Source of the DNA: Thermoanaerobaculum sp. | GTDB lineage: Bacteria > Acidobacteriota > Thermoanaerobaculia > Multivoradales > UBA5704 | Assembly (NCBI GenBank): GCA_021154885.1 | Contig: JAJKHS010000136.1 | Location: forward strand, 62,001-126,000 | Reading direction: 5' to 3' | DNA length: 64,000 bases | In this document: piece by piece, positions 1 through 64,000 of the stretch | Position numbering within the stretch: position 1 is the stretch's first letter | Layout of the letters: each line of letters begins with the position of its first letter | Position numbers and translations under genes: made by a program | The notes under the pieces: model-generated | The model's database searches: none | What the model saw: the letters and a program-made list of their open reading frames with translations, nothing else | Told to the model about the DNA's origin: nothing

Positions 1-2
1 CT

Positions 3-692
3 AACTTCCTTGACACCCTGGCTGAAAGCGCCGGGCTTTACTATGAGAAGGGACTTGCCAGTCTGGCATCCCGGCGGCCGAGACCGGAGGTTCTCCTGCC
101 TGTCGAGCGAGAGCAATGGTCCCAGATGCTGCGCCAGCGAGGAGAGGATCTTCAAGTTGAAAAGAAATACAACGACGCTGCCGAGAGTTTTCAAACGGCT
201 GTCTGTCTCTCACCCAATGATCCAGAGCTTCTCGTGTCCCTGGGTCAAGCACTGAGTCATTCAGGTCGATTGAATGAGGCAGAGTCAAATTTACAGAAGG
301 CGCTCGAGCTTCGACTGAAGAGGCCTGAGGAAGGTTTGCAGGTTGCGACTGCTTTCGAGAGGTTAGCCCGAGCTTACGAAGAGAGCGGGGACGAGGAAGA
401 GATCCATGCTCTGAATAATAGGGCTCTCATTGAGCTCGAGACAGCACAGCGAAACAACGAAGAGCTCGCCCGCTTTGTATCCAGGTACCCTGCTCTGCTT
501 CATGAGAAGGGGCGGGACGATCAGGCTGAGATTATCACGGGACGACTGCGAGCCGCGGGATGGGGGCGCCTCCTCACCACAACTCCGCCATCGGAGCAGG
601 GTGCGAAAGATAACGCGACGAAGACTGAGCTATCGGGGCAGACGTCATCGAAGGACACGCCCCACGAGTCGCCTCGGAAGCCGCCGGTCTAG
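3..692 (+). CDS. TPR-repeat protein, 5' end outside window
   Basis: The frame is open from the first bases of the window to the TAG at 690-692, so about 229 C-terminal residues are visible and the start lies upstream. The visible part holds tetratricopeptide-type helical pairs: a repeat around the stretch AAESFQTAVCLSPNDPELL, then one around LGQALSHSGRLNEAESNLQKAL and a weaker one around AFERLARAYEESGDEEEIH. The last 40 residues are low-complexity (Ser/Thr/Pro/Lys) and end in PRKPPV. TPRs are protein-binding scaffolds; nothing visible identifies an enzyme. The DNA is less GC-rich than the genes to the right, and the gene ends within 20 bases of a broken restriction gene fragment, which suggests a recombined accessory region. 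Domains upstream of the window may define its real role. Confidence 0.75.
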   Translation, partial: NFLDTLAESAGLYYEKGLASLASRRPRPEVLLPVEREQWSQMLRQRGEDLQVEKKYNDAAESFQTAVCLSPNDPELLVSLGQALSHSGRLNEAESNLQKALELRLKRPEEGLQVATAFERLARAYEESGDEEEIHALNNRALIELETAQRNNEELARFVSRYPALLHEKGRDDQAEIITGRLRAAGWGRLLTTTPPSEQGAKDNATKTELSGQTSSKDTPHESPRKPPV

Positions 693-1062
693 ACCTTGTT
701 AGACTTGTCTCGGTGAAGCGGGTCTCGACGCCGGTGCTCTGGTAGAGGAAGGGGAGGGGATCGGAGGCGCGCGGGAGGTGGTCCGGCATGCCGGTGGAGT
801 ACTTGCCGGTCTGGGGCTCGACGCCGGTCAAGGTGGCGCCGGCCTTCTTGGCTTCGACGACGCCGGCGGCCCGGCGATCGACGTAGAGGAGATAGTCGGC
901 GGAGCCGTGGCCCGATTTGAGGGGGAGCTCCCGGATGGCCACGCCGCGACCGGCGTGGAGATTGACGGCGCTCGCATCCTGCACGGCCCAGCCGGCCGCG
1001 ATGAGGGCGGCGTCGATCGCCTCGCGGGCGGCGGCTTCGGGTAGCTTGGCCATCGAGCGCAT
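574..1062 (-). pseudogene. Truncated type I restriction enzyme R subunit (HsdR N-terminal fragment)
   Basis: The frame starts MRSMAKLPEAAAREAID and carries the start of an HsdR-like nuclease domain: the ADYLLY strand followed by GVVEAKKAG supplies the D...ExK residues of a PD-(D/E)XK fold. It continues through GVEPQTGKYSTG and FLYQSTGVETRFT, a stretch typical of type I R subunits. After that (about position 711) the frame degenerates into unrelated Ser/Thr-rich sequence and stops at 574. Full HsdR proteins are roughly 800-1100 residues, so the helicase part is missing. No hsdM or hsdS is present. The loss of homology falls beside the end of the convergent TPR gene at 692, so it looks like a deletion or insertion scar. 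The family call is from recognised motifs; the breakpoint is inferred. Confidence 0.75.
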
Positions 1063-1118
1063 TCTGTCTGATTCTTGAGGCAGGTGCCAGCGCCTCTGAT
1101 TCTGGATATCCCGGCCCT

Positions 1119-1444
1119 TCAGGCGGCGGCAGAGAGGCGCAGGTTCATCACTCGCCAGAACGTGGCGACCGCTTCGGGCTTGCCGTCGAAGTAGTCCTCG
1201 AAAAATCCGCAGTCGTTGAGGGGGGCGGATAGGCGTAGCGCTCGTTGTCTTCGCCGAGCTCGTTCACCCAGTCGTCCGGCTCGCGGGCGTCGACGACAGT
1301 GAAGATCTTGTGTGGGTAGAGGTCGGGCCTTCCCTGGTCGTTCAAGATCCGGAGGTCACCGGCCTCGATACCAAGGACCACGTAGGGTTGGCCCGGCGTC
1401 AGGTCCGGGTAGCGTGAGTCGCGTTCGGGTAGCTCGACGATCAT
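1119..1444 (-). pseudogene. Small hypothetical protein broken by a frameshift in a C run
   Basis: The gene begins MIVELPERDSRYPDLTPGQP at 1444 and reads well to ERYAYPPP. At a run of six C (minus strand, near 1224-1231) the frame changes. The original frame continues as Ser/Thr-rich nonsense to 1148. The alternative frame continues as LNDCGFFEDYFDGKPEAVA and then TFWRVMNLRLSAA to a stop at 1119. Restoring one C joins both halves into a plausible protein of about 107 residues, PPP-LNDCGFFEDYF. It is acidic and probably cytosolic; I do not recognise a named family. Either this is a genuine inactivated gene, in keeping with the neighbouring hsdR fragment, or a base was lost from a homopolymer during sequencing. 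Confidence 0.65.
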
Positions 1445-1593
1445 CGTTCGGTGGCCTGTTTCCGCCTCAGCTCCACCCCGTTCGGCCCGTCGGGCTACCA
1501 CGCGCCCGCGGTTCCATCCTAGCAGAGCCAAGGCTGCGGTCCATGGTGCCCGCGGGGCGTCCGGGATGTCGGGCCGAAGGCCGCCGCCCCCTG

Positions 1594-1626
1594 GAGACGC
1601 CCCACGGGGTTCCCCGTGGGCGTCTC
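1594..1626. repeat. Palindromic REP-like hairpin (GAGACGCC type)
   Basis: The arms GAGACGCCCCACGGGG and CCCCGTGGGCGTCTC pair almost perfectly, with one extra C in the left arm, around a 2-base loop. It lies 55 bases upstream of the E1-alpha start, in the gap 1445-1680 where I see no other gene. It could be a dispersed palindromic repeat or a transcript-processing hairpin. There is no T tract, so it is not a clear terminator. Confidence 0.6.
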
Positions 1627-1680
1627 TACATTTGGGAGGTACCGCCCAGAGCCCTCTCTCCTGATACCATCCCCCCGCCC

Positions 1681-2670
1681 ATGACGACCTCGCTGCCCAC
1701 CCTGCCCGACCGCGACCTGCTGCTCTGGATGTACGAGCGGATGGGACTGATTCGCGAATTTGAAGAGCGGCTGAAGACGCTGGTGGAGCGGGGGGTGCCG
1801 GTGGGGCCCGTCCACTTCTATACGGGGCAGGAGGCGGTCGCCGTAGGGGTGTGCGCGGCGCTGCGGCAGACGGACTGGATCGCCTCGACTCACCGCGGCC
1901 ATGGCCACTGCATCGCCAAGGGGGTGGACGTGCGCGCCATGATGGCCGAGCTGTATGGCAAGGTGACGGGGACCAACCGCGGCAAGGGGGGCTCGATGCA
2001 CATCACCGACGTGCGCGTCGGGATGCTCGGAGTCAACCCCATCGTCGGCATGGGCACGCCGCATGCCGTGGGCGCTGCACTCTCGGCGCGGGTCAGGGGG
2101 ACCGACGAGGTGGCCGTGGCCTTCTTCGGCGAGGGCGCGACCAGCATGGGGGTCGTTCACGAGGCGATGAACATGGCCGCCGTGTGGTCCCTGCCCGTGA
2201 TCTTCGTCTGCGAGAACAACGGCTACGCCCAGACGACGCCGGTCGAGTACGCGGTGGCCGCCGATCGCATCTCGGACCGGGCGGCGGCCTATCGCATGCC
2301 CGGCGTCACGGTCGACGGCCAGGACGTGATCGCCGTCTGGGAGGCGGCCGGCGAGGCGGTGCGCCGGGGCCGGGCGGGCGGCGGTCCGAGCCTCGTCGAG
2401 TGTCTGACGTACCGCTACTACGGCCATCACCAAGGGGACGAGACCCACCGCTACCGCACGGCGGACGAGGAGCGGACGGCTCGCGAGCGCGACTGTCTGC
2501 GGCGCTTCCGGGAGGTCCTCTTCGCGCAGGGGATCGCGGGCGCGGAGGTCGAGGGAATCGACACGCGCAACCGGGAGCGTCTCGACGAGGCGATCACCTT
2601 CGCCGAGAGGAGCCCGGTTCCCGGACCGGAGGAGCTGCTGGCCGACGTGTATGTGGAGAATGAATCGTGA
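1681..2670 (+). CDS. 2-oxoacid/acetoin dehydrogenase complex E1 alpha subunit (pdhA/acoA-like)
   Basis: This is the thiamine-diphosphate-binding alpha half of an E1 decarboxylase, 329 residues, the usual length. Visible motifs are VHFYTGQEAVAVGV near residue 43, THRGHGHCIAKGVD, the RGKGGSMHI signature, and the ThDP/Mg motif that runs from FFGEGATSMG to ENNGYAQ. The ATG at 1681 is the first that leaves a family-like N terminus; no strong ribosome-binding site precedes it. The stop overlaps the GTG of the E1-beta gene (GTGA), so the two are translationally coupled. The complex decarboxylates a 2-oxoacid, or cleaves acetoin, and passes the acyl group to lipoyl-E2. The substrate cannot be settled from sequence: the style is closer to acetoin/pyruvate enzymes than to branched-chain ones. 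Confidence 0.9.
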   Translation: MTTSLPTLPDRDLLLWMYERMGLIREFEERLKTLVERGVPVGPVHFYTGQEAVAVGVCAALRQTDWIASTHRGHGHCIAKGVDVRAMMAELYGKVTGTNRGKGGSMHITDVRVGMLGVNPIVGMGTPHAVGAALSARVRGTDEVAVAFFGEGATSMGVVHEAMNMAAVWSLPVIFVCENNGYAQTTPVEYAVAADRISDRAAAYRMPGVTVDGQDVIAVWEAAGEAVRRGRAGGGPSLVECLTYRYYGHHQGDETHRYRTADEERTARERDCLRRFREVLFAQGIAGAEVEGIDTRNRERLDEAITFAERSPVPGPEELLADVYVENES

Positions 2671-3728
2671 GCATCGAGGGTTCCACCCGCGATCTGACCT
2701 TCAGTCAGGCGATCAACAACGCGCTACGGCTGGAGATGCGGCGCGATCCCACGGTGATCGTGATGGGGGAGGACGTGGCCGGGGCCGCGGGGCGCGCTCA
2801 CCTGGGTCTCTCGGACGCCTGGGGCGGCCCGCTGCGCGCCACCCGCGGTCTGATCCGCGAGTTCGGACCGCAGCGGGTGATCGATACGCCGATCTCGGAG
2901 ATGGGTTTCGTGGGCGCCGCCGTGGGCGCGGCCATGACCGGCCTGCGTCCGGTGGTGGAGATCATGTTCGCCGATCTGATCGGCTGCTGTTACGATCAGA
3001 TTATCAATCAAGCGGCCAAGATGCATTACATGATGGGCGGCCAGGTGGACCTGCCGCTCGTCATCCGCACCGCCTACGGCATGCACGGCTTCAAGCGCAG
3101 CTACGGCGGCGGCGCCGCGGCCCAGCACTCGCAGACGCTCTACGCCGTGCTCGCCCACGTCCCCGGTCTCAAGGTCGTCGTCCCCACCACGGCCTACAAC
3201 GCCAAGGGGCTGACGATCGCCGCCATTCGCGACAACGGGCCGGTGGTCGTGATGGAGCACAAGTTCCTGGGCAGCGCGGCCAAGGGGCCGGTGCCGGAGG
3301 GGGAGTACACGGTGCCCATCGGCAAGGCGGAGGTCGTCCGCCGCGGCTCCGACGTCACGCTGTGCGGGATTGGCCGCATGACCCACGTCTGCCTGGAGGC
3401 GGCCGAGACGCTCGCCGGCCGGGGCATGAGCGCCGAGGTGGTGGACGTGCTGACCCTCGCGCCGCTGGACGAGGCCACGATCCTGGAGTCGGTTTCTCAT
3501 ACCCACTGCCTGGTGGTGGTGGACGAGGACACGCCCACCGCCTCGATGGCGCGCGACATCGCGGCGCGGGTGGCCGATAAAGGTTTCGATTCTCTCGACG
3601 CGCCGATCAAGACCGTCACCGCCCCTGAGGCGCCGGTGCCCTTCGCCGCCGTCCTCGAGGCCCGCTACGCGCCGCGGGCCGCGGACGTCGTGGCCGCGGT
3701 GGAAGGGCTGTTCAACTCGATGGATTGA
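2667..3728 (+). CDS. 2-oxoacid/acetoin dehydrogenase complex E1 beta subunit (pdhB/acoB-like)
   Basis: This is the beta half of the heterotetrameric E1, 353 residues, with a GTG start in the GTGA overlap with E1-alpha. It contains the family features FSQAINNALRLEM, VIVMGEDVAG, RVIDTPISEMGFVGAAVG, and RSYGGGAAAQHSQ, whose His lies at the active-site entrance. The C-terminal transketolase-type domain has GSDVTLCGIGRM and VVDVLTLAPLD. It pairs with the preceding alpha subunit to bind thiamine diphosphate at the interface. Four bases separate it from the E2 gene, so the three form one operon. No dihydrolipoamide dehydrogenase (E3) follows, so E3 must be encoded elsewhere. Confidence 0.92.
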   Translation: MSIEGSTRDLTFSQAINNALRLEMRRDPTVIVMGEDVAGAAGRAHLGLSDAWGGPLRATRGLIREFGPQRVIDTPISEMGFVGAAVGAAMTGLRPVVEIMFADLIGCCYDQIINQAAKMHYMMGGQVDLPLVIRTAYGMHGFKRSYGGGAAAQHSQTLYAVLAHVPGLKVVVPTTAYNAKGLTIAAIRDNGPVVVMEHKFLGSAAKGPVPEGEYTVPIGKAEVVRRGSDVTLCGIGRMTHVCLEAAETLAGRGMSAEVVDVLTLAPLDEATILESVSHTHCLVVVDEDTPTASMARDIAARVADKGFDSLDAPIKTVTAPEAPVPFAAVLEARYAPRAADVVAAVEGLFNSMD

Positions 3729-3732
3729 TTCC

Positions 3733-4827
3733 GTGGCCCAGCGCATCGTCATGCCGTCCTTCGGGATGTACACCGCCGAGGGAAATCTCGGCCGCTGGCT
3801 CGTTCCCGCCGGCGCGGCGGTGCAGGCCGGGGATCTCATCGTGGAGATCGTCACCGAGAAGGCCACGTACGAGGTCGAATCGCCCGGGTCGGGAATCCTC
3901 CACCCTGTGGCGGTCGAAGGGGAAAACCTTACGGTTGAAGGATTGATCGGCTGGATCCTCGCCGCGGGCGAAGCGCCGCCGGGATCGGCGCCGGCGCCCA
4001 TGGTGTCCGCCGATCGCGTTAAGGCGAGCCCCGTGGCGCGCCGGCTGGCGGCGGAGAAGGGGATCGATCTCGCGAGCCTCACGGGCACCGGTCCGGGAGG
4101 GCGGATCGTGGAGGCGGACGTGCTCGCCGCAACCGTCGCGCCGCGGGAATCTCCATGGCGAATCCGTGAACGCATCCCCCTCACCGGAGCGCGCAGGACG
4201 ATCGCCGAGCGCCTGCGGCGCAGCGTGGACACGGCGGTGTCGCTGACCCTCACCCGCGAGGTCTGGGCCGAGGCGCTGGTGGCGGCCCGGAAAAACCTTG
4301 CGATTCCCTGGGACGCTCTGTTCGTCAAGCTCTTCGCCCAGTCGCTGCGCGAGCGGCCCGAGCTGAACGCGGTGATCGAGGATGGCGAGATCCTGCTCCT
4401 CGACGAGGTGCACGTGGGCTTCGCCGTTTCGCTCCCCGGCGGCCTCGTGGTGCCGGTGATCCGCGACGCCGATTCCCGGCCGCTGGCTGAAATCGCCGCC
4501 GACGTCCGCGATCTCGCCGATCGAGCCCGGACTGGAGCGCTGCGCCCCCAGGACGTCCTCGGCGGCACGGCCACGGTGACCAACCTCGGAGCGCACGGGA
4601 TCGACGCCTTCACCCCGGTGCTCAATCCGCCGCAATCGGCGATCCTCGGCGTCGGCCGCATCGCCGAGCGGCCGGTGGTGGAGGACGGCCGCCTCGCCGT
4701 GGGCTGGACCTGCGTCCTCAGCCTCACCTTCGATCACCGGGTGACCGACGGCGCGCCGGCGGCCGAGTTGCTGGCGGCGGTGGCGCGGCGGATGAACGAT
4801 CCGAGTTGTTTTGAGTCCCTGGGTTGA
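3733..4827 (+). CDS. Lipoyl-dependent acyltransferase E2 component of the dehydrogenase complex
   Basis: The protein has 364 residues, with a GTG start 4 bases after the E1-beta stop. Domain order: one N-terminal lipoyl domain (MPSFGMYTAEGNL...EIVTEKATYEVESP, the K of TEKA being the lipoylated lysine), a peripheral-subunit-binding domain around KASPVARRLAAEKGIDL, and a catalytic domain. The catalytic end carries the FDHRVTDGAPA motif, the family's His and Asp (HxxxDG). The catalytic domain transfers the acyl group from lipoate to CoA. It is compact, with a single lipoyl domain and short linkers, compared with proteobacterial E2 chains. It completes an E1a-E1b-E2 operon. Confidence 0.92.
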   Translation: MAQRIVMPSFGMYTAEGNLGRWLVPAGAAVQAGDLIVEIVTEKATYEVESPGSGILHPVAVEGENLTVEGLIGWILAAGEAPPGSAPAPMVSADRVKASPVARRLAAEKGIDLASLTGTGPGGRIVEADVLAATVAPRESPWRIRERIPLTGARRTIAERLRRSVDTAVSLTLTREVWAEALVAARKNLAIPWDALFVKLFAQSLRERPELNAVIEDGEILLLDEVHVGFAVSLPGGLVVPVIRDADSRPLAEIAADVRDLADRARTGALRPQDVLGGTATVTNLGAHGIDAFTPVLNPPQSAILGVGRIAERPVVEDGRLAVGWTCVLSLTFDHRVTDGAPAAELLAAVARRMNDPSCFESLG

Positions 4828-4875
4828 CGAATCGATGTCGCCGAACACCAGGAAGACCCTTGAAGCTAGGCCCCC

Positions 4876-4966
4876 CTGGGACCGCCGGCGTCCCGCCGGC
4901 AACTTACTCCGTTTCTTTTGGATGAAAAACGGAGTTAGCAGGCCGGCGGGACGCCGGCGGTCTCAG
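4876..4966. repeat. Long palindromic repeat (GCCGGCGTCCCGCCGGC type)
   Basis: The 21-base arm at 4880-4900 is exactly the reverse complement of 4942-4962. A few further bases outside pair imperfectly, and inside them ACTCCGTTT pairs with AAACGGAGT. The result is a roughly 90-base hairpin with a short AT-rich tip, filling the gap between the E2 and transketolase genes. It may act as an mRNA barrier between the two transcription units or be a non-autonomous repeat; it contains no coding frame. Dispersed elements with similar GC-rich arms are common in large GC-rich genomes (general knowledge, not checked here). Confidence 0.75.
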
Positions 4967-4989
4967 GCAAGAGCATGAGGGAACCTCCC

Positions 4990-5805
4990 ATGTTACCAAC
5001 CCCCGAGCTTGCCCGCCGCATCCGCCGCCACTCGGTGCTGATGACGAGCCGCGCCAACGCCTCGCACATCGGCTCGTCCCTCTCCATGGCTGATCTGCTG
5101 GCCGTGCTCTACGGTGAATTCCTGCGCTTCGATCCGCAACACCCGGACTGGCCGGACCGCGACCGCTTCATCCTGAGCAAGGGGCACGGCTGTGCGGCCC
5201 TCTACGCCGTGCTGGCCGAGACCGGCTACTTCCCCGTCGAACGCTTGGAAACCTTTTATCAGGACGGCTCGCCGCTCGCCGGACACGCCACGCACAAGGA
5301 CGTGGCGGGCGTCGAGGTGTCGACCGGCTCGCTCGGTCACGGCCTCTCGCTCGGCACCGGCATGGCGCTGGCGGGGAAGCGGGACGGCAAGGCTCACCGC
5401 GTCTGGGTTCTGCTGAGCGACGGCGAGTGTGACGAGGGCTCCACCTGGGAGCCGGCCCTCTTCGCCCCCCACCACCGGCTGGACAACCTGGTGGCGATCG
5501 TCGACTACAACAAGATCCAGAGCTTCGGCACGGTCAAGGAGGTGCTAGACCTGGAGCCGCTGGCGGACAAGTGGCGGGCCTTCGGCTGGGGCGTGCGCGA
5601 GATCGACGGTCACGATCTTGGGGCCATCCGCGAGGCCTTCGCCGCCGTGCCGTTCGTGGCGGACCGGCCGAGCTGCATCGTGGCTCATACGATCAAGGGC
5701 AAGGGCGTGAGCTATATGGAGAACCAGCTCCTCTGGCATTACCGGGCGCCGCGGGGCCAGGACCTGGAGATTGCGCTTCGCGAAATCGGAGAGGAGTCCC
5801 AGTGA
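4990..5805 (+). CDS. Transketolase, N-terminal subunit
   Basis: This is the thiamine-diphosphate-binding half of a split transketolase, about 271 residues. Motifs: SRANASHIGSSLSMADLL, SKGHGCAALYAVL, STGSLGHGLSLGTGMAL, and the ThDP/Mg site that runs from LSDGECDEGSTWE to VDYNKIQSFG. I choose the ATG at 4990 because GAGGGA lies 7 bases upstream; an in-frame ATG at 4975 would add MREPP. The stop overlaps the GTG of the C-terminal subunit (GTGA). It transfers two-carbon ketol units in the pentose phosphate pathway, in which split enzymes are well known. It lies downstream of the dehydrogenase operon but is separated from it by a large palindrome, so it is probably a separate unit. Confidence 0.92.
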   Translation: MLPTPELARRIRRHSVLMTSRANASHIGSSLSMADLLAVLYGEFLRFDPQHPDWPDRDRFILSKGHGCAALYAVLAETGYFPVERLETFYQDGSPLAGHATHKDVAGVEVSTGSLGHGLSLGTGMALAGKRDGKAHRVWVLLSDGECDEGSTWEPALFAPHHRLDNLVAIVDYNKIQSFGTVKEVLDLEPLADKWRAFGWGVREIDGHDLGAIREAFAAVPFVADRPSCIVAHTIKGKGVSYMENQLLWHYRAPRGQDLEIALREIGEESQ

Positions 5806-6722
5806 GGACCGCCTTTCTGGAGACCCTCTTCGAGCTGGCGAAGGCGGACGAGCGGATCGTCTTCCTCACCGGCGACCTCGGCTTCAGCGTCGTCGAGCCC
5901 TTTGCCCGGCAGCTTCCGAAGCAGTTCGTCAACGCCGGTGTGGCCGAGCAGAACATGACGGCCATCGCCGCCGGCATGGCGCTGTCGGGCAAGATCGCCC
6001 TCACCTATTCGATCGCCAACTTCCCGACTTTGCGCTGCCTGGAGCACATTCGCAACGACGTCTGCTATCACGAGGCGAACGTGAAGATCGTGGCCGTGGG
6101 TGGCGGCTTCGCCTACGGCGCGCTCGGAGCGAGCCATCACGCGACCGAGGAACTGGGGGTCATGCGCATGATGCCGGGGATGACGGTCGTCGCTCCGGCT
6201 GATCCGATCGAAGCGCGGCTCGCCACCCGCGCCATCGTGGCCCACCCCGGCCCCTGCTACATCCGGCTCGGCAAGGCGGGGGAGCCGAACGTCCACGAGG
6301 GACCGATCGATTTTGAGCTCGGCCGCGCCATCCAGGTGCGCGACGGCCGGGACGTCACCCTCCTTTCGACCGGCGGCATGCTCAAGACCGCTGTCGGCGT
6401 GGCCCGCCGCCTGGCCGAGCGCGGCGTCGAAGCCCGGGTGCTCAGCCTGCATACCCTGAAACCCCTGGACACGGAAGCCGTGCTCGCCGCGGCGCGGGAG
6501 ACGGGCGCGGTCGTCACCCTGGAGCAGCACAGCATCATCGGAGGGCTCGGCAGCGCCGTGGCTGAGGTCCTCGCCGAGTCGGGCCTGCCCGTGAAATTCA
6601 AGCGGATCGGCCTGCCCTCGGCCTTCTCGCCAAGGGTGGGGAGCCAGCAGTATCTGGAGGAGCAGAACGGGCTGACGGAGGAGCCGGTGCTGCGGGCGGT
6701 GGAGGGGCTGCTGGGAAGGTAG
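5802..6722 (+). CDS. Transketolase, C-terminal subunit
   Basis: This is the pyrimidine-binding plus C-terminal part of the split transketolase, 306 residues, starting at the GTG inside the GTGA overlap (VRTAFLETLFELAKADERI). Visible features are FLTGDLGFSV, FVNAGVAEQNMTAIAAGMAL with the conserved Glu of the AEQ motif that activates the cofactor, GGGFAYGALGASHHATE, and the C-terminal VVTLEQHSIIGGLGSAVAE. Together with the preceding gene it makes one transketolase. The partner arrangement is the same as in other bacterial split enzymes, where 1-deoxyxylulose-5-phosphate synthase-like sequences are the nearest relatives. Confident on family, less so on the exact sugar substrates. Confidence 0.92.
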   Translation: MRTAFLETLFELAKADERIVFLTGDLGFSVVEPFARQLPKQFVNAGVAEQNMTAIAAGMALSGKIALTYSIANFPTLRCLEHIRNDVCYHEANVKIVAVGGGFAYGALGASHHATEELGVMRMMPGMTVVAPADPIEARLATRAIVAHPGPCYIRLGKAGEPNVHEGPIDFELGRAIQVRDGRDVTLLSTGGMLKTAVGVARRLAERGVEARVLSLHTLKPLDTEAVLAAARETGAVVTLEQHSIIGGLGSAVAEVLAESGLPVKFKRIGLPSAFSPRVGSQQYLEEQNGLTEEPVLRAVEGLLGR

Positions 6723-6731
6723 TTTCGAGAG

Positions 6732-6768
6732 AAAAAAGGGGGACGGGCTCTGTCCGTAGCCCGTCCCC
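6732..6768 (-). terminator. Rho-independent terminator, minus strand
   Basis: The arms at 6739-6749 and 6758-6768 (GGGGACGGGCT with AGCCCGTCCCC) are perfectly complementary around an 8-base loop. On the minus strand the stem is followed by CC and six T, the form of an intrinsic terminator. On the plus strand it has no T tract, so it is not a good terminator for the transketolase operon, although the stem may still stabilise that mRNA's 3' end. Confidence 0.6.
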
Positions 6769-6870
6769 TGAAGGAGGCGCCGCCGCTGAGGCGGTCGTCG
6801 TGACACCCTTCTCCAGCGCAAAGGCGATGCCCGCCTTCGTCCGTTTCGGTCCTGATCGCTAACTCTTTTC
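6732..6870 (-). ncRNA. Candidate structured small RNA on the minus strand
   Basis: The gap 6723-6971 has no convincing gene. Read on the minus strand it shows stable elements in series: a 6-bp stem AAGGCG/CGCCTT (6821-6826 with 6832-6837), a CCGC/GCGG hairpin (6783-6794), then a perfect 11-bp terminator stem followed by six U. No minus-strand protein gene ends here: the next minus gene starts at 11031 and stops at 8491, beyond the activator gene. A terminator with no gene in front of it suggests a short untranslated transcript of about 100-140 nt. The 5' end is a guess; an AT-rich stretch at about 6863-6890 could hold its promoter. I cannot match it to a named RNA family. Confidence 0.35.
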
Positions 6871-6971
6871 TTTTTAGTTATTTGTGGGTTCCCACGGGCC
6901 TTGGCACGGTTGCGAAAGGGGTGTACTATCTGGGGTGGCAATGCCATACCTCGGGTGAGGAAACCATAGAC

Positions 6972-8501
6972 ATGCTCGAACGCCTCCTGGAGCTGGGTAA
7001 GAGGGTGCTCGCCGAGAGCGACCTGGACCGCGTGCTCACGGCGGCGCTCGACGGCGTCATCGAGCTGTGCGGCGCCGAGCGAGGGATGATCCTGCTCTTC
7101 GACCCGCAAGAGCCGGAGGGCGAGGTGGTGGTGGAGACCGCCCGCAACCTCGCCCGGGAGGACATCGAGCGCCCGGAGTTCGAGGTCAGTCGCGGCATCC
7201 TGCGCAAGGTGCGCTCCTCGGGCGAGCCCTTCTGGCATCCCAACGTACTGGACGATCCAGCCCTGGGGAACCGGGCGAGCGTGCTGCGGCTGCTGATCCT
7301 GTCGGTGATCTGCCATCCCATCCGGGACGGCGGTCAGATCCTGGGCGTGGTCTACCTGGACAACCGCAGCGTCGAGGGGGTGTTCTCGGAGGAGACGGCC
7401 GGGCTGGTGGCGAGCTTCTCGGAATTCATCTCGCTGGCGGCCCGCAACGCTCTCGAGCGGCGGCGGTTGCAGCAGCACATCGGCGCCCTAGCGGAGGAGC
7501 TGCGCGGGCGCTACGACTTCGGGGCCATCGTCGGGCAGGACCCGGCGCTGCTGGCGGTGCTCAAGCTGATCTCCCAGGTGGCGGACTCGGACGCCACCAT
7601 CCTCATCCACGGCGAGAGCGGCACGGGCAAGGAACTGGTGGCCCGCGCTCTCCATTTCAACAGCCGGCGGCGGGCCAAGTCCTTCGTCCCCGTCAACTGC
7701 GGCGCCCTGCCCGAGAACCTCCTGGAGTCGGAGCTCTTCGGCCACGTGCGCGGTGCCTTCACCGGCGCGGTGGCGGACAACCCCGGCTGGTTCGAGCGCG
7801 CCGAGGGCGGCACGCTCCTCCTCGACGAGGTGGGAGAGCTGACGCCGCCCCTGCAGGTCAAGCTCCTGCGGGTTCTGGAGAATGGCGAGTACTCGCGGGT
7901 GGGTAGCACGCAGATCCGGCGCGCCGACGTGCGGGTCGTGTCGGCTACCAACCGCGACCTCGCCGACCTGGTGCGGGAGGGAAAGGTGCGGCGCGACTTC
8001 CTCTACCGGCTGAACGTGGTCGAGGTGCGGCTGCCGGCCGTGCGCGAGCGGCGGTCGGACCTGCCGCTGCTGCTGCGCCACTTCCTGGCGAAGCTGGCCG
8101 GCCGTCCGGGCGGCGGCGGCGGAAAGTCCAAGCGCCTGTCGTCGGAGGCCGAGGCTCTGCTCCTCGCCTATGACTATCCCGGCAACATTCGCGAGATGCA
8201 GAACCTGCTGCAGCGGGCCGTGCTGCTGGCCGAGGGGCCGCTCATCGAGCCGCGCCACCTGCCGGAGACCCTGCGCGAGCTGCGCCCGTTGCTACCGTTG
8301 GAGTCGGAGCCCGAGGCCTCCGGCTTCCGCGAGGCCAAGCAGCGGGTGGTGGAGCGCTTCGAGCGGGACTACGTCGCCCGCTGCCTGCGCGAGGCCCAGG
8401 GCAATATCAGCCAGGCGGCTAAGGCAGCGGGCATCGACTACAAGAACTTCTACACCAAAATGCAGCAGTACGGCATCGAGGCCGGGGCGTTCAAGGCTTA
8501 G
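6972..8501 (+). CDS. Sigma-54-dependent transcriptional activator with GAF sensor domain
   Basis: The protein has 509 residues. The N-terminal GAF-type sensor spans about residues 10-165. The AAA+ sigma-54 interaction domain begins near 185, with Walker A GESGTGKE at about 214-221, the sigma-54-contacting GAFTGA at 261-266, and Walker B in GGTLLLDEVGEL. The C-terminal Fis-type helix-turn-helix is ARCLREAQGNISQAAKAAGI followed by DYKNFYTKMQQYGI. There is no receiver domain, so activity is set by the GAF ligand or a partner, not by phosphorylation. The ATG at 6972 follows GAGGAAACC; an upstream in-frame GTG at 6882 would add 30 unlikely residues. Its targets are unknown. The gene overlaps the convergent S9 peptidase by 11 bases. 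Confidence 0.93.
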   Translation: MLERLLELGKRVLAESDLDRVLTAALDGVIELCGAERGMILLFDPQEPEGEVVVETARNLAREDIERPEFEVSRGILRKVRSSGEPFWHPNVLDDPALGNRASVLRLLILSVICHPIRDGGQILGVVYLDNRSVEGVFSEETAGLVASFSEFISLAARNALERRRLQQHIGALAEELRGRYDFGAIVGQDPALLAVLKLISQVADSDATILIHGESGTGKELVARALHFNSRRRAKSFVPVNCGALPENLLESELFGHVRGAFTGAVADNPGWFERAEGGTLLLDEVGELTPPLQVKLLRVLENGEYSRVGSTQIRRADVRVVSATNRDLADLVREGKVRRDFLYRLNVVEVRLPAVRERRSDLPLLLRHFLAKLAGRPGGGGGKSKRLSSEAEALLLAYDYPGNIREMQNLLQRAVLLAEGPLIEPRHLPETLRELRPLLPLESEPEASGFREAKQRVVERFERDYVARCLREAQGNISQAAKAAGIDYKNFYTKMQQYGIEAGAFKA

Positions 8502-11031
8502 CCCCCGGTTTACCGGCCGCCGCGTCCTTCGTCTCCCCCGGCCGGTTCTTCACATACGTGTCCAGCCAGCTCGAGCTCTCCCACAGCAGATGGAGGGCCG
8601 ATTCGCGGGCCCGGTAGCCGTGGCTTTCGAAGGGGAGCACCACCAGGCGGACCGTGGCGCCGTTCCCCTTGAGGGCGTTGTAGAAGCGGTCGCTCTGGAT
8701 GGGGTCGGTCCCCGGGTTGTTGTCGGCCTGGCCGTGGACGAGGAGCAGGGGGCGATGGACCTTGTCCGCGTAGAGGAAGGGGGACATCTTCATGTAGATG
8801 TCCGAGGCGTGCCAGAAGTCGCGCTCCTCCGACTGGAAACCGAACGGCGTCAGCGTGCGGTTGTAGGCGCCGCTCTCGGCGATGCCGGCGGCGAAGAGGT
8901 CGGAGTGGGCGAGCAGGTTGGCGGTGGTGAAGGCGCCATAGGAGTGGCCGCCGATGGCGATCCGCCGCGGATCGGCCACGCCGCGCTTCACCACCTCGTC
9001 CACCGCCGCCTTGGCCGAGGCCACGAGCTGGTCCACGTAGGTGTCGTTGGGCTCCTTGTCGCCCTCGCCGACGATGGGCAGGCTGGGATTGTCCAGCACG
9101 GCGTACCCTTGAGTGAGCCACACCAGGGGCGACGACCAGGAGGCGCGGGCGAAGCGGTACGGCGAGCTGGTCACCTGGCCGGCGGCGCTGGCGCTCTTGA
9201 ACTCCTGGGGATAGGCCCACATCACCAGCGGCAGCGGCCCGTCCGCGGGCTTCCAGCCGGCCGGCGTGTAGAGCGTGCCGGTGAGCTGGACGCCGTCCGT
9301 CCGGGCATAGCGCAGCAGCTCCTTGTGGATGCCCAGGAGCTGCGGCGTGGGGTGGGGGAAATGGGTGAGCTGGCGCAGCTTGCCGGTCTTCAGGTCGCGG
9401 ACGAACCAGTTGGGCGGCTCCTCGACCGCCTCACGGCGCACCAGGACGTAGCGCCCCGCGGCGTCCAGGAGCTGCGTCGGATCCTCGAACCAGGGCGCCT
9501 CCGAGCGGAACAGGCGCCGCGGCTTCTTCGTTGCCAGATCGAGCGCGTCGAGGAACGGACGGTCCCCCTCGGTCGAGGCGCCGAGGCCGGCGAGGAAGAT
9601 CGTCCGGCCGCCTTCCGCGGTCTGGATCACCACGCGGCCCCAGGCGTTGGCGACCGTCAGCGGCTCGCCGGGATCGGAGTAGCGGTCCTCGAAGGAGCGG
9701 TCGAAGAGGAGCTCCGGTTTTGACTTTTCGCCGGCGCCGGGGCGGACGATCCAGGTGCGGGTGCGGCGCGTCTTCCACCACCTCTCGGACACCAGGGCGA
9801 GGCCGTCGTCACCCCAATTGACGCCCTCGAAACGGAACCCGAGGGTCACCAGCGGCGTGGGATCGCCCTGGAACGGGGCGGCGAGCGTGAGCACCCGGTC
9901 GCGCTCTTTGGCCTCGCGGCCGGCGTCGCCGCCGTCCAGGGCCTCCACCCAGGCGAGGGTGGCCGGGGCGTCTTCGCGCCACGAGAGGTCCCGCGGTCCG
10001 GTGCCGACGCTGCCGAAGGTGATGGGGATCTCCTCCTGGAGAGGCAGGTCGGCGACGGTGCGGACGACGTGCCCCTCCAGGTCCCACACCTCGCTGCGAT
10101 GGGGGAAACGGTTGGCGGGCACCAGGTAGGAGAACGGCTTGTGAAGCGTCTCCACCAGCAGATTGCGGCCGTCAGGCGACGGCGAGACGCTCGCCACCAG
10201 CCCCGGCCGGCCGAGGGGGGTGACCTGGCCGTCGGGCGCGATGCGGGCCACCTGCGAGGTCAGGTAGTACTCGAACAGGGCCTCGTCATAGGCGCTCTTG
10301 AGGAGGTCCTGATAGGTCCGCGCCGGCGCCATCTTGCCGCGGTTCTCCTGCAGGACGGGGCCCGCCGGCACCGCCGGGGCTGCGGGCTCGGGGCCCTGGT
10401 CCGCCACCAGGAGGGTGGCCACCAGGGAGCCCTCGCGCAGCCATTGCGGCGACGTGCCGGCGGACAGGTTGAGACGCAATGTCTGCGCGCTGCCCAGCCG
10501 GTGCGCCTGGCCCGTCGCCACCTCGGCGACCCAGAGCTCGATGCCTTCGGCACCGGTGTTGGTGAAGGCGAAGCGGGCGCCGTCCGGCGAGAAATGAACG
10601 TTCTCGATCCGCGCGCCGTCCGGCAGGCCCACGATTTTGCGCTCCGCGAGGTCCGAGAGACGCAGCAGGCGCAGCCCCGTGGCAAAGCCCGCGCGGCTCG
10701 GTCCGTGGCTGCGCGGCCGGATGCGCAGCCCGCCCAGGCGCAGCTCCCGCTCCGCCAGCTCGGCGATGGGCGGCAGGCTGGGCAGGTCGAGCAGCAGCAT
10801 CCACTCCCGCCGGGGATCGAGGCGCACGCCGGGAGTCGGCGGCGCGTCCACCAGGGCCACCAGGGCCGGCGCCGGCGTGCGGTAGAGGCTGGCGGTGCTG
10901 TCCGCAGTGTTCGCGGACGTGGGCGTCGTGGGCGCGGTGGCGGCGTGAACGGCGAGGGTGGGGGCCAGGGCGAGCAGCAGGAGCAACGCGAGTAGCCCGG
11001 CGCAGGACTTGGCGAATCGTGGGGAAGGCAT
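8491..11031 (-). CDS. Secreted S9-family (prolyl oligopeptidase-like) serine peptidase
   Basis: The protein has about 846 residues with a signal peptide (a basic start, then LLALLLLLALAPTLAVHA), so it is exported. The middle is a beta-propeller-like region with sequences such as VHFSPDGARFAFTNTG. The C-terminal alpha/beta-hydrolase domain carries nucleophile Ser about 697 in IAIGGHSYGAFTTA, the acid in LLVHGQADNNPGTD, and His in FESHGYRARES. The layout and these motifs match the glutamyl endopeptidase / acylaminoacyl peptidase branch of family S9. Two ATGs are 6 bases apart. The ribosome-binding AGGAGG is immediately before the first and 6 bases before the second, so I place the start at 11031, not 11037. 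Role inferred: periplasmic or extracellular peptide degradation. Confidence 0.9.
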   Translation of the reverse strand: MPSPRFAKSCAGLLALLLLLALAPTLAVHAATAPTTPTSANTADSTASLYRTPAPALVALVDAPPTPGVRLDPRREWMLLLDLPSLPPIAELAERELRLGGLRIRPRSHGPSRAGFATGLRLLRLSDLAERKIVGLPDGARIENVHFSPDGARFAFTNTGAEGIELWVAEVATGQAHRLGSAQTLRLNLSAGTSPQWLREGSLVATLLVADQGPEPAAPAVPAGPVLQENRGKMAPARTYQDLLKSAYDEALFEYYLTSQVARIAPDGQVTPLGRPGLVASVSPSPDGRNLLVETLHKPFSYLVPANRFPHRSEVWDLEGHVVRTVADLPLQEEIPITFGSVGTGPRDLSWREDAPATLAWVEALDGGDAGREAKERDRVLTLAAPFQGDPTPLVTLGFRFEGVNWGDDGLALVSERWWKTRRTRTWIVRPGAGEKSKPELLFDRSFEDRYSDPGEPLTVANAWGRVVIQTAEGGRTIFLAGLGASTEGDRPFLDALDLATKKPRRLFRSEAPWFEDPTQLLDAAGRYVLVRREAVEEPPNWFVRDLKTGKLRQLTHFPHPTPQLLGIHKELLRYARTDGVQLTGTLYTPAGWKPADGPLPLVMWAYPQEFKSASAAGQVTSSPYRFARASWSSPLVWLTQGYAVLDNPSLPIVGEGDKEPNDTYVDQLVASAKAAVDEVVKRGVADPRRIAIGGHSYGAFTTANLLAHSDLFAAGIAESGAYNRTLTPFGFQSEERDFWHASDIYMKMSPFLYADKVHRPLLLVHGQADNNPGTDPIQSDRFYNALKGNGATVRLVVLPFESHGYRARESALHLLWESSSWLDTYVKNRPGETKDAAAGKPGAKP

Positions 11032-11143
11032 CTCCATCCTCCTCTTTCTTTCTCTTCAGCGACGGCTCTATCCTACCGGATCTCGACGAGACTCAACAAG
11101 ATCCTCGGTACAGTGTCTGAGCTGAGACGGTGGCGGAGAGAAC

Positions 11144-14100
11144 ATGAGGTTGAAAGTGCTGCGGAAAAAATGGGTGGATCTTCTGAATCCCCGAATCGCG
11201 AGGGGTCTCAACCGCCTCGGCCTCACCCGCCTCGAGCGCGGCGAGTACCCGGAGGCCGTCGACTGTTTTGAGAAGGCTCTTCAGTTGCTGGAAGTAAAGG
11301 AGACCGTCTCACCGGACAGGGTCGCCGAAATATTGACCAATCTTGGAGAGGCTTATCGTTTGCAGGGCCGGTATCAGAATGCGGAGAGTGCCCTCGAGCG
11401 GGCCCTGTCCCTGTTCAGGTCCTCAGGACTGGAGATGGCTGAGCCGCTGAACAATCTTGGACTGGTCCGCTTCGAGAGGGGACGGCTCAAGGAGGCAGAG
11501 GAGCTGCTGGCGCAAGCGGTCGAAATCTGGCGGACGAAGAACGGAAACCGGGATCCGGAGTATGCCAGGGGTCTGATGAACCTGGGCCGTGTCCTGCAAG
11601 TCGAAGGCGAGCACGGCCAGGCCAGGAAGCTCCTCGAAGAGGCGGCCGAGGTGCTGCGCAGCCTCGGAATGGAATCGGATCGTTGGTACGCCGTGTGCGT
11701 CAACAACCTGGCCGAACTCTATTCGGCGCTGGGCAACCTGCGGGCCGCCGCGCGCTTCTATGCGGAGGCGGTGACGGTGATCCGGCAGTCCCTGGGGGAG
11801 AAGCACATCGATTACTACCGCAGCCTCGGCAATCTCGGGCTGTGCATGACAAGACTTGGTGACTACCACAGAGCTGAGCCCTACTTGGAGGCGGCCGGCG
11901 AAGCCTTCCGCCAAGCCCTCGGTGCGGAGCATCTGGACCTGGCTCGGGTCCTCGAGGCCCTCGGTATCGTCTATGTCGAAACGAAGCGGTTCCAGCAGGC
12001 CAAATCGGTGATTTGGGAGGCGTTTTCCATTTTCGACAGGAAGGTTGGAGAACGGCACTTCAGCTCAATTATGAATCTCCAGAACCTCGCGGCGCTATAC
12101 GGTTTCCTGGGCCGTAACGAGATTGCTGAGCCGCTACAGCGGGAGGCGGAGGTCCTCGCCCGCGAGGTGCTGGGTGAAACACACCCTTCGTATGCGATGG
12201 TGCTGACCAGTCTGGGGGCGCTCCTGGCCACCCGGGGACAGCTCGACGAAGCGCAGGCGATCTTCGAGCACGATGCGAGCGTTGAAGACCGACGGATCGC
12301 CTTGATCTCGGCGACCAGCTCGGAGCCCCAGCGCGCCGCGTATCTTGCGGCCTCACGGATACGCTTCTGGTTGTACGTCTCCTTCATTCTCTGGCGCCGC
12401 CTGCAGTGCCCCGCTTCGCGGCGCCAGGCCATGGACCTCGTTCTGCGGCGCAAGGCCATGGGGGCCGAGGCGCTCCTGACCCAGTGGACGACGTTGCTCG
12501 CCGGTCACCACCCGCAGCTCAAGAAACGGCTCGATTGGCTCCTGATGACCCGGCAATGGACGGCTGAGACCATGCTGTCGGGCCCTGGCGCCCGCAGCCC
12601 AGAAGAGCATTGGGACCTGCTGGCGAGGATGCAGGACAGTCAGGATCGAATGGAGACGGACCTGGTGAACGAGATCCCGGAGATGCGCCTCCAAGAGACT
12701 TTCCTGGGAGCCTCGACGGCGGCGGTGGCCGCGGCCCTCCCGGCAGGCTCGGCGCTCGTCGAGATCGTGCACATGCCGGTCCACGACTTCGAAGCCGTCC
12801 TGGCTTTGGGCGGGGAATTGTGGTCCTCGCCACGCTACCTCGCATTCGTGCTGCATGCCGGGATGCCAGACGACGTCCAGTTGATCGATCTCGGGGACGC
12901 GAAGGAGATCGACGACAGGATCACGGCATTCCGGCTCTGGGTCACCGGCGCCAAGGGAGAGAGGGAATTCTTCGATGAGGCCGAGGAGCTTGCCAAGCTG
13001 GCGGACCCAGGAGGGGAATTACGGGAACGGGTGTTCGATCCTCTCCTGCCAGCTTTGAAGGAGAGCCGGCGCCTCATCATCGCGGCCGATGGCGAGCTCT
13101 ACCGTCTTCCCGTGGAAGTTCTTCCCCTGGAACGAGGCGGGCGGCTGATCGACGAGTACGTCGTCAGTTATGTATCCGTGGGAAGGGACGTGCTGCGCTT
13201 TGGGCGTGAGCCGCGCCTGAGCCCGCAACATTCGTTGGTGATCGCCGATCCTGATTTCGATCTCTCCGCTCCCGCGGGGCAGAATCCTCCGGCTTCAGAG
13301 GACGACTCGGACCGGGATTTGGAAGATCTGGAGCGGGGCCCCAGGTTCGCTCGCCTCTCGGGTACGGAGGCCGAAGGACGCCGCGTTGCAGAGCTGCTGG
13401 GCGTCGACCCCTGGCTCGGGCCCGCTGCCCTCGAAGGCAGATTGAAGCACTGGCTCCGTGACCAGGGATCGCCCCGCATCCTTCACCTGGCCACTCATGG
13501 TTTCTTTCGGGAGAATGGTGAACAGTTGGTGCCGGGAGCCGATCTCACCCGGCTGCCCTTGCAGGTGAACGAGAACCCGCTTCTGCGCTCCGGCATCGCC
13601 CTCGCCGGCGCCAATACCCGTTTGCGGCGAGGGCCTCTGCCCGCGGAAGCTGAGGACGGTTTTCTCTTGGCGGAAGACATCGCTGGCCTGAACTTCCTGG
13701 ACACTGAGATGGTGGTCCTGTCGGCCTGCAAGACCGGGCTGGGCGAGGTCGAGGTGGGAGAGGGAGTCCTGGGCCTGCAGCGCTCGTTCGCCCTGGCCGG
13801 AGCCCGGACGCTGGTGATGAGCCTTTGGAAGGTGCCGGACCGCGAGACCAGGGAGCTGATGGAGGAGTTCTATCTACGCATCCTCCAGGGTGAGCCGCGA
13901 GTGGAGGCTCTGCGGGGGGCACAGCTTGCTCTCCAATCCCGTCATCCCCATCCCTACTACTGGGGGGCCTTCATCTGCCAGGGTTTTCCAGGACCTCTGG
14001 AGAAGAGATCCGAGCTGCGCCCGCGACGACCCGGACGGCGTAGCCCTACCCGCCCGCGATCCGGCGCAGGGCCTCTTCGGCGGCGCGGCGGACGCCGGGG

Positions 14101-14170
14101 CTCGGGTCGTCCAGCCGGGCGGTCAGCGGGCCGGCCGCGGCCGCCGCCCGGGTCTGCCCCAGGATCTTGA
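11144..14170 (+). CDS. TPR-CHAT domain protein (caspase-like protease)
   Basis: The protein has 1008 residues. The N-terminal half is tetratricopeptide repeats of about 42 residues (for example LNRLGLTRLERGEYPEAVD, ALERALSLFRS, YARGLMNLGRVLQVEG) as in kinesin-light-chain-type scaffolds. The C-terminal third is a CHAT domain (caspase/HetF-associated) with catalytic His785 in LHLATHGFF and Cys862 in VVLSACKTGLGE, and the typical ending PYYWGAFICQGF. CHAT proteins are clan CD proteases; some act in antiphage or cell-death systems such as gRAMP-CHAT. The frame runs about 45 residues past the CHAT end, through a Pro/Arg-rich tail that is antisense to the convergent NACHT gene (125-bp overlap), as if its original stop were lost. 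Neighbour context suggests pairing with that ATPase, but this is inference. Confidence 0.92.
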   Translation: MRLKVLRKKWVDLLNPRIARGLNRLGLTRLERGEYPEAVDCFEKALQLLEVKETVSPDRVAEILTNLGEAYRLQGRYQNAESALERALSLFRSSGLEMAEPLNNLGLVRFERGRLKEAEELLAQAVEIWRTKNGNRDPEYARGLMNLGRVLQVEGEHGQARKLLEEAAEVLRSLGMESDRWYAVCVNNLAELYSALGNLRAAARFYAEAVTVIRQSLGEKHIDYYRSLGNLGLCMTRLGDYHRAEPYLEAAGEAFRQALGAEHLDLARVLEALGIVYVETKRFQQAKSVIWEAFSIFDRKVGERHFSSIMNLQNLAALYGFLGRNEIAEPLQREAEVLAREVLGETHPSYAMVLTSLGALLATRGQLDEAQAIFEHDASVEDRRIALISATSSEPQRAAYLAASRIRFWLYVSFILWRRLQCPASRRQAMDLVLRRKAMGAEALLTQWTTLLAGHHPQLKKRLDWLLMTRQWTAETMLSGPGARSPEEHWDLLARMQDSQDRMETDLVNEIPEMRLQETFLGASTAAVAAALPAGSALVEIVHMPVHDFEAVLALGGELWSSPRYLAFVLHAGMPDDVQLIDLGDAKEIDDRITAFRLWVTGAKGEREFFDEAEELAKLADPGGELRERVFDPLLPALKESRRLIIAADGELYRLPVEVLPLERGGRLIDEYVVSYVSVGRDVLRFGREPRLSPQHSLVIADPDFDLSAPAGQNPPASEDDSDRDLEDLERGPRFARLSGTEAEGRRVAELLGVDPWLGPAALEGRLKHWLRDQGSPRILHLATHGFFRENGEQLVPGADLTRLPLQVNENPLLRSGIALAGANTRLRRGPLPAEAEDGFLLAEDIAGLNFLDTEMVVLSACKTGLGEVEVGEGVLGLQRSFALAGARTLVMSLWKVPDRETRELMEEFYLRILQGEPRVEALRGAQLALQSRHPHPYYWGAFICQGFPGPLEKRSELRPRRPGRRSPTRPRSGAGPLRRRGGRRGSGRPAGRSAGRPRPPPGSAPGS

Positions 14171-16292
14171 TCAGGCACCACGCGGCCCCGGCGTCGAGGT
14201 CCGGGCGGGCCACCAGTTCGACGATGCGATCGAGCTCCGCCGCAGTGGGCCGCCACGCTACCGCCTCCTGATGCCGGCCGAGGAGCGAGTAGAGCGCCCA
14301 GGCCGCGGCATGCGCCGCTGCCGGCCTCCCCGCGAGGAGGGGGAGCAGACGGCTGGCCATCTCCGCGGGAGTGGCGACATCGGCGATGAACGACGAAGCC
14401 ATCACCTCCAAGGCCAGGGTCACATCCTCCTCCTCCGGGGTCGGAGGACGCAGGACGATCGGCGGCGGATCGGCCTGGGAAGAGCTCTCGCCGCGCATTG
14501 CCAGGGACGTCACGAGCATCTTCACGACGAAGCCGAGGCTCCAGCGTTCCTCCGCTCCCCGCGCCAGGAGCTCCCTGACCAGGGCGAGCTTCAAGGGCTC
14601 GACCCAGCGGGAGTCCGCCAGGGCGAGGACCGCCTCGTCGAGGCTCGTCGGCCAGAGGGCGTTGCCGTCCTTCCTGCCGACGTGGCGGGCGAGGCTGGCG
14701 AGGGTCTCCCAGGCCGTAGCCTCGCCGGTTTCGATCTCGTCGGCGAGGCAGAGAGCCGCGAGCACGGCCCGGGTGCGGTCCGCCACGCCGGCGGCCTCGC
14801 CGGCCCCGCTGGCGAGCGGGCGTAGCAGGGCCGACAGGACTTCGCCAGCTTCCCTGCCCAGGCCGGCGATGCAGAGGCGGATCGGCTCCTGCCAGTGCTG
14901 AGTCCTCCCGGTGAGAGCCCGAATCTTTTCCGCCAGGCCCATTCCGGGCTCGCGGCCGGGGTAGTGGCCGTCGACCAACGCGCGGGCCGCCAGGTACTCT
15001 TGAAACGTCGGGTGACAGAATTCGAAAACCGGAACGTCCATGCCCTGGTGTCGGCGCTCTCCCGATCGGCGCAGGATCCCCGTGCGCTCCTCCACGCAGC
15101 GGAGGAAGTCCGCGGCGGAGTGGGCCCGCACCGGGTGTCCCTCCGGCAACTCGCCGCGCAGGGCGTCCAGGAGCGCGAAGATCTCAGTCTCAGAGAGCTG
15201 CTGCTCGCCGCGGTCGCACAGGGCATAGGCCAGGTATTCGAGCTGGGGCAGGGATTCCCGGACCTCGAGCGGCCCACCGAGATCGGCACGCCACTTGAGC
15301 AGTGTCTGAATCACCTCCCGGTACAGGTCGGCCCGGCGCTGGGGGAGGTGGCCCACCTGGGGGATGACCAACGTCATGATCGTGAGGAGCATCGGGTTGC
15401 CGGCGAGCCGGTCGATGCGAGGGGTGCTGTGGATTTCGCGGATCAGCTCCGCGGCCCTCGTCTGACGGCGCTCCGGGTTGGATTCCATCAAGCCGTACCA
15501 ACGGTGAACGAAGGACTCTTTCTCCTCTCTCGCGAGCTCGGCCAGGGTGGCGTGCTCGAAGCCACGCCCCAGGCGGAAGCCCAATTCGCGGTAGCCCGCC
15601 GGCCGGGAGGTCACCACGATCCGTGCCCGTGGATGAGCGAGGGCGATCTGCTCGATCTGCCGGGCGAAGCCGGCGCGGTCCGGCAGGCCGCCGATCGCGT
15701 CCATGCCGTCGAAGAGGAGAAGGACCTCCCCCTGTTTCAGGCGCTGGTCCAGCCGTGGCAGGAGCGACTCGGTTTCGCTCTCGCCCATCTCCGCCTTCCT
15801 CAGAGTGTGCCGCAGGATGTCGTGGAGCGACCCTGCAAGGCTGGCGGCATCGAGGTTCCGACAGGAGACGAGCACCGGCAGGAGGTGCTCGAAGCGCAGC
15901 GTCGCGATGTCGGGGAAACCGGCCCAGACCTTGAGCGACTGCGTCTGCAGCAGGTAGGCGGTGGCCAGCCAGCGCAGGAGGGTCGATTTACCGGTGCCCG
16001 GAGCGCCCAGGACGACGAGCCGGCGTGCTGCGGTGAGCCGGTCGCCGATGGGCGAGCGGCGGCTCTCCAACTCGCCAAGGTCCATCGCGGGGGTGGAGTG
16101 GTTGGCGGCGATCACGGTCTTGATGCGCAGTGGAGTGTAGAGTCGCCGAAGGTCCGGCCTCAGGGACAGCCGGCCGCGGGTATCCGGCAGGCCGGCGGGA
16201 TCGAGCCGGCTGACGGTCCGCAGGGTCAGCTCCCGATAGCGGCGCTCGGCGGCCTCGGCGGGGTCCTCGGCGCCTCGAAGCTCGTTGGCCAA
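14046..16292 (-). CDS. NACHT-family STAND ATPase with C-terminal HEAT-like repeats
   Basis: The protein has 748 residues. A short N-terminal helical segment (1-85) shows no recognised effector. The NACHT ATPase follows: Walker A GAPGTGKS at 96-103, Walker B VLLLFDGMDAIGG with acids at 195 and 198, sensor region RIVVTSRPAGY, and the winged-helix end FCHPTFQEYLAARAL that marks NACHT proteins. The last 300 residues are helical repeats, and the final one (LTARLDDPSPGVRRAAEEAL) is a clear HEAT motif. The start is TTG preceded by GGAGAAAGAGA. NACHT proteins are NLR-like sensors, and many bacterial ones give phage resistance. Lacking its own effector domain, this one may work with another protein, and the convergent CHAT gene is the obvious candidate. 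That link is inference. Confidence 0.9.
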   Translation of the reverse strand: MANELRGAEDPAEAAERRYRELTLRTVSRLDPAGLPDTRGRLSLRPDLRRLYTPLRIKTVIAANHSTPAMDLGELESRRSPIGDRLTAARRLVVLGAPGTGKSTLLRWLATAYLLQTQSLKVWAGFPDIATLRFEHLLPVLVSCRNLDAASLAGSLHDILRHTLRKAEMGESETESLLPRLDQRLKQGEVLLLFDGMDAIGGLPDRAGFARQIEQIALAHPRARIVVTSRPAGYRELGFRLGRGFEHATLAELAREEKESFVHRWYGLMESNPERRQTRAAELIREIHSTPRIDRLAGNPMLLTIMTLVIPQVGHLPQRRADLYREVIQTLLKWRADLGGPLEVRESLPQLEYLAYALCDRGEQQLSETEIFALLDALRGELPEGHPVRAHSAADFLRCVEERTGILRRSGERRHQGMDVPVFEFCHPTFQEYLAARALVDGHYPGREPGMGLAEKIRALTGRTQHWQEPIRLCIAGLGREAGEVLSALLRPLASGAGEAAGVADRTRAVLAALCLADEIETGEATAWETLASLARHVGRKDGNALWPTSLDEAVLALADSRWVEPLKLALVRELLARGAEERWSLGFVVKMLVTSLAMRGESSSQADPPPIVLRPPTPEEEDVTLALEVMASSFIADVATPAEMASRLLPLLAGRPAAAHAAAWALYSLLGRHQEAVAWRPTAAELDRIVELVARPDLDAGAAWCLIKILGQTRAAAAAGPLTARLDDPSPGVRRAAEEALRRIAGG

Positions 16293-16474
16293 TCTCTTTC
16301 TCCACAGTTGGGAGGGCGATTCTAGCGCGTTGACCGCCGAGATGGCCCAGCCCGAAGGGGTACCGCCGCCCGGGCCTTACCCTACCTTCTCCCAGGCCCT
16401 CTGACAAAGCAGTCTTGGGGTATGCTTTCCGGGGGCCCGAATTGCGGGCTCCGCTCTCTTTTTCGAAGGCTGCG

Positions 16475-18865
16475 TTGTCCATCAGAGATTCAGAGACCGC
16501 GGGTCGCGAGCGCGACACAGCCGGGCCGGAGCCGGCCACGGTCGAGGCTCGGGAGAGCGAGGAGCATCTCCAGGTGGCGCTGACCGCGGCCGGGCTGGGG
16601 ACCTGGCGCTGGGACATCCGCTCCGACCTCGAAACGCGGGACGCCGGCCTCAACCGCATCCTCGGCCTCCCTCCCGTCCCCTCGACACAGCCGCTGCGCG
16701 ACTTCCTCGACCGCATCCATCCCGAGGACCTCGGAGCCTTTCTGGAGGCCCTGGACCGGGCGGCGCGGACGCGGGGAATCCACGAGACGGAGTTTCGGAT
16801 CGTGCGGCCGGACGGCGCCGTGCGCTGGCTGCGCAACCGCGGCAAGGTGGTCCTGGGCTCCGACGGCCACGCCGCCGCCCTGACCGGCGCGCTGATGGAC
16901 GTCACCGACCTGCACCGCGCCGAGGAGGCCCGTGCTCAGCTCGGCGCCATCTTCGAGTCCTCCGAAGATGCCATCTGCACCAAGGCCCTGGACGGCACGG
17001 TCACGGCCTGGAACGCCGCCTCGGAACGAACGTTCGGCTTCACGGCGGCGGAGGTGGTGGGACGGGTGTTCTCGGTGCCCGCGCCGCCGGGCCGCCGCGA
17101 CGAGGGGCCGCCGGCCGTGGCGGCGGTGCTGCGGGGTGAGCGGGTGCGCCCCTTCGAAACCGAACGCCTGCACAAGGATGGCCGGCGGATTGCCGTCTCG
17201 GTCTCCATCTCCGCCATTCGCGACGCTGGCGGCCGCATCTCGGGCGTCGCCCTCATCGCCCGCGACATCACCGACCGGCGGCGGGCGGAGGAGGCCCTGC
17301 GGATCAGCGAGGAGCGCTTCCGCCTCGCCACCGAGGCGATCAACGGGCTGATCTACGACTGGGATCCGGTGTCCGGCCGGGTGGAGCGCTCTCAGGGGCT
17401 CCTTTCCCTCCTCGGCTACTGGCCGGAAGAGGTGCAGGGGGACGTCGACTGGTGGCGCCGGCAGATCCATCCCGACGACGCCGAGCGGGCGGCGCAGGAG
17501 ATCCTGGGCGCCGTCGCGGGCGCCGGCTCCTCCTTCCAGGCCGAGTTCCGGCTGCGCCACCGCGACGGGAACTGGGTCCACGTCTGGGACAAGGGGCTGA
17601 TCGTCCGCGACGCCCAGGGCAAGGCCGTGCGGGTGGTGGGCAGCACCCTCGACGTCAGCGAGCGCCGGCGGTCGCAAGTGGCCCTGGAGAAGACCCATCG
17701 CGAGCTCCAGGAGGCCCTGGAGGCCAAGGACCGCTTTCTCGCCACGCTCAGCCACGAGCTGCGGACCCCGCTCACCCCGGTGCTGGCGGTGGTCTCAGGG
17801 CTGGCCGCCGATCCGCGCCTGGCGCCGTTCGCCGGCGAGCTGGCCATGATCCAGAGGAACGTCGAGCTGGAGGCGCGGCTGATCGATGACCTCCTGGACC
17901 TTACCCGCATCTCCCGCGGCAAGCTCGAGCTGCACCGGCGGGAGATCGACGCCCGGCGGGTGATCGAGCACGCCCTCGCCACCGCCCAGCGGGACCTGGC
18001 CGCCAAGGGCCTGCGGCTGGACGAGCGGCTCGCGGCCGAGGAGCACCGCGTCTGGGCCGATGCCCCGCGGCTCACCCAGGTGTTCTGGAACCTGCTCTCC
18101 AACGCCGTCAAGTTCACCCCCCCGGGCGGCACCGTCACCGTCGAGTCGCGGATCGAGGGGGACTCCGCCGGCTCCCGGGAGCTGGTCGTGGCGGTGCATG
18201 ACACCGGCATCGGCATCGAGCCCGAGGTGCTGTCGCGTATCTTCGACGCCTTCGAGCAGACCGACCGCCGCATCACTCGGCGGTTCGGCGGCCTGGGGCT
18301 GGGGCTGGCGGTGAGCCGGGCCATCGTGGAGCTCCATGGCGGCCGGCTCACGGCGGCCAGCGAAGGGAGGGGGAGCGGCGCCAGCTTCACCGTCCATCTC
18401 CCACTCGGGGCTGTGCAGGAGGACCTGGACGAGACCGCCACGTGGTTCTCCCGTCCTCGGCCGGCGGCGCCCGCTCCGGCCGCCGGTCCGGAACGGCCCC
18501 TGCGCATCCTGCTGGTCGAAGACCATGAGGACACCGCGGAAGCCATGGCCGACCTGCTGCGGCTGATGGGCCACGAGGTGACTGTCGCGGGCTCGGTGGC
18601 CACCGCCCTCGCCGCCGCCGGGGACGGCCACGGCCGACTCGATCTGGTGGTGAGCGACCTCGGTCTGCCGGACGGCTCGGGGCAGGACCTGATGCGCGAG
18701 CTCACCCGGCTTTACGGCCTGCGCGGCATCGCCCTCTCCGGCTACGGCATGGAGGAGGACGTCCGCCGCAGCCAGGAGGCCGGCTTCCTGCGCCATCTCA
18801 CCAAGCCCGTCGACCTGCAGATGCTGAAGGCCGCCATCCGCCAGGTGGCGGGCGGCCAGGGCTGA
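16475..18865 (+). CDS. Hybrid sensor histidine kinase (PAS x3, HisKA, HATPase, receiver)
   Basis: The protein has about 796 residues and no membrane segments. Three PAS-type sensor domains (the first with a C-terminal ...FRIVRPDGAVRWLRNRG, the third PAC-like around FRLRHRDGNWVHVWDKG) are followed by HisKA with the phospho-accepting His in FLATLSHELRTPLTPV. The HATPase domain has FWNLLSNAVKFTPPGG, DTGIGI and FGGLGLGLAVSR. The C-terminal receiver has its Asp in VVSDLGLPDGSG. No ATG is available: I take the TTG at 16475 (GAAGG 5 bases upstream), while a TTG at 16415 extends the frame without a ribosome-binding site. It shares its kinase and receiver ends closely with the kinase of the kai operon 2 kb downstream, so the two are probably paralogues. 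Confidence 0.9.
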   Translation: MSIRDSETAGRERDTAGPEPATVEARESEEHLQVALTAAGLGTWRWDIRSDLETRDAGLNRILGLPPVPSTQPLRDFLDRIHPEDLGAFLEALDRAARTRGIHETEFRIVRPDGAVRWLRNRGKVVLGSDGHAAALTGALMDVTDLHRAEEARAQLGAIFESSEDAICTKALDGTVTAWNAASERTFGFTAAEVVGRVFSVPAPPGRRDEGPPAVAAVLRGERVRPFETERLHKDGRRIAVSVSISAIRDAGGRISGVALIARDITDRRRAEEALRISEERFRLATEAINGLIYDWDPVSGRVERSQGLLSLLGYWPEEVQGDVDWWRRQIHPDDAERAAQEILGAVAGAGSSFQAEFRLRHRDGNWVHVWDKGLIVRDAQGKAVRVVGSTLDVSERRRSQVALEKTHRELQEALEAKDRFLATLSHELRTPLTPVLAVVSGLAADPRLAPFAGELAMIQRNVELEARLIDDLLDLTRISRGKLELHRREIDARRVIEHALATAQRDLAAKGLRLDERLAAEEHRVWADAPRLTQVFWNLLSNAVKFTPPGGTVTVESRIEGDSAGSRELVVAVHDTGIGIEPEVLSRIFDAFEQTDRRITRRFGGLGLGLAVSRAIVELHGGRLTAASEGRGSGASFTVHLPLGAVQEDLDETATWFSRPRPAAPAPAAGPERPLRILLVEDHEDTAEAMADLLRLMGHEVTVAGSVATALAAAGDGHGRLDLVVSDLGLPDGSGQDLMRELTRLYGLRGIALSGYGMEEDVRRSQEAGFLRHLTKPVDLQMLKAAIRQVAGGQG

Positions 18866-18906
18866 GCGGGCGGTGGACCTGCCCCAGGCGCAGAGGTTCG
18901 GCGAAA

Positions 18907-18977
18907 TCGTAGGGCGCAATTCATTGCGCCCGCAGGGTCGGCGTCACCTCAGGGTGCAATGAATTGCGCCCCTACGA
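18907..18977. repeat. Palindromic repeat (GTAGGGGCGCAATTCATTGC type)
   Basis: The arm TCGTAGGGCGCAATTCATTG (18907-18926) recurs inverted at the right end (GCAATGAATTGCGCCCCTAC, 18956-18975), with one indel. Each arm itself contains the near-palindrome GCGCAATTCATTGCGC. It sits in the 338-base gap 18866-19203 between the hybrid kinase and kaiC. Apart from this element and a possible promoter I see nothing else there. It is probably a dispersed REP/MITE-like element. Confidence 0.7.
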
Positions 18978-19105
18978 CGCACGCGGGGCATTCGGATGGC
19001 GGACAGGCTGACGCCGCAGATTTTCCAAACACCCTCTAATAAGGATGAGCCTCCCCCTCCGCTCGGGACGCTCGTCTTGGCTCGCGGGACGATCCTTCTG
19101 GCTCC

Positions 19106-19133
19106 TTTCACAGAAATCCTGTATATGTATAGT
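19106..19133 (+). promoter_or_regulatory. Possible promoter of the kaiC-kaiB-kinase operon
   Basis: TTTCAC (19106-19111) is followed after 16 bases by TATAGT (19128-19133), in a locally AT-rich patch (GTATATGTATAG) that stands out from the GC-rich background. It would give a leader of roughly 65 bases before the kaiC ATG at 19204. The -35 match is weak, so this is a suggestion only. Confidence 0.3.
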
Positions 19134-19203
19134 GACGAGCAGTAAGGTTGGAGTAGGCTGGGGAGTTGACTTCCGGGATGTGCACCTCTTGAATAACTTG
19201 CCC

Positions 19204-20664
19204 ATGGCGACACTTGCGAGCGATCTGGAAAGCCCGGCCACCCTGCCGGGTCTGCTGAAGGCCCCCACGGGCATCGCGGGGCTGGACGAGATCACTGGCG
19301 GCGGTCTGCCGCAGGGCCGGCCGACCCTGATCTGCGGCAGCGCCGGCTGCGGCAAGACGCTGATGGCCATGGAGTTCCTCGTTCGCGGGGCGACCGAGTA
19401 CGGCGAGCCCGGCGTCTTCATGAGCTTCGAGGAGGGGACCGGGGAACTCATCCAGAACGTCCGCTCGCTGGGCTTCGACCTCGACGACCTGATCGCGAAG
19501 AACCAGTTCGCCATCGACTACGTCCACGTCGAGCGCAGCGAGATCGAGGAGACGGGCGAGTACGACCTCGACGGACTGTTCATCCGCCTGGGCTACGCCA
19601 TCGACTCGATCGGCGCCAAGCGCGTCGTCCTGGACACCCTGGAGGCCCTGTTCAGCGGCCTGTCAAACCAGGGCATCCTGCGCGCCGAGCTGCGCCGGCT
19701 GTTCCGCTGGCTCAAGGACAAGGGCGTCACCGCCGTCATCACCGGCGAGCGGGGGGATGGCGCGCTGACCCGCTACGGGCTGGAAGAGTACATCTCCGAC
19801 TGCGTCATCCTGCTCGATCACCGGGTGACCGACCAGCTCGCCGTCCGCCGCCTGCGCATCGTCAAGTACCGCGGCAGCCTGCATGGCACCAACGAGTATC
19901 CGTTCCTCATCGACGAGCGGGGCATCGAAGTTCTGCCCGTCACTTCTCTCGGGCTGGAGCACGAGGTATCGACCGAGCGGATCTCGACAGGGATCCCCGC
20001 CCTCGACGAGATGCTCGGCGGCGAGGGCTATTTCCGCGGCAGCAGCCTGCTGATCTCCGGCGGAGCGGGCAGCGGCAAGACCAGCCTGGCGTGCTGCTTC
20101 GCCGACGCGGCCTGCCGGCGCGGCGAGCGTTGCGTCTATTTCGCGTTCGAGGAGTCGCCGGGGCAGATCGTCCGCAACATGCTCTCGCTCGGCCTCGACC
20201 TCGCGCCCTGTGTGGAACGGGGGCTGCTGCGCATCCAGGCCGCCCGCCCCACGCTGCACGGGCTGGAGAGGCATCTGGTGATGATGCACAAGGCGATCCG
20301 GGATTTCCAGCCGCGGGTCGTGGTCGTCGACCCGGTCACCAACTTCCTGTCGGTCGCCACCGGGGCCGACGTCAAGTCCATGCTGCTGCGGCTGATCGAC
20401 TTTCTCAAAGTGCAGCAGGTCACGCTCCTCTTCACCAGCCTCACCCATGGCACCGAGGCCGAGGAGACCGACGTCGGCATCTCGTCCCTGATCGACACCT
20501 GGCTGCTGCTGCGCCAGGTCGAGGTGGACGGCGAGCGCAACCGGGATCTCTCCGTGATCAAGTCGCGAGGCATGGCCCACTCCCGCCGGGCGCGCGAGCT
20601 CGTCTTTTCCGAGCGCGGCATTGAGCTGGCGGATTTCCGGCAGACCCGGGGAGGGGGACGATGA
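19204..20664 (+). CDS. kaiC: KaiC-family double-RecA ATPase/autokinase
   Basis: The protein has 486 residues with two RecA-like domains. CI has Walker [10 protein letters not shown] and the catalytic Glu pair in [14 protein letters not shown] has Walker A GGAGSGKT and the Glu pair in [11 protein letters not shown]. The stretch [13 protein letters not shown] aligns with the Synechococcus autophosphorylation site (SHISTITDT), so the S431/T432 pair is Ser-Ser here. The long C-terminal tail that binds KaiA in cyanobacteria is short or absent, in line with the lack of kaiA. ATG 19204 gives the first family-like residues (MATLASDLE). Its stop overlaps the kaiB start (ATGA). Outside cyanobacteria such KaiBC pairs act as timers or in stress response; which applies here is unknown. 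Confidence 0.95.
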
Positions 20665-20984
20665 CTCCCAAGCCGGGCGGGGCCGAGTCCGCAGCGCCCG
20701 TCGATCCGGAGGTCTGCGAGCTGCGGCTGTACGTCGCCGGCCAGACCCCAAAATCGGTGACCGCCCTGGCCAATCTGAAGAGCTTCTGCGAGCAGCACCT
20801 CGCCGGGAAATACCGGATCGAGGTGATCGACCTCCTGGAGCAGCCGCAACTGGCGCGCGGCGATCAGATCCTGGCGATCCCGACCCTGGTGCGGCGGCTG
20901 CCGTCGCCGATGCGCAAGATCATCGGCGACCTGTCCAACACCGAGCGGGTCCTGGTGGGACTGGACCTGCGCGCGCGGAGCTGA
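20661..20984 (+). CDS. kaiB: KaiB-family thioredoxin-like clock protein
   Basis: The protein has 107 residues and starts in the ATGA overlap with kaiC. The core [20 protein letters not shown], then [21 protein letters not shown], then [20 protein letters not shown] followed by VLVGLDLR is the complete KaiB fold with its conserved PTL and GDL segments. In cyanobacteria KaiB refolds to bind phosphorylated KaiC and recruits the kinase output. Here the kinase gene follows 19 bases downstream, so the same three-part arrangement is encoded as one operon. A 15-residue N-terminal extension rich in Pro/Ala precedes the core. Confidence 0.95.
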
Positions 20985-21003
20985 GGTCTCGCCGGGGAGC
21001 ACC

Positions 21004-22896
21004 ATGACCTTCACTGCAAAGTCGCACGAGCAGCTCGCCGGGGAGATCGCGGAGCTGCGCGGACGCCTCCGGGAGGCTGAGGAGACCCTGCGCGCCATCA
21101 GCGAGGGCGAGGCGGACGCGCTGGTCATCACCGAGCGGCAGCAGGGCGAGAGAGTGTACACGCTCAAGAGCGTCCGGGCCGAGGAGAACCTGCGCCTCCT
21201 GGCCGACGCGGGCGCCATGCCGACCGAGTCGCTCGACCTCGAGGCGACCCTCCAGAGCTCCGCCCTGCTCGCCGTCTCCGGCTTCGCCGACTGGTGCGTG
21301 ATCGACCTGGCCACTGAGGACGGGAGGATCGAGCGGATGGTCGCCGCCCACGCCGACCCCGACCGGCAGACGCTGGTGGAGGAGCTGAAGCGCTTCCCGC
21401 CGCGGGGGGACGAGCCGCACGGGCCGGCGTTCATCTTGCGTACCGGCCAGTCGCAGAGGATCGCGCAGATGAGCCCGGAGTGCCTCGAAACCATCGGCCA
21501 GGACCCCGAGCACCGGCGTGTCTTCGCGGCTCTCGCGCCCCGCTCGGCGCTGCAGGTGCCGCTGGCGGCGCGCGGCCGCATCCTCGGAGTGTGGAGCTTC
21601 TACTCCTCCTCCGACCGGCGCTACGACGAAGGCGATCTGGCCTTGGCCGAAGAGCTGGCCCGGCGGGCCGCCATGGCCATCGACAACGCTCGGCTGTACG
21701 CCGCGGCCCAGGCGGCAAACCTGGCCAAGGACCAGTTCCTCGCCACCTTGAGCCACGAGCTGCGCACGCCGCTGACCCCGGTCATGGCGGTGATCTCCAG
21801 CCTGGAGCGCGACGCCGGGCTGCCGGAGACGGCGCGCAAGAGCCTCGCCATGGTCCGGCGCAACGTCGAGCTCGAAGCCCGGCTCATCGACGACCTCCTG
21901 GACCTCACGCGCATCTCCCGGGGCAAGCTGGAGCTGAGCCACCGGCGGACGGACCTGCGCCAGCTCGTCGAGCAGGCGATCGAGACCTGCTGCGGAGAGG
22001 CCGAGGCTTCCGGCCGGCTGTGCATCGTCAGGGAACTGGCGGACGCGGACCATATCGCGTGGGCCGACGCGCCGCGCCTCTCCCAGGTCTTCTGGAACCT
22101 GCTCAACAACGCCCTCAAATTCACGCCGGACAGGGGGACGATCACGGTCCGGTCCTGCGTTGAAGCGCCTCCGTCGTCGGCAGCCCCGGCGGACCCTGAG
22201 ACGGGCGAGATCGTGATCCAGGTCTCCGACACCGGAGTGGGGATTCGCCCGGGCGCTCTGGGGCACATCTTCAACGCCTTCGAGCAGGGGGACCTGGCCA
22301 CCACGCGCCGGTTCGGCGGGCTGGGTCTGGGTCTGGCGATCAGCAAGGCGATCGTCGAGCTCCATGGCGGCCGGCTCGGCGCGGAGAGCGCGGGGATCGG
22401 TCGCGGGGCCACCTTCACCGTCCGTCTGCCCGTCGGCCGGCAAGGCTACGAGGCTGCGGAGGCGATCAAGGCGGAGCGGCGAGGAGCGTGGGGGGTGGAG
22501 ACCGGCCGCCCCCTGCACATCCTGCTGGTGGAGGATCACACCGACACGGCCGAGGCTCTCGCCGCTCTCCTGGAGGGGTTGGGGTACCGGGTCACCGTGG
22601 CGGGGACCGTCGCCGACGCCCTGTCGGCTGCCGGCGACGCCGCGGAGACGGCGGACGGCACGATCGACCTGGTGATCAGCGACCTGGGCCTGCCCGACGG
22701 CAGCGGCCTCGACCTGATGCGCGAGCTGTCCGGCCGCTACCGATTGCCGGGGATCGCCCTCAGCGGCTACGGCATGGAGGAGGACCTCCGCAAAAGTCAG
22801 GAGGCCGGCTTTGCCAGGCACCTCACGAAGCCGGTCACCCTGGACCTCCTCAAGGACGTGATTGATCAGGTCCGCGAGGGCGCAGGCGATCCTTGA
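21004..22896 (+). CDS. Hybrid sensor histidine kinase (GAF, HisKA, HATPase, receiver) of the kai operon
   Basis: The protein has 630 residues, with an ATG preceded by GGGGAGCACC. An N-terminal coiled coil (residues 8-40) is followed by a GAF domain (about 60-235, LAAGA... to AMAIDNARLYA). HisKA has its His in FLATLSHELRTPLTPVM, the HATPase has FWNLLNNALKFTPDRG and DTGVGI, and the C-terminal receiver has its Asp in VISDLGLPDGSG. It is very similar to the kinase at 16475-18865 from HisKA onward (both end SGYGMEED...QEAGF..HLTKPV), which points to duplication with swapped sensors. Its place directly after kaiCB suggests it reads KaiBC state, as SasA/CikA do in cyanobacteria. It has no KaiB-like sensor domain, so the contact would have to be different. 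Confidence 0.92.
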   Translation: MTFTAKSHEQLAGEIAELRGRLREAEETLRAISEGEADALVITERQQGERVYTLKSVRAEENLRLLADAGAMPTESLDLEATLQSSALLAVSGFADWCVIDLATEDGRIERMVAAHADPDRQTLVEELKRFPPRGDEPHGPAFILRTGQSQRIAQMSPECLETIGQDPEHRRVFAALAPRSALQVPLAARGRILGVWSFYSSSDRRYDEGDLALAEELARRAAMAIDNARLYAAAQAANLAKDQFLATLSHELRTPLTPVMAVISSLERDAGLPETARKSLAMVRRNVELEARLIDDLLDLTRISRGKLELSHRRTDLRQLVEQAIETCCGEAEASGRLCIVRELADADHIAWADAPRLSQVFWNLLNNALKFTPDRGTITVRSCVEAPPSSAAPADPETGEIVIQVSDTGVGIRPGALGHIFNAFEQGDLATTRRFGGLGLGLAISKAIVELHGGRLGAESAGIGRGATFTVRLPVGRQGYEAAEAIKAERRGAWGVETGRPLHILLVEDHTDTAEALAALLEGLGYRVTVAGTVADALSAAGDAAETADGTIDLVISDLGLPDGSGLDLMRELSGRYRLPGIALSGYGMEEDLRKSQEAGFARHLTKPVTLDLLKDVIDQVREGAGDP

Positions 22897-22935
22897 TCGA
22901 GGAGGATTCTCACGCGATTGTGAGGAGGTGACAGG

Positions 22936-23166
22936 TCATGCCTCGACGAGGCTCTGCTGAGCGTGCTCGAGGACAGCGTCGATCTGCTCGCGAGTCACAC
23001 CTGGAAACCAATCCAGGAGATCGTCTACACGAGCCCCATCTTCGAGGTTTTCGAAGAGAGCCTTGACGGGCACGCGCGTCCCCTTGAAGACCCAGGCTCC
23101 ACTGACCTTCTCCGGGTCCCGTTCGACCGCCGGACATTGACTCCAATCGAGCATGACTCCAAGCAT
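22936..23166 (-). CDS. DUF433-family antitoxin-like protein, without adjacent toxin
   Basis: The protein has 76 residues: MLGVMLDWSQCPAVERDPEK, then WVFKGTRVPVKALFENLEDG and DLLDWFPGVTREQIDAVLEH. This is the DUF433 winged-helix pattern (GTRVPV, ...FP.VT.EQI.AVL). DUF433 proteins usually act as antitoxins or operator-binding partners of a PIN-like (DUF5615) toxin encoded directly downstream. Here the downstream side is occupied by the convergent kinase stop only 40 bases away, so the toxin is missing. I take ATG 23166 (AGGCGAG upstream); a second ATG lies at 23154. The gene may be an orphan regulator or a relic. Confidence 0.8.
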   Translation of the reverse strand: MLGVMLDWSQCPAVERDPEKVSGAWVFKGTRVPVKALFENLEDGARVDDLLDWFPGVTREQIDAVLEHAQQSLVEA

Positions 23167-23203
23167 AAGCTCGCCTGTCTCTGGCTGCAAGGACCATTCC
23201 GCC

Positions 23204-24547
23204 TCAGCCCCCGCCCCCCAGCGCCGAAGCCGCCTGTCTGGCCGCCCGCAACCCGCTCGCGAGCGCGCCTTCGATCGTGCCATTCCTTCCTTCGGTATCG
23301 GTAGCTTCGCCGGCGAAGAAGAGGGTGCCTTCGACGGGGCGGGCGAGGCGGCGGCCGGCTTCGGCTCCTCCCACCAGGGGGTAGCTGTAGGCGCCGCGAG
23401 AATACGGGTCCTCGTGCCAGGGGTGCAGCCAGAGGTCGAGGACGGCGGCTTCGATGCGCCGGCGGGAGACGCCGAGCTGGTCGGCGAGGCTGCGCAGGGC
23501 GTGGTCTTCGATGGCGGAGCGGCCCTGGCGGGCGAGGGCCGCGGCCGGCGGACCGCCGCTCCAGGCCACCGCCAGCGGTGCCCGCGCGGGGTAGGCCGAC
23601 CACCAGACGCTGAAGGCCGGATCGGCAGTGTGGAGGAAGCTCAGGCGCTCGAGGCTCTTCCCCTTGGCCAGCCCAGGCAGGGGCCGGGTCCACGGCAGGT
23701 CGCGGAACCAGGCGACGAGGCGCACGACGGTCCCCATCTCCAGCAGGTCCAGCGCCTGCCGCACCCGCGGCACGTCGGGGCGGAAACGCAGGCCGCCCGG
23801 CTCTTCCGGCGGCGCCTTGAGCACCGAGATCGGCACGGTGACGATCACCGCCCGCGCCGAGACCCGCGGCGGCAGGTCGTCGTCGGCCCGCGGCTGGAGG
23901 TTGATCTCCACCTCTCCCCGCGTCCATTCGATCTCGCTGACCGGCGCCTCCAGGTGGACGTCCTCCTCCAGCCGGTGGGCCATCCACTCCGCCATGCGGT
24001 CGTAGCCGGAGACGACGCGCCCCACCCGGCGGGCCGAGTCGCTGGGAGCCTCGCCGCCGCCCACGGCCAGGGACTGCGTGCTCAACTTCCCGGCGTCCGC
24101 GGCGTTGAAGCCCTCGACGAAGTGGCACGCGGCCTTGCGGTCCCTGGCGCGGGCGCGCCCGCCGGGACGGCCGGCCAGGAAGTCGGCGAAGGAGAGGTCG
24201 GGTGCCTCGGGATCGATGAGCCCGAGCACGCGGTCGATCTGCGTCCAGATACCTCGGTGGGGGAGGACGCGGCCGTTCTCGGCCCGCCAGTGCTCGCCCG
24301 CGATGTCGAGGGCCAGCAGCCCGGAGTCGCGCAGAACGCGATCGGTCTCCGGCGTGTCGCCGTGGAGGAACTCCGCCCCCAGCTCGATGGGCACCGGCAC
24401 GCGCTCGTCGTGGTAGGTCAGGATGCGCCCGCCGACGCGGTCCCGCGCCTCGAACACCACCACCCGCAGTCCCCGGCGCCGTAGCTCTCCCGCCGCCGCG
24501 AGCCCTGCGACCCCGGCCCCCACCACGGCGACGTCGAACCGTTCCAT
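23204..24547 (-). CDS. Flavin-containing amine oxidase / FAD-dependent oxidoreductase
   Basis: The protein has 447 residues. It opens with the dinucleotide-binding motif VAVVGAGVAGLAAAGELRRR, then EARDRVGGRILTY and PIELGAEFLHGD, the start typical of the monoamine/polyamine oxidase family. The C terminus has GTLFFAGEATDTEGRNGTIE followed by GALASGLRAA, the second FAD contact. There is no signal peptide. It would oxidise an amine (or related substrate) with oxygen, releasing H2O2. The exact substrate is not readable. It stands alone between the DUF433 gene and the hydrolase on the same strand, with 128 bases of gap upstream that hold nothing I recognise. Confidence 0.9.
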   Translation of the reverse strand: MERFDVAVVGAGVAGLAAAGELRRRGLRVVVFEARDRVGGRILTYHDERVPVPIELGAEFLHGDTPETDRVLRDSGLLALDIAGEHWRAENGRVLPHRGIWTQIDRVLGLIDPEAPDLSFADFLAGRPGGRARARDRKAACHFVEGFNAADAGKLSTQSLAVGGGEAPSDSARRVGRVVSGYDRMAEWMAHRLEEDVHLEAPVSEIEWTRGEVEINLQPRADDDLPPRVSARAVIVTVPISVLKAPPEEPGGLRFRPDVPRVRQALDLLEMGTVVRLVAWFRDLPWTRPLPGLAKGKSLERLSFLHTADPAFSVWWSAYPARAPLAVAWSGGPPAAALARQGRSAIEDHALRSLADQLGVSRRRIEAAVLDLWLHPWHEDPYSRGAYSYPLVGGAEAGRRLARPVEGTLFFAGEATDTEGRNGTIEGALASGLRAARQAASALGGGG

Positions 24548-24675
24548 GCCTTCTCCCTTTCCGCAAACTTAGTCCGAGGCCGGCGCTGAAGCCGAGGCAG
24601 CCGGGATGGTGCGCGATTATGCCGTCGCGGTCTGGCACATCATCGCCCGCCGCCCCAGCTCCCAGGGTGGCTACG

Positions 24676-25866
24676 TCACGAGCGCCCCGGTCTCGTCCGG
24701 CGAGCGCGAAGGGCGCTGGGGCGGATGGTACGAGGGTAGCGCGACTTGTCCGCCGCCGGCGCATAGCCGGTCATCAGGAAGAGGAGATCGTTCGCGATGT
24801 TGTAGACGGCGTCGCCGTTGCTGTTGGTGAGGACGAAGACCCCGGCCTCTGAGGGCTTCGTTCCCGGCTGCGGGCTCTGGAGGAGCGCGATGTAGCTGCT
24901 GAAGCCGTCCAGATCGCCGTCCTTCCAGACCGTATTGAGCGTATTGGTGCCGTTGCTGACGCTGGTGAGGAACCATCCCACCCCCAACTGGCTGTTGTCG
25001 AAGGGAATGACGTTCGTCGAAGGGCTCTGGAGGAAGTAAAGCAGGGCGGTGAGTGGGGGGTTGTCGACGAGCCCCATGTTGAAAAGCAGCCAGGTCATCA
25101 TGTCGTCTGGCGTACTGACCAGCCCGCCTGCGCCGTTATAGGCCGGAAACGGCGGCCAGCCGGGTTTTGCGGCCACGGGAGCGCCCGTCTGGCAGTCTAG
25201 GTAGAGGAACCCGACGGGCAGGCCAGAGCTCAGCGGGTCATACATCTGTGTGCCGTTCAGACCCAGGGGTTGGAGGATGAGCTGCTGGAACAGGGAGGAG
25301 GAGGAGGAGGTGGGCTCCGGCCCCATGGCGTAGCTGATGACCTCTGCCAGGAGTGCGAAGGCCAGATTCGAGTAGGTGTAGGTCTGGTTGGGGGGCGACG
25401 GCTGCAGGTCCGTAGTCACCAGGTACGCGAACAGATCCTTCACGGTGTAGGGACTGGGCAGCGGCGAGGGCTCGTCCACCGACCCGTCATTGTTGTCCTG
25501 CGGCAGGCCCGACGTGTAATTGCCGAGGGTCAGGAGGGGGATGTCCAGGAATTGCGGCCCGATCAGCGATTGCCCGTCCGGGAGGATGTCGCTCAGCAGG
25601 GTATCCAGGTGAATCCAGCCCGCCTGGATGTAGGATCCATAGAGCGCAGCCGTGAAGGTCTTGGTCACCGAGGCCAACTCGAACGGCGTCAAGCCGCCGA
25701 GCGTCATCGAGTTCCTTTGCTGGTCGACCAGGTTGCCCTGAAAGTGGAGGCCTTGGAAGGAAGGGCTGGCGTAGCCGATCACGATGGCGATGGGAGCCGA
25801 GGTCTGAAGATATGGAGTAGCCAGGTCCTGGAGCTGTTGCTGGGTGGGTTGAACGACGGGGCTCAT
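24676..25866 (-). CDS. Beta-lactamase-family serine hydrolase
   Basis: The protein has 396 residues. The active-site triad of the class C beta-lactamase/PBP fold is visible: SVTK in FELASVTKTFTAALYG (SxxK), TYSNLAFALLAE (YxN), and WKDGDLDGF, which stands where KTG/HTG is expected. No clear signal peptide is present, so a cytosolic location is likely. Function could be an esterase or peptidase; antibiotic hydrolysis is not implied. The ATG at 25866 follows AAGGAAAATC; an upstream ATG at 25911 would overlap the end of yhbY. The C terminus (TIRPSALRARRTRPGRS) is unusually basic. The gene is less GC-rich than its neighbours, which hints at a different origin. Confidence 0.88.
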   Translation of the reverse strand: MSPVVQPTQQQLQDLATPYLQTSAPIAIVIGYASPSFQGLHFQGNLVDQQRNSMTLGGLTPFELASVTKTFTAALYGSYIQAGWIHLDTLLSDILPDGQSLIGPQFLDIPLLTLGNYTSGLPQDNNDGSVDEPSPLPSPYTVKDLFAYLVTTDLQPSPPNQTYTYSNLAFALLAEVISYAMGPEPTSSSSSLFQQLILQPLGLNGTQMYDPLSSGLPVGFLYLDCQTGAPVAAKPGWPPFPAYNGAGGLVSTPDDMMTWLLFNMGLVDNPPLTALLYFLQSPSTNVIPFDNSQLGVGWFLTSVSNGTNTLNTVWKDGDLDGFSSYIALLQSPQPGTKPSEAGVFVLTNSNGDAVYNIANDLLFLMTGYAPAADKSRYPRTIRPSALRARRTRPGRS

Positions 25867-25907
25867 GATTTTCCTTTTGCTGCCTCGGCTGTGGAGGCTG
25901 CCGGAAC

Positions 25908-26207
25908 TCAAGGCACCTCGATCTGGCGCTTCTCGGGATCGGGATGCTGGCGGTAGAGGGTGACCACGTTGCCGACCAGGCCCACCCAGGCGCTCCCCGA
26001 GCGGCCGGTGACCTCCTCGGCGAGCTCCTTCTTGCGCCCCTGGGGATCGGCGAGCTTCACCTTGATCAGCTCATGGTAGTCCAAGGCCTCTGCGATCTCC
26101 TGGAGCACCGGATCGGTGACGCCGTTGCGTCCCACGTGGACCACCGGCTTGAGGTGATGGGCCAGTCCCCGCAGGTATTTCCTCTGGGCGCCGCTCAACG
26201 GTTGCAT
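25908..26207 (-). CDS. yhbY: YhbY-family CRM-domain RNA-binding protein
   Basis: The protein has 99 residues and starts MQPLSGAQRKYLRGLAHHLK, followed by PVVHVGRNGVTDPVLQEI, HELIKVKLADPQG and VVTLYRQHPD. This is the complete CRM domain, including the GxxG-type loop VGRNG. A strong ribosome-binding site AGGAGGGTATGAC precedes the ATG at 26207. YhbY associates with pre-50S ribosomal subunits. It ends 41 bases before the serine hydrolase start and begins 11 bases after the small gene upstream, so the three may be cotranscribed. Confidence 0.95.
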   Translation of the reverse strand: MQPLSGAQRKYLRGLAHHLKPVVHVGRNGVTDPVLQEIAEALDYHELIKVKLADPQGRKKELAEEVTGRSGSAWVGLVGNVVTLYRQHPDPEKRQIEVP

Positions 26208-26218
26208 GTCATACCCTC

Positions 26219-26404
26219 CTAGCTCGCGCCAGCAAACCCGCCCAGCAGGGATTCTCGTTCCTCCAGGTCTTCCCCGGTGACGTCCGCCGCTGCTTCGTTG
26301 AACGTCTGAAGAAGCTCCTGTTCTCTCTCGCGAGCCTTCTCTTGCTCGATGATTTCGCTGGTGATCCGAATACTGATCTGAGGGTCTCGAGCTGGGACTG
26401 GCAT
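26219..26404 (-). CDS. Small acidic protein of unknown function (61 aa)
   Basis: A start at MPVPARDPQISIRITSEIIE (ATG 26404) follows the strong site AGGAGGGATCCGGA, and the frame ends 11 bases before yhbY. The N terminus looks like a beta strand (ISIRI), and the rest is a charged helix (EKAREREQELLQTFNEAAAD) ending ERESLLGGFAGAS. The shape recalls small ribbon-helix antitoxin-like or ribosome-associated proteins, but I do not recognise a family. The good ribosome-binding site and tight spacing to yhbY support it being real. Confidence 0.55.
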   Translation of the reverse strand: MPVPARDPQISIRITSEIIEQEKAREREQELLQTFNEAAADVTGEDLEERESLLGGFAGAS

Positions 26405-26501
26405 TCCGGATCCCTCCTGACACTCGATAGGATACCAATCAACTGTCAGCCAGCAGCGGCCCTTCGGGCCTGAAAACTTTCCCAGACACCCTCTCACCCC
26501 G

Positions 26502-26831
26502 TCACGCCGACGCCACCACCACGGCCGTACCATAGCAAAGGACCTCGGTGACACCCTGCATGATCTCCGTCGCATCGTAACGGATGCCTACGATGGCGTT
26601 GGCGCCGAGCCGCTGGGCGTGCTGCATCATCAGCTCGAAGGCCTCCGCGCGGGTCTTCTCGCAGAGCTCCGAAAACAGGGTGATGTTGCCCCCCACGAGC
26701 GTCTGCAGCGAGCCGCCGATGGTGCCGAAGATCGAGCGCGAGCGGACGGTGATCCCCCGCACGACGCCGAGGGTGCGTTGGATGGCGTAGCCGTCGAGGG
26801 TGAACGCCGTAGTGGTCAGAGCGTGGTCCAT
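26502..26831 (-). CDS. YbjQ/UPF0145 heavy-metal-binding-domain protein
   Basis: The protein has 109 residues. It shows the family pattern: [20 protein letters not shown], then [20 protein letters not shown], and [19 protein letters not shown] with the conserved GANA-hGhRyD core. YbjQ proteins form pentameric rings; the cellular role is undefined. No transporter or metal-resistance genes are adjacent. The start ATG follows GGAGAGGAGGAAACCC. Confidence 0.92.
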
Positions 26832-26883
26832 GGGTTTCCTCCTCTCCTTATCCTACGTCCCCCCTCGCCCCGGGTTTCGCTCG

Positions 26884-27672
26884 TCACCAGGTGCCGGTGG
26901 CGTCGCTCGCGGCCTGGTCGAGCATGATCCTGCGGCGGCGATGGTGAGGAGGGGAATACAAGAGCTTCAGGGAGATCAGCCATGCGGCAAGGAGGCCGCC
27001 GCATAGGAGTCCCATCCCCAGCAGGAGACCGGAGGCGCCTGGCAAGCTCGCCACGGACGAGGAGGGGGAGTCGGCCGGCGGCGCGGGCAGGAGGGCGGTC
27101 GAAGGGAGGGGGTCATCGAGCGCCGGCAGGCGGGCGCCGGCGTCGGGATCGACGACCGGCAGTGCTGCCGTCACATGGGCGCCGAGGAGCCGGCGGGCAC
27201 AGGCGGCCGCTCCCAGCAGGACGGCGCCGGCGGCATCGCCTTGCCGAAAGCGGGGCGTCATCTCCTCCCGCACCACGGCCTCGCCCGCCCGTGCTCGGGC
27301 CGCGTCGCGAATCTGGTCGCCGAGGACGATCTCGGTCCTCTGGTCGCCGAGCGATACGAAGACGAGCAGTCCCTGGCCTCCCTCGCCGATCCCCCAGGCT
27401 TTGAAGAGGTGGGTGGCGAAGGCGCGTGCCGGAGCGCCGTCGATGGAGCCGACCACCACGACGGCCATCTCCACCCCCGTCTGGTCCTTGACCTGATCGC
27501 CCACCCGGTTGAGCTCGGCCACGGTCTGGAGCGGCAGAGTGCCCGTCAGGTCCGTGACCCAGCCCGTGGGCCGGGGACTCGGGATCTGCTCGAGGGTGGC
27601 GGCCCCGGCCACCGTGGACATCCCGAGGGCCGCGAAGAGGAAGATGGAGACCGGACGGCGGAGAGGGTTCAT
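26884..27672 (-). CDS. Exported TPM-domain protein (TLP18.3/Psb32/MOLO-1 type), paralogue 1
   Basis: The protein has 262 residues. ATG 27672 (MNPLRRPVSIFLFAALGMS) follows AAGGATCGAA; an in-frame ATG at 27705 lacks such a site. A signal peptide ends near AGAA. The TPM domain begins with IPSPRPTGWVTDLTGTLP and includes TGVEMAVVVVGSIDG, FKAWGIGEGGQGLLVFVSLG and RTEIVLGDQIRD. A second membrane helix (about 213-235, LLLGMGLLCGGLLAAWLISL) is followed by a basic stop-transfer stretch and the ending DATGTW. TPM proteins are periplasmic or membrane-anchored, some with phosphatase activity. It is a tandem paralogue of the next gene upstream, with 66 bases between them. Confidence 0.9.
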   Translation of the reverse strand: MNPLRRPVSIFLFAALGMSTVAGAATLEQIPSPRPTGWVTDLTGTLPLQTVAELNRVGDQVKDQTGVEMAVVVVGSIDGAPARAFATHLFKAWGIGEGGQGLLVFVSLGDQRTEIVLGDQIRDAARARAGEAVVREEMTPRFRQGDAAGAVLLGAAACARRLLGAHVTAALPVVDPDAGARLPALDDPLPSTALLPAPPADSPSSSVASLPGASGLLLGMGLLCGGLLAAWLISLKLLYSPPHHRRRRIMLDQAASDATGTW

Positions 27673-27738
27673 TTCGATCCTTCCAGAGAGGTTCACCCTC
27701 TTCATGGCCGGCGCCCGGAAATCGTTTCGCTCCTCCCG

Positions 27739-28719
27739 TTACCAACTCCCGCTGGCACCGTCGCCCGAGGAGCTGCCGCCGCCGAATCCGGAATCGGACG
27801 AGGAGGAGGATGAGCTGGAGCCGCTGCCGGATAATCCTGAATCGTGCGCTGAGCTGGAGGAGCTGTCCGAAGACGAGAAGAGGGAGAAGGTCGAAGACGA
27901 CGGGGATGAATCGGACGAATCATAGAAGGACCGAGGGGAGGACGAGGACCAGGACGACCGCCGCATGAAGGCGGCCAGGACAATGAAGAGCAGGAAGAAG
28001 AGGATGAAGATCAGTCCGTTTCCCAACAGGCTGCTCACATCGCTGACGAAGGAGGTGGGTGGGAGAGCCCCGTCGGGACCGAGAGCGCCGAGCTGGCGGC
28101 GGGTGTCGAGCGGCCGGTCCTCGCCAGGCGTGGGCACGACCGCCGCCTCGGGGCTCGCCGGGGTCTCCAAGGGGGCCGGGGTCGCGGCGACCGGCTCCTG
28201 GATCGCCACGTCCGCCCCCAGGAGCCGCTGCGCGCACGCAGCCGCTCCGTGGAGGACGGCTCCCGCGGGATCACCGCTCCGGAAGCGGGGCACCATCTCG
28301 CCCTGCATCACGGCCTGGCTCTCCTGCACCCGGACCTCGTCGTTGAGCCCCTTGCCGAGGACGATCTCGGACTTGTGGTCGCTGAGGGCCGCGAAGACGA
28401 GCAGGCCGTTGTGCCTGCGCTGCTGGCCGATATGCCAGGTATTGAACAGGCGAGTGGCGAATTCCCGGGAGGGGACGCCCTCCGTCGAGTCCACGACGAC
28501 GACGGCCATCTCGGCCCCGGTCTGGGCTTTGACCGCGTCGCTCAGGTGATTGAGCTGGGCCTGGATCTCGGGGGAGAGGGTGGCGGTGAGGTCCACCACC
28601 CAACCCGCGGGCCGTGGGCTGTGGATCTGCTCGACGGTGACGGCGTACGCCGGGGCGAGGGCCGCCGAGAGGAAGAGGACGAGGATGGGAATGGGGGACA
28701 GGCGGTGGACGGTGCGCAT
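27739..28719 (-). CDS. Exported TPM-domain protein with Ser-rich tail, paralogue 2
   Basis: The protein has 326 residues with a signal peptide (PIPILVLFLSAALAPAYA). The TPM domain IHSPRPAGWVVDLTATLS, TGAEMAVVVVDSTEG, FNTWHIGQQRRHNGLLVF and SEIVLGKGLNDEV matches its downstream neighbour. A membrane helix (GLIFILFFLLFIVLAAFM) follows near residue 235. The last 80 residues are almost entirely Ser/Asp/Gly, ending FGGGSSSGDGASGSW, the family's typical Gly/Ser-Trp terminus in Ser-rich form. The start has AAGGAGG upstream. The two TPM genes probably form one operon that diverges from the membrane-protein operon at 28927. Confidence 0.9.
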   Translation of the reverse strand: MRTVHRLSPIPILVLFLSAALAPAYAVTVEQIHSPRPAGWVVDLTATLSPEIQAQLNHLSDAVKAQTGAEMAVVVVDSTEGVPSREFATRLFNTWHIGQQRRHNGLLVFAALSDHKSEIVLGKGLNDEVRVQESQAVMQGEMVPRFRSGDPAGAVLHGAAACAQRLLGADVAIQEPVAATPAPLETPASPEAAVVPTPGEDRPLDTRRQLGALGPDGALPPTSFVSDVSSLLGNGLIFILFFLLFIVLAAFMRRSSWSSSSPRSFYDSSDSSPSSSTFSLFSSSDSSSSSAHDSGLSGSGSSSSSSSSDSGFGGGSSSGDGASGSW

Positions 28720-28926
28720 CGCGGGCCTCCTTCCAGAGTTGCTTCAACCCATAGTGGCCTGAGTCGGGAAATCGTTTCGCCCGGATGGACACTCCAGAGT
28801 GAGGGGACCTCCGCGCCGTTGTAGAATCCACCCTTCGCTCGTTCCGGGGTGGGACGTCATCCAGGAGAGACTACAATCTGAGGACGCGGGAGACGCGGGC
28901 CCGGTCCCCGGCGCTGTAGACGCAAG

Positions 28927-29937
28927 ATGCCAATCGACAAAGGGACGCTCCTCAAGAAGAGCATCGCCAAGGCCGTCCAGTCTCCTGGGAACCTGGTGGG
29001 AGGAGCGGTGTGCCTGGCCGCTTCGGCCGTGCTGTGGAACCCCCTCCCCCTCATCCTCTGGGGGCTCGCCGCCACCGGCTGGGTGAGCCTGGCCGCCACC
29101 GGCGACCGCTACATCAAGCAGATCGAGGAGGAGGAGCGCCGCGGTGAGCTGGCCAAGGCGGAGAAGGACCGCGAGGTGCTGCGCCAGCGGGTGGAGGCCC
29201 TGCTGGCGGACCCGCTCGTCGCCGGTTGGGTCCGCGCCTGCCTGCTGCCGGACTACATGGCGAGCTACCGCCGGCTGGCGGAGATCCGCGGCCGTGTCAC
29301 CCAGGTGCTCGCCGACCGCACCGACCTCGACGCCGGCACCAAGGCGAACATCCTCCAGCAGCTCGGCTACATGCTCACCACCTATCTGAGCTTCGTGCGC
29401 GAGCGGGTGGCCTATCTCCAGATCCTGACCAACGTCCGGCCCGCCGCCGACTCGGTCTCGGACCAGCCGGCCGCGTCCCCCGCGCCCATCGCGCCGGCGC
29501 CGCAGCCCGCCCAGCTCGCAGCCGTCCGGCGGGACCGGCCGCAGGCCGTGCGCCCGTTCCCCCAGGCCGTGCCGGCGCTGCCCAGCGTCGAGAAGCGGCT
29601 GGCCGAGGTGGACGCCAAGTGCCAGACGCTCAAGGGGCTGGCGGAGAAGGAGCCGGCCACGGCCCGCACCCGGCAGTGGCATATCGGAATCCTCGAAAAG
29701 CAGCGCGAGCTGCTGCTCGAATGCCAGAAGCGCGACCAGATGGTGGTGGCGCAACTGGGCGCCTTCACCGACGTATTCGAAGTCATCCTCGGCCGGGTCA
29801 GCGCCTCGCAGTTCAGCGCGACCGAAGTCGCCAGCTACATGGGCGCCGTGGTGGAGCAGATCGTGGAGACGGAGAAATTCGTCGACTCGCTGCGGCCCGC
29901 CATGGACCAGCTCGTGGGAGGCATCGTCCCGGCGTGA
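28927..29937 (+). CDS. Membrane-anchored coiled-coil protein, first gene of ABC/OmpA operon
   Basis: The protein has 336 residues. A membrane hairpin at about 23-58 (LVGGAVCLAASAVLWNPLPL, then a second helix ending WVSLAATGD) is followed by a charged coiled coil (IKQIEEEERRGELAKAEKDR). A helical domain, a Pro/Ala-rich linker (about 177-215) and a second helical domain with LAEVDAKCQTLKGLAEKEPA complete it. I do not recognise a named family. It is 16 bases ahead of the substrate-binding/OmpA gene with the same codon style, so it is probably a structural partner at the inner membrane. The 207-base gap upstream (28720-28926) separates it from the divergent TPM genes and must hold both promoters. 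Confidence 0.75.
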   Translation: MPIDKGTLLKKSIAKAVQSPGNLVGGAVCLAASAVLWNPLPLILWGLAATGWVSLAATGDRYIKQIEEEERRGELAKAEKDREVLRQRVEALLADPLVAGWVRACLLPDYMASYRRLAEIRGRVTQVLADRTDLDAGTKANILQQLGYMLTTYLSFVRERVAYLQILTNVRPAADSVSDQPAASPAPIAPAPQPAQLAAVRRDRPQAVRPFPQAVPALPSVEKRLAEVDAKCQTLKGLAEKEPATARTRQWHIGILEKQRELLLECQKRDQMVVAQLGAFTDVFEVILGRVSASQFSATEVASYMGAVVEQIVETEKFVDSLRPAMDQLVGGIVPA

Positions 29938-29953
29938 ACAAGGAGAAGAGAAA

Positions 29954-31588
29954 ATGAAGCTCACCCCTCTGGGGAAGGTCATCATCGTCCTGGCACTGCT
30001 GGTGGCGGCGTTCTTCGCCGTCCGCCGGTTCGCTCCCGACCTCAAGCTCTGGGCGACGAAGGGCACGGCGAGCACCGGCGCCAAGAACGAGGCCGTGAAC
30101 AAGGGCGACTTCGACTCGCTGAAGAACGCCCCGCCCGACCCTGAGCGCGGCAAGGGCTCGGAAGGGGTCGCCCCGGCGAGCAACAACCTGGGCGGCGGCA
30201 AGCTCGACCGGCCGCTGGTGGTGGCCATCAACACCTGGGCCGGCCACTCGCCCGGCATCGTCTTCAACAACGGCATGGACCCCAACCCGGGCTCCAGCTT
30301 CAAGAAGAAGTACGGGCTGGACGTGAAGTTCGTGCTCTTCGAGGACCCGGCGACCAAGCTCGCGGCCTTCCGCAAGGGCGACGTCGACGTCATGTGGGAC
30401 ACGGTCGACAACTGGGCGCGCGAGGCCTCGATCCTGGCCGAGCAGAACCAGAAGGCCAAGTCCTTCATCATGCAGGACTGGTCGCGCGGCGGCGACGGTA
30501 TCGTGTCGCTGGCCTCGATCACCTCGATCGAGGGGCTGAAGGGGCACAAGATCGCCTGCACCCAGTTCACCCCCTCGCACTTCCTGCTCCTCTACCTGCT
30601 CGCCCAGTCCGGCCTCTCCCCCAACGACCGCGCGGCCGTCGAGCAGGGGATCATCTTCACCCAGGACGCGCCGGCCGCCGCCGCCGCCTTCAAGGCCAAA
30701 CAGGTCGACGCCGCTGTGACCTGGGAGCCGGACCTCTCGTCCGCCGTGACGGCACGCGGCGCCGAGGCGCACGTCCTGGTGTCGACCGCCGCGGCGACCA
30801 ACATCATCGCCGACACCCTGGTGGCCCGGCAGGACGTCATCGACAAGTCCCCCGACTCGCTGCGCGACTTCGTCCACGGCTGGCTGGAGGGGATCGACGT
30901 GATCAAGAACGATCCGCAGGGGTCCTACGCCCTGGTGGGCAAGGCGCTGAAGCTCGATTCGGACACCGTCTCCGGCATGCTCTCAGGGCTGAAGCTCACC
31001 CCCTATGCCGACAACGCCCAGTTCTATGGCCTCTCGGGCGGCAAGGCGCACTATGAGACGCTGTTCGACACCGCCTTCGTCATCTGGCGCAAGAAGGGGC
31101 TGGTGACCCGGCCGGTCGAGGCCAAGGACTGGGCCGACACCCGCTTCCTCCAGGCCCTGGCCGCCGCCTACCCCGGGCAGAAGGTCGAGGAGCCGAAGCT
31201 CGCGGCCAAGGCGCCGTCGGAGAAGGACCGGGCGATCATCAACAAGCAGATCCAGATCCACTTCACCCCGGGCTCGGACGAGATCATGGCCGGCTCCTAC
31301 CTCGTCCTCGACGCCCTGGGCGAGACCATGACCTCCTTCGGCAACACCTATTTGCGCGTCGAGGGCAACACCGACGCCACCGGCTCGCAGCGCAACAACC
31401 TGACGCTCTCCGAGAAGCGGGCCCTGGCGGTCAAGGACTACATTCTCAAGAGCTTCCCCAACATCGAGGCCAGCCGCTTCCAGACCATCGGCCACGGCGC
31501 GGCCAACCCGGTGGCGGACAACACCACCGAGGCGGGACGCCAGCTCAACCGCCGCACCGACATCAAGGTGGTCCTCGCGACCCAGTAA
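29954..31588 (+). CDS. ABC transporter substrate-binding protein fused to C-terminal OmpA domain
   Basis: The protein has 544 residues. A single N-terminal membrane helix (VIIVLALLVAAFFAVRRFA) has no cleavage site, so the protein stays anchored. Residues about 85-420 form a NitT/TauT-type periplasmic binding fold: LVVAINTWAGHSPGIVFNNG, then GDVDVMWDTVDNWAREA, then AAAFKAKQVDAAVTWEPDLS. Residues about 430-544 are an OmpA-type peptidoglycan-binding domain: IHFTPGSDEIMAGSYLVLDA, RVEGNTDATGSQRNN, LSEKRALAVKDYILK, GHGAANPVADNTTEAGRQLN. The fusion would tie substrate capture to the cell wall. AAGGAG lies before the ATG. Permease and ATPase genes follow directly. The ligand cannot be told from sequence. 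Confidence 0.9.
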   Translation: MKLTPLGKVIIVLALLVAAFFAVRRFAPDLKLWATKGTASTGAKNEAVNKGDFDSLKNAPPDPERGKGSEGVAPASNNLGGGKLDRPLVVAINTWAGHSPGIVFNNGMDPNPGSSFKKKYGLDVKFVLFEDPATKLAAFRKGDVDVMWDTVDNWAREASILAEQNQKAKSFIMQDWSRGGDGIVSLASITSIEGLKGHKIACTQFTPSHFLLLYLLAQSGLSPNDRAAVEQGIIFTQDAPAAAAAFKAKQVDAAVTWEPDLSSAVTARGAEAHVLVSTAAATNIIADTLVARQDVIDKSPDSLRDFVHGWLEGIDVIKNDPQGSYALVGKALKLDSDTVSGMLSGLKLTPYADNAQFYGLSGGKAHYETLFDTAFVIWRKKGLVTRPVEAKDWADTRFLQALAAAYPGQKVEEPKLAAKAPSEKDRAIINKQIQIHFTPGSDEIMAGSYLVLDALGETMTSFGNTYLRVEGNTDATGSQRNNLTLSEKRALAVKDYILKSFPNIEASRFQTIGHGAANPVADNTTEAGRQLNRRTDIKVVLATQ

Positions 31589-31591
31589 GAC

Positions 31592-32388
31592 ATGGCACGC
31601 AAGAAATCCAGCCTGTTCGCCCTGCGCGAGCCGCTGCCGCGGGCGACCGCGACGATCATCGGGCTTCTCGCTCCGATCCTCGTGGCCGCCCTTTGGTGCC
31701 TGCTGAGCTACGGCCACCTCGTGCAGCCCGACTTCCTCCCCTCGCCCACCGAGACCCTGCGCGGCACTCTGCAGCTCTTCCTCCAGTACGACCTCTTGGA
31801 CGCGATCGTGGGCTCGACCCGGCGTATCGTCCTCGCCTTCCTCCTCGCCTCGGCCGTGGCCGTGCCGCTCGGCGTGCTGATGGGCGCGTTCGAGCCGGTC
31901 AACCGCTTCTTCGAGCCGATCATGGCCCCCCTGCGGTACATGCCGATCTCGGGCTTCATCAATATCCTCATCCTCTGGTTCGGGATCTACGAGAAGCAGA
32001 AAATCGCCTTCCTCTTCCTGGGGGTCTTCGTCTACCTGCTGCCGGTCGTCGTCACGGCGATCCGGACGGTGCCCGAGGAGCTGGTGCAGACCTCGTTGAC
32101 CCTGGGCGCCAGCCGCTGGCAGGTGATCCGCACGGTCCTCGTACCAGCGGCCCTGCCCGAGATCTTCGACTCCTTCCGGGTGATGAACGCCATCTTGTGG
32201 ACCTACGTCATCCTCGCCGAGTGGATCAATCCGGGGCACGGGCTTGGCTACGTCATCGAGCTGGCACGCACCCACCAGAAGTCCTCCTGGTCGTTCGCCG
32301 GCCTGCTGGTGATCGGCGGCATCGGCCTCCTCACCGACTTCGTCATCCGCTTCGCGAGTGGATTGCTCTTCCGCTGGAGGGAGACGGC

Positions 32389-32392
<4 letters not shown>
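31592..32392 (+). CDS. ABC transporter permease, NitT/TauT (SsuC-like) family
   Basis: The protein has 266 residues with about six membrane helices. The cytoplasmic coupling motif is TLGASRWQVIRTVLVPAALP, the EAA loop of nitrate/sulfonate/taurine-type permeases. DFLPSPTETL near residue 48 is also characteristic of this family. It starts 3 bases after the binding-protein gene and its stop overlaps the ATPase start (ATGA). Substrate is unknown. Confidence 0.93.
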
Positions 32393-33291
<899 letters not shown>

Positions 33292-33334
33292 ACCTCATAG
33301 GTGCTGACTTTGGCCTCGATGCCCCCCACCAAGA

Positions 33335-33535
33335 CCCTCATCACCCCGGCCCTCTTCTCCCGCCCCCTCCCAACCCCCCTCACCGGGAGAAGAGGGAGAA
33401 AGGCAAGAACCCTTCAACCGGGTCCCCCTCTCCCGGTGAGGGGGGGTGGGAGGGGGCGGGAGAGGGGACAGGGGTGAGGGCCCTCGGGCGGGGGCGCTCT
33501 GAGGATAAGGGAGAAGAGGGCCGGGGTGATGAGGG
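33335..33535. repeat. Compound palindrome of C-rich/G-rich arms, reaching into the next gene
   Basis: The outer arm 33335-33361 is the exact 27-base reverse complement of 33509-33535. Inside it, a 30-base arm near 33360-33390 (CGCCCCCTCCCAACCCCCCT...) is matched at 29 of 30 positions by the inverted segment near 33429-33460. The whole block is about 200 bases. Its right arm lies inside the first 21 codons of the glycosyltransferase-like gene that starts at 33474, so the repeat supplies that protein's N terminus or hides its start. It is probably a dispersed non-coding element. Confidence 0.75.
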
Positions 33536-35084
33536 CCTCCTCGCCCTCGCCGTCCTCCTCCTCGTCGCCGGCTGCCTCCTCCAGATCTTCGCCGGCTACT
33601 CCCATCCCGACCTTTCTGGCCATGCCTGGGGGAGCGACGACGCGTACATCTCCTATCGCTACGCCCAGCATCTCGCCTCGGGCCAGGGGCTGGTCTTCAA
33701 CCCCGGCGAACGGGTCGAGGGCTTTTCAAACCTCCTCTACGTGCTGCTCCTGGCGCCGGCCGCGGCGCTCGTCCCCCCGGCGCGGCTCTACGCCGTCTCC
33801 GCCGGTCTCAACCTCCTCTTCGCGGCCGCGGCCCTGGTCCTCCTGTATCGCTTCACCCGGCGCCGCCTTGGAAGCTTCGCGGCGGCGATCGTGGCCGGTC
33901 TTTTCGCCCTCGGCCCCTCGGTCTGGGTGGCGGTCGCCTCGGGCCTCGAAACGCCCATGGTCCTCCTGCTCCAGATTGGCACCTGGATCCTGGTCGAGCA
34001 GGCGGTGGAGGAGGGAGGGGCCCGCGAAAGGAGGGCGGTCGCGGGCCTGTGCCTCGTGGCGGCGGTCTTGGTCCTCGCCCGGGTGGACGGCTTCATCGCG
34101 CCGATGCTGGCCGCCGCCTTCCTCACCCTGCGGGGCCGCTGGCGCTCCGCCTTCGCCGTAGCGGGCTCGGCCCTCGCCACCTTCGGCGCACTGACCCTGT
34201 GGCGCCTGGCCTACTACGGCTGGCCGCTGCCCAACACCTATTACGCCAAGATGACGAGCACCCTGGGAATGCGCCTGGAGGCTGGCGGCGAGCAGCTCCT
34301 GACCATCCTTCTCGGCACCGGGCTCGTCATCGCCCTGGCGGGGTTCGTCATCGCCGGGGTGCGGAGCTGGAAGGTGCTGCCTTTCCCGGTGCTCTTTGCC
34401 GCCGGCTCGCTGGGCTACTACCTCTACATCGGCGGCGATCTCTTTTACGACCGCTTCGTCGTCGTCCTCTTCCCGATGGGCGCCTGGCTGCTCCTGGCCC
34501 TGGCCCTGCAGTCCGGCAGCCGGCGCGCCGTGGCGGCCCTCGCCGTGCTGCTGGCCGCCGCCCAACTCGTGCCCTTGGGAACGGACCCGCGTTTCCACTA
34601 CCGGCTCCACAAGTACGACCGCTGGGTGACCCTGGGCCAATTCCTGGGCCGCGAGCAGCGGGGCGCCGTGCTGGCCGTCGACGGAGCGGGAAAGGTGCCC
34701 TACTTCTCGAACCTCCGGACGATCGACATGCTGGGCCTGGCGGACGTCCACATCGCCCACCGTCAGGCGGACGCCCGGGGTTATTTCTGGGCCGGCCACG
34801 CCAAGTCCGACCTGCCCTACGTCCTCTCCCGCCGGCCGGACCTGATCGCCACCTGGCTCGGCAACCGCTTCGCCCTGCGCCAGGGTCCGGTGGCGGAGCC
34901 CGAGGTCCTGGCCAGCGCCGGCTATCGCCTGCTCTACCTGACCAACATCGATCCGGAATCGAAGGGCCGCGACGTCCTGGACGTCCGCCGCACGAGCAGC
35001 GATGAAATTCGGCGGCTGTTTGGGAATGGGTACCGGTACGGGGTGTTCGAGCGGGTCCGGGTCAACGAGGCCGGGCCACGGTGA
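33474..35084 (+). CDS. Polytopic membrane protein, GT-C glycosyltransferase-like
   Basis: The protein has 536 residues with about ten or more membrane helices. The first extracytoplasmic loop carries WGSDDAYISYRYAQHLASGQ and GLVFNPGERVEGFSNLLYVL, the acidic motif and following segment found in GT-C-fold (GT39/ArnT-like) lipid-sugar-dependent transferases. The soluble C-terminal part contains TIDMLGLADVHIA. A GTG at 33474 is the only reasonable start before the first helix, but its first 21 codons are repeat DNA (RALGRGRSEDKGEEGRGDEG), so the native N terminus may begin later at a rare codon. It probably glycosylates a lipid or protein at the outer face of the inner membrane. It overlaps vapC by 23 bases, convergent. 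Confidence 0.8.
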   Translation: MRALGRGRSEDKGEEGRGDEGLLALAVLLLVAGCLLQIFAGYSHPDLSGHAWGSDDAYISYRYAQHLASGQGLVFNPGERVEGFSNLLYVLLLAPAAALVPPARLYAVSAGLNLLFAAAALVLLYRFTRRRLGSFAAAIVAGLFALGPSVWVAVASGLETPMVLLLQIGTWILVEQAVEEGGARERRAVAGLCLVAAVLVLARVDGFIAPMLAAAFLTLRGRWRSAFAVAGSALATFGALTLWRLAYYGWPLPNTYYAKMTSTLGMRLEAGGEQLLTILLGTGLVIALAGFVIAGVRSWKVLPFPVLFAAGSLGYYLYIGGDLFYDRFVVVLFPMGAWLLLALALQSGSRRAVAALAVLLAAAQLVPLGTDPRFHYRLHKYDRWVTLGQFLGREQRGAVLAVDGAGKVPYFSNLRTIDMLGLADVHIAHRQADARGYFWAGHAKSDLPYVLSRRPDLIATWLGNRFALRQGPVAEPEVLASAGYRLLYLTNIDPESKGRDVLDVRRTSSDEIRRLFGNGYRYGVFERVRVNEAGPR

Positions 35085-35463
35085 GCCCCAGGTGCCTCTC
35101 GAACGGCTCGTAGCCGGCTGACGAGTGGAGCAGCGCGAAGCCCTGATCGAGACAGAAGGTGGCGAGGCGGCACTCGGCGGTGCGCACGGGGATGCCCCGG
35201 GCGCGCAGGGTGTGGTAGTGCACCGCGGCCTTTTCGGCGAGATCGAATCCCGTCAGCTCGACCAGCCAGAACCTGGCGAGCGCCTCCCGGGCCTGCTTGC
35301 GATGCAGCTCGTCCGGCAGCCCGTGCAGCACCTCGGTCAACACCATGTCGGCCACCACCAGCGGGGAGCGGCCGAGGAGCGAGTCCAGATGATCCGCCTC
35401 CGGCGTGGCCGCGCCCGTGAAGTAGTCGATCCAGACGGACGAGTCAACGAGGACCTGCACCAC
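35062..35463 (-). CDS. vapC: VapC-type PIN-domain toxin ribonuclease
   Basis: The protein has 133 residues and is a PIN domain: MVQVLVDSSVWIDYFTG with the first catalytic Asp, the Glu in VLTEVLHGLPDE, and the C-terminal RTAECRLATFCLDQGFALLH. The usual second Asp (often as TxxDxLIAA) is replaced by the TAECRLATFC stretch, where Glu may serve, so activity is worth checking. The antitoxin gene overlaps its start by 20 bases. VapC toxins cleave tRNA or rRNA when the antitoxin is degraded. Confidence 0.9.
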   Translation of the reverse strand: MVQVLVDSSVWIDYFTGAATPEADHLDSLLGRSPLVVADMVLTEVLHGLPDELHRKQAREALARFWLVELTGFDLAEKAAVHYHTLRARGIPVRTAECRLATFCLDQGFALLHSSAGYEPFERHLGLTVARPR

Positions 35464-35668
35464 GCTCCCCCCGGATCTCGTCCAGATCCCCCTGCCACAC
35501 CAGCTTGCCGCGGAGAGAGCGCACCCCGGCCTGCTCGTGGAGCCGGACGTACATCTTCAGCGCCTCCTCGATCAAGCCCTTCTTCGTCCTGATGCCGGAA
35601 AGCGCCCACGCCTTCATGAACAGCCCTTCGTCGATCTCCAAGCTCGTGAACAAGATCCCTCCTCGCAT
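35444..35668 (-). CDS. vapB: VapB-type antitoxin
   Basis: The protein has about 74 residues, with a short beta strand and two helices (SLEIDEGLFMKAWALSGIRT, then KKGLIEEALKMYVRLHEQAG) in the ribbon-helix-helix VapB pattern. The tail SLRGKLVWQGDLDEIRG is the part that normally wraps VapC. The start is unclear: ATG 35668 gives MRGGILF, but AGGAGG lies just before a TTG at 35653 that gives (M)FTSLEIDEG, closer to the family. It is translated before vapC and overlaps it. About 40-340 bases upstream lies a phased CATATG array that could be its operator. Confidence 0.85.
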   Translation of the reverse strand: MRGGILFTSLEIDEGLFMKAWALSGIRTKKGLIEEALKMYVRLHEQAGVRSLRGKLVWQGDLDEIRGERGAGPR

Positions 35669-35704
35669 GGACCCCATCGCCAAAGGCTCCGGAGGTCGTT
35701 GCCG

Positions 35705-36004
35705 TATATGACTTCCGTCCGAAAGCATATGCCACGAGGGAACAAAAGGCATCCAGGACCTCCAAAGTATATGAACTCTCAGCACAGGTATATGAATCAG
35801 CCTCCTTGAGATGCCGATGAGCCCGCCCGTCCAGCCCTTTTGGGGCGCCCCTCAGCTTCCCAGCGCCCTCTTCATATGAAGAGCCCATCGCTCCATATAC
35901 CAAGGGGCTCCATTCATATGAAATTATGGCGTTCTCATATGGGGTGAGGCTCGGCGTCCGGTCTGTGGGCACGGTTTCATATAGAGACAGAAATATTTCA
36001 TATG
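35705..36004. promoter_or_regulatory. Array of ten CATATG/TATATG sites in 21-bp register upstream of vapBC
   Basis: In this GC-rich genome the gap 35669-36149 contains ten 6-base sites of the form (C/T)ATAT(G/A), starting at 35705, 35726, 35768, 35789, 35873, 35894, 35915, 35936, 35979 and 35999. The intervals are 21, 42, 21, 84, 21, 21, 21, 43 and 20. Sites at 35873 and 35915 are full TTCATATGAA palindromes. Left sites read TATATGA; right sites read TCATAT. Twenty-one base pairs is two turns of DNA, so bound proteins would line up on one face. The array lies at the 5' side of vapB (minus strand) and may be a cooperative operator. The DNA between the sites is not conserved, so it is not a CRISPR or a simple tandem repeat. 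Confidence 0.6.
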
Positions 36005-36016
36005 CTTTGGACCCGA

Positions 36017-36127
36017 AAGGACATCAGGGACGACAAGGACCTCAAAGACACGAAGGACAATGCCAGGTCCGGTATTTTATTGTCCCTGCTGTCCTTACAG
36101 TCCTTGATGTCCTTGATGTCCTTGGTC
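36017..36127. repeat. Palindromic element of 9-bp AAGGACATC-like units, copy A
   Basis: The left half is a run of 9-base units (AAGGACATC, AGGGACGAC, AAGGACCTC, AAAGACACG, AAGGACAAT). The right half holds the inverted units (TGTCCCTGC, TGTCCTTAC, AGTCCTTGA, TGTCCTTGA, TGTCCTTGG), so the whole can fold on itself. Its reverse complement matches copy B at 51865-51979 closely, including the centre GGACAATAAAAT. It lies 23 bases from the stop of the DinB-like gene. Together with the CATATG array it fills the 480-base gap before vapB; no gene is visible there. Confidence 0.75.
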
Positions 36128-36149
36128 AATTTTTCTGCCGCGCCGGCCC

Positions 36150-36641
36150 CTAGCTCTCGTCCGCCGACGGCCCGTACAGACCCGGCAGGGGGATGTCGTT
36201 GAGCCGCAGGTAGATGGTGAGCTGGCCGCGGTGGTGGATGATGTGGTTGATGACGAAGGCGCGCAGGACGGCGATCTTGGGCATGGAGAAGATCGTCTGC
36301 TCTCCGTTGCGCAGGGTCCACGGCTCAAAGAAGGTCTCGTCGCTCACGCCGGCGAGGGCCGTGCGGGCGTCGGCAACGCTCTTGTCGAAGACCGCCAGGA
36401 TCTCTTCGGTCGAGCTCGGCTTGGGCTGCTCGAAGGGTTGGCTGAGATCAAGCTCGGAGGTTTGGATCGTCATGGAGGTCCAGTTGGGCAGGGTGGCCAG
36501 ATGGGTGGCCAGCTTCTGGAAAGGCCAGGACTTCGCGTGCGGCTGCCACGAAAGCTTGTCGTTCGGAACCCGCTCGAGGACGCGGCGGGTGTTGGCCATC
36601 TCCTGGTCGAACTCGGGAAGTAACATAGCGCTGATGCTCAT
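36150..36641 (-). CDS. DinB-family four-helix-bundle protein
   Basis: The protein has 163 residues. It starts MSISAMLLPEFDQEMANTRR with AGAGAGGTGAGAGC upstream. Family pattern: LERVPNDKLSWQPHAKSWPF, LATHLATLPNW supplying one metal-binding His, and FVINHIIHHRGQLTIYLR with the HxxxHHRGQ metal site. DinB-like proteins bind a divalent metal and often act as thiol-dependent transferases or hydrolases; the substrate is unknown. In the 75-base gap upstream two direct repeats AATGTCA (36689-36695, 36705-36711) may mark its promoter or operator. Confidence 0.92.
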   Translation of the reverse strand: MSISAMLLPEFDQEMANTRRVLERVPNDKLSWQPHAKSWPFQKLATHLATLPNWTSMTIQTSELDLSQPFEQPKPSSTEEILAVFDKSVADARTALAGVSDETFFEPWTLRNGEQTIFSMPKIAVLRAFVINHIIHHRGQLTIYLRLNDIPLPGLYGPSADES

Positions 36642-36716
36642 GCTCTCACCTCTCTGGGAAGAAATCGGTCGCTGGGGTGGTAGACAAAAATGTCACTCGT
36701 CGGCAATGTCAGGATG

Positions 36717-37274
36717 TTACGGTGCGGTGTCGAAGAGGGACGGCTGGTCGCCGGCCGGTCCGGCGTAGAGGAGCCGGCCGCCGGGGAGGATCCGGGCGTT
36801 GGGGTCGAGCTCGTGAGGGTCCGCCCGCCCTGGGCCCAGGATGTGCAGGACGGCGATTCCGCGAGCCACCAGGGCGTCGGAGATGAGGCGTCGGTGGCAG
36901 CGCCAGGGGACGGCTTCGGCGCAGAGGATGGCGACGGTCTCTCCTTGAGAGCGCCAGATGAGGCGATCCAGAGCGGCCTGGAACTCCGGGGTCTCCATGT
37001 AGTCGGCATAGCCCCGGAACGCCTCCACCCGCCAGGCCGTGTGAGGGGAGCCGGGGTGGGCGGAGCGGCGCCCTCCCAGGTCCGGCTCGTGCACGTACTG
37101 AATTCCGGCACCGGCCAGCGAGGCGGCCAGGGCGTCGCGGGAGAACTGGGGATGGCGGCGCGAGGCGGGGTAGCGCCGCACGTCCACCAGGGTGGTCACA
37201 CCGTGCCCGGCCAGGAGCGCGAGCAGCTCCTCGATCGAGCGGGTGGAGTGGCCGGCGGTGTAGACGGGAGGCAT
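36717..37274 (-). CDS. DUF488-family protein
   Basis: The protein has 185 residues. The DUF488 pattern is clear: VYTAGHSTRSIEELLALLAG, LVDVRRYPASRRHPQFSRDA, and the Cys motif ILCAEAVPWRCHRRLISDAL. The fold is thought to resemble small nucleic-acid- or thiol-active enzymes, but no activity is established. It is followed on the same strand by the DinB-like gene and diverges from the EEP gene at 37372, with about 97 bases between them. Confidence 0.92.
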   Translation of the reverse strand: MPPVYTAGHSTRSIEELLALLAGHGVTTLVDVRRYPASRRHPQFSRDALAASLAGAGIQYVHEPDLGGRRSAHPGSPHTAWRVEAFRGYADYMETPEFQAALDRLIWRSQGETVAILCAEAVPWRCHRRLISDALVARGIAVLHILGPGRADPHELDPNARILPGGRLLYAGPAGDQPSLFDTAP

Positions 37275-37371
37275 GGGAGCTACTATAGCAAGCGGCTCTC
37301 CGTGGGAGCGCCGGCGCTCCCAGGAAGAAAACTGTCAGGATCGAAGTTCTCGCATCGGGGGAGTTGTCGAT

Positions 37372-38112
37372 TTGCTGCTACGGGTCATCACGTACAACAT
37401 CCACCGGGCCATTGGCGTGGACCGCCGGTTTCGCCCGGAGCGAATCGTGGCCATTCTCCGCCACTATGACGCGGACGTGGTAATGCTCCAGGAGGTCGAC
37501 GAAGGGGCCCCGCGCTCGTGCGAGTTGAACCTCGCCGAGGAGCTCGCCCGCAAAGCCGGCTACCCGCATTTTGCCCTCGGCCACAACGTCAGCCTGAAGA
37601 AGGGACGCTACGGCAACGCGACGCTCAGCCGGTTTCCCATCGTCCGCGAGCGGAACATCGACCTGTCGATCACGGAGAGCTGGATCCGCCGGGGCTGCCA
37701 GCACACGACGCTGGAGCTCAACGGCCACGGCGAGCGGCTGGAGGCGTTCAATCTCCATCTCGGGCTTTCGGCGCGGGAACGCAAGAAGCAGATCGAGCTG
37801 CTCAAACGCTCGGCCGAGTTCAGCGGCGTGGATCCCCAGACTCCCCTGATCGTGGCCGGCGACTTCAACGACTGGCGCTCGCTGCTGTTGCCCGAGTTCA
37901 CCAACGGCCTCGGCTTCGGCTGCGCCACGGAGCGCAAGCGGGGCCCCTACCGCTGCATCCCCACCTATCCCGCCTTCTCGCCCCAAGGCGGCCTCGACCG
38001 CATCTACCACCGCGGCCCGCTCCAACTCCTCTCGGTCCACTCCTGCCGGCTGCAGGTGGCCCGGGTGGCGAGCGATCACCTGCCGATCGTGGCGGAGTTC
38101 AAGGTGGAGTAG
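37372..38112 (+). CDS. Endonuclease/exonuclease/phosphatase (EEP) family metal-dependent hydrolase
   Basis: The protein has about 246 residues. Catalytic motifs of the family appear in order: RVITYNIHRAIG (Asn), MLQEVDEG (Glu, metal), FNLHLGLSARERKKQ (His-Leu), IVAGDFNDW (Asp/Asn), RIYHRG, and ASDHLPIVAEF (final Asp-His). No ATG is in place; TTG 37372 follows GGGGGAG 8 bases upstream. It could be a phosphodiesterase, sphingomyelinase-like or nuclease enzyme. No signal peptide is seen. It ends just before the convergent Uma2 gene. Confidence 0.9.
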   Translation: MLLRVITYNIHRAIGVDRRFRPERIVAILRHYDADVVMLQEVDEGAPRSCELNLAEELARKAGYPHFALGHNVSLKKGRYGNATLSRFPIVRERNIDLSITESWIRRGCQHTTLELNGHGERLEAFNLHLGLSARERKKQIELLKRSAEFSGVDPQTPLIVAGDFNDWRSLLLPEFTNGLGFGCATERKRGPYRCIPTYPAFSPQGGLDRIYHRGPLQLLSVHSCRLQVARVASDHLPIVAEFKVE

Positions 38113-38119
38113 TGGCTGG

Positions 38120-38911
38120 TCAGAGGCCGCGCTCCGCGAGCGCGGCCCGCAGACGAGCAACCTCGGCCTCCGCCGCCTCGGCGCGCTGGCGTTCGGCCTC
38201 GGCGCGCTGGTGCTCAGTCTCGGCGCGCTGGTGTTCCGCCTCGGCGCGCTGGCGCTCTACCTCGGCGCGCTCCTCGGGCGTGGGCACCAGGCTGCCATCG
38301 GGACGGAAGAGCCGGACCCATTCCCCCGTCCTTCCTTCCAAGGCTCCGTACCAGAGGCCGAAGGACACTCCGAGCTGCTCGCTCCAGAGCCGTCCCTGCT
38401 CATCCGGCGGGATCGGCCGGTAGAACCGGTCCGCCAAGCGCAAACCTTCCAGCTCCCACGTCTCCGGGTCGCACAGGAAGTACTCCGCGGTACGGAAGAC
38501 CCGGGCGTAGAGGTCTCTCTTTTCCGTGCGGTCCTTCTTCGCCGTGGAAGGGGAGAGCAGCTCGACGATGACGTCCGGCAACCGCCCGCCCTCCTCCCAG
38601 GCGATCCAGACCTTACGCTCGCGGTCCGGATCGACGCCGCCCACCCAGAAGACGTCCGGTCCGCGGAAGGCCCGCCACGGCAGGCCCTTCGTCATCTCCT
38701 CCGAGACCTCCCGTGCCTGCTCCACGGAGAAGTAGACGAACATGTTGCCGCCGGTGTAGAAGTCGGTGCGGCCGGCTTCCGTCATGACCTCGCGGAACAG
38801 CCTCCGCAGGATGGGGTACTGCAAAGTATGCCACTCGGTCTCCAAGGGCTCTCCGTCGTCGTAGACGAGCTCGAAGGGCAGAGGCGCGAGCGCGATGGCT
38901 GGCTGGCTCAT
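38120..38911 (-). CDS. Uma2-family PD-(D/E)XK endonuclease with C-terminal coiled coil
   Basis: The protein has 263 residues. The N-terminal 200 residues are a Uma2/DUF820 domain, a restriction-like fold: VFWVGGVDPDRERKVWIAWE, LPDVIVELLSPSTAKKDRTE with Asp, Glu and Lys in place, then KRDLYARVFRTAEYFLCDPE. The C-terminal 50 residues are a heptad coiled coil made from a 21-base DNA repeat (AEVERQRAEAEHQRAETEHQ onwards). Uma2 families are much expanded in cyanobacteria, Acidobacteria and Planctomycetes; their role is unknown. The coiled coil probably sets oligomer state. Confidence 0.92.
   Translation of the reverse strand: MSQPAIALAPLPFELVYDDGEPLETEWHTLQYPILRRLFREVMTEAGRTDFYTGGNMFVYFSVEQAREVSEEMTKGLPWRAFRGPDVFWVGGVDPDRERKVWIAWEEGGRLPDVIVELLSPSTAKKDRTEKRDLYARVFRTAEYFLCDPETWELEGLRLADRFYRPIPPDEQGRLWSEQLGVSFGLWYGALEGRTGEWVRLFRPDGSLVPTPEERAEVERQRAEAEHQRAETEHQRAEAERQRAEAAEAEVARLRAALAERGL
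38177..38280. repeat. 21-bp tandem repeat within the Uma2 gene
   Basis: Units begin CTCGGCGCGCTGG at 38177, 38198, 38219, 38240 and a last partial one at 38261 (CTCGGCGCGCTCC). Each 21-base unit encodes one 7-residue coiled-coil heptad of the type QRAEAEH on the minus strand. Copy number is likely to vary between strains by slippage. Confidence 0.85.
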
Positions 38912-39030
38912 GGCGTGCTCCCTTGCGGAGTCGTGTCTGGGGGAATCTTATTCCGCATGGCCGGTAAAGACAAGGGGAAGGTTGCACCCCGGTCTTCCTC
39001 CTCGACGACAGGATAGCATGAGGAGCGGAG

Positions 39031-40551
39031 TTATTCGTCCTGCTCGAGGAAGCGGAAGGTCTCGGCGGGGCCGGGCACGGTGCGCAGGGCGCGCAGCAGG
39101 CCGTGGCCGCCCACCTCGGGAGCCAGGTAGAGGTGGTCGCGGGTCTCGAAGACGATCGAATCGCCGTGGCGGATGGGACCCTCGGGGCCGTCCCCGCCAA
39201 CCTTGTGGACGATGAGCTTCTCGGCCCGGCCGGCGGTGGAGGCGCGGGCATGGACCCGGCCCCCCACGCCGCGCTCGACGGCGAGGTAGAGGCCGTCATG
39301 GGTCTGCAGGGTGATGACGTCGCCGCTCTCGAGGCCGCCGCCGTTCCAGTCCTTGATCGTGAAAACGGACCAGGGGCTGCCCGGCAGCCAGCGCTCGGCG
39401 GCCACGGCGCGGTCGTCCGGATGGACGGCGAGGTACTGGTTCGCGAAGCCGCTGAAGGCGCCGCGGTGGAGCGACGCGGAGACCTGACCGGCGAGGACGT
39501 TCCACATCCGAGCCCGGAGGCCGTCCGGCCGCACGAGCCAGAAGCCCCGCATGTCGGAATTCTTCGGCCGCCCGGCGAGGTGCTCCGGGACCGGCTCGTT
39601 GCAGTAGACCTGCCAATAGACAGCGTAGCGCACGCCCCAGCCGAGGGCCGCCTCGGTGAGCTCGCGGATGCGCTCGGTCCGCTCCTCTTCGGAGGTGCCG
39701 GTGTTCTTGGCCATGCCGTACTCGCCCAGATAGACGTTCTGGCGACCGAAGCGGCGGCTGGCGGGCGCCTTCGACTCCAGGTAGTCGAGGGCGCGGACCA
39801 GCTCGCCCGGGTCAAAGCCGACGTCCCAGCTCGAATAGGAGTAGAGGTCGCACCGGGTGAAGGGGAGGACGTCGTTCGTCGCCGTCACCTTCCCCTGCAT
39901 CGCGGCACCGAGGAAGTTGACCTCGCAGGCGTGGGCCACGTCCACATTGCGCGGCCGCAGCTCGTGGCGCGCGGCCTGCACCCCGCCCTGGCGGGCGTTC
40001 CACCAGTCGATCATCCCCTGGATGCGCGCCGGCCCGGGCGCGGTGCCCGCCGGCAGCCCGGCGTGCAGGAGGTGATCGCCCTCCCAGTTCTGCAGGATGA
40101 AGGTCTTACCGGAGCCGGCATAGGCGGTGAGGAGGTACCTGGCGAGACGGTACATCTGGTCCCGCTCGGCCGCGGCCTCCTCGGCAGTGAGGCCGTCGTC
40201 GAGTTGGACGAGCGGCGCCGGCGGAATCTCCAGGATGATGGTGAAGAAGGGCTTCGCGAAGAGCTGCTGGAAATACGGGCGCTGGACGAGCTCGACGACG
40301 TCGGTGGTGAGCGGCGACCAGTTGGAGTTGAAGCGATACAGCTCGTCCATCTGCGCGGGATCGACGAAGACCTTGATCACCCGGGAGCCCAGGTCCAGGA
40401 TCTGGTCGGCTCCCTCGTTGAGGTAGTCCTCATCGGAAAAGTTGTACTTGCCGGCGGCGTGGGAGACGCCCAGGACGTCGCGGATCTCGACGGCTCCGGC
40501 AGCCGGCAGGAGGGTCAGGAGCAGGAGGAGGGCTGCCCGGAGAGGCCGCAT
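39031..40551 (-). CDS. Exported glycosidase-like protein with C-terminal beta-trefoil (fascin-like) domain
   Basis: The protein has 506 residues with a signal peptide (LRAALLLLLTLLPAAGAVE). The first 340 residues look like a TIM-barrel glycoside hydrolase: TFILQNWEGDH and YLGEYGMAKNTGTSEEERTE hold the two carboxylates expected on barrel strands 4 and 7, and YAVYWQVYCNEP is a barrel-like strand. The last 150 residues show repeats such as GDVITLQTHDGLYLAVERG and GDSIVFETRDHLYLAPEVGG, the pattern of fascin/actin-crosslinking beta-trefoils, often carbohydrate-binding. It is probably secreted and acts on a polysaccharide. The family number is not readable by eye. Confidence 0.7.
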   Translation of the reverse strand: MRPLRAALLLLLTLLPAAGAVEIRDVLGVSHAAGKYNFSDEDYLNEGADQILDLGSRVIKVFVDPAQMDELYRFNSNWSPLTTDVVELVQRPYFQQLFAKPFFTIILEIPPAPLVQLDDGLTAEEAAAERDQMYRLARYLLTAYAGSGKTFILQNWEGDHLLHAGLPAGTAPGPARIQGMIDWWNARQGGVQAARHELRPRNVDVAHACEVNFLGAAMQGKVTATNDVLPFTRCDLYSYSSWDVGFDPGELVRALDYLESKAPASRRFGRQNVYLGEYGMAKNTGTSEEERTERIRELTEAALGWGVRYAVYWQVYCNEPVPEHLAGRPKNSDMRGFWLVRPDGLRARMWNVLAGQVSASLHRGAFSGFANQYLAVHPDDRAVAAERWLPGSPWSVFTIKDWNGGGLESGDVITLQTHDGLYLAVERGVGGRVHARASTAGRAEKLIVHKVGGDGPEGPIRHGDSIVFETRDHLYLAPEVGGHGLLRALRTVPGPAETFRFLEQDE

Positions 40552-40585
40552 TCCTTATATCCTAAACCCGGGAGGGGAGAGAACG

Positions 40586-41551
40586 ATGAAAGCGGCGGTG
40601 ATTGACAGCTACGGCGGCAGCGACAAGCTGGTGGTGCGCGAGGTGCCAGACCCGGGACCGCCAGGACCGGGGCAGGTCCTGGTGCGGGTCCGGGCAACGA
40701 GCATCAACCCATTTGACAGAATGGTCCGCAGCGGCAAGGTGCGGTTCCTGATGCCTGCCAGGTTCCCCCTGATCCTCGGTCACGACGCCGCAGGAGAGGT
40801 GGCGGCGATCGGTCCCGAGGTGACCCGCTTCCAGCCGGGGGACCCGGTCTTCGGCGGCGTGGACGTGAAGCGCCACGGCGGCTCCTGCGCGGAGCTGGTC
40901 CTGATTCGGGAAGGGGCGCTGGCGCCCAAGCCGGTCTCCCTGTCTTTCGAGGAGGCCGCGGCCCTGCCCGTGTCAGCCCTCACGTCGCTTCAGGCTCTGC
41001 GCGACAAGGGGGGGCTCAGCGCGGGGGAGAAGGTGCTGATCAACGGCGCCGCCGGCGGCGTGGGCCACTGCGCGGTGCAGGTCGCCCGCGCCCTGGGAGC
41101 CCAGGTGACGGCGGTGGCGAGCGGCAGGAACCAGCAATTCCTCCGCGAGTTGGGGGCCGACGAGACGATCGACTACGAGGAGGAGGACTTCACCGGCCGC
41201 GACGAGCAGTGGCACGTGATCCTCGACGCCGCCGCGACCCTCCAGTACACCGACTGCGAGCCCGTCCTGGCTCGGGACGGCGGCGTCTACGTGAGCACGG
41301 TCCCCGGGCCGAAGCTCTTCGTCTGGATCGCCCTCACCACCCTGGGCGGCCTCTTCGGTCAGAAGAAGCGGGCGCGCACGATCCTCGTGAAGCAGCGGGC
41401 GGAAGACCTCGCCGTCCTCGCCCGCATGGCGGACCAGGGAAAGCTGCGGCCGCACCTCGCGGAGGTCTATCCCCTGGAGCGGATCGCCGCGGCGCACGAC
41501 CACAGCGAGTCCGGACATGTGCGGGGGAAGGTGGTGGTGCGGATCGACTAA
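40586..41551 (+). CDS. Zinc-independent alcohol dehydrogenase / quinone reductase-type NADPH oxidoreductase
   Basis: The protein has 321 residues. It starts MKAAVIDSYGGSDKLVVREV after GGAGGGGAGAGAACG. Medium-chain dehydrogenase family: ATSINPFDRMVRSG, LGHDAAGEVAAIGPEVTRF, then the NADP fold KVLINGAAGGVGHCAVQVAR with AAGGVG. The catalytic-zinc Cys/His set is missing, which fits the quinone reductase branch. It ends 4 bases into the convergent pepD gene. Substrate unknown; quinones, enones or aldehydes are typical. Confidence 0.92.
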   Translation: MKAAVIDSYGGSDKLVVREVPDPGPPGPGQVLVRVRATSINPFDRMVRSGKVRFLMPARFPLILGHDAAGEVAAIGPEVTRFQPGDPVFGGVDVKRHGGSCAELVLIREGALAPKPVSLSFEEAAALPVSALTSLQALRDKGGLSAGEKVLINGAAGGVGHCAVQVARALGAQVTAVASGRNQQFLRELGADETIDYEEEDFTGRDEQWHVILDAAATLQYTDCEPVLARDGGVYVSTVPGPKLFVWIALTTLGGLFGQKKRARTILVKQRAEDLAVLARMADQGKLRPHLAEVYPLERIAAAHDHSESGHVRGKVVVRID

Positions 41552-43032
41552 CCGTGGCCCTCATCCCCCGCCAACTCCCCCAGCACCGCCTTCAGCAATT
41601 CCCAGAACCGCCCCACCGAATCGATCTTCACCCCCTCGTCCGGCGAGTGGGCTCCCGTGATGACGGGGCCGAAGGAGATGGCGTGCATGCCGGGGAGCTT
41701 CTCGCGCAGGATGCCGCATTCGAGGCCGGCGTGGACGGCCAGGATCTCGGCATCCTTGCCGGTGAGGCGTTGGTGGACCTGCTGGAAGCGGGCGAGGAGC
41801 GGCGAGGCGAGGTCGGGTTTCCAGCCGGGGTAGCCTTCGGTCTCCGCCAGCTCGGCGCCGGCCAGCTCGGCAATGGCGCGCAGGCGGCGCCTGGTAGCCC
41901 TCATTCCTGAGGCCACGGAGCTGCGGGTGCTCATCAGGATGGCGAGGGAGTCCTCGGCGCTGGTGACGGTCGCGAGGTTGGTGCTCGTCTCCACCAGGCC
42001 GGCGATGTCATAGCTCATGGTCAGGACGCCGTGGGGGAGGGCGTTGAGCAGATCGAGGGCCTGGCGGCTGGCGGCCACGGTCCAGACGCGACGGGGAGCC
42101 GCGTCGGCGTCGAGGTTGGCGATTTCCAGCTTCACGTCCGGGTCCGCCGGCCGGATCTCGGCGGCGATGGCGGCGATCTCCTGCTCGGCGGCGGCCTCGA
42201 AGGCGTCGCGGCTCGCGGTGGGCACCACCACCCGGGCCGCGGCTTCACGGGGGATGGCGTTGTGCTTGTTGCCGCCCTGAAAAGAGGCGAGGTGGAAGGG
42301 GGTCTGCTGGGCGGCGGCGAAGAGGACGCGGGCCAGGAGCTTCGAGGCGTTGCCTCGTTGCAGGTGGATCTCCATCCCCGAGTGGCCGCCCTTGAGACCC
42401 GAGAGCCTGACGTCCAGGGCCGCCGTCCCGTTCGGCGCCGGGGCCGACTCCAGCGGCAGCGTGAGGCGGCTGGTGGAGCCGCCGGCGCAGCCGATGGTCA
42501 CCGAGCCCTCCTCCTCGGAGTCCAGGTTCAGCAGCAGCCGTCCTCGGAGGCCGAGGGTCGCGGGGTCGAGGTCCAGGGCGCCCGTGAGGCCGGTTTCCTC
42601 GTCGACGGTGAAGAGCAGCTCCAGGGGGCCGTGAACCAGGTCGTCCGCCTCCAGGACGGCGAGGAGGGTGGCGGCGCCGATGCCGTTGTCCGCTCCCAGG
42701 GTGGTGCCGGTGGCGCGCACCCAGTCGCCGTCGCGGCGGGGGACGATGGGGTCCTTGTCGAAATCGTGCACGGTTCCGGCGTTCTTCTCCGTCACCATGT
42801 CCAGGTGCGCCTGGAGGACGACCGTGGGCGCGCCCTCCTTGCCGGGAGATGCGGGCTTCTCGACCACCACGTTGCCGATCGCGTCCTCCCGGTGTCGAAG
42901 GCCTTTCCGCTCTGCGACGCCGATCACGTAGCTGCGGGCCCGCTCCTCGTGCTTGGAGGGGCGCGGGATCGTCAACAGCTCATCGAAGTGCTGCCAGAGG
43001 GGGCGGGGTTCCAGCTCGGCGACGAAGGACAT
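41548..43032 (-). CDS. pepD: Aminoacyl-histidine dipeptidase (M20C, PepD/carnosinase)
   Basis: The protein has 494 residues, the normal length. The start MSFVAELEPRPLWQHFDELL is typical of PepD. The dizinc site residues are visible: His and Asp in VVLQAHLDMVTEK, Asp in TLGADNGIGAA, Glu pair in FTVDEETGLTGA, and Asp in LLNLDSEEEG. A conserved ...FKGGHSG-type segment appears as LSGLKGGHSGMEIHLQRGNA. It hydrolyses Xaa-His and other dipeptides in the cytosol. It is divergent from the ornithine cyclodeaminase-like gene with about 93 bases between. Confidence 0.95.
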   Translation of the reverse strand: MSFVAELEPRPLWQHFDELLTIPRPSKHEERARSYVIGVAERKGLRHREDAIGNVVVEKPASPGKEGAPTVVLQAHLDMVTEKNAGTVHDFDKDPIVPRRDGDWVRATGTTLGADNGIGAATLLAVLEADDLVHGPLELLFTVDEETGLTGALDLDPATLGLRGRLLLNLDSEEEGSVTIGCAGGSTSRLTLPLESAPAPNGTAALDVRLSGLKGGHSGMEIHLQRGNASKLLARVLFAAAQQTPFHLASFQGGNKHNAIPREAAARVVVPTASRDAFEAAAEQEIAAIAAEIRPADPDVKLEIANLDADAAPRRVWTVAASRQALDLLNALPHGVLTMSYDIAGLVETSTNLATVTSAEDSLAILMSTRSSVASGMRATRRRLRAIAELAGAELAETEGYPGWKPDLASPLLARFQQVHQRLTGKDAEILAVHAGLECGILREKLPGMHAISFGPVITGAHSPDEGVKIDSVGRFWELLKAVLGELAGDEGHG

Positions 43033-43125
43033 GGGGACCTCCCGGAGTCAAGGCTTCGTCTGGAAGGATATACCGGCTGGAGGGCGGCGATCCTCACCCG
43101 GCTCCTCCGTCTATACTCCCCCTCC

Positions 43126-44115
43126 ATGTCCTTCCTCTTCCTGAATCGTGAAGACGTCGAGTCTCTCCTGACCATGGCGGATTGCATCGAGGTGGTGGAG
43201 GAGTCCCTCCGGATCCTCGCCCGCGGCGACGCGGTCCAGCCCCTCCGCTCCGCTCTCTGGATGCCGGACCGCCATGGCCTGCTGGTGGTGATGCCGGGGA
43301 TGCTCGGCCGCGCGGAGGATGGCGTGGCCGGCGCCAAGGTGCTCACCGTGGTGCCGGACAACTTCACGCGCGGCGAGGACTCCCACCAGGGACTGGTCCT
43401 GCTCTTTGATCAGAAGCGGGGCAGGCCGCTCGCTCTCTTCGATGCGGGCGCTGTGACGGCCATCCGCACGGCGGCGGCGAGCGCCGTGGCCACCCGGGCC
43501 CTGGCGCGGCAGGACGCGGGGGACCTGGCCATTCTCGGCACGGGCGTCCAGGCCCGCAGCCACCTCGAAGCCATGCGGTCCGTCCGGACGCTGCGGCGGG
43601 TGCGGGTCTGGAGCCGCAATTTCGAGCACGCCCGCCGCCTCGCCGAGGAGGAGGGGGCGCGCCTGGGCTTCGCGGTGGAGCCGGTGAGCACGGCGCGCGA
43701 GGCGGTCGCGGGCGCGGATCTGATCTGCACGGTGACGGCCGCGACCGCGCCGGTCCTGCTCGGAGATTGGATCTCCCCCGGAGCCCACGTCAACGCCGTG
43801 GGCGCCTGCACGCCGAACGCCCGCGAGTTGGACGCCGCCGCCGTGGCCAAAGCGCGGCTGTTCACCGATCGCAAGGAGTCCCTGTTCGCCGAGGCCGGGG
43901 ACTTCCTGCTCGCCCGCGCCGAAGGGACGATCGACGACTCTCACTTCCAGGGCGAGTTGGGAGACGTTCTCGAAGCGAAGGTCCCCGGCCGCCGCTCGGA
44001 CGACGAGGTGACGCTCTTCAAATCGCTGGGGATCGCGGTGGAGGATCTGGCCGCAGGGCGCTTCATTTATGAGAAGGCGCTGGAGTCAGGGCGGGGAGCC
44101 TCTCTCGCCCTCTGA
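43126..44115 (+). CDS. Ornithine cyclodeaminase / mu-crystallin family protein
   Basis: The protein has 329 residues. It starts MSFLFLNREDVESLLTMADC, the standard beginning. Family motifs: FDAGAVTAIRTAAASAVATR, the NAD-binding LAILGTGVQARSHLEAM, DLICTVTAAT, and GAHVNAVGACTPNARELD. Members are NAD(P)-dependent: ornithine cyclodeaminase, alanine dehydrogenase, ketimine reductase or ectoine-degradation enzymes. The substrate cannot be decided here. Its ATG was chosen because everything upstream in frame is antisense to pepD. Confidence 0.93.
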   Translation: MSFLFLNREDVESLLTMADCIEVVEESLRILARGDAVQPLRSALWMPDRHGLLVVMPGMLGRAEDGVAGAKVLTVVPDNFTRGEDSHQGLVLLFDQKRGRPLALFDAGAVTAIRTAAASAVATRALARQDAGDLAILGTGVQARSHLEAMRSVRTLRRVRVWSRNFEHARRLAEEEGARLGFAVEPVSTAREAVAGADLICTVTAATAPVLLGDWISPGAHVNAVGACTPNARELDAAAVAKARLFTDRKESLFAEAGDFLLARAEGTIDDSHFQGELGDVLEAKVPGRRSDDEVTLFKSLGIAVEDLAAGRFIYEKALESGRGASLAL

Positions 44116-44155
44116 GGCAGGTTGAGCATTTGCAAGAAGCTACCTGTTTGAGTAG

Positions 44156-44184
44156 TTGACCTCTTAAATCCCGGGTGATAGCCT
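44156..44184 (+). promoter_or_regulatory. Possible promoter of the exported repeat protein
   Basis: TTGACC (44156-44161) is followed after exactly 17 bases by TAGCCT (44179-44184), about 120 bases before the ATG at 44303. The -35 is good and the -10 poor. The 187-base gap 44116-44302 holds nothing else that I recognise. Confidence 0.25.
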
Positions 44185-44302
44185 CGCTCCTGTTGTACCG
44201 GAGCATTGGCGCGGCTTCTTCGCGCCCCTTGGCTATCCAGTGTCCCCTGCCCCGCGGCATCGGTCTCGCGCGCCGGGGAGCGAACGCTGAAGGAGTTGGC
44301 AC

Positions 44303-47300
44303 ATGGCTACGCTTCCGTGGAGCCGCAGTTTCGGCGCCGTTCTGGCGCTGGTCCTTCCAGGCTTTTTCCTCCTCCCCGCCGCACCCGTGAGCGCCCAGCC
44401 CGCCACCGCGGGAGTGGCCTACCTGGCCGGCAGCCAGGCGGCGGACGGGAGCTGGCCGAGCTCCCAGGTGCGGCAGGTGCTCGCCACCACGGAAGCGCTG
44501 CGGGCGCTGCAGGTTCTGAGCGCCTCGCCGGCGAACCGCGCGACCGCCGTCTCCTTCCTTCAGGCGGCTCCTGTGGAGGACACGGACGACCGCGCCCGGC
44601 GGCTCGCCGTGCTGGCGGCCGAAGGGCAGAGCGTGACCGCCCTGCTCACCCAGCTCCGGAGCGACGTGGACTCAGGCGGGGGATGGGGATTGACTCCCAG
44701 CTTCGTGTCCGATCCCCTGGACTCCTCGCTCGCGCTCACGGCGGTGGCGCCGCAGCCGGCGGTCGGCAACGACGTCCTGCTGCCAGCGCTCTCCGCGTTG
44801 CTCGCGGCTCAGCGGTCCGACGGCGGCTGGGCGTGCGTCGACTCCACGGCGGCCGACAGCGAAATTTTCTGCACCGGCGAGGCCGTGCAGGCGCTCGCCG
44901 CCTACCGCAGTCGTTTCCTCCTGACCTCTCAGCTCGCCTCGGCCACCGCCTTCCTGCGCGGCAGGCTCAATGCGGACGGCAGCTTCGGCGCCGCGGGCTC
45001 CGGCGTGGTGATTCAGACGGCGGAGGCCTCCCTGGCCCTCGCGGCGGCTGGTGCCTTCGGCAGCGAGGTGGCGACGGTAAACGCGTTCCTCCAGGGGCGG
45101 CAGGGGCCGGACGGGAGCTGGGACGGAGATCCCTTCACTACGGCGCTGGCGCTGCGCGCGCTCAAGGCCGTCTCCGGGGTGCCGTACTGCGGGAACGGCC
45201 TGATCGATCAGCCGGGGGAGGCGTGCGACGGCGGGGTGCCGGCAAGCCTCACCTGCCAGTCGCTGGGCCTGGGACCGGGAACGCTGGCGTGCAGCGCCCA
45301 GTGCACCCTGGTCACCTCGGGCTGCACGGCGGCCCCGGTGTGCGGCGACAATCTCCGCAACCAGCCGTTCGAGGTCTGCGACGGCACCGACCTCGCCGCC
45401 CAGACCTGCAAGACGCAAGGCTTCGCGGGCGGCTCTCTCGTCTGCGCCGGCGACTGCCGGAGCTTCAACGTCAGCGGCTGCAACGCCGCTCCGGCGTGCG
45501 GCGACGGCGTGGTGAACCAGCCTTCGGAGGTCTGCGACCTCTCCGACCTGCGGGGGCAGAGCTGCCTGTCGCTGGGGCTCGGCGGCGGCATCCTCCGCTG
45601 CGCGCCGGACTGCAACTTCGACACCAGTCAGTGCAACGCGTCGACCCAGGTGATCTCCAACAAGGGGCGGGAGTTCTTCACCGGCTTCCTCTCCAACCCG
45701 CTCGGCGCGGTGACGGCCTCGGTGCAGTTGACCAGCGACGTGCCCACCTCGGTGACCGTCCAGTACCCCGTCAATACGCCGAGCTTCTCGCAGACCGTGG
45801 CGTTGACGCCGGGGCAGGTGACGATCGTCGACCTGCCGAGCTCGGTCGCCTCCAACTGGCCCGCCGGCCAGGTGCGCAACAACGCGGTGCGCCTGTCCGG
45901 TCCCAACGACTTCGTGGCCTATGTCGTCAACCGCGCCCAGTTCACCTCGGACGCGGGCATGGGCCTGCCGGTCGAGGCGCTCGGCACGTCCTACATTCTG
46001 ACCACTTATCAGGGCTCCGCCATCAACGGCGGGGACCGTCCCGAGTTCCTGGTCGTCGCCCCGTTCGACGGCACGACGGTGACGATCACGCCGACGGCGA
46101 GCCTGCAGATCCCGCCGCCGGGCCTCACCGCGCAGCCGGGCGTGCCGTTCACGATCCAGCTCAACCGGGGCCAGGGCTTCCGCGGCGAGGCCTCGTTCTT
46201 CAGCGTTGACTTCACGGGCACGCTGATCGAATCGAACCGCCCGGTGGCGGTGCTCAACGGCAACACCTGCGCCAACGTCCCCATCTTCGTCACCTTCTGC
46301 GATCACATTTTCGACGTCGCTCACCCGGTGGCGAGCTGGGGGACGTCGGCCGTGGTGGCGAACCTGCCGGGCCGGCCGGGAGGCTCGGTCTATCGCGTGG
46401 TGGCCTCGGCGGACGGCACCCAGGTCTCGCTCGACGGCGCCGTGCAGGCGACCCTCAACCGCGGCAAGTTCCTCGAGGTGGGTCCGATCGCCGGCAATCA
46501 CAGCTTCACGGCGGATCACCCCGTCTTCGTCACCCAGTTCATGACCGGCAGCTCGAGCCCCGGCGCCGTCCTGGGCGATCCATCGATGGTCAACATGATC
46601 CCGCCCGATCAGTACCTGAAGTCATACACCTTCTCGACCGTGGGCGGCTCGCAGTTCGCAAGCCATTACGTCACGGTGATCGCTCCCACGTCTTCGATCG
46701 GCGCGCTGACGCTCGACGGCACGCCGATCGCGGCGAGCCGGTTCTCGCCGGTTCCCAGCAGCACCTTCTCCGCCGCCGTGGTGCCGATCGCCCAAGGGGC
46801 GCACACCACCGCCTCGCCGCAGCCGCACGGCATCACGGTCGAGGGGGTCAACCAGGACGACTCCTACATCTATCCCGGCGGCGCGCAACTGGCGTTCATC
46901 AATCAGTTCTGCGGCGACGGCCGGGCCAACCGCGACGCCGAGCAGTGTGACGGCAACGATTTCCGTGGCAACACCTGCGGCTCGTTCGGCTTCTCCTCGG
47001 GCCTCCTGCAGTGCACCGCCGACTGCCGTATCGACACCACCCAGTGCGCGGGCTTCACCAGCGTCGATCAGGACGGCGACGGGTTCCCGGCGAACAAGGA
47101 TTGCAACGATCAGGATCCGCTGGTGAACCCCGGCATGCCGGAGATCCCCGGCAACGGCATCGACGACGATTGCAATCCGCTGACGCCGGACGTCATCCCG
47201 CAAGGCTCTGTGACCTGCCGGCTGACCACCGACCGGCTGAGCTATGACGCGACGCAGGTCGTGAGCTTCCAGGGAGAGGTCGACAACACCCACCCGTCGC

Positions 47301-48268
47301 TCACCATGGTCGGGCTGAACGCCGCGCTGGACGTCACCGGCGGCGCCAGCATCCAGGCCGGCACGCGCCAGCTCGCGCCGTTGCCGGCCGGGGGCCGCGC
47401 GCTGCAGAGCTTCACCCTCTCCGCCGCCGGCCATCCGCCGGGGAGCTACGTGGCGAACCTCACGGTGACCGCGGGGACGGGCGGGCAGCCGGTGACGCTG
47501 TGCTCGGCCGCTTTCACCATCGCGGATTCGGGCACCACGGGAGCGGGGCTCACCGGCACCCTGGCGCTCACTCCGAGCCGGGTCAACGCCGGCGAGCCGA
47601 GCAATGCCACCTACACCGTCCACAACGGAGGCAACGCGGCGCTCGCCGGCCTCGCCCTCCGCGTGCTGCTGCTCGATCCGCAATCCGGCGCCATCGTGGG
47701 CGAGATCGACGACACGGCAAGCTTGAGCGTGGGCGGCGGCTTCAGCAACACCCGGCCGTTCTCGACGGTGGGCCTGGCGATCAACAAGGTTTATCTGGCG
47801 GTGCTGCTGGCGAGGCCGAGCGGCGCGGCCGCCGAGCAGACCCTGGCCAACGCCTCGCTGACGGTGGTCAACTCGCCGCCCGACTGCTCGCACGCCGCGG
47901 CCAGCCCGGGCAGCCTGTGGCCGCCCAATCACAAGCTCAACGCGGTGCGGATCGCCGGCGTCACCGATCCGGAGAACGATCCGATCACCATCACCGTGAC
48001 CGGCGTGCTCCAGGACGAGCCGACGAACGCGCTCGGCTCCGGCGACACCTGCCCGGACGCCACCGGCGTCGGAACGTCCCAGGCGAGCGTCCGGGCGGAG
48101 CGTGCGGGGCCGCAGGATGGCCGCGTCTACCACGTCTTCTTCAAGGCCGGCGACGGGCGGGGCGGAGTGTGCGAAGGGCAGGTGCAGGTCTGCGTGCCTC
48201 ACGACAACGGGCACGGCGGGACCTGTGGCGATCAGGGCGCGCTGTTCGACTCCACCGTGTGCCATTAG
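44303..48268 (+). CDS. Large exported multidomain protein: terpene-cyclase-like toroid, Cys-rich repeats, IgGFc-binding-like, MopE metal motif
   Basis: The protein has 1321 residues with a signal peptide (FGAVLALVLPGFFLLPAAPVSAQ). Residues 35-290 hold prenyltransferase/squalene-cyclase-type repeats (LAGSQAADGSW, LAAQRSDGGWACVD, LQGRQGPDGSWDGDP). Residues 295-450 hold three Cys-rich repeats of CGNGLIDQPGEACDG type (myxobacterial DUF4215-like), with a fourth near 870. Residues 455-860 resemble IgGFc-binding N-terminal domains (VSNKGREFFTGFLSNP-type start, FVAYVVNRAQFTSDAG). Near 915 lies the MopE-type metal motif DQDGDGFPANKDCNDQDP followed by NGIDDDC. The C terminus has two Ig-like domains and SLWPPNHKLNAVRI. 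It is an adhesin-like surface protein; the next gene is 70 bases away. Confidence 0.85.
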   Translation: MATLPWSRSFGAVLALVLPGFFLLPAAPVSAQPATAGVAYLAGSQAADGSWPSSQVRQVLATTEALRALQVLSASPANRATAVSFLQAAPVEDTDDRARRLAVLAAEGQSVTALLTQLRSDVDSGGGWGLTPSFVSDPLDSSLALTAVAPQPAVGNDVLLPALSALLAAQRSDGGWACVDSTAADSEIFCTGEAVQALAAYRSRFLLTSQLASATAFLRGRLNADGSFGAAGSGVVIQTAEASLALAAAGAFGSEVATVNAFLQGRQGPDGSWDGDPFTTALALRALKAVSGVPYCGNGLIDQPGEACDGGVPASLTCQSLGLGPGTLACSAQCTLVTSGCTAAPVCGDNLRNQPFEVCDGTDLAAQTCKTQGFAGGSLVCAGDCRSFNVSGCNAAPACGDGVVNQPSEVCDLSDLRGQSCLSLGLGGGILRCAPDCNFDTSQCNASTQVISNKGREFFTGFLSNPLGAVTASVQLTSDVPTSVTVQYPVNTPSFSQTVALTPGQVTIVDLPSSVASNWPAGQVRNNAVRLSGPNDFVAYVVNRAQFTSDAGMGLPVEALGTSYILTTYQGSAINGGDRPEFLVVAPFDGTTVTITPTASLQIPPPGLTAQPGVPFTIQLNRGQGFRGEASFFSVDFTGTLIESNRPVAVLNGNTCANVPIFVTFCDHIFDVAHPVASWGTSAVVANLPGRPGGSVYRVVASADGTQVSLDGAVQATLNRGKFLEVGPIAGNHSFTADHPVFVTQFMTGSSSPGAVLGDPSMVNMIPPDQYLKSYTFSTVGGSQFASHYVTVIAPTSSIGALTLDGTPIAASRFSPVPSSTFSAAVVPIAQGAHTTASPQPHGITVEGVNQDDSYIYPGGAQLAFINQFCGDGRANRDAEQCDGNDFRGNTCGSFGFSSGLLQCTADCRIDTTQCAGFTSVDQDGDGFPANKDCNDQDPLVNPGMPEIPGNGIDDDCNPLTPDVIPQGSVTCRLTTDRLSYDATQVVSFQGEVDNTHPSLTMVGLNAALDVTGGASIQAGTRQLAPLPAGGRALQSFTLSAAGHPPGSYVANLTVTAGTGGQPVTLCSAAFTIADSGTTGAGLTGTLALTPSRVNAGEPSNATYTVHNGGNAALAGLALRVLLLDPQSGAIVGEIDDTASLSVGGGFSNTRPFSTVGLAINKVYLAVLLARPSGAAAEQTLANASLTVVNSPPDCSHAAASPGSLWPPNHKLNAVRIAGVTDPENDPITITVTGVLQDEPTNALGSGDTCPDATGVGTSQASVRAERAGPQDGRVYHVFFKAGDGRGGVCEGQVQVCVPHDNGHGGTCGDQGALFDSTVCH

Positions 48269-48338
48269 ACGAGAGGAATGGAGAGAGCGGAGCCCCGAGT
48301 CATGGACAATACGGAAGGTAACCTAGTGGGGTAGCTTT

Positions 48339-51323
48339 ATGTACTCGTTCTGGAAACGCTACTTACGGCCGCTCACACCCGCCGTCCTGCTCGTCTTCAC
48401 CTGGTACGGTTCCGAGCCCTGGAACTACGCTCAGGCGGCTCAGATCTCATCGGTGCCGAAGCCCCAGGCGGCCCCTGGTGCACCCGGGGCGGCTTCCGGG
48501 GAGGGTTTGGAGATCGCGGTCGACGATGTCGATCGCGCCCTCGGCGAGCTGAGCCGGCAGATCTCCCGGGGAGAGGCTCCGGCGTCCTCCCTGAACCGTC
48601 TGGCGGAGCTTCACCGCCAGCTCGACGCTGCGGCCACGCGAGCTCGCGAGGAGCTGAGAACTCAGGCGACAAAGCTTGCTGCGGCCGGCCTGCCGGACGA
48701 AGTCCTCGGTCGCCATCGCCAGGCGGCGACGAGCTACGATCTCCAGGTCCGCAAGCTGAGGCAAGATCTGGAGCGGGTGGAAGCTCTCGGGCGAGCGCTT
48801 CGCCGGGCGCCGCTTCCAGAGTCCAAGAGGCGGAGCGAGACGACCCAGCTTCAACGGGCGATTGGAAAGATTCAGACTCGCCTGCGGGAACAGGCCGCTC
48901 CGCGGAGCCACACCCCTCTCGACCCCAAGGCCCTGCCGCATCGCGCGGTCAAGACCAGGGAGCGCAAGCCGCGGCTCAAGAAAGAGCAGTTTAACGAATT
49001 GCTCAGGCGCCGGGCGCCGGTCCTCAAGACCACGAAAGCCCTGCCGACGGCGGACGACCTCGCCCCCAACGAGGACGTTCAGATCACCCCTGCGATCACC
49101 GCCCTCGCCGTCAGTCTGGGCAAGGACCCGCTACGAATCTACCGCTGGGTGCACGACAACGTCGAGTTCATTCCCTCCTATGGGTCCACCCAGGGCTCGC
49201 AGATGACCCTGAAGGCCAAGCAGGGGAACGCGTTCGACATCGCCACGCTACTGATCGCCCTGCTTCGGGCTGCCAACGTTCCGGCTCGCTACGCCCTCGG
49301 CACGGTGCAGGTCCCGACGGCCAAGGTGCTGAGCTGGTTGGGCGGCGTCGAGTCGGCACAGGTGGCCCAGCAGCTCCTGGGCCAGGGCGGCATCCCCAAT
49401 GTCGGGCTGCTCCAGGGGAGCGAGATCACGAGCATCCGCCTGGAGCACGTATGGGTGCAGGCCTGGGTCGATTACGTGCCCAGCCGGGGAGCCCGCAACC
49501 AGCAGGGAGATACCTGGGTGCCCCTCGACGCGAGCTTCAAGCTCCATCAGCTCAGCCCGTCCGCGGGGTTGTTCACCGCCCAGCCTTTCGACCTCGGGGG
49601 GCTGCGGACGCAACTGCTCGCGCAGGCCCAGGTCGATCCCTCGCTGGCGCGGATCTCCAACATCAGCGAGGACCAGATCCTCAACGCCATGAACAATTAT
49701 GCCGAGTCGGCGGGAACCTACTTCAAGGCTCACGGGGTCGAGCCCTCGCGGGACGCACTGCTGGGTGGGCGGACGATCGTTCTGGAGACCGCCAGCGTGC
49801 TTCCGGCCAGCCTTCCCTACGGGGTCGTCGCCATGGGCGATCCGGTCTCGACGCTACCCGATCGCTTGCGGCTCGGCGTCACGCTGAACGGATTCTCCTC
49901 GGTCCTGGACCGGGCGCTGGGGAGCCCCTCCTACACCTACAGCATCAGCCTGCCGGCGCTCAACAGCAAGCGCCTAGGCATCACCTTCGAGCCCGCCTCC
50001 CCAGCCGATGCCCAGGTCCTGCAGAACGCCATCGACAGCGGCGCCGGCTCCCTGCCGGTGTACCTGGTCAACGTCCGTCCGGCCGTCACCCTGGATGGCG
50101 CGACCGTGGCCAGCGGACCCAGTGTGGGGATGGGTAGCAGCCAATTCATCGACGTCCTGCTCAAGGACGTCGACGAGACCGCCACCGTTTCGTATCAGCA
50201 GGTAGCTGGCGACGAGATCGTCTTCGGCCTCACGGCCAACGGCGTCGCTCCTGACGTCGTTCAGGCCCGCTTCAACGACGTACCGCCCAACACCGCCGCC
50301 GAGAACCTCCACCAGGCGGCGTTGCATTACTGGATGGAGTCGGACTTCTTTGACCAGTTGACGGCTCAAGGCCTGGGCGTTCACGCCCTGCGCCGTTTCT
50401 CGGTCGGTCTCTTCGCTTCTCCCTTGACGGTGAGCTACTTCTTCGGCGCGCCGCGCAGCGGCTTTTACGCCAGCCGCATCATGGACGTCAAACGCTCGTT
50501 CGTCGGAGTTGCGGGGCAGGATCCCGCCCGGGTCCTCTCCTTCGTCAAGCAGTCCGGCATGGCAGGGTCCTTCCTGGAAGGCCTCGTCTTCGACCAACTG
50601 TTCAGCCAGGATGCCGTCAGCCGTGGTTTCTCGGCCATGGAGCTGATCGGCGATGCGAACCGCCGCGGCGTCCCCATCTACTTCATCACCGCCGCGAACT
50701 CAGCCGCCGTGCTGCCTCTGCTGGGGGTGAGCGCGGTGGTCAAGAGCGACATCGAAAACGCCGTGGGCACGGGCAAGACCGTTCTGATCCCGGAGCGGGA
50801 AATCAACCGCGGATCGTGGCACGGGGTGGGTTACATCGTGCAGGACGAGGAAACCGGGGCCGGCGCCTATCTGATCTCGGGCGGTATCAATGGGGGCAGT
50901 TGGCTCGACTGCCACCCGGAGCTTCGGCCCCTGGTCGAGTTCCTCCTGTTCGTCCTCCTGGCCGCCATCCTGATCCTGATCATTCTCGCGATCATCGAGA
51001 GCCTCGGCACTCTGGGGCCCGTCCTGGAGCCTGCGCTGGCGGCAATCGTGGCGTTGATGGCGATCCTGCTCGGAACCTCACCCGCCTATGCGGCAGGCGG
51101 CGGGTTCAGAAAAGGCGGGCAGGCCGATCCATGCAACTGTCCGCCGTTGCCACCGACGCCGCCCTGCGACTATCACACGGACCACGACCACTTCCCGTGC
51201 ATTCTGCCGGTGACCCACTGGCACTACTTCACGGTCAATCAGGGCCCGGCTCCCGAGTGTAATATCAACGTCAACCGGTACTTCGGTGCCTGTGGACCGC
51301 CCCCGGTCCCCTGCCCGCCCTGA
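48339..51323 (+). CDS. Large exported transglutaminase-like protein with Cys/His-rich C-terminal tip
   Basis: The protein has 994 residues. An N-terminal hydrophobic segment (YLRPLTPAVLLVFTWYG) is followed by a coiled-coil region (70-210). A transglutaminase-like domain spans about 245-410: DPLRIYRWVHDNVEFIPSYG, GNAFDIATLLIALLRAANVP, LEHVWVQAWVDYV (His370) and WVPLDASFK (Asp397). The expected nucleophile Cys is Ala298, so this domain may be inactive. A middle region of unknown fold follows, then two close hydrophobic helices (about 867-925). The ending has CNCPPLPPTPPCDYHTDHDH, HWHYFTVNQGPAPECNINVN and RYFGACG. The tip resembles variable C-terminal ends of polymorphic toxins (inference). FKBP-like gene follows after 12 bases. 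Confidence 0.75.
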   Translation: MYSFWKRYLRPLTPAVLLVFTWYGSEPWNYAQAAQISSVPKPQAAPGAPGAASGEGLEIAVDDVDRALGELSRQISRGEAPASSLNRLAELHRQLDAAATRAREELRTQATKLAAAGLPDEVLGRHRQAATSYDLQVRKLRQDLERVEALGRALRRAPLPESKRRSETTQLQRAIGKIQTRLREQAAPRSHTPLDPKALPHRAVKTRERKPRLKKEQFNELLRRRAPVLKTTKALPTADDLAPNEDVQITPAITALAVSLGKDPLRIYRWVHDNVEFIPSYGSTQGSQMTLKAKQGNAFDIATLLIALLRAANVPARYALGTVQVPTAKVLSWLGGVESAQVAQQLLGQGGIPNVGLLQGSEITSIRLEHVWVQAWVDYVPSRGARNQQGDTWVPLDASFKLHQLSPSAGLFTAQPFDLGGLRTQLLAQAQVDPSLARISNISEDQILNAMNNYAESAGTYFKAHGVEPSRDALLGGRTIVLETASVLPASLPYGVVAMGDPVSTLPDRLRLGVTLNGFSSVLDRALGSPSYTYSISLPALNSKRLGITFEPASPADAQVLQNAIDSGAGSLPVYLVNVRPAVTLDGATVASGPSVGMGSSQFIDVLLKDVDETATVSYQQVAGDEIVFGLTANGVAPDVVQARFNDVPPNTAAENLHQAALHYWMESDFFDQLTAQGLGVHALRRFSVGLFASPLTVSYFFGAPRSGFYASRIMDVKRSFVGVAGQDPARVLSFVKQSGMAGSFLEGLVFDQLFSQDAVSRGFSAMELIGDANRRGVPIYFITAANSAAVLPLLGVSAVVKSDIENAVGTGKTVLIPEREINRGSWHGVGYIVQDEETGAGAYLISGGINGGSWLDCHPELRPLVEFLLFVLLAAILILIILAIIESLGTLGPVLEPALAAIVALMAILLGTSPAYAAGGGFRKGGQADPCNCPPLPPTPPCDYHTDHDHFPCILPVTHWHYFTVNQGPAPECNINVNRYFGACGPPPVPCPP

Positions 51324-51335
51324 GGGCCGAGGCGT

Positions 51336-51833
51336 ATGGAGCGTGGCCTGAAGCTTCTGAACGAGGTTGACGGTACTGGAAGACCCGCAGGGAAGGGTGA
51401 TCGCGTAACCTACAACCTGCGGATCTTCCTGAATCGGGGCGACGAGGTTCCGCTCGACGAGGCCCAAGCTGAAGAGGTTCCGGCCGCCAGGCTCAGAAAG
51501 GAGGGCGGCCGGCCGGTCGTCGACCGCACCATCACCCTCGGCAAACGTCAGGTCATGGCCGCCGTCGAGCATTCGTTGACCGGCATGCGGGAGGGAGGCT
51601 ACCGTAAGGTAAGAGCGAGTCCCCACCTGGCGTATGGAAAGCAGGGGATTCCAGGCCTGATCCCCGAGAACGCCGTCCTTATCCTGGAGATCTGGTTGCG
51701 GGCTCTGGCGGACGACGATCATGCCTTCCGCGACGCTCATATGGCGCGCGAAAGCGAAGGGGAGCCTTGCGAGTCTCTGGAGGAGGTCCGGCAAAAGCTG
51801 AAGGCGCAGGGAAAGCTTGCTGAGAGTGAGTAG
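51336..51833 (+). CDS. FKBP-like peptidyl-prolyl isomerase-domain protein
   Basis: The protein has 165 residues. The middle carries an FKBP-type core: GKGDRVTYNLRIFLNRGDEV, then VMAAVEHSLTGMREGGYRKV, HLAYGKQGIPGLIPENAVL and ILEIWLRAL. These correspond to the conserved Y..L.dG, ...M..G..r.i..P..aYG, and IP.n..L.f...l segments. There is no signal peptide. A charged C-terminal helix (ARESEGEPCESLEEVRQKLK) extends beyond the domain. It starts 12 bases after the large transglutaminase-like gene and is probably cotranscribed, either as a folding helper or as an immunity-type partner; I cannot tell which. Confidence 0.8.
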   Translation: MERGLKLLNEVDGTGRPAGKGDRVTYNLRIFLNRGDEVPLDEAQAEEVPAARLRKEGGRPVVDRTITLGKRQVMAAVEHSLTGMREGGYRKVRASPHLAYGKQGIPGLIPENAVLILEIWLRALADDDHAFRDAHMARESEGEPCESLEEVRQKLKAQGKLAESE

Positions 51834-51864
51834 CTACGCCATGACCTTCACCCGCTCTGCGAGG

Positions 51865-51979
51865 AAGGACCAAGGACATCAAGGACTACAAGGACAGCAG
51901 GGACAATAAAATGCCAGATTTGCACCGTCCTTCGTGTCTTTGGGGTCCTTGTTGTCCCTGATGTCCTTTACGTCCTTGC
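51865..51979. repeat. Palindromic element of 9-bp AAGGACATC-like units, copy B
   Basis: Left half: AAGGAC, CAAGGACATC, AAGGACTAC, AAGGACAGC, AGGGACAAT. Right half: inverted units GTCCTTCGT, GTCTTTGGG, GTCCTTGTT, GTCCCTGAT, GTCCTTTAC, GTCCTTGC. It matches the reverse complement of copy A (36017-36127) through most of its length, lacking one 9-base unit. Copies A and B are also both followed by TTTCTGCCGCGC. It lies in the 180-base gap between the FKBP-like gene and the stop of the STAND-TPR gene; no other feature is seen there. Confidence 0.75.
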
Positions 51980-52013
51980 TTCTTGTTTCTGCCGCGCAAG
52001 CTCCAAGGCCCCT

Positions 52014-54218
52014 TCACTCCTCCGCCATCGCCCGCCGGAGCTGCACGGTCAGCGCGTGGTCCTCTCCCAATGAGGTTTCCGCCATGGCCAGGGCCTGCTC
52101 GAGGTGGTCGCGGGCGGCGTCCAGGTCTCCCAGGTCGCGCTCGACGAGGGCCAGGTTGTTGAGGTCGGCCACCACTTGCGGATGGGCTTCGCCGTAGGCC
52201 TGCTGGTCGATCTGGAGGGCGGCTTCCAGGTGCAGACGGGCGCCCTCGGACTCTCCCAGGGCGCGCAGGAGGCTGGCCACGTCGGTCAGGGCCTCGGCCG
52301 TGCTGGGATGAACGTCGCCGTACATCTGCCGCAGGATGTCCACGATGGGACGGGCGAACTGCAGGGCCTGCTGCGGATCGCCCAGGTCGCGGGCGATCAC
52401 CGCCAGGTTGCGCAGGTCGTTGGCCACGGCGGGATGGACGTCGCCGAAGGCTTGGCGGTGGAGCTCCAGGGCCTGGAGCAGGTGCTCGCGGGCAGCCTCC
52501 CGCTGGCTCAGGTCGTAGAGCGTCAGGCCGAGGCTGGCCAGAAGGGTGGCGAGAGGTGCGATCCGCTGCGGATCGTCGGCGGGCGCGGCGGCGTCTCCCG
52601 GCTCCGGCGTGCCCGCTTCGCGGCCCCGCAGCTCCAGGGCGCGCTCCAGGTGCAGGCGGGCCTCCTCGGGTTGCCTCGCCTCCCGCAGCAGGACGCCCAG
52701 CAGGCTCATGGCGTCGATCGTCGTGGGGCCCTCGGGTCCGTGCACCTCGCGGGCCGCCTCCAGGCCGGTCCGGGCCTCCTCCAGGGCTTCGGGGCGGCGC
52801 CCCGTCTCGCGCAGCAGGCTGGCCCGCAGGAGGTGATAACCCACCCTGCCGGCCGGCGTGAGGGCGTCCGGCCGGCGCCGCACCGCTTCGACGAAGGCCA
52901 GGCGGACGTGGGGAGGCCAGCGACCCTCGGTCTCCTGGGCGGTGCCCAGCAGGTTCTCGGGCGTGAGGAGGCCCCCCTCATCCGGGTCCAGGGCGCGGGC
53001 GAGATCGGCCGCCATCTCGTCCACCTCTTCCTCGCCGATCCAGACCCGCAGGTCGCGGACGTTGGAGGTCCGGCGGCCGGCGTCTTCCAGGTGCTCGGCC
53101 AGGGCGAGGCGGAGCAGGGCCATGCCCCGCGTGTGGAGGGGCATCGACTGGTCGACGAACTCCAACAGCTCCAGGGCCAGCCGCCGGCGCTTGTCCGCGG
53201 TCAACGGCTCCAGGAGGGCCTGGTTGAGGAGGGGGGAGAGGAAGCTGTAGGTCAGCAGACCGGGGAACGAGGGATGGCCGTACTGGTGGTCGACGAACAG
53301 GCGCTGCTCCTCGTTCTCCACCAACTCCTCGTCGATCGTGTCCAGGATCTCCTCCTGCTGCTCCTCGTCGAGCTCCAAGTGGTGGAAGAGCAGCTCGGCC
53401 GGCACGCTGTCGCCGCACAGGGCGGCGAGGTCGAGGAAGCGCTGGAGGCGGTCGGCCGTCTCCAGGTCGAGGTCGTCCAGCAGGTCCTTGACGGGAGCGA
53501 GGAGGTCGCCGGCCGGCAGGGGCGTGAGGTCGAGGCGCAGGCGCTCACTCCGTGGCGCGACGCGCTCGTCCGCTTCGCGCGGCGAGCAGGAGACGGCGAG
53601 CAGGAGGTTGGGATTGGCTCGCGCCTCGTCGAGCAGCCGCAGGCGCAGGGGATCGGTGAGCTGGGGGCTCGCCACGGCGTGGAGCACGAAACGGCCATCC
53701 CGCGCCAGGAGGCGGAGCAGGGCGGTCAGCGACTCCCGCGGGTCGGGGCGGTCGGGGAAGATCTCCCGGGCGGCGGCGCGCGGATCGGGGACGCGCAGCA
53801 GGAGGGCAACCACGGCCGCACCCGACAGCGAGGGCGCGATGCCGGGCAGCATCGGCGAGAGGGCGCGCCCGAGCTCTTCGCGGCCGGCTTCGTTCAGCTC
53901 CCAGCGCCTGGCGATCTGGATCTCGGCGAAGCGCAGGAGGTCCAGCCCCTCCTCGTAGCCCTGGAGGTCGAGGGGGAGGACGAGGACCTCCCGGCCGTCG
54001 CGACTCACGGCGTCCGGACCGTCCGGGCCATGGGCCGCGGCCTCCAGCAGGCCAGTGCGGCCGCAGCCGGGCTCGCCGGCGAGGATGAGCACCGGCGACG
54101 GGCCGGGAACGGCGAGGACGCCCTCGATCGCGGCCAGGGCCTGCGGGGAGTGCTCGGTGTAGAGTCTGTGCTTCTCTGCGGGAGACTGCGAGAGCATCTC
54201 GTCGAGTCCTGGCGCCAT
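52014..54218 (-). CDS. STAND-like P-loop ATPase with C-terminal TPR array
   Basis: The protein has 734 residues. The P-loop near the N terminus reads LILAGEPGCGRTGLLEA (48-55). The invariant Walker A Lys is replaced by Arg54, so ATP binding may be altered. A Walker B-like strand is DGRFVLHAVASPQLTD or VLVLPLDLQGYEE; neither is canonical. Residues 270-420 are helical with an acidic patch (HHLELDEEQQEEILDTIDEE). From about 465 come TPR repeats of about 42 residues, such as HLLQALELHRQAFGDVHPAV and ALQIDQQAYGEAHPQVVADL, in the kinesin-light-chain/NPHP3 style. The arrangement (NTPase then TPR) is that of STAND signalling ATPases. The gene lies between palindromic copies B and C. Confidence 0.8.
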   Translation of the reverse strand: MAPGLDEMLSQSPAEKHRLYTEHSPQALAAIEGVLAVPGPSPVLILAGEPGCGRTGLLEAAAHGPDGPDAVSRDGREVLVLPLDLQGYEEGLDLLRFAEIQIARRWELNEAGREELGRALSPMLPGIAPSLSGAAVVALLLRVPDPRAAAREIFPDRPDPRESLTALLRLLARDGRFVLHAVASPQLTDPLRLRLLDEARANPNLLLAVSCSPREADERVAPRSERLRLDLTPLPAGDLLAPVKDLLDDLDLETADRLQRFLDLAALCGDSVPAELLFHHLELDEEQQEEILDTIDEELVENEEQRLFVDHQYGHPSFPGLLTYSFLSPLLNQALLEPLTADKRRRLALELLEFVDQSMPLHTRGMALLRLALAEHLEDAGRRTSNVRDLRVWIGEEEVDEMAADLARALDPDEGGLLTPENLLGTAQETEGRWPPHVRLAFVEAVRRRPDALTPAGRVGYHLLRASLLRETGRRPEALEEARTGLEAAREVHGPEGPTTIDAMSLLGVLLREARQPEEARLHLERALELRGREAGTPEPGDAAAPADDPQRIAPLATLLASLGLTLYDLSQREAAREHLLQALELHRQAFGDVHPAVANDLRNLAVIARDLGDPQQALQFARPIVDILRQMYGDVHPSTAEALTDVASLLRALGESEGARLHLEAALQIDQQAYGEAHPQVVADLNNLALVERDLGDLDAARDHLEQALAMAETSLGEDHALTVQLRRAMAEE

Positions 54219-54301
54219 GCGTTCACCTCCACCTGGCCGGCGATGCTAACCCAACTTCGGCGGGCCGGTGGCCGGCGCCATCCTGCTCGGCGTCTGGCTG
54301 A

Positions 54302-55435
54302 TCAACCGGCGGCCGGCGGACCGCCGCCGTTGACGTCGGACCGCAGCGAGTCGATCTTGCCCGGAATCCGCAGGATGGCCCGCAGGACCTCGACCAGCAG
54401 GGCGGAGACGACGAAGCTCAGGTAGGCGAGCAGCGGCAGCAGGGCGACGCCGAGGACGCCGTGGGCGATCTGGTGCGCCTGCTCGACGAGGAACACCGGC
54501 GCCTGGGTGAAGACGAGGTAGAGGAGATAGACCGCCGCGCACACTCCGACCACCGCGCCGACGCCGAAGAGGAACGGCACCAGCCGCACCGGCACCTTGA
54601 GCAGGAACAGGAGGATTCCCAGCGCCTCCTCGCCGGCCGAGAGGCCGCTGGCGGGATTGACGTTCACCGTCGCCGGGTTGAGGGCGATGCCGCAGGCGTA
54701 GAGCAGCAGGGCCGCCAGGCCCAGCGCGTACCCGAAGCTGAGCAGGCTGCCGCCGAGGATGAGGCCGTAGACCCCCAGCGCGAAGCTGAGCACGCTGCCG
54801 GCGAAGAAGAGCAGCGCGAAGAAGGACAGGATGGCCGGGGACGACAGCTCGCTGGGGGACTTGCGCAGCAGCGAGAACCCGGCGTCGAGGAACAGAACCG
54901 CGACGTAGTGGAGGAGGATGGCGGCCGGCGCGATCAGCAGCAGCCCGCCGAAGGTGAGGCGGAAGCTGTCGCTGCGGATGCCCAGCACCAGGTAGTCCAG
55001 CACCAGCAGGACCGCGGCCAGCACGTAGGCCAGATGGCCCGTCTGCCGGGCCACGAGGTCGGCGGCGCCCAGGCCGCTCTCGGTGAGGCCGCGGCGCAGC
55101 CCCTTGAGCAGCAGACGCACGAGCCGCAGATGAGGGAGAGTTTCGGTGACGTCGTCCGCACCCGCCACCCGGTGCAGCCGCTCGGCGAGGTTGCGGCCGG
55201 CGGCCAGGACGTCGCGCCGGGGGCCGACGCCGGGAGGGAGGGGAGGTCGCATGGCCGATTCCTGCGGGAACAGCTCGGGCACCAGCTTCGCCGGCAGCCA
55301 GTCGGCCATGCCGATCCGGGTGACGAGGCTGTCCGGCCGGAGTTTCCCCTGATCCGCCAGCGCGCGCAATGCCGCCAGCGGCAGCGGACCCTGTTGGGCG
55401 TTGTCCTGGTAGTAGTACCAGAGCGGGTCGGGCAT
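54302..55435 (-). CDS. GYF_2-domain (DUF4339) polytopic membrane protein
   Basis: The protein has 377 residues. The start MPDPLWYYYQDNAQQGPLPL and LADQGKLRPDSLVTRIGMAD followed by WLPA form a complete GYF_2 domain, usually a peptide-binding module. Then come a linker and six to eight membrane helices (for example LAYVLAAVLLVLDYLVLGI, LLLIAPAAILLHYVAVLFL, VLSFALGVYGLILGGSLLSF). GGAGG lies 10 bases before ATG 55435. The function is unknown; GYF_2 proteins often have channel-like or Yip1-like membrane parts. It is 83 bases upstream of the STAND-TPR gene on the same strand. Confidence 0.88.
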   Translation of the reverse strand: MPDPLWYYYQDNAQQGPLPLAALRALADQGKLRPDSLVTRIGMADWLPAKLVPELFPQESAMRPPLPPGVGPRRDVLAAGRNLAERLHRVAGADDVTETLPHLRLVRLLLKGLRRGLTESGLGAADLVARQTGHLAYVLAAVLLVLDYLVLGIRSDSFRLTFGGLLLIAPAAILLHYVAVLFLDAGFSLLRKSPSELSSPAILSFFALLFFAGSVLSFALGVYGLILGGSLLSFGYALGLAALLLYACGIALNPATVNVNPASGLSAGEEALGILLFLLKVPVRLVPFLFGVGAVVGVCAAVYLLYLVFTQAPVFLVEQAHQIAHGVLGVALLPLLAYLSFVVSALLVEVLRAILRIPGKIDSLRSDVNGGGPPAAG

Positions 55436-55487
55436 GGTGGGTGAACCTCCTGGGGAGAGTATAAGGCTTTGCGATTGCGGCCTCATC

Positions 55488-55575
55488 AAGGGACTGCAGG
55501 GACTTCAGGGACAGCAGGGACTCAAGACAGGAGCTTTTTTCGTCCCTGAAGTCCCTTAGTCCCTGAAGTCCCTGC
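55488..55575. repeat. Palindromic element of 9-bp AGGGACTTC-like units, copy C
   Basis: Units AAGGGACTGC, AGGGACTTC, AGGGACAGC, AGGGACTCA lead to a T-rich centre, and the inverted units GTCCCTGAA, GTCCCTTA, GTCCCTGAA, GTCCCTGC return. The unit is GGGAC where copies A and B have GGAC, so C is a diverged member of the same family. It fills most of the 188-base gap between the divergent GYF membrane gene and the GTG at 55624. Confidence 0.7.
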
Positions 55576-55623
55576 TTTCGGCTTTCTTCTGCGACCTGCG
55601 ATACCATCTCCCACGGAGATCCC

Positions 55624-56589
55624 GTGAACCCCGACGTCGCGAAAGCCATCCCCGAGCTGGCGGCAAGCGGTGCGCTGCCGCCCGAGACGGCGCCCCGGTT
55701 GCTGCGCGTGGCCCGCGGCGAGCTGCTGTCCGTCCACGGCGAGCTGCGGGCCCTGCTCTATGCGGGGGTGCTGATGATCACCGGCGGCGTGGGGCTGCTG
55801 GTGAAGGAAAACCTGGACCGCATCGGCCCCGTGGTGATCGCCGTCGGGATCGGCCTCGCCGCTGTGGCGGCCCTGGGATGGGTGATCGCCAAGGCGCCGC
55901 CGTTCTCCTGGCGGGCGGTGCCGTCGCCCAACCTGGCGTTCGACTACGTCCTCCTGCTCGGGGTGCTGCTGGCCGGGGCGGACCTCGCGTACGTCGAGCT
56001 CAAATTCACACCGCTGGGCGCCCACTGGCCGTGGCACCTGCTGATCATGGCCCTGCTGACGGGCGCCGCCGCCTGCCGCTTCGACTCGCGGGTGGTCTTC
56101 TCGCTCTCGCTCTCGACCTTCGCGGCCTGGCGGGGTGTCGCCGTGGCCCTCCTCGGCTCCGGTCTCTGGAACGGGTCCGGAGAGGCCGTGCGCTGGAACG
56201 CCATCGCCTGTGGCGCCCTGTTCGCGGGGCTCGGGCTCGCCCTTGCCCGCACGGATCGCAAGGCGCATTTCGAGCCGGTGGCCGTGAACCTCGGCTGGCT
56301 GCTGGTGCTGGGCGGGATCGGCTCGGGGATCTTCGCGCCTGGGGGAACCGGGCTCGCGTGGGCTGGGGCCCTGCTGCTGGCTGGGGCCGGGCTCGCGGCC
56401 GGCGCCTTCCATGCCCGGCGGTTCCCGCTGTTCGCCTACGGCGTCCTCGCCGCCTACGTGGGGCTCTCCCGGCTGGTGCTCGAGCCCCTCAAGCTGGGGG
56501 TGAGTGGCTGCTTCTGGTTCAGCATCACTTCGCTGTTGCTGATCCTCGGGCTGCTCGCGGCCCAGCGCCGCATGGAGGAGCCGCTGTGA
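55624..56589 (+). CDS. DUF2157-like polytopic membrane protein
   Basis: The protein has 321 residues with a GTG start (MNPDVAKAIPELAASGALPP). A short N-terminal soluble helix region (ETAPRLLRVARGELLSVHGE) precedes about eight hydrophobic helices, beginning ALLYAGVLMITGGVGLLVKE. The pattern (a soluble domain that ends before the first helix, then LLYAG...GVGLL) is that of DUF2157 proteins. The role is unknown. Its stop overlaps the GTG of the next membrane gene (GTGA), so they are coupled and probably form one complex. Confidence 0.75.
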   Translation: MNPDVAKAIPELAASGALPPETAPRLLRVARGELLSVHGELRALLYAGVLMITGGVGLLVKENLDRIGPVVIAVGIGLAAVAALGWVIAKAPPFSWRAVPSPNLAFDYVLLLGVLLAGADLAYVELKFTPLGAHWPWHLLIMALLTGAAACRFDSRVVFSLSLSTFAAWRGVAVALLGSGLWNGSGEAVRWNAIACGALFAGLGLALARTDRKAHFEPVAVNLGWLLVLGGIGSGIFAPGGTGLAWAGALLLAGAGLAAGAFHARRFPLFAYGVLAAYVGLSRLVLEPLKLGVSGCFWFSITSLLLILGLLAAQRRMEEPL

Positions 56590-57779
56590 CCCCGGACTGC
56601 GAGCGGGCGGACCGCAACGCCGCCGTGCGCTGCGCCGCCCGGGACTGGCAGCGCGCCGGCGCCGTCGACGCGGCGACGCTCCAGGCGATCGAGGCCGCAG
56701 TGCCGGATGACCGGGTGCGGGCGGGGCCGGTCTTCCGCGTGCTGCTGTTCATTTTCACGATCATCGCCGTCGACGCCGGTTTCGGGTTCCTGTCGCTGTT
56801 CCTCGAGCTCGCCGATTCAAAGAACGGTGGCGTCCTGGCCGGATTCGCCCTGGTGACGGGAGTCGTCCTCGCGGTGGCGACGGAATACCAGATCGGCCCC
56901 ATGCGCCGGGCGCAGGGCGGCACCGAGGCCGCGGCCTCGTTCCTGGCGCTCGGCTACCTCATGGGTGCGGCGACCTGGTTCGTGTTCGAGCCGCTGAAGC
57001 TCGACTTCCGCGACGCGCTGCCGGTGCTCTGTCTCGCCGGGGCCGCGCTGGCCGTTGCCGCGGCTTGGCGCTGGGGCTATCCGCTCTATGCGGGGGCCGC
57101 CGCGGCGGCGCTGCTGGTGGCTCTCGCCCGTCTGCCCGCCGGCCGGCTGCTGTGGATCGCCCTGCCGCTCGCCGCCGCGCCGTTCCTGCTGCGCCTTGCG
57201 GAATCGCCGCGCCTGCCGCCCGCGCACCGGTCCTCCTTCACGGCCGTCCTCCTCGTGGCGCTGGTGGGCCTCTACGTCGCCGTTCACCTCGGCTCGTGGG
57301 AGACGCAGCTCGTCGAGGAGATCGGCGAGGCGCGTCGCGGCCTGCCGCCGCAAAACGACACCTTGTGGTGGCTGTCGGTCGTCGCCACGGCGCTGGTGCC
57401 ACTGGTCCTGCTCGGGCTGGGGATACGCAGCCGCCGGTATCCGCTGCTGATCGTGGGCGCCGGCACCGCGGTCGCCTCGCTGGTCACGCTGCGCTGGTAC
57501 GTGCACCTCGCACCCCTCTGGGTGGTGATCACGGCCTCGGGAGCCGTCCTGGTGGGGCTCGTCCTCGGCCTGCGCCGCTGGCTCGACGCCGGACCGGGGA
57601 AGGAGCGGGGAGGCTTCACGGCCGAGCCCCTCTTCCAGGACCTCGCCCGCCAGCGGCTGCTGGAAATGGGCGCCGCCGTCGCCTCCTTCTCGCCCGACGC
57701 GCGGGACCTCCACGAGGAGCCGAAATTCGAAGGCGGCGGCGGGCAGTTCGGCGGCGGCGGATCGAGCGCGGAGTTCTGA
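56586..57779 (+). CDS. Polytopic membrane protein with Gly-rich C terminus (DUF4401-like partner)
   Basis: The protein has 397 residues with a GTG start in the GTGA overlap. A short N-terminal soluble part (RCAARDWQRAGAVDAATLQA) is followed by roughly ten membrane helices (VLLFIFTIIAVDAGFGFLSL and on). The C-terminal 50 residues are cytosolic or periplasmic and end FEGGGGQFGGGGSSAEF, a Gly-rich tail like that of TPM proteins. DUF2157/DUF4401/GDYXXLXY-type membrane proteins commonly occur as coupled genes; that resemblance is the only functional clue. I am sure it is a gene, less sure of its family. Confidence 0.75.
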   Translation: MTPDCERADRNAAVRCAARDWQRAGAVDAATLQAIEAAVPDDRVRAGPVFRVLLFIFTIIAVDAGFGFLSLFLELADSKNGGVLAGFALVTGVVLAVATEYQIGPMRRAQGGTEAAASFLALGYLMGAATWFVFEPLKLDFRDALPVLCLAGAALAVAAAWRWGYPLYAGAAAAALLVALARLPAGRLLWIALPLAAAPFLLRLAESPRLPPAHRSSFTAVLLVALVGLYVAVHLGSWETQLVEEIGEARRGLPPQNDTLWWLSVVATALVPLVLLGLGIRSRRYPLLIVGAGTAVASLVTLRWYVHLAPLWVVITASGAVLVGLVLGLRRWLDAGPGKERGGFTAEPLFQDLARQRLLEMGAAVASFSPDARDLHEEPKFEGGGGQFGGGGSSAEF

Positions 57780-57793
57780 AATAAGCTCTCCCC

Positions 57794-58549
57794 ATGCTCG
57801 ACGCCTTCGCCCGCCAGATGCTCTACCCGGCGCCGCCGGTCGCCGTTCCCTCCCCGCCCCCTGCCCCTCTGGAGGAGATCGCCCTCGACCTCGCCACCGG
57901 CGACCGCGCCGTGGGGTGGGCGTGGGAGGACCCCGGCCTGCCGCCGGCGGCGCCGCTGGTCCTCTTCTTCCACGGCAATGGCGAGAACCTGGAGACGCTG
58001 CGATGGTCCGGCTTCTACGATGAGCTGCGGCGCATGGGGGTGCCCTTCCTCGCCATGGACTTCCCGGGCTATGGCCGCAGCACCGGCACCGCCTCGGAAG
58101 AGGGATTGATGGCCACGGGTGACGCGGCCGTGGCCTGGGCCCGGGAGCTGCACGCGGGCCGGCCCGTCGTGGCGTGCGGATGGTCGCTGGGCGCCGCGGT
58201 GGCCATCGGCGCGGCAGCCCGCCATCCCGAGACGGTGAAGGGGCTGATCGCCCTGTCGCCCTGGACGACGCTGGCCGAGGTGGCGGTGGGGATCTTCCCC
58301 GAATTCGCCGTCAAGGCGATGCTGCGGGAGCGCTACGATTCGCGGGCGGCGGCCCGGGAGGTCCGGGTGCCCGCGCTGGTGGTCCATGGCGAGCTCGACG
58401 ACCTGATTCCCGTGGCACAGGGGAGGGAGATCGCCGCCGTGCTGGGAGGCCCCGCGCGCTGGGTGCCCGTGCCGCGCACCGGCCACAACGACCTGCTGGG
58501 TTGCCCGGTGGTCTGGCAGGAGATCGGGGCGTTCCTGGCGGCGCTCTAA
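57794..58549 (+). CDS. Alpha/beta hydrolase
   Basis: The protein has 251 residues. It shows the serine-hydrolase fold: oxyanion segment LVLFFHGNGENLE, AMDFPGYGRSTGTASEE, nucleophile elbow VACGWSLGAAVAIGAA (GxSxG), acid in VVHGELDDLIP, and His in RTGHNDLLG. It is closest in style to the Bem46/YfhR-type hydrolases. Without a signal peptide (the start MLDAFARQMLYPAPP may be a membrane-surface anchor) the location is uncertain. It lies 14 bases after the membrane gene. Substrate unknown; carboxylester or acyl compounds are likely. Confidence 0.92.
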   Translation: MLDAFARQMLYPAPPVAVPSPPPAPLEEIALDLATGDRAVGWAWEDPGLPPAAPLVLFFHGNGENLETLRWSGFYDELRRMGVPFLAMDFPGYGRSTGTASEEGLMATGDAAVAWARELHAGRPVVACGWSLGAAVAIGAAARHPETVKGLIALSPWTTLAEVAVGIFPEFAVKAMLRERYDSRAAAREVRVPALVVHGELDDLIPVAQGREIAAVLGGPARWVPVPRTGHNDLLGCPVVWQEIGAFLAAL

Positions 58550-58618
58550 GGGCTGCCGCAGCCCTCCTGTGCTAATCTCTCAGGGCACTCTTCACCTTCA
58601 ATCCGAAGCGGGGTCTCC

Positions 58619-60148
58619 ATGGCGAACGGCGTGTCCCGGCAGGTCTACATCATTTCCGACCTTCATCTCGGGGGCGTCTATCCCGAGAGCGGCGATCCGG
58701 AGGACCGTGGCTTCCGCATCTGCACCCAGGGCGAGCGGATTGCGGAGCTCGTGGAGGCGGTGGCGGCCAAGCCGGCCGGCGGGCCGCGGATCGAGCTGGT
58801 GATCAACGGCGATGCCGTGGACTTCCTGGCGGAGCGCGAGGAGGCGCCGCCGTACTGGTCGGCGTTCACCGCCGATCCGGCGGCCGCCGCCAGGAAGCTG
58901 GAGGCCATCGTCGCCCGCGACCGCCGGTTGTTCGACGCCCTCGGCCGCCTGCTGGAGAACGGCCACCGGCTCACGATTCTGCTGGGCAACCACGACATCG
59001 AGCTGGCGCTGCCGCAGGTGCGGCGCCGGCTCAAGGAGCTGATCGGCGTCGAGGGGCGGCACGACTACGAATTCATCCACGACGGCGAGGCCTACGCGGT
59101 GGGGGACGTGCTGATCGAGCACGGCAACCGCTATGACAGCTTCAACGTCGTATCGCAGGACGCGCTGCGCCGCATCCGCTCGCTGGCGTCGCGCCATCAG
59201 CCGGTGCCGGCACAGTACGCGTTCGATCCGCCGGCTGGCAGCAAGATGGTGGCGACGGTGATCAACCCGATCAAGGACGCTTATCGCTTCGTCGACCTGC
59301 TGAAGCCGGAGACGGGTGCGGTGGTGCCCATGCTGCTCGTCCTGGAGCCGGGCTACCGCAGCATCCTGAGCCGGGTGGCGGCCCTGGCGCTGGCGGCCGG
59401 CAAGCACCGGCTCGCCGCGCCGGCCCTGCCGTCCTTCGGGGGCGACATCAGCTCCGAGATGAGCGGGCTGGACGGGTTCGGAGACGACATGAGCGGCGCC
59501 TCCTTCGGCTCGGACATCAGCTCGGGCGGTGCAGCGGGGAACGATCCGCTCGATCGCATCCTCGCGGAGGCCCTGGGCGAATCGCCGGGGGCCTTCCTGG
59601 CCGCCCTGGAGCCGGAGCCCGCGTCCTATGCCGCGGCGGCCATCGGCGAGGACATCTCCAGCTTCTCGGCGGTGGATTCGACCCTGGGGCTGATGCAGCT
59701 CCTGCTGGGCCGGGGGAGCGTGGGCGTCGAGCGGCGCCTGCCGGCGCTGCTCAAGGCCCTGCGGGCGGTGCAGAGCGACCAGAGCTTCGATCGCGGCGTC
59801 GAGACCGCCCGCGAGTATCTCGACGCGGCCCGGGATCTCAGCAAGGGCGGTTTCCGCTGCGTCGTCTTCGGCCATACGCATCTGGCGAAGAAGATCGATC
59901 TCGGCGGCGGGGCCTGGTACCTGAACTCCGGCACCTGGGCGGACCTCATCCAGTTCCCCGTCGAGCTGCTCGCCGGCCCCGAGCCGGAGGCGCTGGCGCG
60001 GGTGCGGGAATTCGTCGACGACATGCAGCAGGGGCGGCTCAAGCGCTGGACCCGTTTCAAGCCGACCTACGTGCGCATCGACCTCGACGGCGACGACCGC
60101 ATGACCGCCGCCGAGCTGTGCGACTACGCCGGCCCCGAGGGGGTCTGA
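58619..60148 (+). CDS. Calcineurin-like metallophosphoesterase with C-terminal EF-hand-like motif
   Basis: The protein has 509 residues. The dimetal phosphoesterase motifs are in order: IISDLHLGG, LVINGDAVDFLA, LLGNHDIELAL, VLIEHGNRYDSFN, and CVVFGHTHLAKKID. A 130-residue insert, rich in Gly/Ser/Ala (GGDISSEMSG...GSDISSGGAAG), separates the fourth and fifth motifs. The C terminus contains DLDGDDRMTAAE, which has the 1, 3, 5 and 12 acid spacing of an EF-hand calcium loop. It ends 12 bases before the trypsin-STAND-WD40 gene and is probably cotranscribed with it. Substrates could be nucleotides, cyclic nucleotides or phosphoproteins. Such pairing with a STAND protease is unusual. Confidence 0.9.
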   Translation: MANGVSRQVYIISDLHLGGVYPESGDPEDRGFRICTQGERIAELVEAVAAKPAGGPRIELVINGDAVDFLAEREEAPPYWSAFTADPAAAARKLEAIVARDRRLFDALGRLLENGHRLTILLGNHDIELALPQVRRRLKELIGVEGRHDYEFIHDGEAYAVGDVLIEHGNRYDSFNVVSQDALRRIRSLASRHQPVPAQYAFDPPAGSKMVATVINPIKDAYRFVDLLKPETGAVVPMLLVLEPGYRSILSRVAALALAAGKHRLAAPALPSFGGDISSEMSGLDGFGDDMSGASFGSDISSGGAAGNDPLDRILAEALGESPGAFLAALEPEPASYAAAAIGEDISSFSAVDSTLGLMQLLLGRGSVGVERRLPALLKALRAVQSDQSFDRGVETAREYLDAARDLSKGGFRCVVFGHTHLAKKIDLGGGAWYLNSGTWADLIQFPVELLAGPEPEALARVREFVDDMQQGRLKRWTRFKPTYVRIDLDGDDRMTAAELCDYAGPEGV

Positions 60149-60160
60149 GCCCGCGCTCCC

Positions 60161-63100
60161 ATGGAAGAAGCCGTCCGCCGGGCGATCGCCCGCATCGACA
60201 TCATCGACGGCGCGCAGGTGCTGAGCCGGGGCACCGGTTTCCTGGTCGGCCCCGGGCTCGTGCTCACGGCTCTCCACGTGGTGGCGAACCGCCATCAGGA
60301 CCCGCCGCAGTTCCTCCCCGGCCGCATCGTCCTCACCTTTCCCGGCGGCAGCCGCGAGGCGCGGCTCCATCCCAGCTTCTGGGACCGCCGCGCCGACTGG
60401 GCCCTGCTGACCTGCGACGAGCTGGAGGGCGTCCGCCCGCTGCCCATGGCGGACCTCCAGAGCTCGGGGGGCTCCTGGGAGACCTACGGCTTCCCGGACG
60501 CCAACCCCCGCGACGGCATGGTGCAGCGGGGGACCGTCGAGAACCACCTCGGCGACCTCGAAGGCGTGCCCGCCTTCCAACTCTTCAGCCGCCAGGCCGC
60601 CGCCGGCCACGGCGCGCCGGTGAAGGGGCTCTCGGGCGGCCCCGTGCTGGTCGACGGCGCCCTCGTCGGCCTGCTGCGGTTCGCCCTGATGAAGGACGGC
60701 CAGGCGGTCGCTGGCACCCTGTACGCCTGCCCCATCGCCGCGCCGCTGGCCCGCACCGGCGACCTCTTCCCGGTGCCCGACCCGTGCCACGGCCTGCCCG
60801 GGCTCAAGCGCCGCCCGCTGCCGGCCAAGCCCTTCCGCTACCTCGACCGCTTCACCGCCAGCGACGCCGAGATCTTCTTCGGCCGCAACCGCGAGATCCG
60901 CGAGCTCTACCTGCGGCTCACCGACGCCGGCAGCTCGCCCATCGTGCTGCTCTACGGCCAGTCGGGGGTGGGGAAGTCCTCGTTCCTCGACGCCGGTCTC
61001 CTGCCGCGGCTGGAGTGGTACCACGAGGTGCGCTACGTGCGGCGCGACTCCCACCGCAGCCTCGCGGCGACGCTCCTCGCGGCGGTACAGCCGGCGGAGG
61101 TCGCCGAGGGAGCCGAGGGAACCTCGCTGGCCGCGGCCTGGCGGCTGGCGGAGAGCCAGACGGGCCGGCCCCTGGTCGTGATCCTCGACCAGGTGGAGGA
61201 GGTCTACACCCGGCCCGCGGCCGAATACCCGGGAGAGCTGGACGAGCTTTTCGGCGTGCTCGTGGAGCTCTTCGGCGATCCCGCTCGCCGGCCGCAGGGG
61301 CGCCTCGTCCTCGGCTTCCGCAAGGAGTGGTTCCCGGAGATCCAGAAGCAGCTCGAGATCCACGGGCTGGATTACGGCAAGGTGTTCCTGGAGGGGCTCG
61401 ACCGCGCGGCCATCCTGGAGGTGGCGACCGGGCTCACCCTCACGCCGCGCCTGCGGGAGCGCTACGGCCTGGAGGTGGAGCCGGGGCTCGCCGAAATCAT
61501 CGCCGGCGACCTGCTGGCGGACCGCGACTCGCCGATCGCTCCCACGCTCCAGATCCTGCTCACCCGCATGTGGCAGGAGGCGACCGCCGAGAGCCAGTCC
61601 GCTCCCCGCTTCACCTACATCCTCTATGGGCGGTTGCGGGACGAGGGCTATCTGCTGGGGGATTTCCTCGACCAGCAGCTCCAGAAGCTCGGCCGGAGCG
61701 CGATCTCGCCAGAGGACTCCGAGCGGCTGGGGGATTTCCTCGACCGCCAGCTCGAGAAGCTGGGCAGTGCCCATGGACTGGAGGGGTGGTCCGAGCGCAC
61801 CGCCGAGGAGCGCGCCGAGGTGGTCGAGTCGGGGCTGGTGCTCGACCTCCTGGCCCACCACACGACGCCGCTGCTCACCGCCGAGCAGCGGACGGAGAGC
61901 GAGCTGCGGGAGCGCTACGGCCACCGCGCCGGCATCCTCTCCGACCTCGTCCAGGCGCTGAAGGGACTGTTCCTGTTGACCGATCCCGCGGGGGACGGCG
62001 CGCAGGCCGCCGGGGGAACGCGCCTCGGCCACGACACCCTGGCGCCGCTGGTGCGGCAGCGCTACGACCTCTCGGTGTGGCCGGGTCAGCGCGCCCACCG
62101 TATCCTGGCGAGCCGCGGCAGCGAGTGGAAGGGCGGCCGCACGGCGGCGCCCCTCGACGCCTGGGACCTGAAGGTGGTGGAGGCGGGGCTCCCCGGGATG
62201 CGGGCGCTGCAGCCGGACGAGGAGCGCCTGCTCGCGGCCAGCCGCAAGCAGCGCGGCCGGCACCGGCGCAACCTCTGGCTGCTGCGGGCCGCGGGCCTCG
62301 CCGTGCTGGCGGGCCTCGGCGTGGTCCTCTGGCTGGCGCGGCGGGTGGAGGAGCGCCACCGTCTCTTCGCCACTCCGCAGGAGGTGCAGCGGCTCCTGGC
62401 GGTGGAGCCGGTGGCGGGTCTCACCGAGGCCATCGCCGCGGCGGGCGACAGCCTGGACCATTTCGGCCAGGTCTTCACGCCTGTCCAGCTCAGCCTCCTG
62501 CGGGCGGTGGAGGAGGCGCGGGAACGCAACCGCTTCAACCACGGCGCGGCCGTCTCCTGCGTGGCGGCCAGCCCGGACGGCCGGATGGTCGCCAGCGCTG
62601 GCGAGGACGGCGCCATCCGCCTGTGGGGCCTGAACGGGGAGGCGCCTCGCGTCCTGCCCAAGGCCGGCACCGTGCCCCGCGCCATCGCCTTCAGCCGCGA
62701 CGGTCTCCTGGCGAGCGTGGGCGACGACGGGCGGCTGCGCCTGTGGTCCGCCGTGGACGGCACGCTGCGGGCCACCTCGCAGGAACAGCACACCGGCATT
62801 ACCTGGACCGTGGCCTTCAGCCCGGACGGCAAGCTCGCCGCCACCGGCGGCGACGATCGCCTGGTCCGCCTGTGGGACCTGCAGGGCAGGCTTGTGGCGG
62901 CGCCATTCGAGGGGCATGACGGCGCCGTCCACGAGCTGGCCTTCAGCCCGGACGGCAGCACCATCGCGAGCGCCAGCCAGGACGGCTCGGTCCGCCTCTG
63001 GGACCTGCAAGGCAGGCCCGTGGCCGAGCCGTACCGGGGGCACAGCGGCCCGGTGTATGCCGTGACCTTCAGCCCCGACGGCAAGAGCCTCGCCTCCGGC

Positions 63101-64000
63101 GGCGAGGACGGCTCGCTCCGCCAATGGACGCCGGACGGCAAGAACGCCTATCCCCCCCTGCGGCGCCATGAGGGCGCCGTCAATGCCGTGGTCTTCCTCG
63201 ATGGCAACACTCTCGTCAGCGCCTCCGAAGACCAGACGGTGCTGTTCCAGGACCGCGACGGCCACCGTCTCTTCGCCCCTTTCGCCGGCTTTCATGGCAA
63301 CGTCTCCACGATGACCGCCGTCCCCGGCCGGCGCGAGCTGGTGGCCGGCAGCGACGACAAGTCGGTGCGCATCCTCGACCTCGAGCACAGTCAGCTCGGG
63401 CCGCCCCTGGTGAAAGAGCCGGGCAGCGGCAGCATCCGCCTCCTGGCCTTCGCCTCCGGCGACCGCCTCCTCGCCCTGGGCAGCGCGCTGTGGATGTTCG
63501 ACACGAAGAGGAGCGATCACCCGAAGCTGCTGACCCTCGCGGACGTTCCCCCCGACTCTATTTCGGCGCTGGCCCTGAGCCCCGGCGGCAAGCGGCTCGC
63601 TGCCGGTACGAAGGACGGCTCGATCCAGCTCTGGGACGACAACGGCCGGCGGCTGGGCCCTCCCTTCGCCGAGGGCGACCAGAAGATCCTGGCCCTCCGC
63701 TTCTCCCAGGACGGGGGCAGGCTCCTGAGCGGCGACGAGAACGCCAACGTCGTCGTCCGGGAGGTCGACGGCAAGGTCCTGCACAAATTCAGCGGCAACC
63801 GCAAGCTCTCCGCCGTCGCCTTCCGTGCTGACAGCGAGCACGTCGCCGCCGGCACCGACGACGGCACCGTCCTCCTTTGGAACGCCGAGGGAAAGGCTCT
63901 GCGCAATCCCTTGCGACCCTCTTCAGTGCGCATCGTGTCGCTGGCCTGGAATCCGGCCGCCCCGTACCTCGCGAGCGGCGACGACGACGGCTATCTCACG
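60161..64000 (+). CDS. Trypsin-like protease / STAND ATPase / TM / WD40 protein, 3' end outside window
   Basis: The frame is open from ATG 60161 to the window end (1280 codons, no stop), so the C terminus is missing. Residues 1-200 are a trypsin-like protease with His39 (LTALHVV), Asp79 (RADWALL) and Ser158 (KGLSGGPVLV). Residues about 235-690 are a STAND-type ATPase: Walker A GQSGVGKS at 266-273, Walker B VVILDQVEEV with Asp343, then a winged-helix-like region. A membrane helix (about 704-728, LWLLRAAGLAVLAGLGVVLW) separates it from at least twelve WD40 blades (AFSPDGSTIASASQDGSVRL and others). WD40 repeats would sense a ligand, and STAND oligomerisation would trigger the protease. The metallophosphoesterase gene lies 12 bases upstream. 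Confidence 0.92.
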   Translation, partial: MEEAVRRAIARIDIIDGAQVLSRGTGFLVGPGLVLTALHVVANRHQDPPQFLPGRIVLTFPGGSREARLHPSFWDRRADWALLTCDELEGVRPLPMADLQSSGGSWETYGFPDANPRDGMVQRGTVENHLGDLEGVPAFQLFSRQAAAGHGAPVKGLSGGPVLVDGALVGLLRFALMKDGQAVAGTLYACPIAAPLARTGDLFPVPDPCHGLPGLKRRPLPAKPFRYLDRFTASDAEIFFGRNREIRELYLRLTDAGSSPIVLLYGQSGVGKSSFLDAGLLPRLEWYHEVRYVRRDSHRSLAATLLAAVQPAEVAEGAEGTSLAAAWRLAESQTGRPLVVILDQVEEVYTRPAAEYPGELDELFGVLVELFGDPARRPQGRLVLGFRKEWFPEIQKQLEIHGLDYGKVFLEGLDRAAILEVATGLTLTPRLRERYGLEVEPGLAEIIAGDLLADRDSPIAPTLQILLTRMWQEATAESQSAPRFTYILYGRLRDEGYLLGDFLDQQLQKLGRSAISPEDSERLGDFLDRQLEKLGSAHGLEGWSERTAEERAEVVESGLVLDLLAHHTTPLLTAEQRTESELRERYGHRAGILSDLVQALKGLFLLTDPAGDGAQAAGGTRLGHDTLAPLVRQRYDLSVWPGQRAHRILASRGSEWKGGRTAAPLDAWDLKVVEAGLPGMRALQPDEERLLAASRKQRGRHRRNLWLLRAAGLAVLAGLGVVLWLARRVEERHRLFATPQEVQRLLAVEPVAGLTEAIAAAGDSLDHFGQVFTPVQLSLLRAVEEARERNRFNHGAAVSCVAASPDGRMVASAGEDGAIRLWGLNGEAPRVLPKAGTVPRAIAFSRDGLLASVGDDGRLRLWSAVDGTLRATSQEQHTGITWTVAFSPDGKLAATGGDDRLVRLWDLQGRLVAAPFEGHDGAVHELAFSPDGSTIASASQDGSVRLWDLQGRPVAEPYRGHSGPVYAVTFSPDGKSLASGGEDGSLRQWTPDGKNAYPPLRRHEGAVNAVVFLDGNTLVSASEDQTVLFQDRDGHRLFAPFAGFHGNVSTMTAVPGRRELVAGSDDKSVRILDLEHSQLGPPLVKEPGSGSIRLLAFASGDRLLALGSALWMFDTKRSDHPKLLTLADVPPDSISALALSPGGKRLAAGTKDGSIQLWDDNGRRLGPPFAEGDQKILALRFSQDGGRLLSGDENANVVVREVDGKVLHKFSGNRKLSAVAFRADSEHVAAGTDDGTVLLWNAEGKALRNPLRPSSVRIVSLAWNPAAPYLASGDDDGYLT

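Follow-up and report, generated by a model that had tools for sequence, protein, structure and literature searches.

The minus strand between positions 6806 and 6732 of the window (the entire 64,000-nucleotide stretch of Thermoanaerobaculum sp. DNA analyzed here) probably harbors a non-coding RNA gene of ≈75 nt, which would be transcribed by the σ54 form of RNA polymerase under the control of the adjacently encoded activator, bound at an upstream element. The support, all of which comes from sequence, is an intrinsic terminator, conservation that is limited to islands, the spacing between promoter and RNA, an element that several loci have in common at 108–125 bp from the promoter, and the presence of RpoN and Hfq genes. 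The argument relies mainly on comparison of the window's own genome (G000) with two other genomes of the same order, G003 and G022.

An Intrinsic Terminator on the Minus Strand

An earlier note on this DNA had described a perfect 11-bp stem followed by U6 on the minus strand. This structure is present at 6739–6768, with stem arms at 6739–6749 and 6758–6768, an 8-nt loop, and a tail consisting of a C and then T6 at 6737–6732. On the plus strand, there is no T-run after the stem. The hairpin begins 10 bases past the stop codon (6720–6722) of a plus-strand transketolase gene. (Transketolase is split here into two genes, for the N- and C-terminal halves, at 4975–6722 of the window, following 2-oxoacid dehydrogenase-like genes; the stop codon is that of the C-terminal half.) The observation that no minus-strand gene precedes the terminator was also borne out, in that no recognizable gene was found there; a minus-strand open frame of 579 aa (5739–7478) lies opposite the genes for transketolase and the activator. 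Past the terminator, the minus strand carries no further gene and faces five genes of the plus strand.

A general terminator scan of 5000–9000 yielded 2 sites, against 2.0 expected from shuffled sequences, so that a “terminator-like” character is not significant in itself. Under a strict definition (a perfect arm of at least 7 bp, a loop of 3–10 nt and at least five T among the next eight bases), the hairpin at 6739–6768 was the sole site on either strand of the 64-kb window (1–64,000), and no sites with an arm of at least 9 were found in 20 mononucleotide shuffles of the window. These shuffles, like those used below for island conservation, shared words and promoter scores, preserved only the single-base composition. 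A single strict terminator in 64 kb suggests that this genome may rarely use intrinsic terminators. A repetitive extragenic palindrome was considered and rejected, since the exact hairpin occurs once in 8.2 Mb and the RNA body once in the genome.

Extent and Folding of the Predicted RNA

The predicted small RNA occupies 6732–6806 (minus strand, ≈75 nt), with the 5′ end placed at 6806 ± 2 nt from the position of the promoter. When folded from this start, the RNAs of G000 and G003 both form a small CCGCC-UCARC-GGCGG hairpin, a linker, and then the terminator. In the window, the small hairpin is CCGCC-TCAGC-GGCGG (6780–6794, minus strand), and G003 has the same stem with the loop TCAAC. The linker CGCCTCCTTCA (6769–6779, minus strand) is a candidate site for pairing with Shine–Dalgarno sequences; its stretch CGCCTCCT is the same in G003 and is mostly unpaired in these folds.

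The RNA body folds better than shuffled sequences in both genomes, with z-scores of −3.4 and −2.8. For the longer region 6725–6880, the fold of the minus strand beat 199 of 200 shuffles (z = −3.1) and that of the plus strand 198 of 200 (z = −2.5); with both strands folding this well, folding alone does not identify the strand.

Two additional hairpins upstream of the terminator had been proposed previously. Both the AAGGCG/CGCCTT stem (6821–6837) and the CCGCC/GGCGG stem (6780–6794) exist in the window, but only the latter is kept in G003. The AAGGCG/CGCCTT stem is not retained there as such, although RNAalifold, applied to the two sequences, drew a shifted stem over this stretch. The stretch precedes the RNA and forms part of the predicted promoter. 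In the terminator stem of G003, nine pairs are retained, one is altered on both sides, and one has become a G-U pair. Between G000 and G003, all 28 of 28 pair cells are kept, one pair having changed on both sides and another on a single side, but 236 of 500 shuffles did as well, and since only two sequences were available, the pair counts carry no statistical weight.

Conservation and Distribution

When 6600–7000 was compared by blastn with the window's own genome and 39 relatives, the one strong non-self match was in G003, a member of the same family but of another genus (77% identity over window positions 6732–6831, E = 1e-8). Weak matches (E up to 1) occurred in all 40 genomes; the best of these besides G003, with E = 2e-4, corresponded to the portion of the query that belongs to transketolase. 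Aligned between G000 and G003, the RNA body is identical in 59 of 76 columns, a level reached by none of 1000 shuffles. The promoter stretch (23/37 identical) and the element stretch (22/37) were each matched by four of 1000 shuffles. By comparison, the spacer between promoter and element is identical at 48 of 103 positions (534 of 1000 shuffles as good) and the DNA past the terminator at 47 of 98 (627 of 1000). At the sequence level, conservation is therefore restricted to three islands, the RNA body, the promoter and the element, with the spacer and the flank beyond the terminator lying outside them.

Loss of the stems in relatives, together with the lack of a minus-strand transcript, had been named in the earlier note as an outcome that would speak against an RNA; in G003, both the terminator with its U-run and the CCGCC/GGCGG stem are kept. 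The suggestion of a small RNA is thereby strengthened: the terminator, the U-run and one extra stem persist in another genus, away from transketolase.

A model of the RNA (R1) found it in two of 148 genomes of the class, G000 and G003, at 134 and 114 bits. Among 396 genomes drawn from the phylum, a draw that did not include G003, the model gave one match, in the window's own genome. Matches at 29–30 bits in G012 and G268 were rejected as chance occurrences, because they overlap long gene-like open frames and break several pairs. Short matches in G001 (L177 and L178) were likewise rejected; neither scored above 17.3 bits, and L178 lies within a long open frame. A core pattern allowing up to three mismatches gave raw matches in 29 of 72 genomes, with exact matches only in G000 and G003. 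The locus was not found in two genomes of the same genus (82% and 93% complete), and no match was found in phage records. No Rfam family, including Qrr and GlmY/GlmZ, reached its gathering score in the window, and a search of loci L058 and L059 gave only two weak, unrelated matches (E up to 1), both in L058 and none in L059.

The σ54-like Promoter

A σ54-like −24/−12 site, CGGGCATCGCCTTTGCG, is located at 6817–6833 on the minus strand, with the right spacing from the RNA, and is aligned with the site CTGGCACCGAGTTTGCC in G003, which is canonical and was the top-scoring σ54-like site on the minus strand of that 3-kb locus (L003). The window site is weak when taken alone, departing from the consensus at the T of TGG and the C of CAC. 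The corresponding locus of G022 (L053) has TTGGCATGAAGCATGCC as its best σ54-like site, ahead of a divergent protein gene. The scores of these sites were reached by 375 of 5000 shuffles for the window, 8 for G003 and 74 for G022. Scoring was based on a simplified consensus, which agrees with the one given in PMC4641369. A simple σ70 scan, which detects only close matches, revealed no promoter-like site on the minus strand between 5000 and 9000. An A/T-rich tract (6862–6886) lies between the promoter and the element in the window and could be a bend or IHF-like site; it is not conserved in G003.

The Adjacent Activator and Its Relatives

Divergent from the predicted RNA is a gene (6972–8501, plus strand) for a one-component bacterial enhancer-binding protein (bEBP) with the GAFTGA motif and GAF, AAA+ and Fis-type HTH_8 domains (Pfam PF01590, PF00158 and PF02954), the presumed regulator of the RNA. 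Of 71 genomes of the order, three (G000, G003 and G022) had matches to the GAF part at E = 1e-20 or better, and a GAF-domain search of genome contigs returned two loci, those of G003 and G022. In G003, the same activator adjoins the RNA, its GAF part being 61% identical to that of the window. On the other side, G003 has no adjacent transketolase; instead, a gene for a protein kinase lies there on the minus strand, the same strand as the RNA, ≈80 bp past the terminator. The G022 ortholog (L053:1283–1500, contig C126 of G022) has the promoter and the inverted element, but these are associated with a divergent protein gene and no small RNA. In the leader of this protein gene, there is a hairpin of stable appearance, GCCGAGCCC/GGGCTCGGC, and the leader also contains the word GACAACGACC, which is found in the G003 RNA as well. 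A gene for RpoN was present in 5 of 5 genomes, and one for Hfq in 3 of 3.

The earlier note had also linked the RNA to the σ54 activator. The activator does appear to matter; the form of the connection, which had been left unstated, would be a divergent σ54 promoter with an element that recurs at three activator loci. The alternative suggestion of an antisense leader gained no support, as the predicted RNA (6806–6732) falls short of both the transketolase stop (6720–6722) and the activator start (6972).

The Upstream Element

The candidate activator-binding site, GGTGGCAATGCCATACCTCGGGTG, lies at 6934–6957 (plus strand), and a degenerate second copy with two mismatches follows 20 bp on, at 6954–6968 (plus strand). 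Within the element, the 16-nt word at 6942–6957 recurs exactly, but inverted, in G022; the longest words in 2000 shuffles did not exceed 12 nt. Between G000 and G003, the longest exact word shared in the upstream region is 7 nt, and the G003 element therefore rests on a spaced pattern, GGTGNNWWTGCCATA (6934–6948 in the window), which was derived from the three activator loci. The element centers are located 108, 108 and 125 bp from the first base of the promoter at these loci. In a search of seven genomes, the pattern had six exact sites, against one for the reversed control.

The sole further exact copy of GGTGNNWWTGCCATA in the window's own genome, on another contig (L069), had not been used in building the pattern. 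It lies 111 bp from a canonical σ54 site, TTGGCACTGCCGTTGCC, with a score of 16.7 that was reached by 17 of 5000 shuffles. This site fronts a gene whose 581-aa product is hydrophobic at its N-terminus, matches nothing in Pfam or NCBIfam, and is probably secreted. Together, the element, promoter and gene span L069:1381–1515 and L171:2199–4131 on contig C131.

The exact sites at L067 and L071 have no fitting promoter, nor do three more exact sites found in G000 with a looser pattern, GGTGNNNWTGCCATA. The wider element scan covered 104 loci, consisting of all 48 matches in G000, all 45 in G003, 10 of 39 in G022 and one in G007. With one mismatch allowed, the numbers of sites compared to the reversed control were 48 vs. 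29 in G000, 45 vs. 16 in G003, and 39 vs. 42 in G022. Seven one-mismatch sites had a σ54-like site with a score of at least 14 at 60–200 bp, the best of which (15.2) was at background level. On one strand, the element reads ATGGCA, and start-codon use may thus explain part of the pattern: the ATG is in frame at the G022 activator, and at L069 the frame is only 24 codons. At L071 (579–1634, G022), the MANPP start of a transposase-like frame coincides with the exact element copy and is likely a start codon.

Alternative Explanations

The RNA could be real but transcribed from an ordinary σ70 promoter, the −24/−12 match in the window having arisen by chance. Consistent with this, the window site is not significant alone (375/5000) and deviates at the T of TGG and the C of CAC. 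However, the scan for close σ70 matches on the minus strand of 5000–9000 came up empty, and the promoter stretch is conserved (4/1000 shuffles) and canonical in G003, making this explanation unlikely. Alternatively, the sequence might be the 5′ leader of a downstream gene on the same strand, in which transcription is terminated prematurely (an attenuator), and might persist in the window as a relic. The kinase gene ≈80 bp beyond the terminator in G003 would suit this arrangement, as would the protein gene behind the equivalent promoter in G022, but the RNA and its terminator are conserved in the window even though no minus-strand gene follows, and we consider an attenuator quite unlikely.

We also considered that the hairpin is a mere terminator or a DNA or RNA structure serving the neighboring genes, either at the transketolase 3′ end or as insulation of the activator, with no gene of its own. 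Its start 10 bases past the transketolase stop and the folding of the plus strand agree with such a role. In G003, however, transketolase is not adjacent and the neighbors are divergent, so that the hairpin terminates neither of them; moreover, the plus strand lacks a T-run, and conservation extends to the CCGCC/GGCGG stem and the linker. A purely structural role is accordingly very unlikely. A translated minus-strand sequence, with the conserved stretch encoding part of a protein, is highly improbable. One common phase does read alike in the two genomes (TTTASAAAPPSG... and TTTASTAAPPQG..., ending in PVPLF), because the two gaps in the alignment total six bases, and in G003 this phase continues without a stop as far as the kinase gene. 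In the window, by contrast, it remains open over 6858–6598 but none of the start codons ATG, GTG and TTG precedes the core, it would have to cross the terminator hairpin and U6, and the long frame at 5739–7478 uses another phase.

Proposed Mechanism and Comparison with Known Systems

In our preferred reading, a σ54-dependent small RNA, the GAF–AAA+–Fis activator, upon signal perception by its GAF domain, would bind the element at ≈6934–6957, and contact σ54 RNA polymerase at 6833–6817 (minus strand), leading to the divergent transcription of the RNA, which would end at the hairpin at 6739–6768 and its U6. The RNA may then act in trans, most likely by base-pairing of its CUCCU(U)C linker with the ribosome-binding sites of its targets, in which Hfq might assist. 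Such pairing is suggested by the complementarity of the conserved linker, CGCCUCCU(U)CA, to Shine–Dalgarno sequences. Since the same arrangement serves a protein gene in G022, the output of the promoter seems to be exchangeable. It is tempting, though doubtful, to go further and view the GAF-sensing one-component activator and its divergent σ54 promoter as a portable module of the Acidobacteriota, in which the output has been swapped during evolution (a protein in the family of G022, a dedicated RNA in that of the window's genome and G003), and in which the gene for the probable secreted protein at L069/L171, with the same element and promoter, might be co-induced with the RNA.

If correct, the locus would define a new small RNA family in Thermoanaerobaculia/Holophagales for which the promoter, the upstream element and a candidate regulator have all been located. 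The circuit would be of an already described type, newly seen in bacteria whose small RNAs of this sort are poorly characterized. It would also offer a test of whether dedicated bEBP–sRNA pairs have arisen independently of the gammaproteobacterial ones. In the open-licence literature, we found nothing that joined Acidobacteria, sRNA and σ54, and for Thermoanaerobaculia and small RNA only unrelated toxin–antitoxin work.

In Desulfovibrio, bEBP genes are found divergent from σ54 promoters with the consensus tGGcacg / tTGCt, and six such genes are named for D. vulgaris in PMC4641369; the terms “sRNA” and “small RNAs” do not occur in the text of that paper. The divergent layout in the window is alike, and the G022 locus belongs to this usual protein-gene type, but the window promoter would front a non-coding RNA. 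Expression of GlmY in Enterobacteriaceae is σ54 dependent (PMC3162934). The window RNA would likewise be under σ54 control, but it has no Rfam match to GlmY/GlmZ.

A parallel in logic involves the Qrr RNAs, of which qrr1 is divergent from luxO. As described in PMC10162802, the Qrr small RNAs of Vibrionaceae are transcribed by σ54 RNA polymerase with a bEBP (LuxO or SypG) that acts from upstream activating sequences. The window RNA differs in having no Rfam Qrr match and a different upstream element, in an activator with a GAF sensor domain rather than a response-regulator receiver, and in its occurrence in Acidobacteriota-related genomes rather than vibrios. What it would share with the LuxO/Qrr system as described in PMC10162802 is the combination of σ54, a bEBP and, if the candidate element is bound by the activator, an upstream activating sequence.

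Follow-up and report, generated by a model that had tools for sequence, protein, structure and literature searches.

Operators of toxin-antitoxin systems are generally small, consisting of one or two palindromes (PMC5924515). The CcdAB system of the F plasmid is a long exception: its ribbon-helix-helix (RHH) antitoxin CcdA uses a 6-bp palindrome as a nucleation site from which CcdA–CcdB complexes spiral along ~120 bp (PMC3920265). Repression that is bridged by the toxin and relieved when toxin levels are high goes by the name of conditional cooperativity. Among VapBC systems, VapBC11 of M. tuberculosis forms a VapB4C4 hetero-octamer in which ~60 Å separate the two RHH domains, much as in DNA-bound FitAB; the authors of the structure propose that it spans a pair of operator repeats (PMC6265470). 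Neisseria FitAB is likewise a VapBC-type hetero-octamer that contacts DNA via two RHH domains (PMC3384007), and CopG and ParD arrange several RHH dimers next to one another along extended operators (PMC8251345).

How does the present locus compare? We analysed a stretch of 64 kb (hereafter, the window) from an 8.2-Mb draft genome, in which ten phased hexamers precede a vapBC gene pair. The locus resembles M. tuberculosis VapBC11 and VapBC15 in its VapB family (RHH-type, PF09957), its PIN toxin, the overlapping gene order and the position of the sites directly upstream of vapB, and the two-turn spacing of paired sites is common to the window array and PF09957 homologues. It differs from these VapBC systems in that FTS stands for RTN in the VapB β-strand, YATATR takes the place of TACACA, and ten sites extend across 300 bp where two are usual and three homologues have three. 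An operator of one to three sites is customary but does not define the group, and ten sites—or 12 and 13, as in the arrays L017 and L015 described below—mark a variant rather than a non-member. With CcdAB, the locus shares a predicted RHH antitoxin and short palindromic sites, and an extended nucleoprotein complex and a toxin bridge are proposed for the window by comparison; yet here each occupied slot of a longer array has a hexamer of its own in an exact 21-bp spacing, and the toxin belongs to the PIN proteins, whereas CcdB is a gyrase poison. The FitAB operator is one inverted repeat, in contrast to the lattice of the window. On the CopG and ParD operators, unlike in the arrangement proposed for the window, adjacent dimers touch without a two-turn gap, and CopG has no toxin bridge. 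In the mostly open-access literature searched, neither such arrays nor a toxin-antitoxin operator with ten sites turned up.

Gene content of the locus

The gene pair (Table 1) is predicted to constitute a VapBC type II toxin-antitoxin module with an RHH-type VapB of the PF09957 family, for which toxicity, neutralisation and autorepression would be expected. The PF09957 antitoxin gene starts with a TTG at 35653, behind GAGGAGG, and directly precedes the PIN toxin gene, with which it overlaps at 35444-35463. VapB yields a profile match to VapB11 (6a7v, E 8e-13), VapC is related to VapC15 (E 2e-11) and VapC11, and the nearest relatives of known structure for the pair are VapB11/VapC11 (6a7v) and VapB15/VapC15 (4chg). 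An AF2 model of the VapB monomer (mean pLDDT 72) places two helices after a strand-like N-terminal segment; this β-strand reads FTSLEID as compared to RTNIEID in the family. On its far side, the array is bordered by a DinB-family gene whose 3′ end faces it, and the array is thus upstream of vapB only.

Two further repeats were seen in the window. A GGAC-type element adjoins the array (36016-36096, continuing to ~36130) and is dispersed, with 25 matches in the genome. At 38178-38267, an ordinary 21-bp coding repeat specifies RAEAEHQ heptads in a 263-aa protein (38120-38911).

Table 1. Genes and lattice positions at the vapBC locus of the window, with the slots of the congener G002 that are in register.
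Feature	Product or sequence	Position	Strand	Remark	G002
vapC	PIN-domain putative toxin, 133 aa	35062..35463	-	PF01850 PIN, E 1.1e-5, over curated cut-off	
vapB	RHH-type antitoxin, 69 aa	35444..35653	-	PF09957, E 8.9e-9, over curated cut-off	
Site k0	TATATG	35705..35710		~50 bp upstream of vapB start	CCTATG
Site k1	CATATG	35726..35731			CATATA
Slot k2	empty	35747..35752			empty
Site k3	TATATG	35768..35773			CCTATG
Site k4	TATATG	35789..35794			CATATG
Slots k5-k7	empty (three)	35810..35872		mid-array	
Site k8	CATATG	35873..35878		inside TCTTCATATGAAGA	
Site k9	CATATA	35894..35899			
Site k10	CATATG	35915..35920		inside ATTCATATGAAAT	
Site k11	CATATG	35936..35941			
Slot k12	empty	35957			
Site k13	CATATA	35978..35983			
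Site k14	CATATG	35999..36004		last of array	
DinB-family gene		36150-36641	-	3′ end faces array	

An exact 21-bp lattice

Ten YATATR hexamers lie at 35705-36004, and every one falls on a single exact 21-bp lattice, i.e. shares the same phase modulo 21. Successive starts are 21, 42, 21, 84, 21, 21, 21, 42 and 21 bp apart. A first-pass annotation of this DNA had correctly recognised the ten-site array upstream of vapBC and its excess over known vapBC operators, but it gave the last two intervals as 43 and 20 and placed the last two sites within one base of the lattice; these were miscounts. The whole window holds 13 YATATR hexamers, three of them outside the array, and the pair YATATR-N15-YATATR occurs nine times in the 8.2-Mb genome: six times in the array, twice at trmFO (contig C126) and once at dnaB (C136:171519). 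None of 200,000 random placements of ten sites over the same span brought all ten into phase at any period from 18 to 24. In sequence simulated with the same local dinucleotide composition, YATATR had a density of 0.44 per 500 bp and never more than three sites were co-phased in 20,000 trials, and the spacing thereby stands up to the comparison with same-composition sequence that the annotation had proposed. When the ten array units are stacked, significant conservation is confined to the ATAT columns and extends to no linker column. The pattern therefore consists of sites and spacing, with the DNA between them free, as had been claimed.

A promoter scan detected no sigma-70 consensus promoter in the array region. 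Judged by its repeats, the array is unlike a CRISPR array: 6-bp sites with 15-bp linkers are set against CRISPR repeats of at least 20 bp and spacers of similar length. We also rejected, as having a negligible chance of being correct, the idea that the array is a coding heptad repeat (21 bp being seven codons) or an RNA structure: one minus-strand frame is indeed open across the whole array, but it crosses vapB out of frame, the matching frames of G002 are either interrupted by stops or devoid of a conserved pattern, and the folding z-score is -0.72.

Conservation in a congener

The nearest relative with the same locus is a congeneric genome, 'Acidobacteria bacterium gp7 AA5' (QHVW01000488; G002). 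It shares the upstream membrane-protein-like gene (window 33474-35084), vapC (76% identity between the two VapC proteins), vapB and ~110 bp of vapB-upstream DNA. Within the latter, the lattice and its vacancy persist whereas the linkers have diverged: slots are in register, and 18/24 positions are identical within sites as compared to 37/81 in linkers and elsewhere, in a small sample that spans the four vapB-proximal sites up to the contig end and includes two CCTATG variants. Between the first site and the vapB start, the two genomes differ by 23 bp in length, and this distance is thus unequal modulo 21. That four sites and an empty slot hold their phase in a close relative supports the proposed selection on sites and helical phase.

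The annotation had suggested a wider search of genomes. Among ~400 Acidobacteriota genomes a YATATR triple lattice was confined to G000; G088 contributed tandem repeats, and what matched in G320 and G171 was isolated or of low complexity. In G088, L028 and L032 hold two near-identical 21-bp CATATG-containing tandem arrays, one of which precedes a sigma-factor-like gene.

Operators of the VapB family

What do the operators of related VapBs look like? For VapC we drew on homologues in other phyla, and for VapB on those in Acidobacteriota. Across phyla, PF09957 VapB homologues carry two half-site copies just upstream of vapB, arranged either as inverted ATGTGTA/TACACAT, 23 bp from start to start (22 bp between hexamers; 28 loci), or as direct TACACAT at 21 bp (12 loci), with other arrangements being rare. 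Spacing between the centres of the TACACA/TGTGTA hexamers is therefore 21 bp (direct) or 22 bp (inverted), and the 21-bp multiples of the window array agree with this geometry. Leaving aside the expanded loci described below, two half-sites are the maximum except in L128, L137 and L138, which have three.

The predicted operator hexamer follows residues 2–4 of the VapB β-strand. At least two TACAC/GTGTA motifs within 110 bp accompany RTN-type VapBs in 60/70 loci, but RTT-type VapBs in 0/12, eight of which carry TGCA-type sites; the FTS-type VapBs of the window and G002 have no TACAC/GTGTA and carry YATATR/CNTATG instead. In the VapB alignment, R2 and N4 are nearly invariant, the exceptions being these two FTS proteins (F2, S4). 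Because just two FTS-type VapBs were found, the pairing of FTS with YATATR rests on one lineage. RHH proteins read DNA via their β-strand (PMC8251345), and direct recognition predicts that hexamer and strand change together. YATATR and TACACA have a pyrimidine–purine alternation in common, position by position.

Sister arrays at other vapB genes

Arrays of CATATG/YATATR were absent beside the other PF09957 genes of the source genome, which at first spoke against VapB, until the homologues' own hexamer was searched. Scanning 125 vapB upstream entries for co-phased hexamers (the window locus being counted twice, as L016 and L172) returned three expanded loci, all in the source genome: the window, L017 and L015. 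L017 (contig C139) has 12 TACAC/GTGTA sites in ~340 bp, in both orientations and 12/12 on one 21-bp lattice. With an internal TAG stop in its vapB and no vapC visible after that gene, this locus (L017:1480-1700) looks like a decayed module with a perfect 12-site operator lattice left over. L015 (contig C1) has 13 TACAC/GTGTA sites at steps near 21 bp or multiples thereof, off by a few bases (within two); they stand ahead of a VapB gene that is intact (MRINVEVDE) and has a PIN-like frame after it. Linkers of the L015 and L017 arrays are unrelated. The background density of TACAC/GTGTA is 0.19 per 400 bp; of the periods from 17 to 25, lattices of this motif appear at 21 alone, and five control motifs never formed any.

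These sister arrays are built from the family's own operator hexamer, which was found independently in other phyla, and they provide the strongest evidence that the arrays would be VapB operators. Our preferred reading, to which we assign a probability of about 0.78, is that the window array is an autoregulatory vapBC operator, grown roughly five-fold to ten sites where the family usually has two. Points that speak against it are the confinement of expanded loci to the source genome, the single lineage of FTS-type VapBs, the unequal distance to the vapB start in G002 and the negative promoter scan. The operator link drawn in the annotation has accordingly gained the β-strand-dependent two-site operators of the homologues at 21/22 bp and two loci expanded alike, while binding itself stays a prediction.

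The annotation had also considered a centromere-like or nucleoid-protein loading site, for which no positive support emerged. Partition sites and iterons do resemble directly repeated phased sites. Yet the predicted genes next to the array include none recognisable as serving partition or replication, the contig is chromosomal-looking, with housekeeping genes and dnaB 74 kb off, and two further vapB loci are built alike; a centromere-like, iteron-like or phage/plasmid maintenance site is hence hardly conceivable.

Other two-turn arrays in the genome

The source genome abounds in other two-turn arrays, which is why our confidence in a vapBC operator stops short of certainty; the annotation, confined to the window, could not see them. 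In 1.59 Mb sampled by regions, period 21 is strongly over-represented: we counted 19 clusters of at least four co-phased hexamers at this period as compared to 0–7 at other periods, and it accounted for 27 intergenic bins, period 20 for 12. Units vary by locus (TCGCGA, GCTGCC, TGGCCC, and, at 20 bp, GGTCCC and GATATG), and most of these arrays adjoin genes unrelated to toxin-antitoxin systems, several lying between convergent genes. Intergenic examples with a period of 21 bp, or 20 bp in some, include L051:11147-11630, L101:2304-2800, L109:4891-5185, L126:16309-16600, L082:9047-9275 and L120:13278-13560. The main rival explanation builds on this abundance: the window array might belong to the general class of 20/21-bp intergenic arrays, arisen by tandem-repeat expansion and perhaps bound by a nucleoid or global protein, and stand beside vapBC by accident. 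VapB-like hexamers in arrays unlinked to vapB (CATATG at trmFO and dnaB, TACACA on contigs C97 and C82) point in the same direction. However, most other arrays have conserved linkers, with 4–19 conserved unit columns (up to 19/21 significant) as compared to the four ATAT columns of the window, which has no conserved repeat unit beyond that core. Moreover, the trmFO array is absent from the orthologous place in G001-G003, and so lineage-specific, and the dnaB array from that in G003, whereas the vapBC array is kept in G002. Nor does accident explain why the L015 and L017 arrays carry exactly the family half-site. We therefore regard this rival as possible but unlikely.

The trmFO array (L105:8767-8960, C126, upstream of the gene) combines TCGCGA with CATATG/CATAGG slots at 21 bp, and its ends are inverted repeats (CGAGTTTCCTATGAAAATTCGC). 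In L285:1438-1620 (C97) and L072:15738-15930 (C82), TACACA/TGTGTA sit in the variable slot of arrays that have a 21-bp period and conserved linkers; the latter array lies upstream of a small CxxC protein that, by eye, resembles YgiT/MqsA antitoxins. Searching the source genome for TRYRYA triples returned C97 only, unlinked to a PF09957 gene, and a control pattern had more matches (6 vs 2). On C1, CRISPR-like repeats (TTTCAATCCACG) recur at multiples of 22 bp, ~66 bp apart (L111:17576-17977, L112:293-694).

Could another cellular regulator govern vapBC, or the nearby dinB, through this array? The 21-bp CATATG/CATAGG lattices that trmFO and dnaB also possess would fit such a protein. Against it, the orientation of dinB leaves the array upstream of vapB only, the site type tracks the local VapB β-strand across loci, and the other PF09957 loci are without YATATR arrays, all of which renders this alternative very improbable. 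Returning to the vapBC operator, a process making two-turn arrays seems active in the source genome and may have supplied the raw material for the vapB arrays.

Proposed mechanism and significance

How might an operator of ten sites work? Each YATATR hexamer is a predicted site for one VapB RHH dimer, and the two-turn spacing would put successive dimers on the same DNA face, a geometry that matches the family's two-site operator. Neighbouring VapB dimers would then probably be bridged by VapC dimers that bound VapB carries. The bridging suggested for VapBC11, along with a two-turn lattice that lets such units tile, leads us to propose a cooperative one-faced lattice, wherein the repressor would coat the promoter and ~300 bp upstream and repression would be steep, set by the VapB:VapC ratio. 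As to why there are ten sites, our guess is that they make the response steeper and buffer the complex.

A farther-reaching scenario, speculative and rather unlikely, is that several VapBs of this lineage evolved long phased operators on which a one-faced VapBC filament titrates and counts the complex, with the hexamers in the dnaB, trmFO, C97 and C82 arrays serving as trans targets. If true, this would make VapBC a multi-locus, nucleoid-like regulator.

If they are vapBC operators, these natural arrays, with ten to thirteen phased sites and random linkers, would provide a clean test system for toxin-bridged cooperativity, in which site number, helical phase and toxin:antitoxin ratio are separable variables. 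For this large antitoxin family, the pairing of RTN with TACACA, RTT with TGCA and FTS with YATATR would offer a readable code of DNA recognition.

Follow-up and report, generated by a model that had tools for sequence, protein, structure and literature searches.

Linked phosphoesterase and protease genes across many bacteria suggest activation of the phosphoesterase by cleavage of a flexible flap

The window analysed here, a 64,000-nucleotide stretch of a Thermoanaerobaculum sp. contig, ends in a gene for a calcineurin-like metallophosphoesterase (MPE) followed by one for a large protein that joins a protease to a STAND ATPase and WD40 repeats. Do the two genes form a functional pair and, if so, which enzyme acts on the other? 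A sequence-only reading of the window had proposed an undescribed defence system akin to AVAST type 1, in which a membrane-tethered protease would be triggered by WD40 sensing and tuned by the phosphoesterase or by calcium.

The gene pair and its products

Both genes were found where they had been read, with 12 nt between the MPE stop and the ATG of the protease gene (Table 1). The protease ORF leaves the window; because the contig beyond it (G000:C136) places the end at L009:8397, window coordinate 64396, the missing 3' end could be supplied and the complete protein is 1411 aa. The architecture claimed for this single chain, a protease, a STAND ATPase, a membrane helix and at least twelve WD40 blades, was borne out. 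The N-terminal trypsin-like domain matches the protease regions of the Avs1b and LmuA models, the nSTAND1 match (1.3e-30) scores 107.7 bits against a curated cut-off of 27.1, and a hydrophobic stretch precedes 13 WD40 repeats (4.7e-92, 299 bits), the repeats being counted with a purpose-built model. Catalytic residues are likewise intact, with His39, Asp79, Ser158 and the Walker A lysine (GQSGVGKS, Lys272) present and Walker B represented by an acidic Walker B-like stretch. Of the proposed membrane tethering, one part stands: the hydrophobic stretch is kept in nSTAND1-type partners. Since it is absent from many other partners, tethering is not a general feature.

Table 1. Features of the gene pair in window coordinates.
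Feature	Position	Strand	Details
Calcineurin-like metallophosphoesterase (MPE)	58619..60148	+	ATG to stop; 509 aa with LpxH-like fold; putative gated pro-enzyme
First disordered linker of MPE insertion	59438..59533	+	aa 274-305; predicted, pLDDT <50 at 274-295 and 297-305
Candidate cleavage site 1, GG-DISS, Ile277	59444..59455	+	motif
Candidate cleavage site 2, GS-DISS, Ile300	59513..59524	+	motif
Second disordered linker of MPE insertion	59639..59686	+	aa 341-356; predicted, pLDDT <50
Candidate cleavage site 3, GE-DISS, Ile346	59651..59662	+	motif
EF-hand-like loop of the sequence-only reading, MPE tail	60080..60115	+	aa 488-499; predicted beta-hairpin, unconserved
Trypsin-nSTAND1-TM-WD40 protein	60161..64000, on to 64396 outside the window	+	1411 aa in total
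Trypsin-like protease domain	60161..60775	+	aa 1-205; triad His39 / Asp79 / Ser158; related to protease parts of Avs1b, LmuA and HamA models
nSTAND1 NTPase domain	60830..61588	+	aa 224-476; Walker A at 60956-60979
Hydrophobic stretch, likely transmembrane helix	62273..62335	+	~aa 705-725; hydropathy only
WD40 repeats, putative sensor	62540..64000, final repeats past the window end	+	13 repeats, aa 794-1368

The MPE gave a Metallophos domain match of 6.4e-6 and retains the metal ligands (D14, H16, D65, N124, H125, H168, H419 and H421). A PDB search with its sequence returned no match. The closest solved fold was found to be LpxH, the UDP-2,3-diacylglucosamine diphosphatase (Z ~17, 207 residues, 3.4 Å); unlike LpxH, to which it is ~19% identical over the aligned part, the MPE is twice as long and linked to a protease. 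The fold does not reveal the substrate, since the matches include the PolD and Mre11/SbcD nucleases besides the closer LpxH. The EF-hand-like tail, and the calcium control built upon it, had to be abandoned: the 12-residue loop fits by eye but is not conserved in relatives, and the structure model has a predicted beta-hairpin there (strands 483-489 and 495-502) instead of a helix-loop-helix. An alpha/beta hydrolase encoded upstream (57794-58549, 69 nt from the MPE) was considered as a third component and rejected, as it was not a constant upstream gene among the listed relatives, for which one upstream gene each was compared by length and strand only. Locus L018 carries a lipase upstream of its MPE, which we take as a weak coincidence with the window's hydrolase.

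Linkage to two protease classes

Linkage of the two genes in other genomes, the absence of which had been named beforehand as counting against the system, was found in abundance. Among the 62 MPE-family loci in named genomes (at least 100 bits), 57 were evaluable, the other five (L028, L039, L059, L068 and L077) having too little sequence 3' of the MPE. A related trypsin fusion lies directly downstream in 25/57, a CHAT (caspase-like) protease occupies this position in 25/57, and neither protease adjoins the MPE in 7/57. Below 100 bits, a line drawn after viewing the list and on which one CHAT-paired locus (L084, 100.0 bits) lies exactly, 17 loci with distant MPEs included 13 that could be evaluated, and none of these 13 has a trypsin fusion or a CHAT protease directly downstream. 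The MPE of L020 (133 bits) adjoins a histidine kinase. The trypsin domain starts between -14 and +68 nt from the MPE stop in all 25 trypsin-paired loci, the catalytic triad is intact in 27/27 linked or near-linked trypsins listed, and both His and Cys are kept in all 25 CHAT proteases. Distances between MPEs and between trypsins co-vary (r = 0.83, n = 27), with 0 of 5000 permutations as high. The MPE-protease linkage is far beyond chance. In the reverse direction, the trypsin domain was matched in three of 297 genomes of the window's phylum, with an adjoining MPE in two; the third match (G129) is a weak one to a secreted-looking protease next to a recombinase. One MPE-CHAT pair is plasmid-borne, while a search of plasmids with the trypsin domain and of phages with the MPE gave no match.

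The trypsin domain is constant and its fusion partner varies, comprising nSTAND1-WD40, NB-ARC-WD40, NACHT, TIR-TPR-S (in four trypsin partners), EAD1 and LmuA. The LmuA case (L052) is a Lamassu operon of trypsin-LmuA, LmuC and LmuB, with the MPE as an extra gene upstream. LmuA and LmuB were also looked for beside the window's own pair; no Lamassu parts were found, nSTAND1-WD40 being present instead. A CHAT-TPR-S protein is encoded downstream of the MPE in L019. TIR, NACHT, EAD1, TPR-S and Lamassu partner domains belong to conflict systems, and it is because of these domains and the one Lamassu operon that we propose a defence role for the pair. The check for presence in defence islands suggested by the sequence-only reading was run and gave no enrichment around trypsin-paired loci, in a comparison covering 118 of their 157 neighbour genes and all 105 of the control loci. 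The commonest PADLOC families among the best 25 (of 55 and 50) were kinase-like in both trypsin-paired and control neighbourhoods, with two versus three members. Within the same best 25 of 55 and 50 families, AbiEi and AbiEii are represented by a single gene each.

Insertion motifs and a proposed order of events

A long insertion in trypsin-paired MPEs carries at least two G-x-D-I-S/A motifs (between two and four in each protein), clear in 10 close sequences, and the insertion of CHAT-paired MPEs contains an F-L-S/G-A motif instead. Using D[IV].[AS], a pattern defined after inspection of the sequences, we counted 27 copies in the insertions of the 10 close MPEs, which are mutually related, against 2.1 expected from shuffling (0/1000). 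Outside the insertion the same proteins have six copies (5.4 expected). CHAT-paired MPEs have three copies (3.5 expected). The pattern [FL]L[SG][AE] occurs 18 times in the CHAT-paired MPEs, in 15/26 proteins, against 1.3 expected. In 18 remoter trypsin-paired MPEs there is no excess of D[IV].[AS] (2 seen versus 2.3 expected), and only the looser [IVL][SARGKH][AS] is raised (51 versus 30), this also being slightly raised in CHAT-paired MPEs (47 versus 36.6, 30/1000). AlphaFold predicts disorder in the MPE exactly at the D-I-S/A sites, and for one CHAT-paired MPE predicts disorder that begins at the FLSA site and continues. Disordered insertions with conserved candidate cut-site residues are found in the 10 close MPEs, including that of the window, with a weaker signal in the 18 remoter ones. 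The model alignment (A2) comprised P0001 and 55 MPEs, excluding fragments and L018, L019, L078 and L084.

Activation by cutting is a feature of eukaryotic immune and cell-death proteases. Relatives of the pair across many bacteria suggest that the protease may activate the phosphoesterase by cleaving a flexible flap, and we consider it probable that this is a two-gene, immune-type system in which a STAND-triggered trypsin cuts and frees a phosphoesterase effector. The cleavage, activation, substrate, trigger and defence role that we infer would combine as follows. The WD40/nSTAND1 part would sense a trigger and then oligomerise on ATP, as STAND proteins do, bringing the N-terminal trypsin domains together in an active state. 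The trypsin would cut the separately encoded MPE after Ile at the G-x-D-I-S/A sites of both disordered linkers; the helical flap that these enclose would be removed or loosened, and the metal site thereby freed. The LpxH-like enzyme could then hydrolyse a phosphodiester or pyrophosphate bond in its target, which may be a nucleic acid, a nucleotide or a precursor linked to a nucleotide, and this activity would arrest growth or kill the cell, thereby protecting kin. This phosphoesterase family is found combined with many other sensor modules, a sister branch being combined with a CHAT protease. This reverses the earlier suggestion that the phosphoesterase tunes the protease; the insertion motifs and predicted disorder fit better with a protease that cuts and activates the MPE.

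The MPE could instead be a regulator that destroys a nucleotide or phosphorylated signal, so holding the protease off or resetting it, with the trypsin as the killing effector. Calcineurin-type domains are read as cyclic-nucleotide-cleaving in an account of some conflict systems (within PMC7159879), and the four TIR-TPR-S partners could make a nucleotide signal. Most trypsin partners, however, lack a nucleotide-signal domain, the protease-type-specific insertion motifs would be left unexplained, and in the nearest systems that have been studied, as described in the main text of PMC12799240, the role of effector falls to the hydrolase; we regard a regulatory MPE as rather unlikely. A signalling or developmental system, serving programmed death in bacteria with complex life cycles as opposed to antiphage defence, would suit the many Myxococcota carriers, the lack of defence-island enrichment and the patchy distribution in the window's phylum (6/297 genomes). 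It is unlikely, given the conflict-system domains of the partners and the plasmid-borne pair. It is quite improbable that the D-I-S/A repeats serve for docking or assembly in a stable MPE-protease complex switched by binding alone: several copies in disordered linkers also look like binding motifs, yet the proteases are catalytically intact in every pair checked and the motif class changes along with the protease class.

Comparison with known systems

The main text of Tuck et al. 2025 (PMC12799240) describes pairs of a metal hydrolase gene and a trypsin in AVAST type 1, nuclease-protease Hachiman (HamMAB), Lamassu and DRT, in which the trypsin cleaves disordered gates on the C-terminal side of Ile and the MBL-fold hydrolase is the effector. 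The MPE pairs resemble these in gene order, a metal hydrolase gene immediately preceding a related trypsin domain that is N-terminal to changing defence proteins, and in having disordered insertions with Ile-containing sites. They differ in the hydrolase, a calcineurin/LpxH-like phosphoesterase with a Metallophos match and not an MBL-fold nuclease, the two folds being unrelated. The canu caspase-nuclease loci of the same text, with an MBL-fold nuclease downstream of an Ig-bearing caspase, similarly pair the same class of hydrolase with a caspase-like protease in place of trypsin, whereas the MPE lies upstream of its CHAT protein. That text makes no mention of phosphoesterase, calcineurin, phosphatase or CHAT, and suggests that another enzyme class of this kind might exist. 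On balance, we lean towards the calcineurin/LpxH-like MPEs being that class: a second, independently evolved (convergent) group of proteolytically activated immune effectors, with pairs passed among sensors that include STAND, TIR and Lamassu, one branch cut by trypsin after Ile and its sister by CHAT after Leu. If so, protease gating of a toxic partner enzyme arose more than once in bacterial immunity, is used by unrelated hydrolase folds and two unrelated protease classes, and extends a caspase-like activation cascade to new effector chemistry. The MPE family may also serve as a marker for sensor proteins in poorly annotated loci.

The large protein has the layout of the nSTAND1 counter-invader systems, with nSTAND1 above cut-off, an N-terminal effector or peptidase and C-terminal repeats. 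Kaur et al. 2021 (PMC8195603), in the part dealing with these systems, name both calcineurin and trypsin as possible N-terminal domains; the effectors are described there as STAND fusions, and a conserved MPE-protease gene pair with cut-site motifs does not appear in that part.

The window's pair is not AVAST type 1: the STAND ATPase is present (1.3e-30) but fused to the protease, the MBL-fold nuclease Avs1a is missing, and the Avs1b model reaches the protease over aa 2-178 only (37.1 bits versus a cut-off of 1500). A diverged AVAST type 1 system, which the co-occurrence of metallo-hydrolase, trypsin and STAND and the 36.7-bit match to the Avs1b protease region might suggest, is highly improbable with so partial a match, an LpxH-like MPE as hydrolase and a fused STAND. 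The likeness drawn by the sequence-only reading, a coupled protease, STAND ATPase and hydrolase, is supported together with the differences it listed: another hydrolase family, the protease-STAND fusion and the WD40 C-terminus.

The window pair and its protein families

The sequence-only reading had proposed two adjacent genes in the window, a calcineurin-like metallophosphoesterase (MPE) with an EF-hand-like tail and a protease-STAND-membrane helix-WD40 fusion with at least twelve WD40 blades. Both genes proved real, and their open reading frames could be placed 12 nt apart. The missing 3' end of the fusion was obtained from the contig, which gives the end of the frame beyond the window, so that the full length is known; the completed protein has 13 WD40 repeats and a single strongly hydrophobic stretch. 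The EF-hand idea failed. Pfam identifies a Metallophos domain (6.4e-6) in the MPE, and nSTAND1 (aa 224-476, 1.3e-30) and WD40 (4.7e-92) in the fusion. Over the first 180 residues of the latter, PADLOC and NCBIfam detect a protease akin to those of Avs1b (2e-10 and 5e-10), LmuA (1.7e-9), RT-protease and HamA. The trypsin domain is single-copy in the genome. WD40 repeat proteins were seen on at least seven other contigs (C143, C144, C154, C104, C97, C131 and C4), with open frames of up to 1465 aa, none of which carries this trypsin domain.

Coordinates of the window pair (window, G000:C136:62001-126000) and of further features (L numbers, loci; L009, continuation of the window contig)
Feature	Position	Remarks
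MPE ORF	window 58619-60148	509 aa
Trypsin-nSTAND1-WD40 ORF	window 60161-64396	1411 aa; begins 12 nt after MPE, leaves window
Large TPR protein	window 52014-54218 (-)	best NCBIfam match FxSxx-COOH system TPR protein, 108 vs cut-off 300 bits
Lone MNT-type nucleotidyltransferase	L009:8572-8985 (window 64571-64984)	right after the system; no evident HEPN partner
Two small overlapping ORFs	L009:17999-18584	ParD/ParE-type toxin-antitoxin look by eye
MPE relative / histidine kinase	L020:8860-10209 / 5989-8850	9 nt apart
MPE, ABC ATPase similar to mad3, trypsin-NACHT-FGE	L036:10445-16667	unusual combination
Trypsin-NB-ARC-WD40 in one protein	L051:10409-14662	Apaf-1-like order, protease in front
Second Trypsin_2-domain gene	L026:12248-13789	Gemmatimonadota MAG; after MPE-trypsin pair

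The nearest solved fold to the window MPE is LpxH (Z about 17, 207 residues, 3.4 Å), also the best Foldseek match (E 2.9e-3), followed by PolD DP1 (13.8) and Mre11/SbcD (about 12). The metal ligands are fully preserved, apart from one H16, in the 28 trypsin-group and 26 CHAT-group MPE rows checked. Together, ligands and folds point to phosphodiester or pyrophosphate hydrolysis as the likely chemistry. On the protease side, all 27 linked or near-linked trypsins retain the triad, and His and Cys are likewise present in 25 of 25 CHAT domains.

Linkage of the phosphoesterase with two protease types

MPE relatives occur in 6 of the 297 genomes of the window's phylum. In the two best matches besides the window's own, the MPE is followed by trypsin-AAA_35 (4 nt overlap) and AAA_35-WD40 (G051), or by CHAT-TPR-S and a TPR-S protein (G008). 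A further relative (G259, locus L020, 133 bits) adjoins a GAF-histidine kinase, without a protease.

A scan of named genomes with a four-sequence MPE alignment as query yielded 79 loci, whose neighbours were classed using profile models built for this analysis. With the family border at 100 bits, 62 loci lie at or above it and 17 below. Among the 57 evaluable loci of the upper group (5 end too soon), a trypsin is encoded directly downstream in 25 and a CHAT domain in another 25, confirming that the linkage recurs in other genomes. Below the border, none of the 13 evaluable loci has a trypsin or CHAT neighbour. The 79 loci contained no more than 27 trypsin and 28 CHAT ORFs altogether, and almost every one is such an MPE neighbour. 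Members of the trypsin group come from Pseudomonadota, Myxococcota, Acidobacteriota, Gemmatimonadota and Verrucomicrobiota, to which the CHAT group adds Thermodesulfobacteriota, Planctomycetota and Actinomycetota; on a Methylobacterium plasmid record, genes annotated as a metallophosphoesterase and a CHAT-domain protein are separated by 5 nt. The suggested presence in defence islands was not borne out, as neighbour genes of trypsin-paired and control loci gave no such signal among the families listed.

Neither protease is next door in 7 of the 57: L036, where a trypsin-NACHT-FGE protein lies two genes on, L043, L083 and the Bacteroidota-type members L029, L032, L037 and L082. L037 and L082 (Bacteroidetes) lie near POTRA-type genes (POTRA/ShlB-like), with PD40 beside L082 as well, which may point to a different role, linked to the envelope; part of the MPE family may therefore do something else.

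In an MPE tree built by a quick method without the insertion (the segment between LLKPE and GHTH), the 26 CHAT-paired rows form one side of a branch with support 100, so that a single switch accounts for the difference between trypsin and CHAT partners. Distances among the MPEs correlate with those among the trypsins (r = 0.83, n = 27, 0/5000 permutations as high). Within the trypsin branch, the remainder of the partner protein varies from locus to locus.

Partner domains in the trypsin branch
Partner	Loci
nSTAND1-WD40	window, L027, L030, L031, L034
NB-ARC-WD40	L051
nSTAND1	L038, L046
NACHT-HEAT-TPR	L047
EAD1	L023, L024; L033 just below cut-off
TIR-TPR-S	L040, L041, L042, L045
TPR-S	L035, L054
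Lamassu-type CTD2	L044, L052
AAA_35	L018
TPR	L050
Weak AAA/STAND matches	L025, L053
Trypsin alone, NB-ARC-TPR gene two genes on	L048
No clear partner domain	L026, L049

The L052 operon is Lamassu by PADLOC (LmuA 3.7e-33, LmuC 7.9e-31, LmuB 3.6e-111). Membrane tethering, proposed for the window fusion, is not general: the nSTAND1-type fusions L027, L030, L031, L034 and L046 share one strongly hydrophobic segment after the STAND domain, which many other trypsin partners lack, so the pair does not depend on a membrane.

Known systems and a putative gate in the insertion

Calcineurin-type and trypsin domains are known to replace one another as effectors in conflict systems, nSTAND1 included (PMC8195603, PMC7159879), and nSTAND1 proteins with trypsin partners are described in PMC10907252. 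AVAST type 1 membership of the window pair was rejected because the hydrolase has another fold and the match to the Avs1b model is confined to the protease part. No description of MPE-protease pairs was found in the open-access papers searched; since subscription papers, preprints and supplements lay outside this search, the pairs may be known elsewhere.

Tuck et al. 2025 (PMC12799240) showed that in Hachiman the trypsin cleaves its partner, an MBL-fold pro-nuclease, after Ile residues in two disordered insertions, that AVAST shares this mechanism, and that caspases are paired with related nucleases in canu. We likened the MPE-protease pair to these nuclease-protease pairs, cleavage here being a prediction. 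The parallel and a test were set down before the insertions of the 79 loci were viewed, at a point when the DISS repeats of the window MPE and the alignment of four sequences were already known. In the motif counts, made post hoc and on sequences that are related, each of the 10 close trypsin-paired MPEs (window included) contains two or more D-[IV]-x-[AS] motifs in the insertion, 27 in all vs 2.1 expected by shuffling, mostly of the form G-x-D-I-[S/R/K/G/H/A]-[A/S]. There is no excess in the remaining parts of the same 10 proteins; the fragment L028 has two further motifs. Among the 18 more distant trypsin-paired MPEs the exact motif is not enriched, but [IVL][SARGKH][AS] is (51 vs 30). CHAT-paired MPEs show no D[IV].[AS] excess, and instead have [FL]L[SG][AE] (18 in 15 of 26 sequences vs 1.3). 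Shared ancestry accounts less readily for the repetition of motifs inside a single protein and for the difference between trypsin- and CHAT-paired MPEs.

The AlphaFold model of the window MPE (mean pLDDT 86.2) has stretches below 50 at 274-295, 297-305 and 341-356, with motifs at 276-279, 299-302 and 345-348 and an ordered helical piece (310-337) between the low stretches. This predicted disorder at the motifs fits two cuts freeing a predicted flap. In the CHAT-paired MPE of L073, the low stretch starts at 263, inside FLSA at 261-264.
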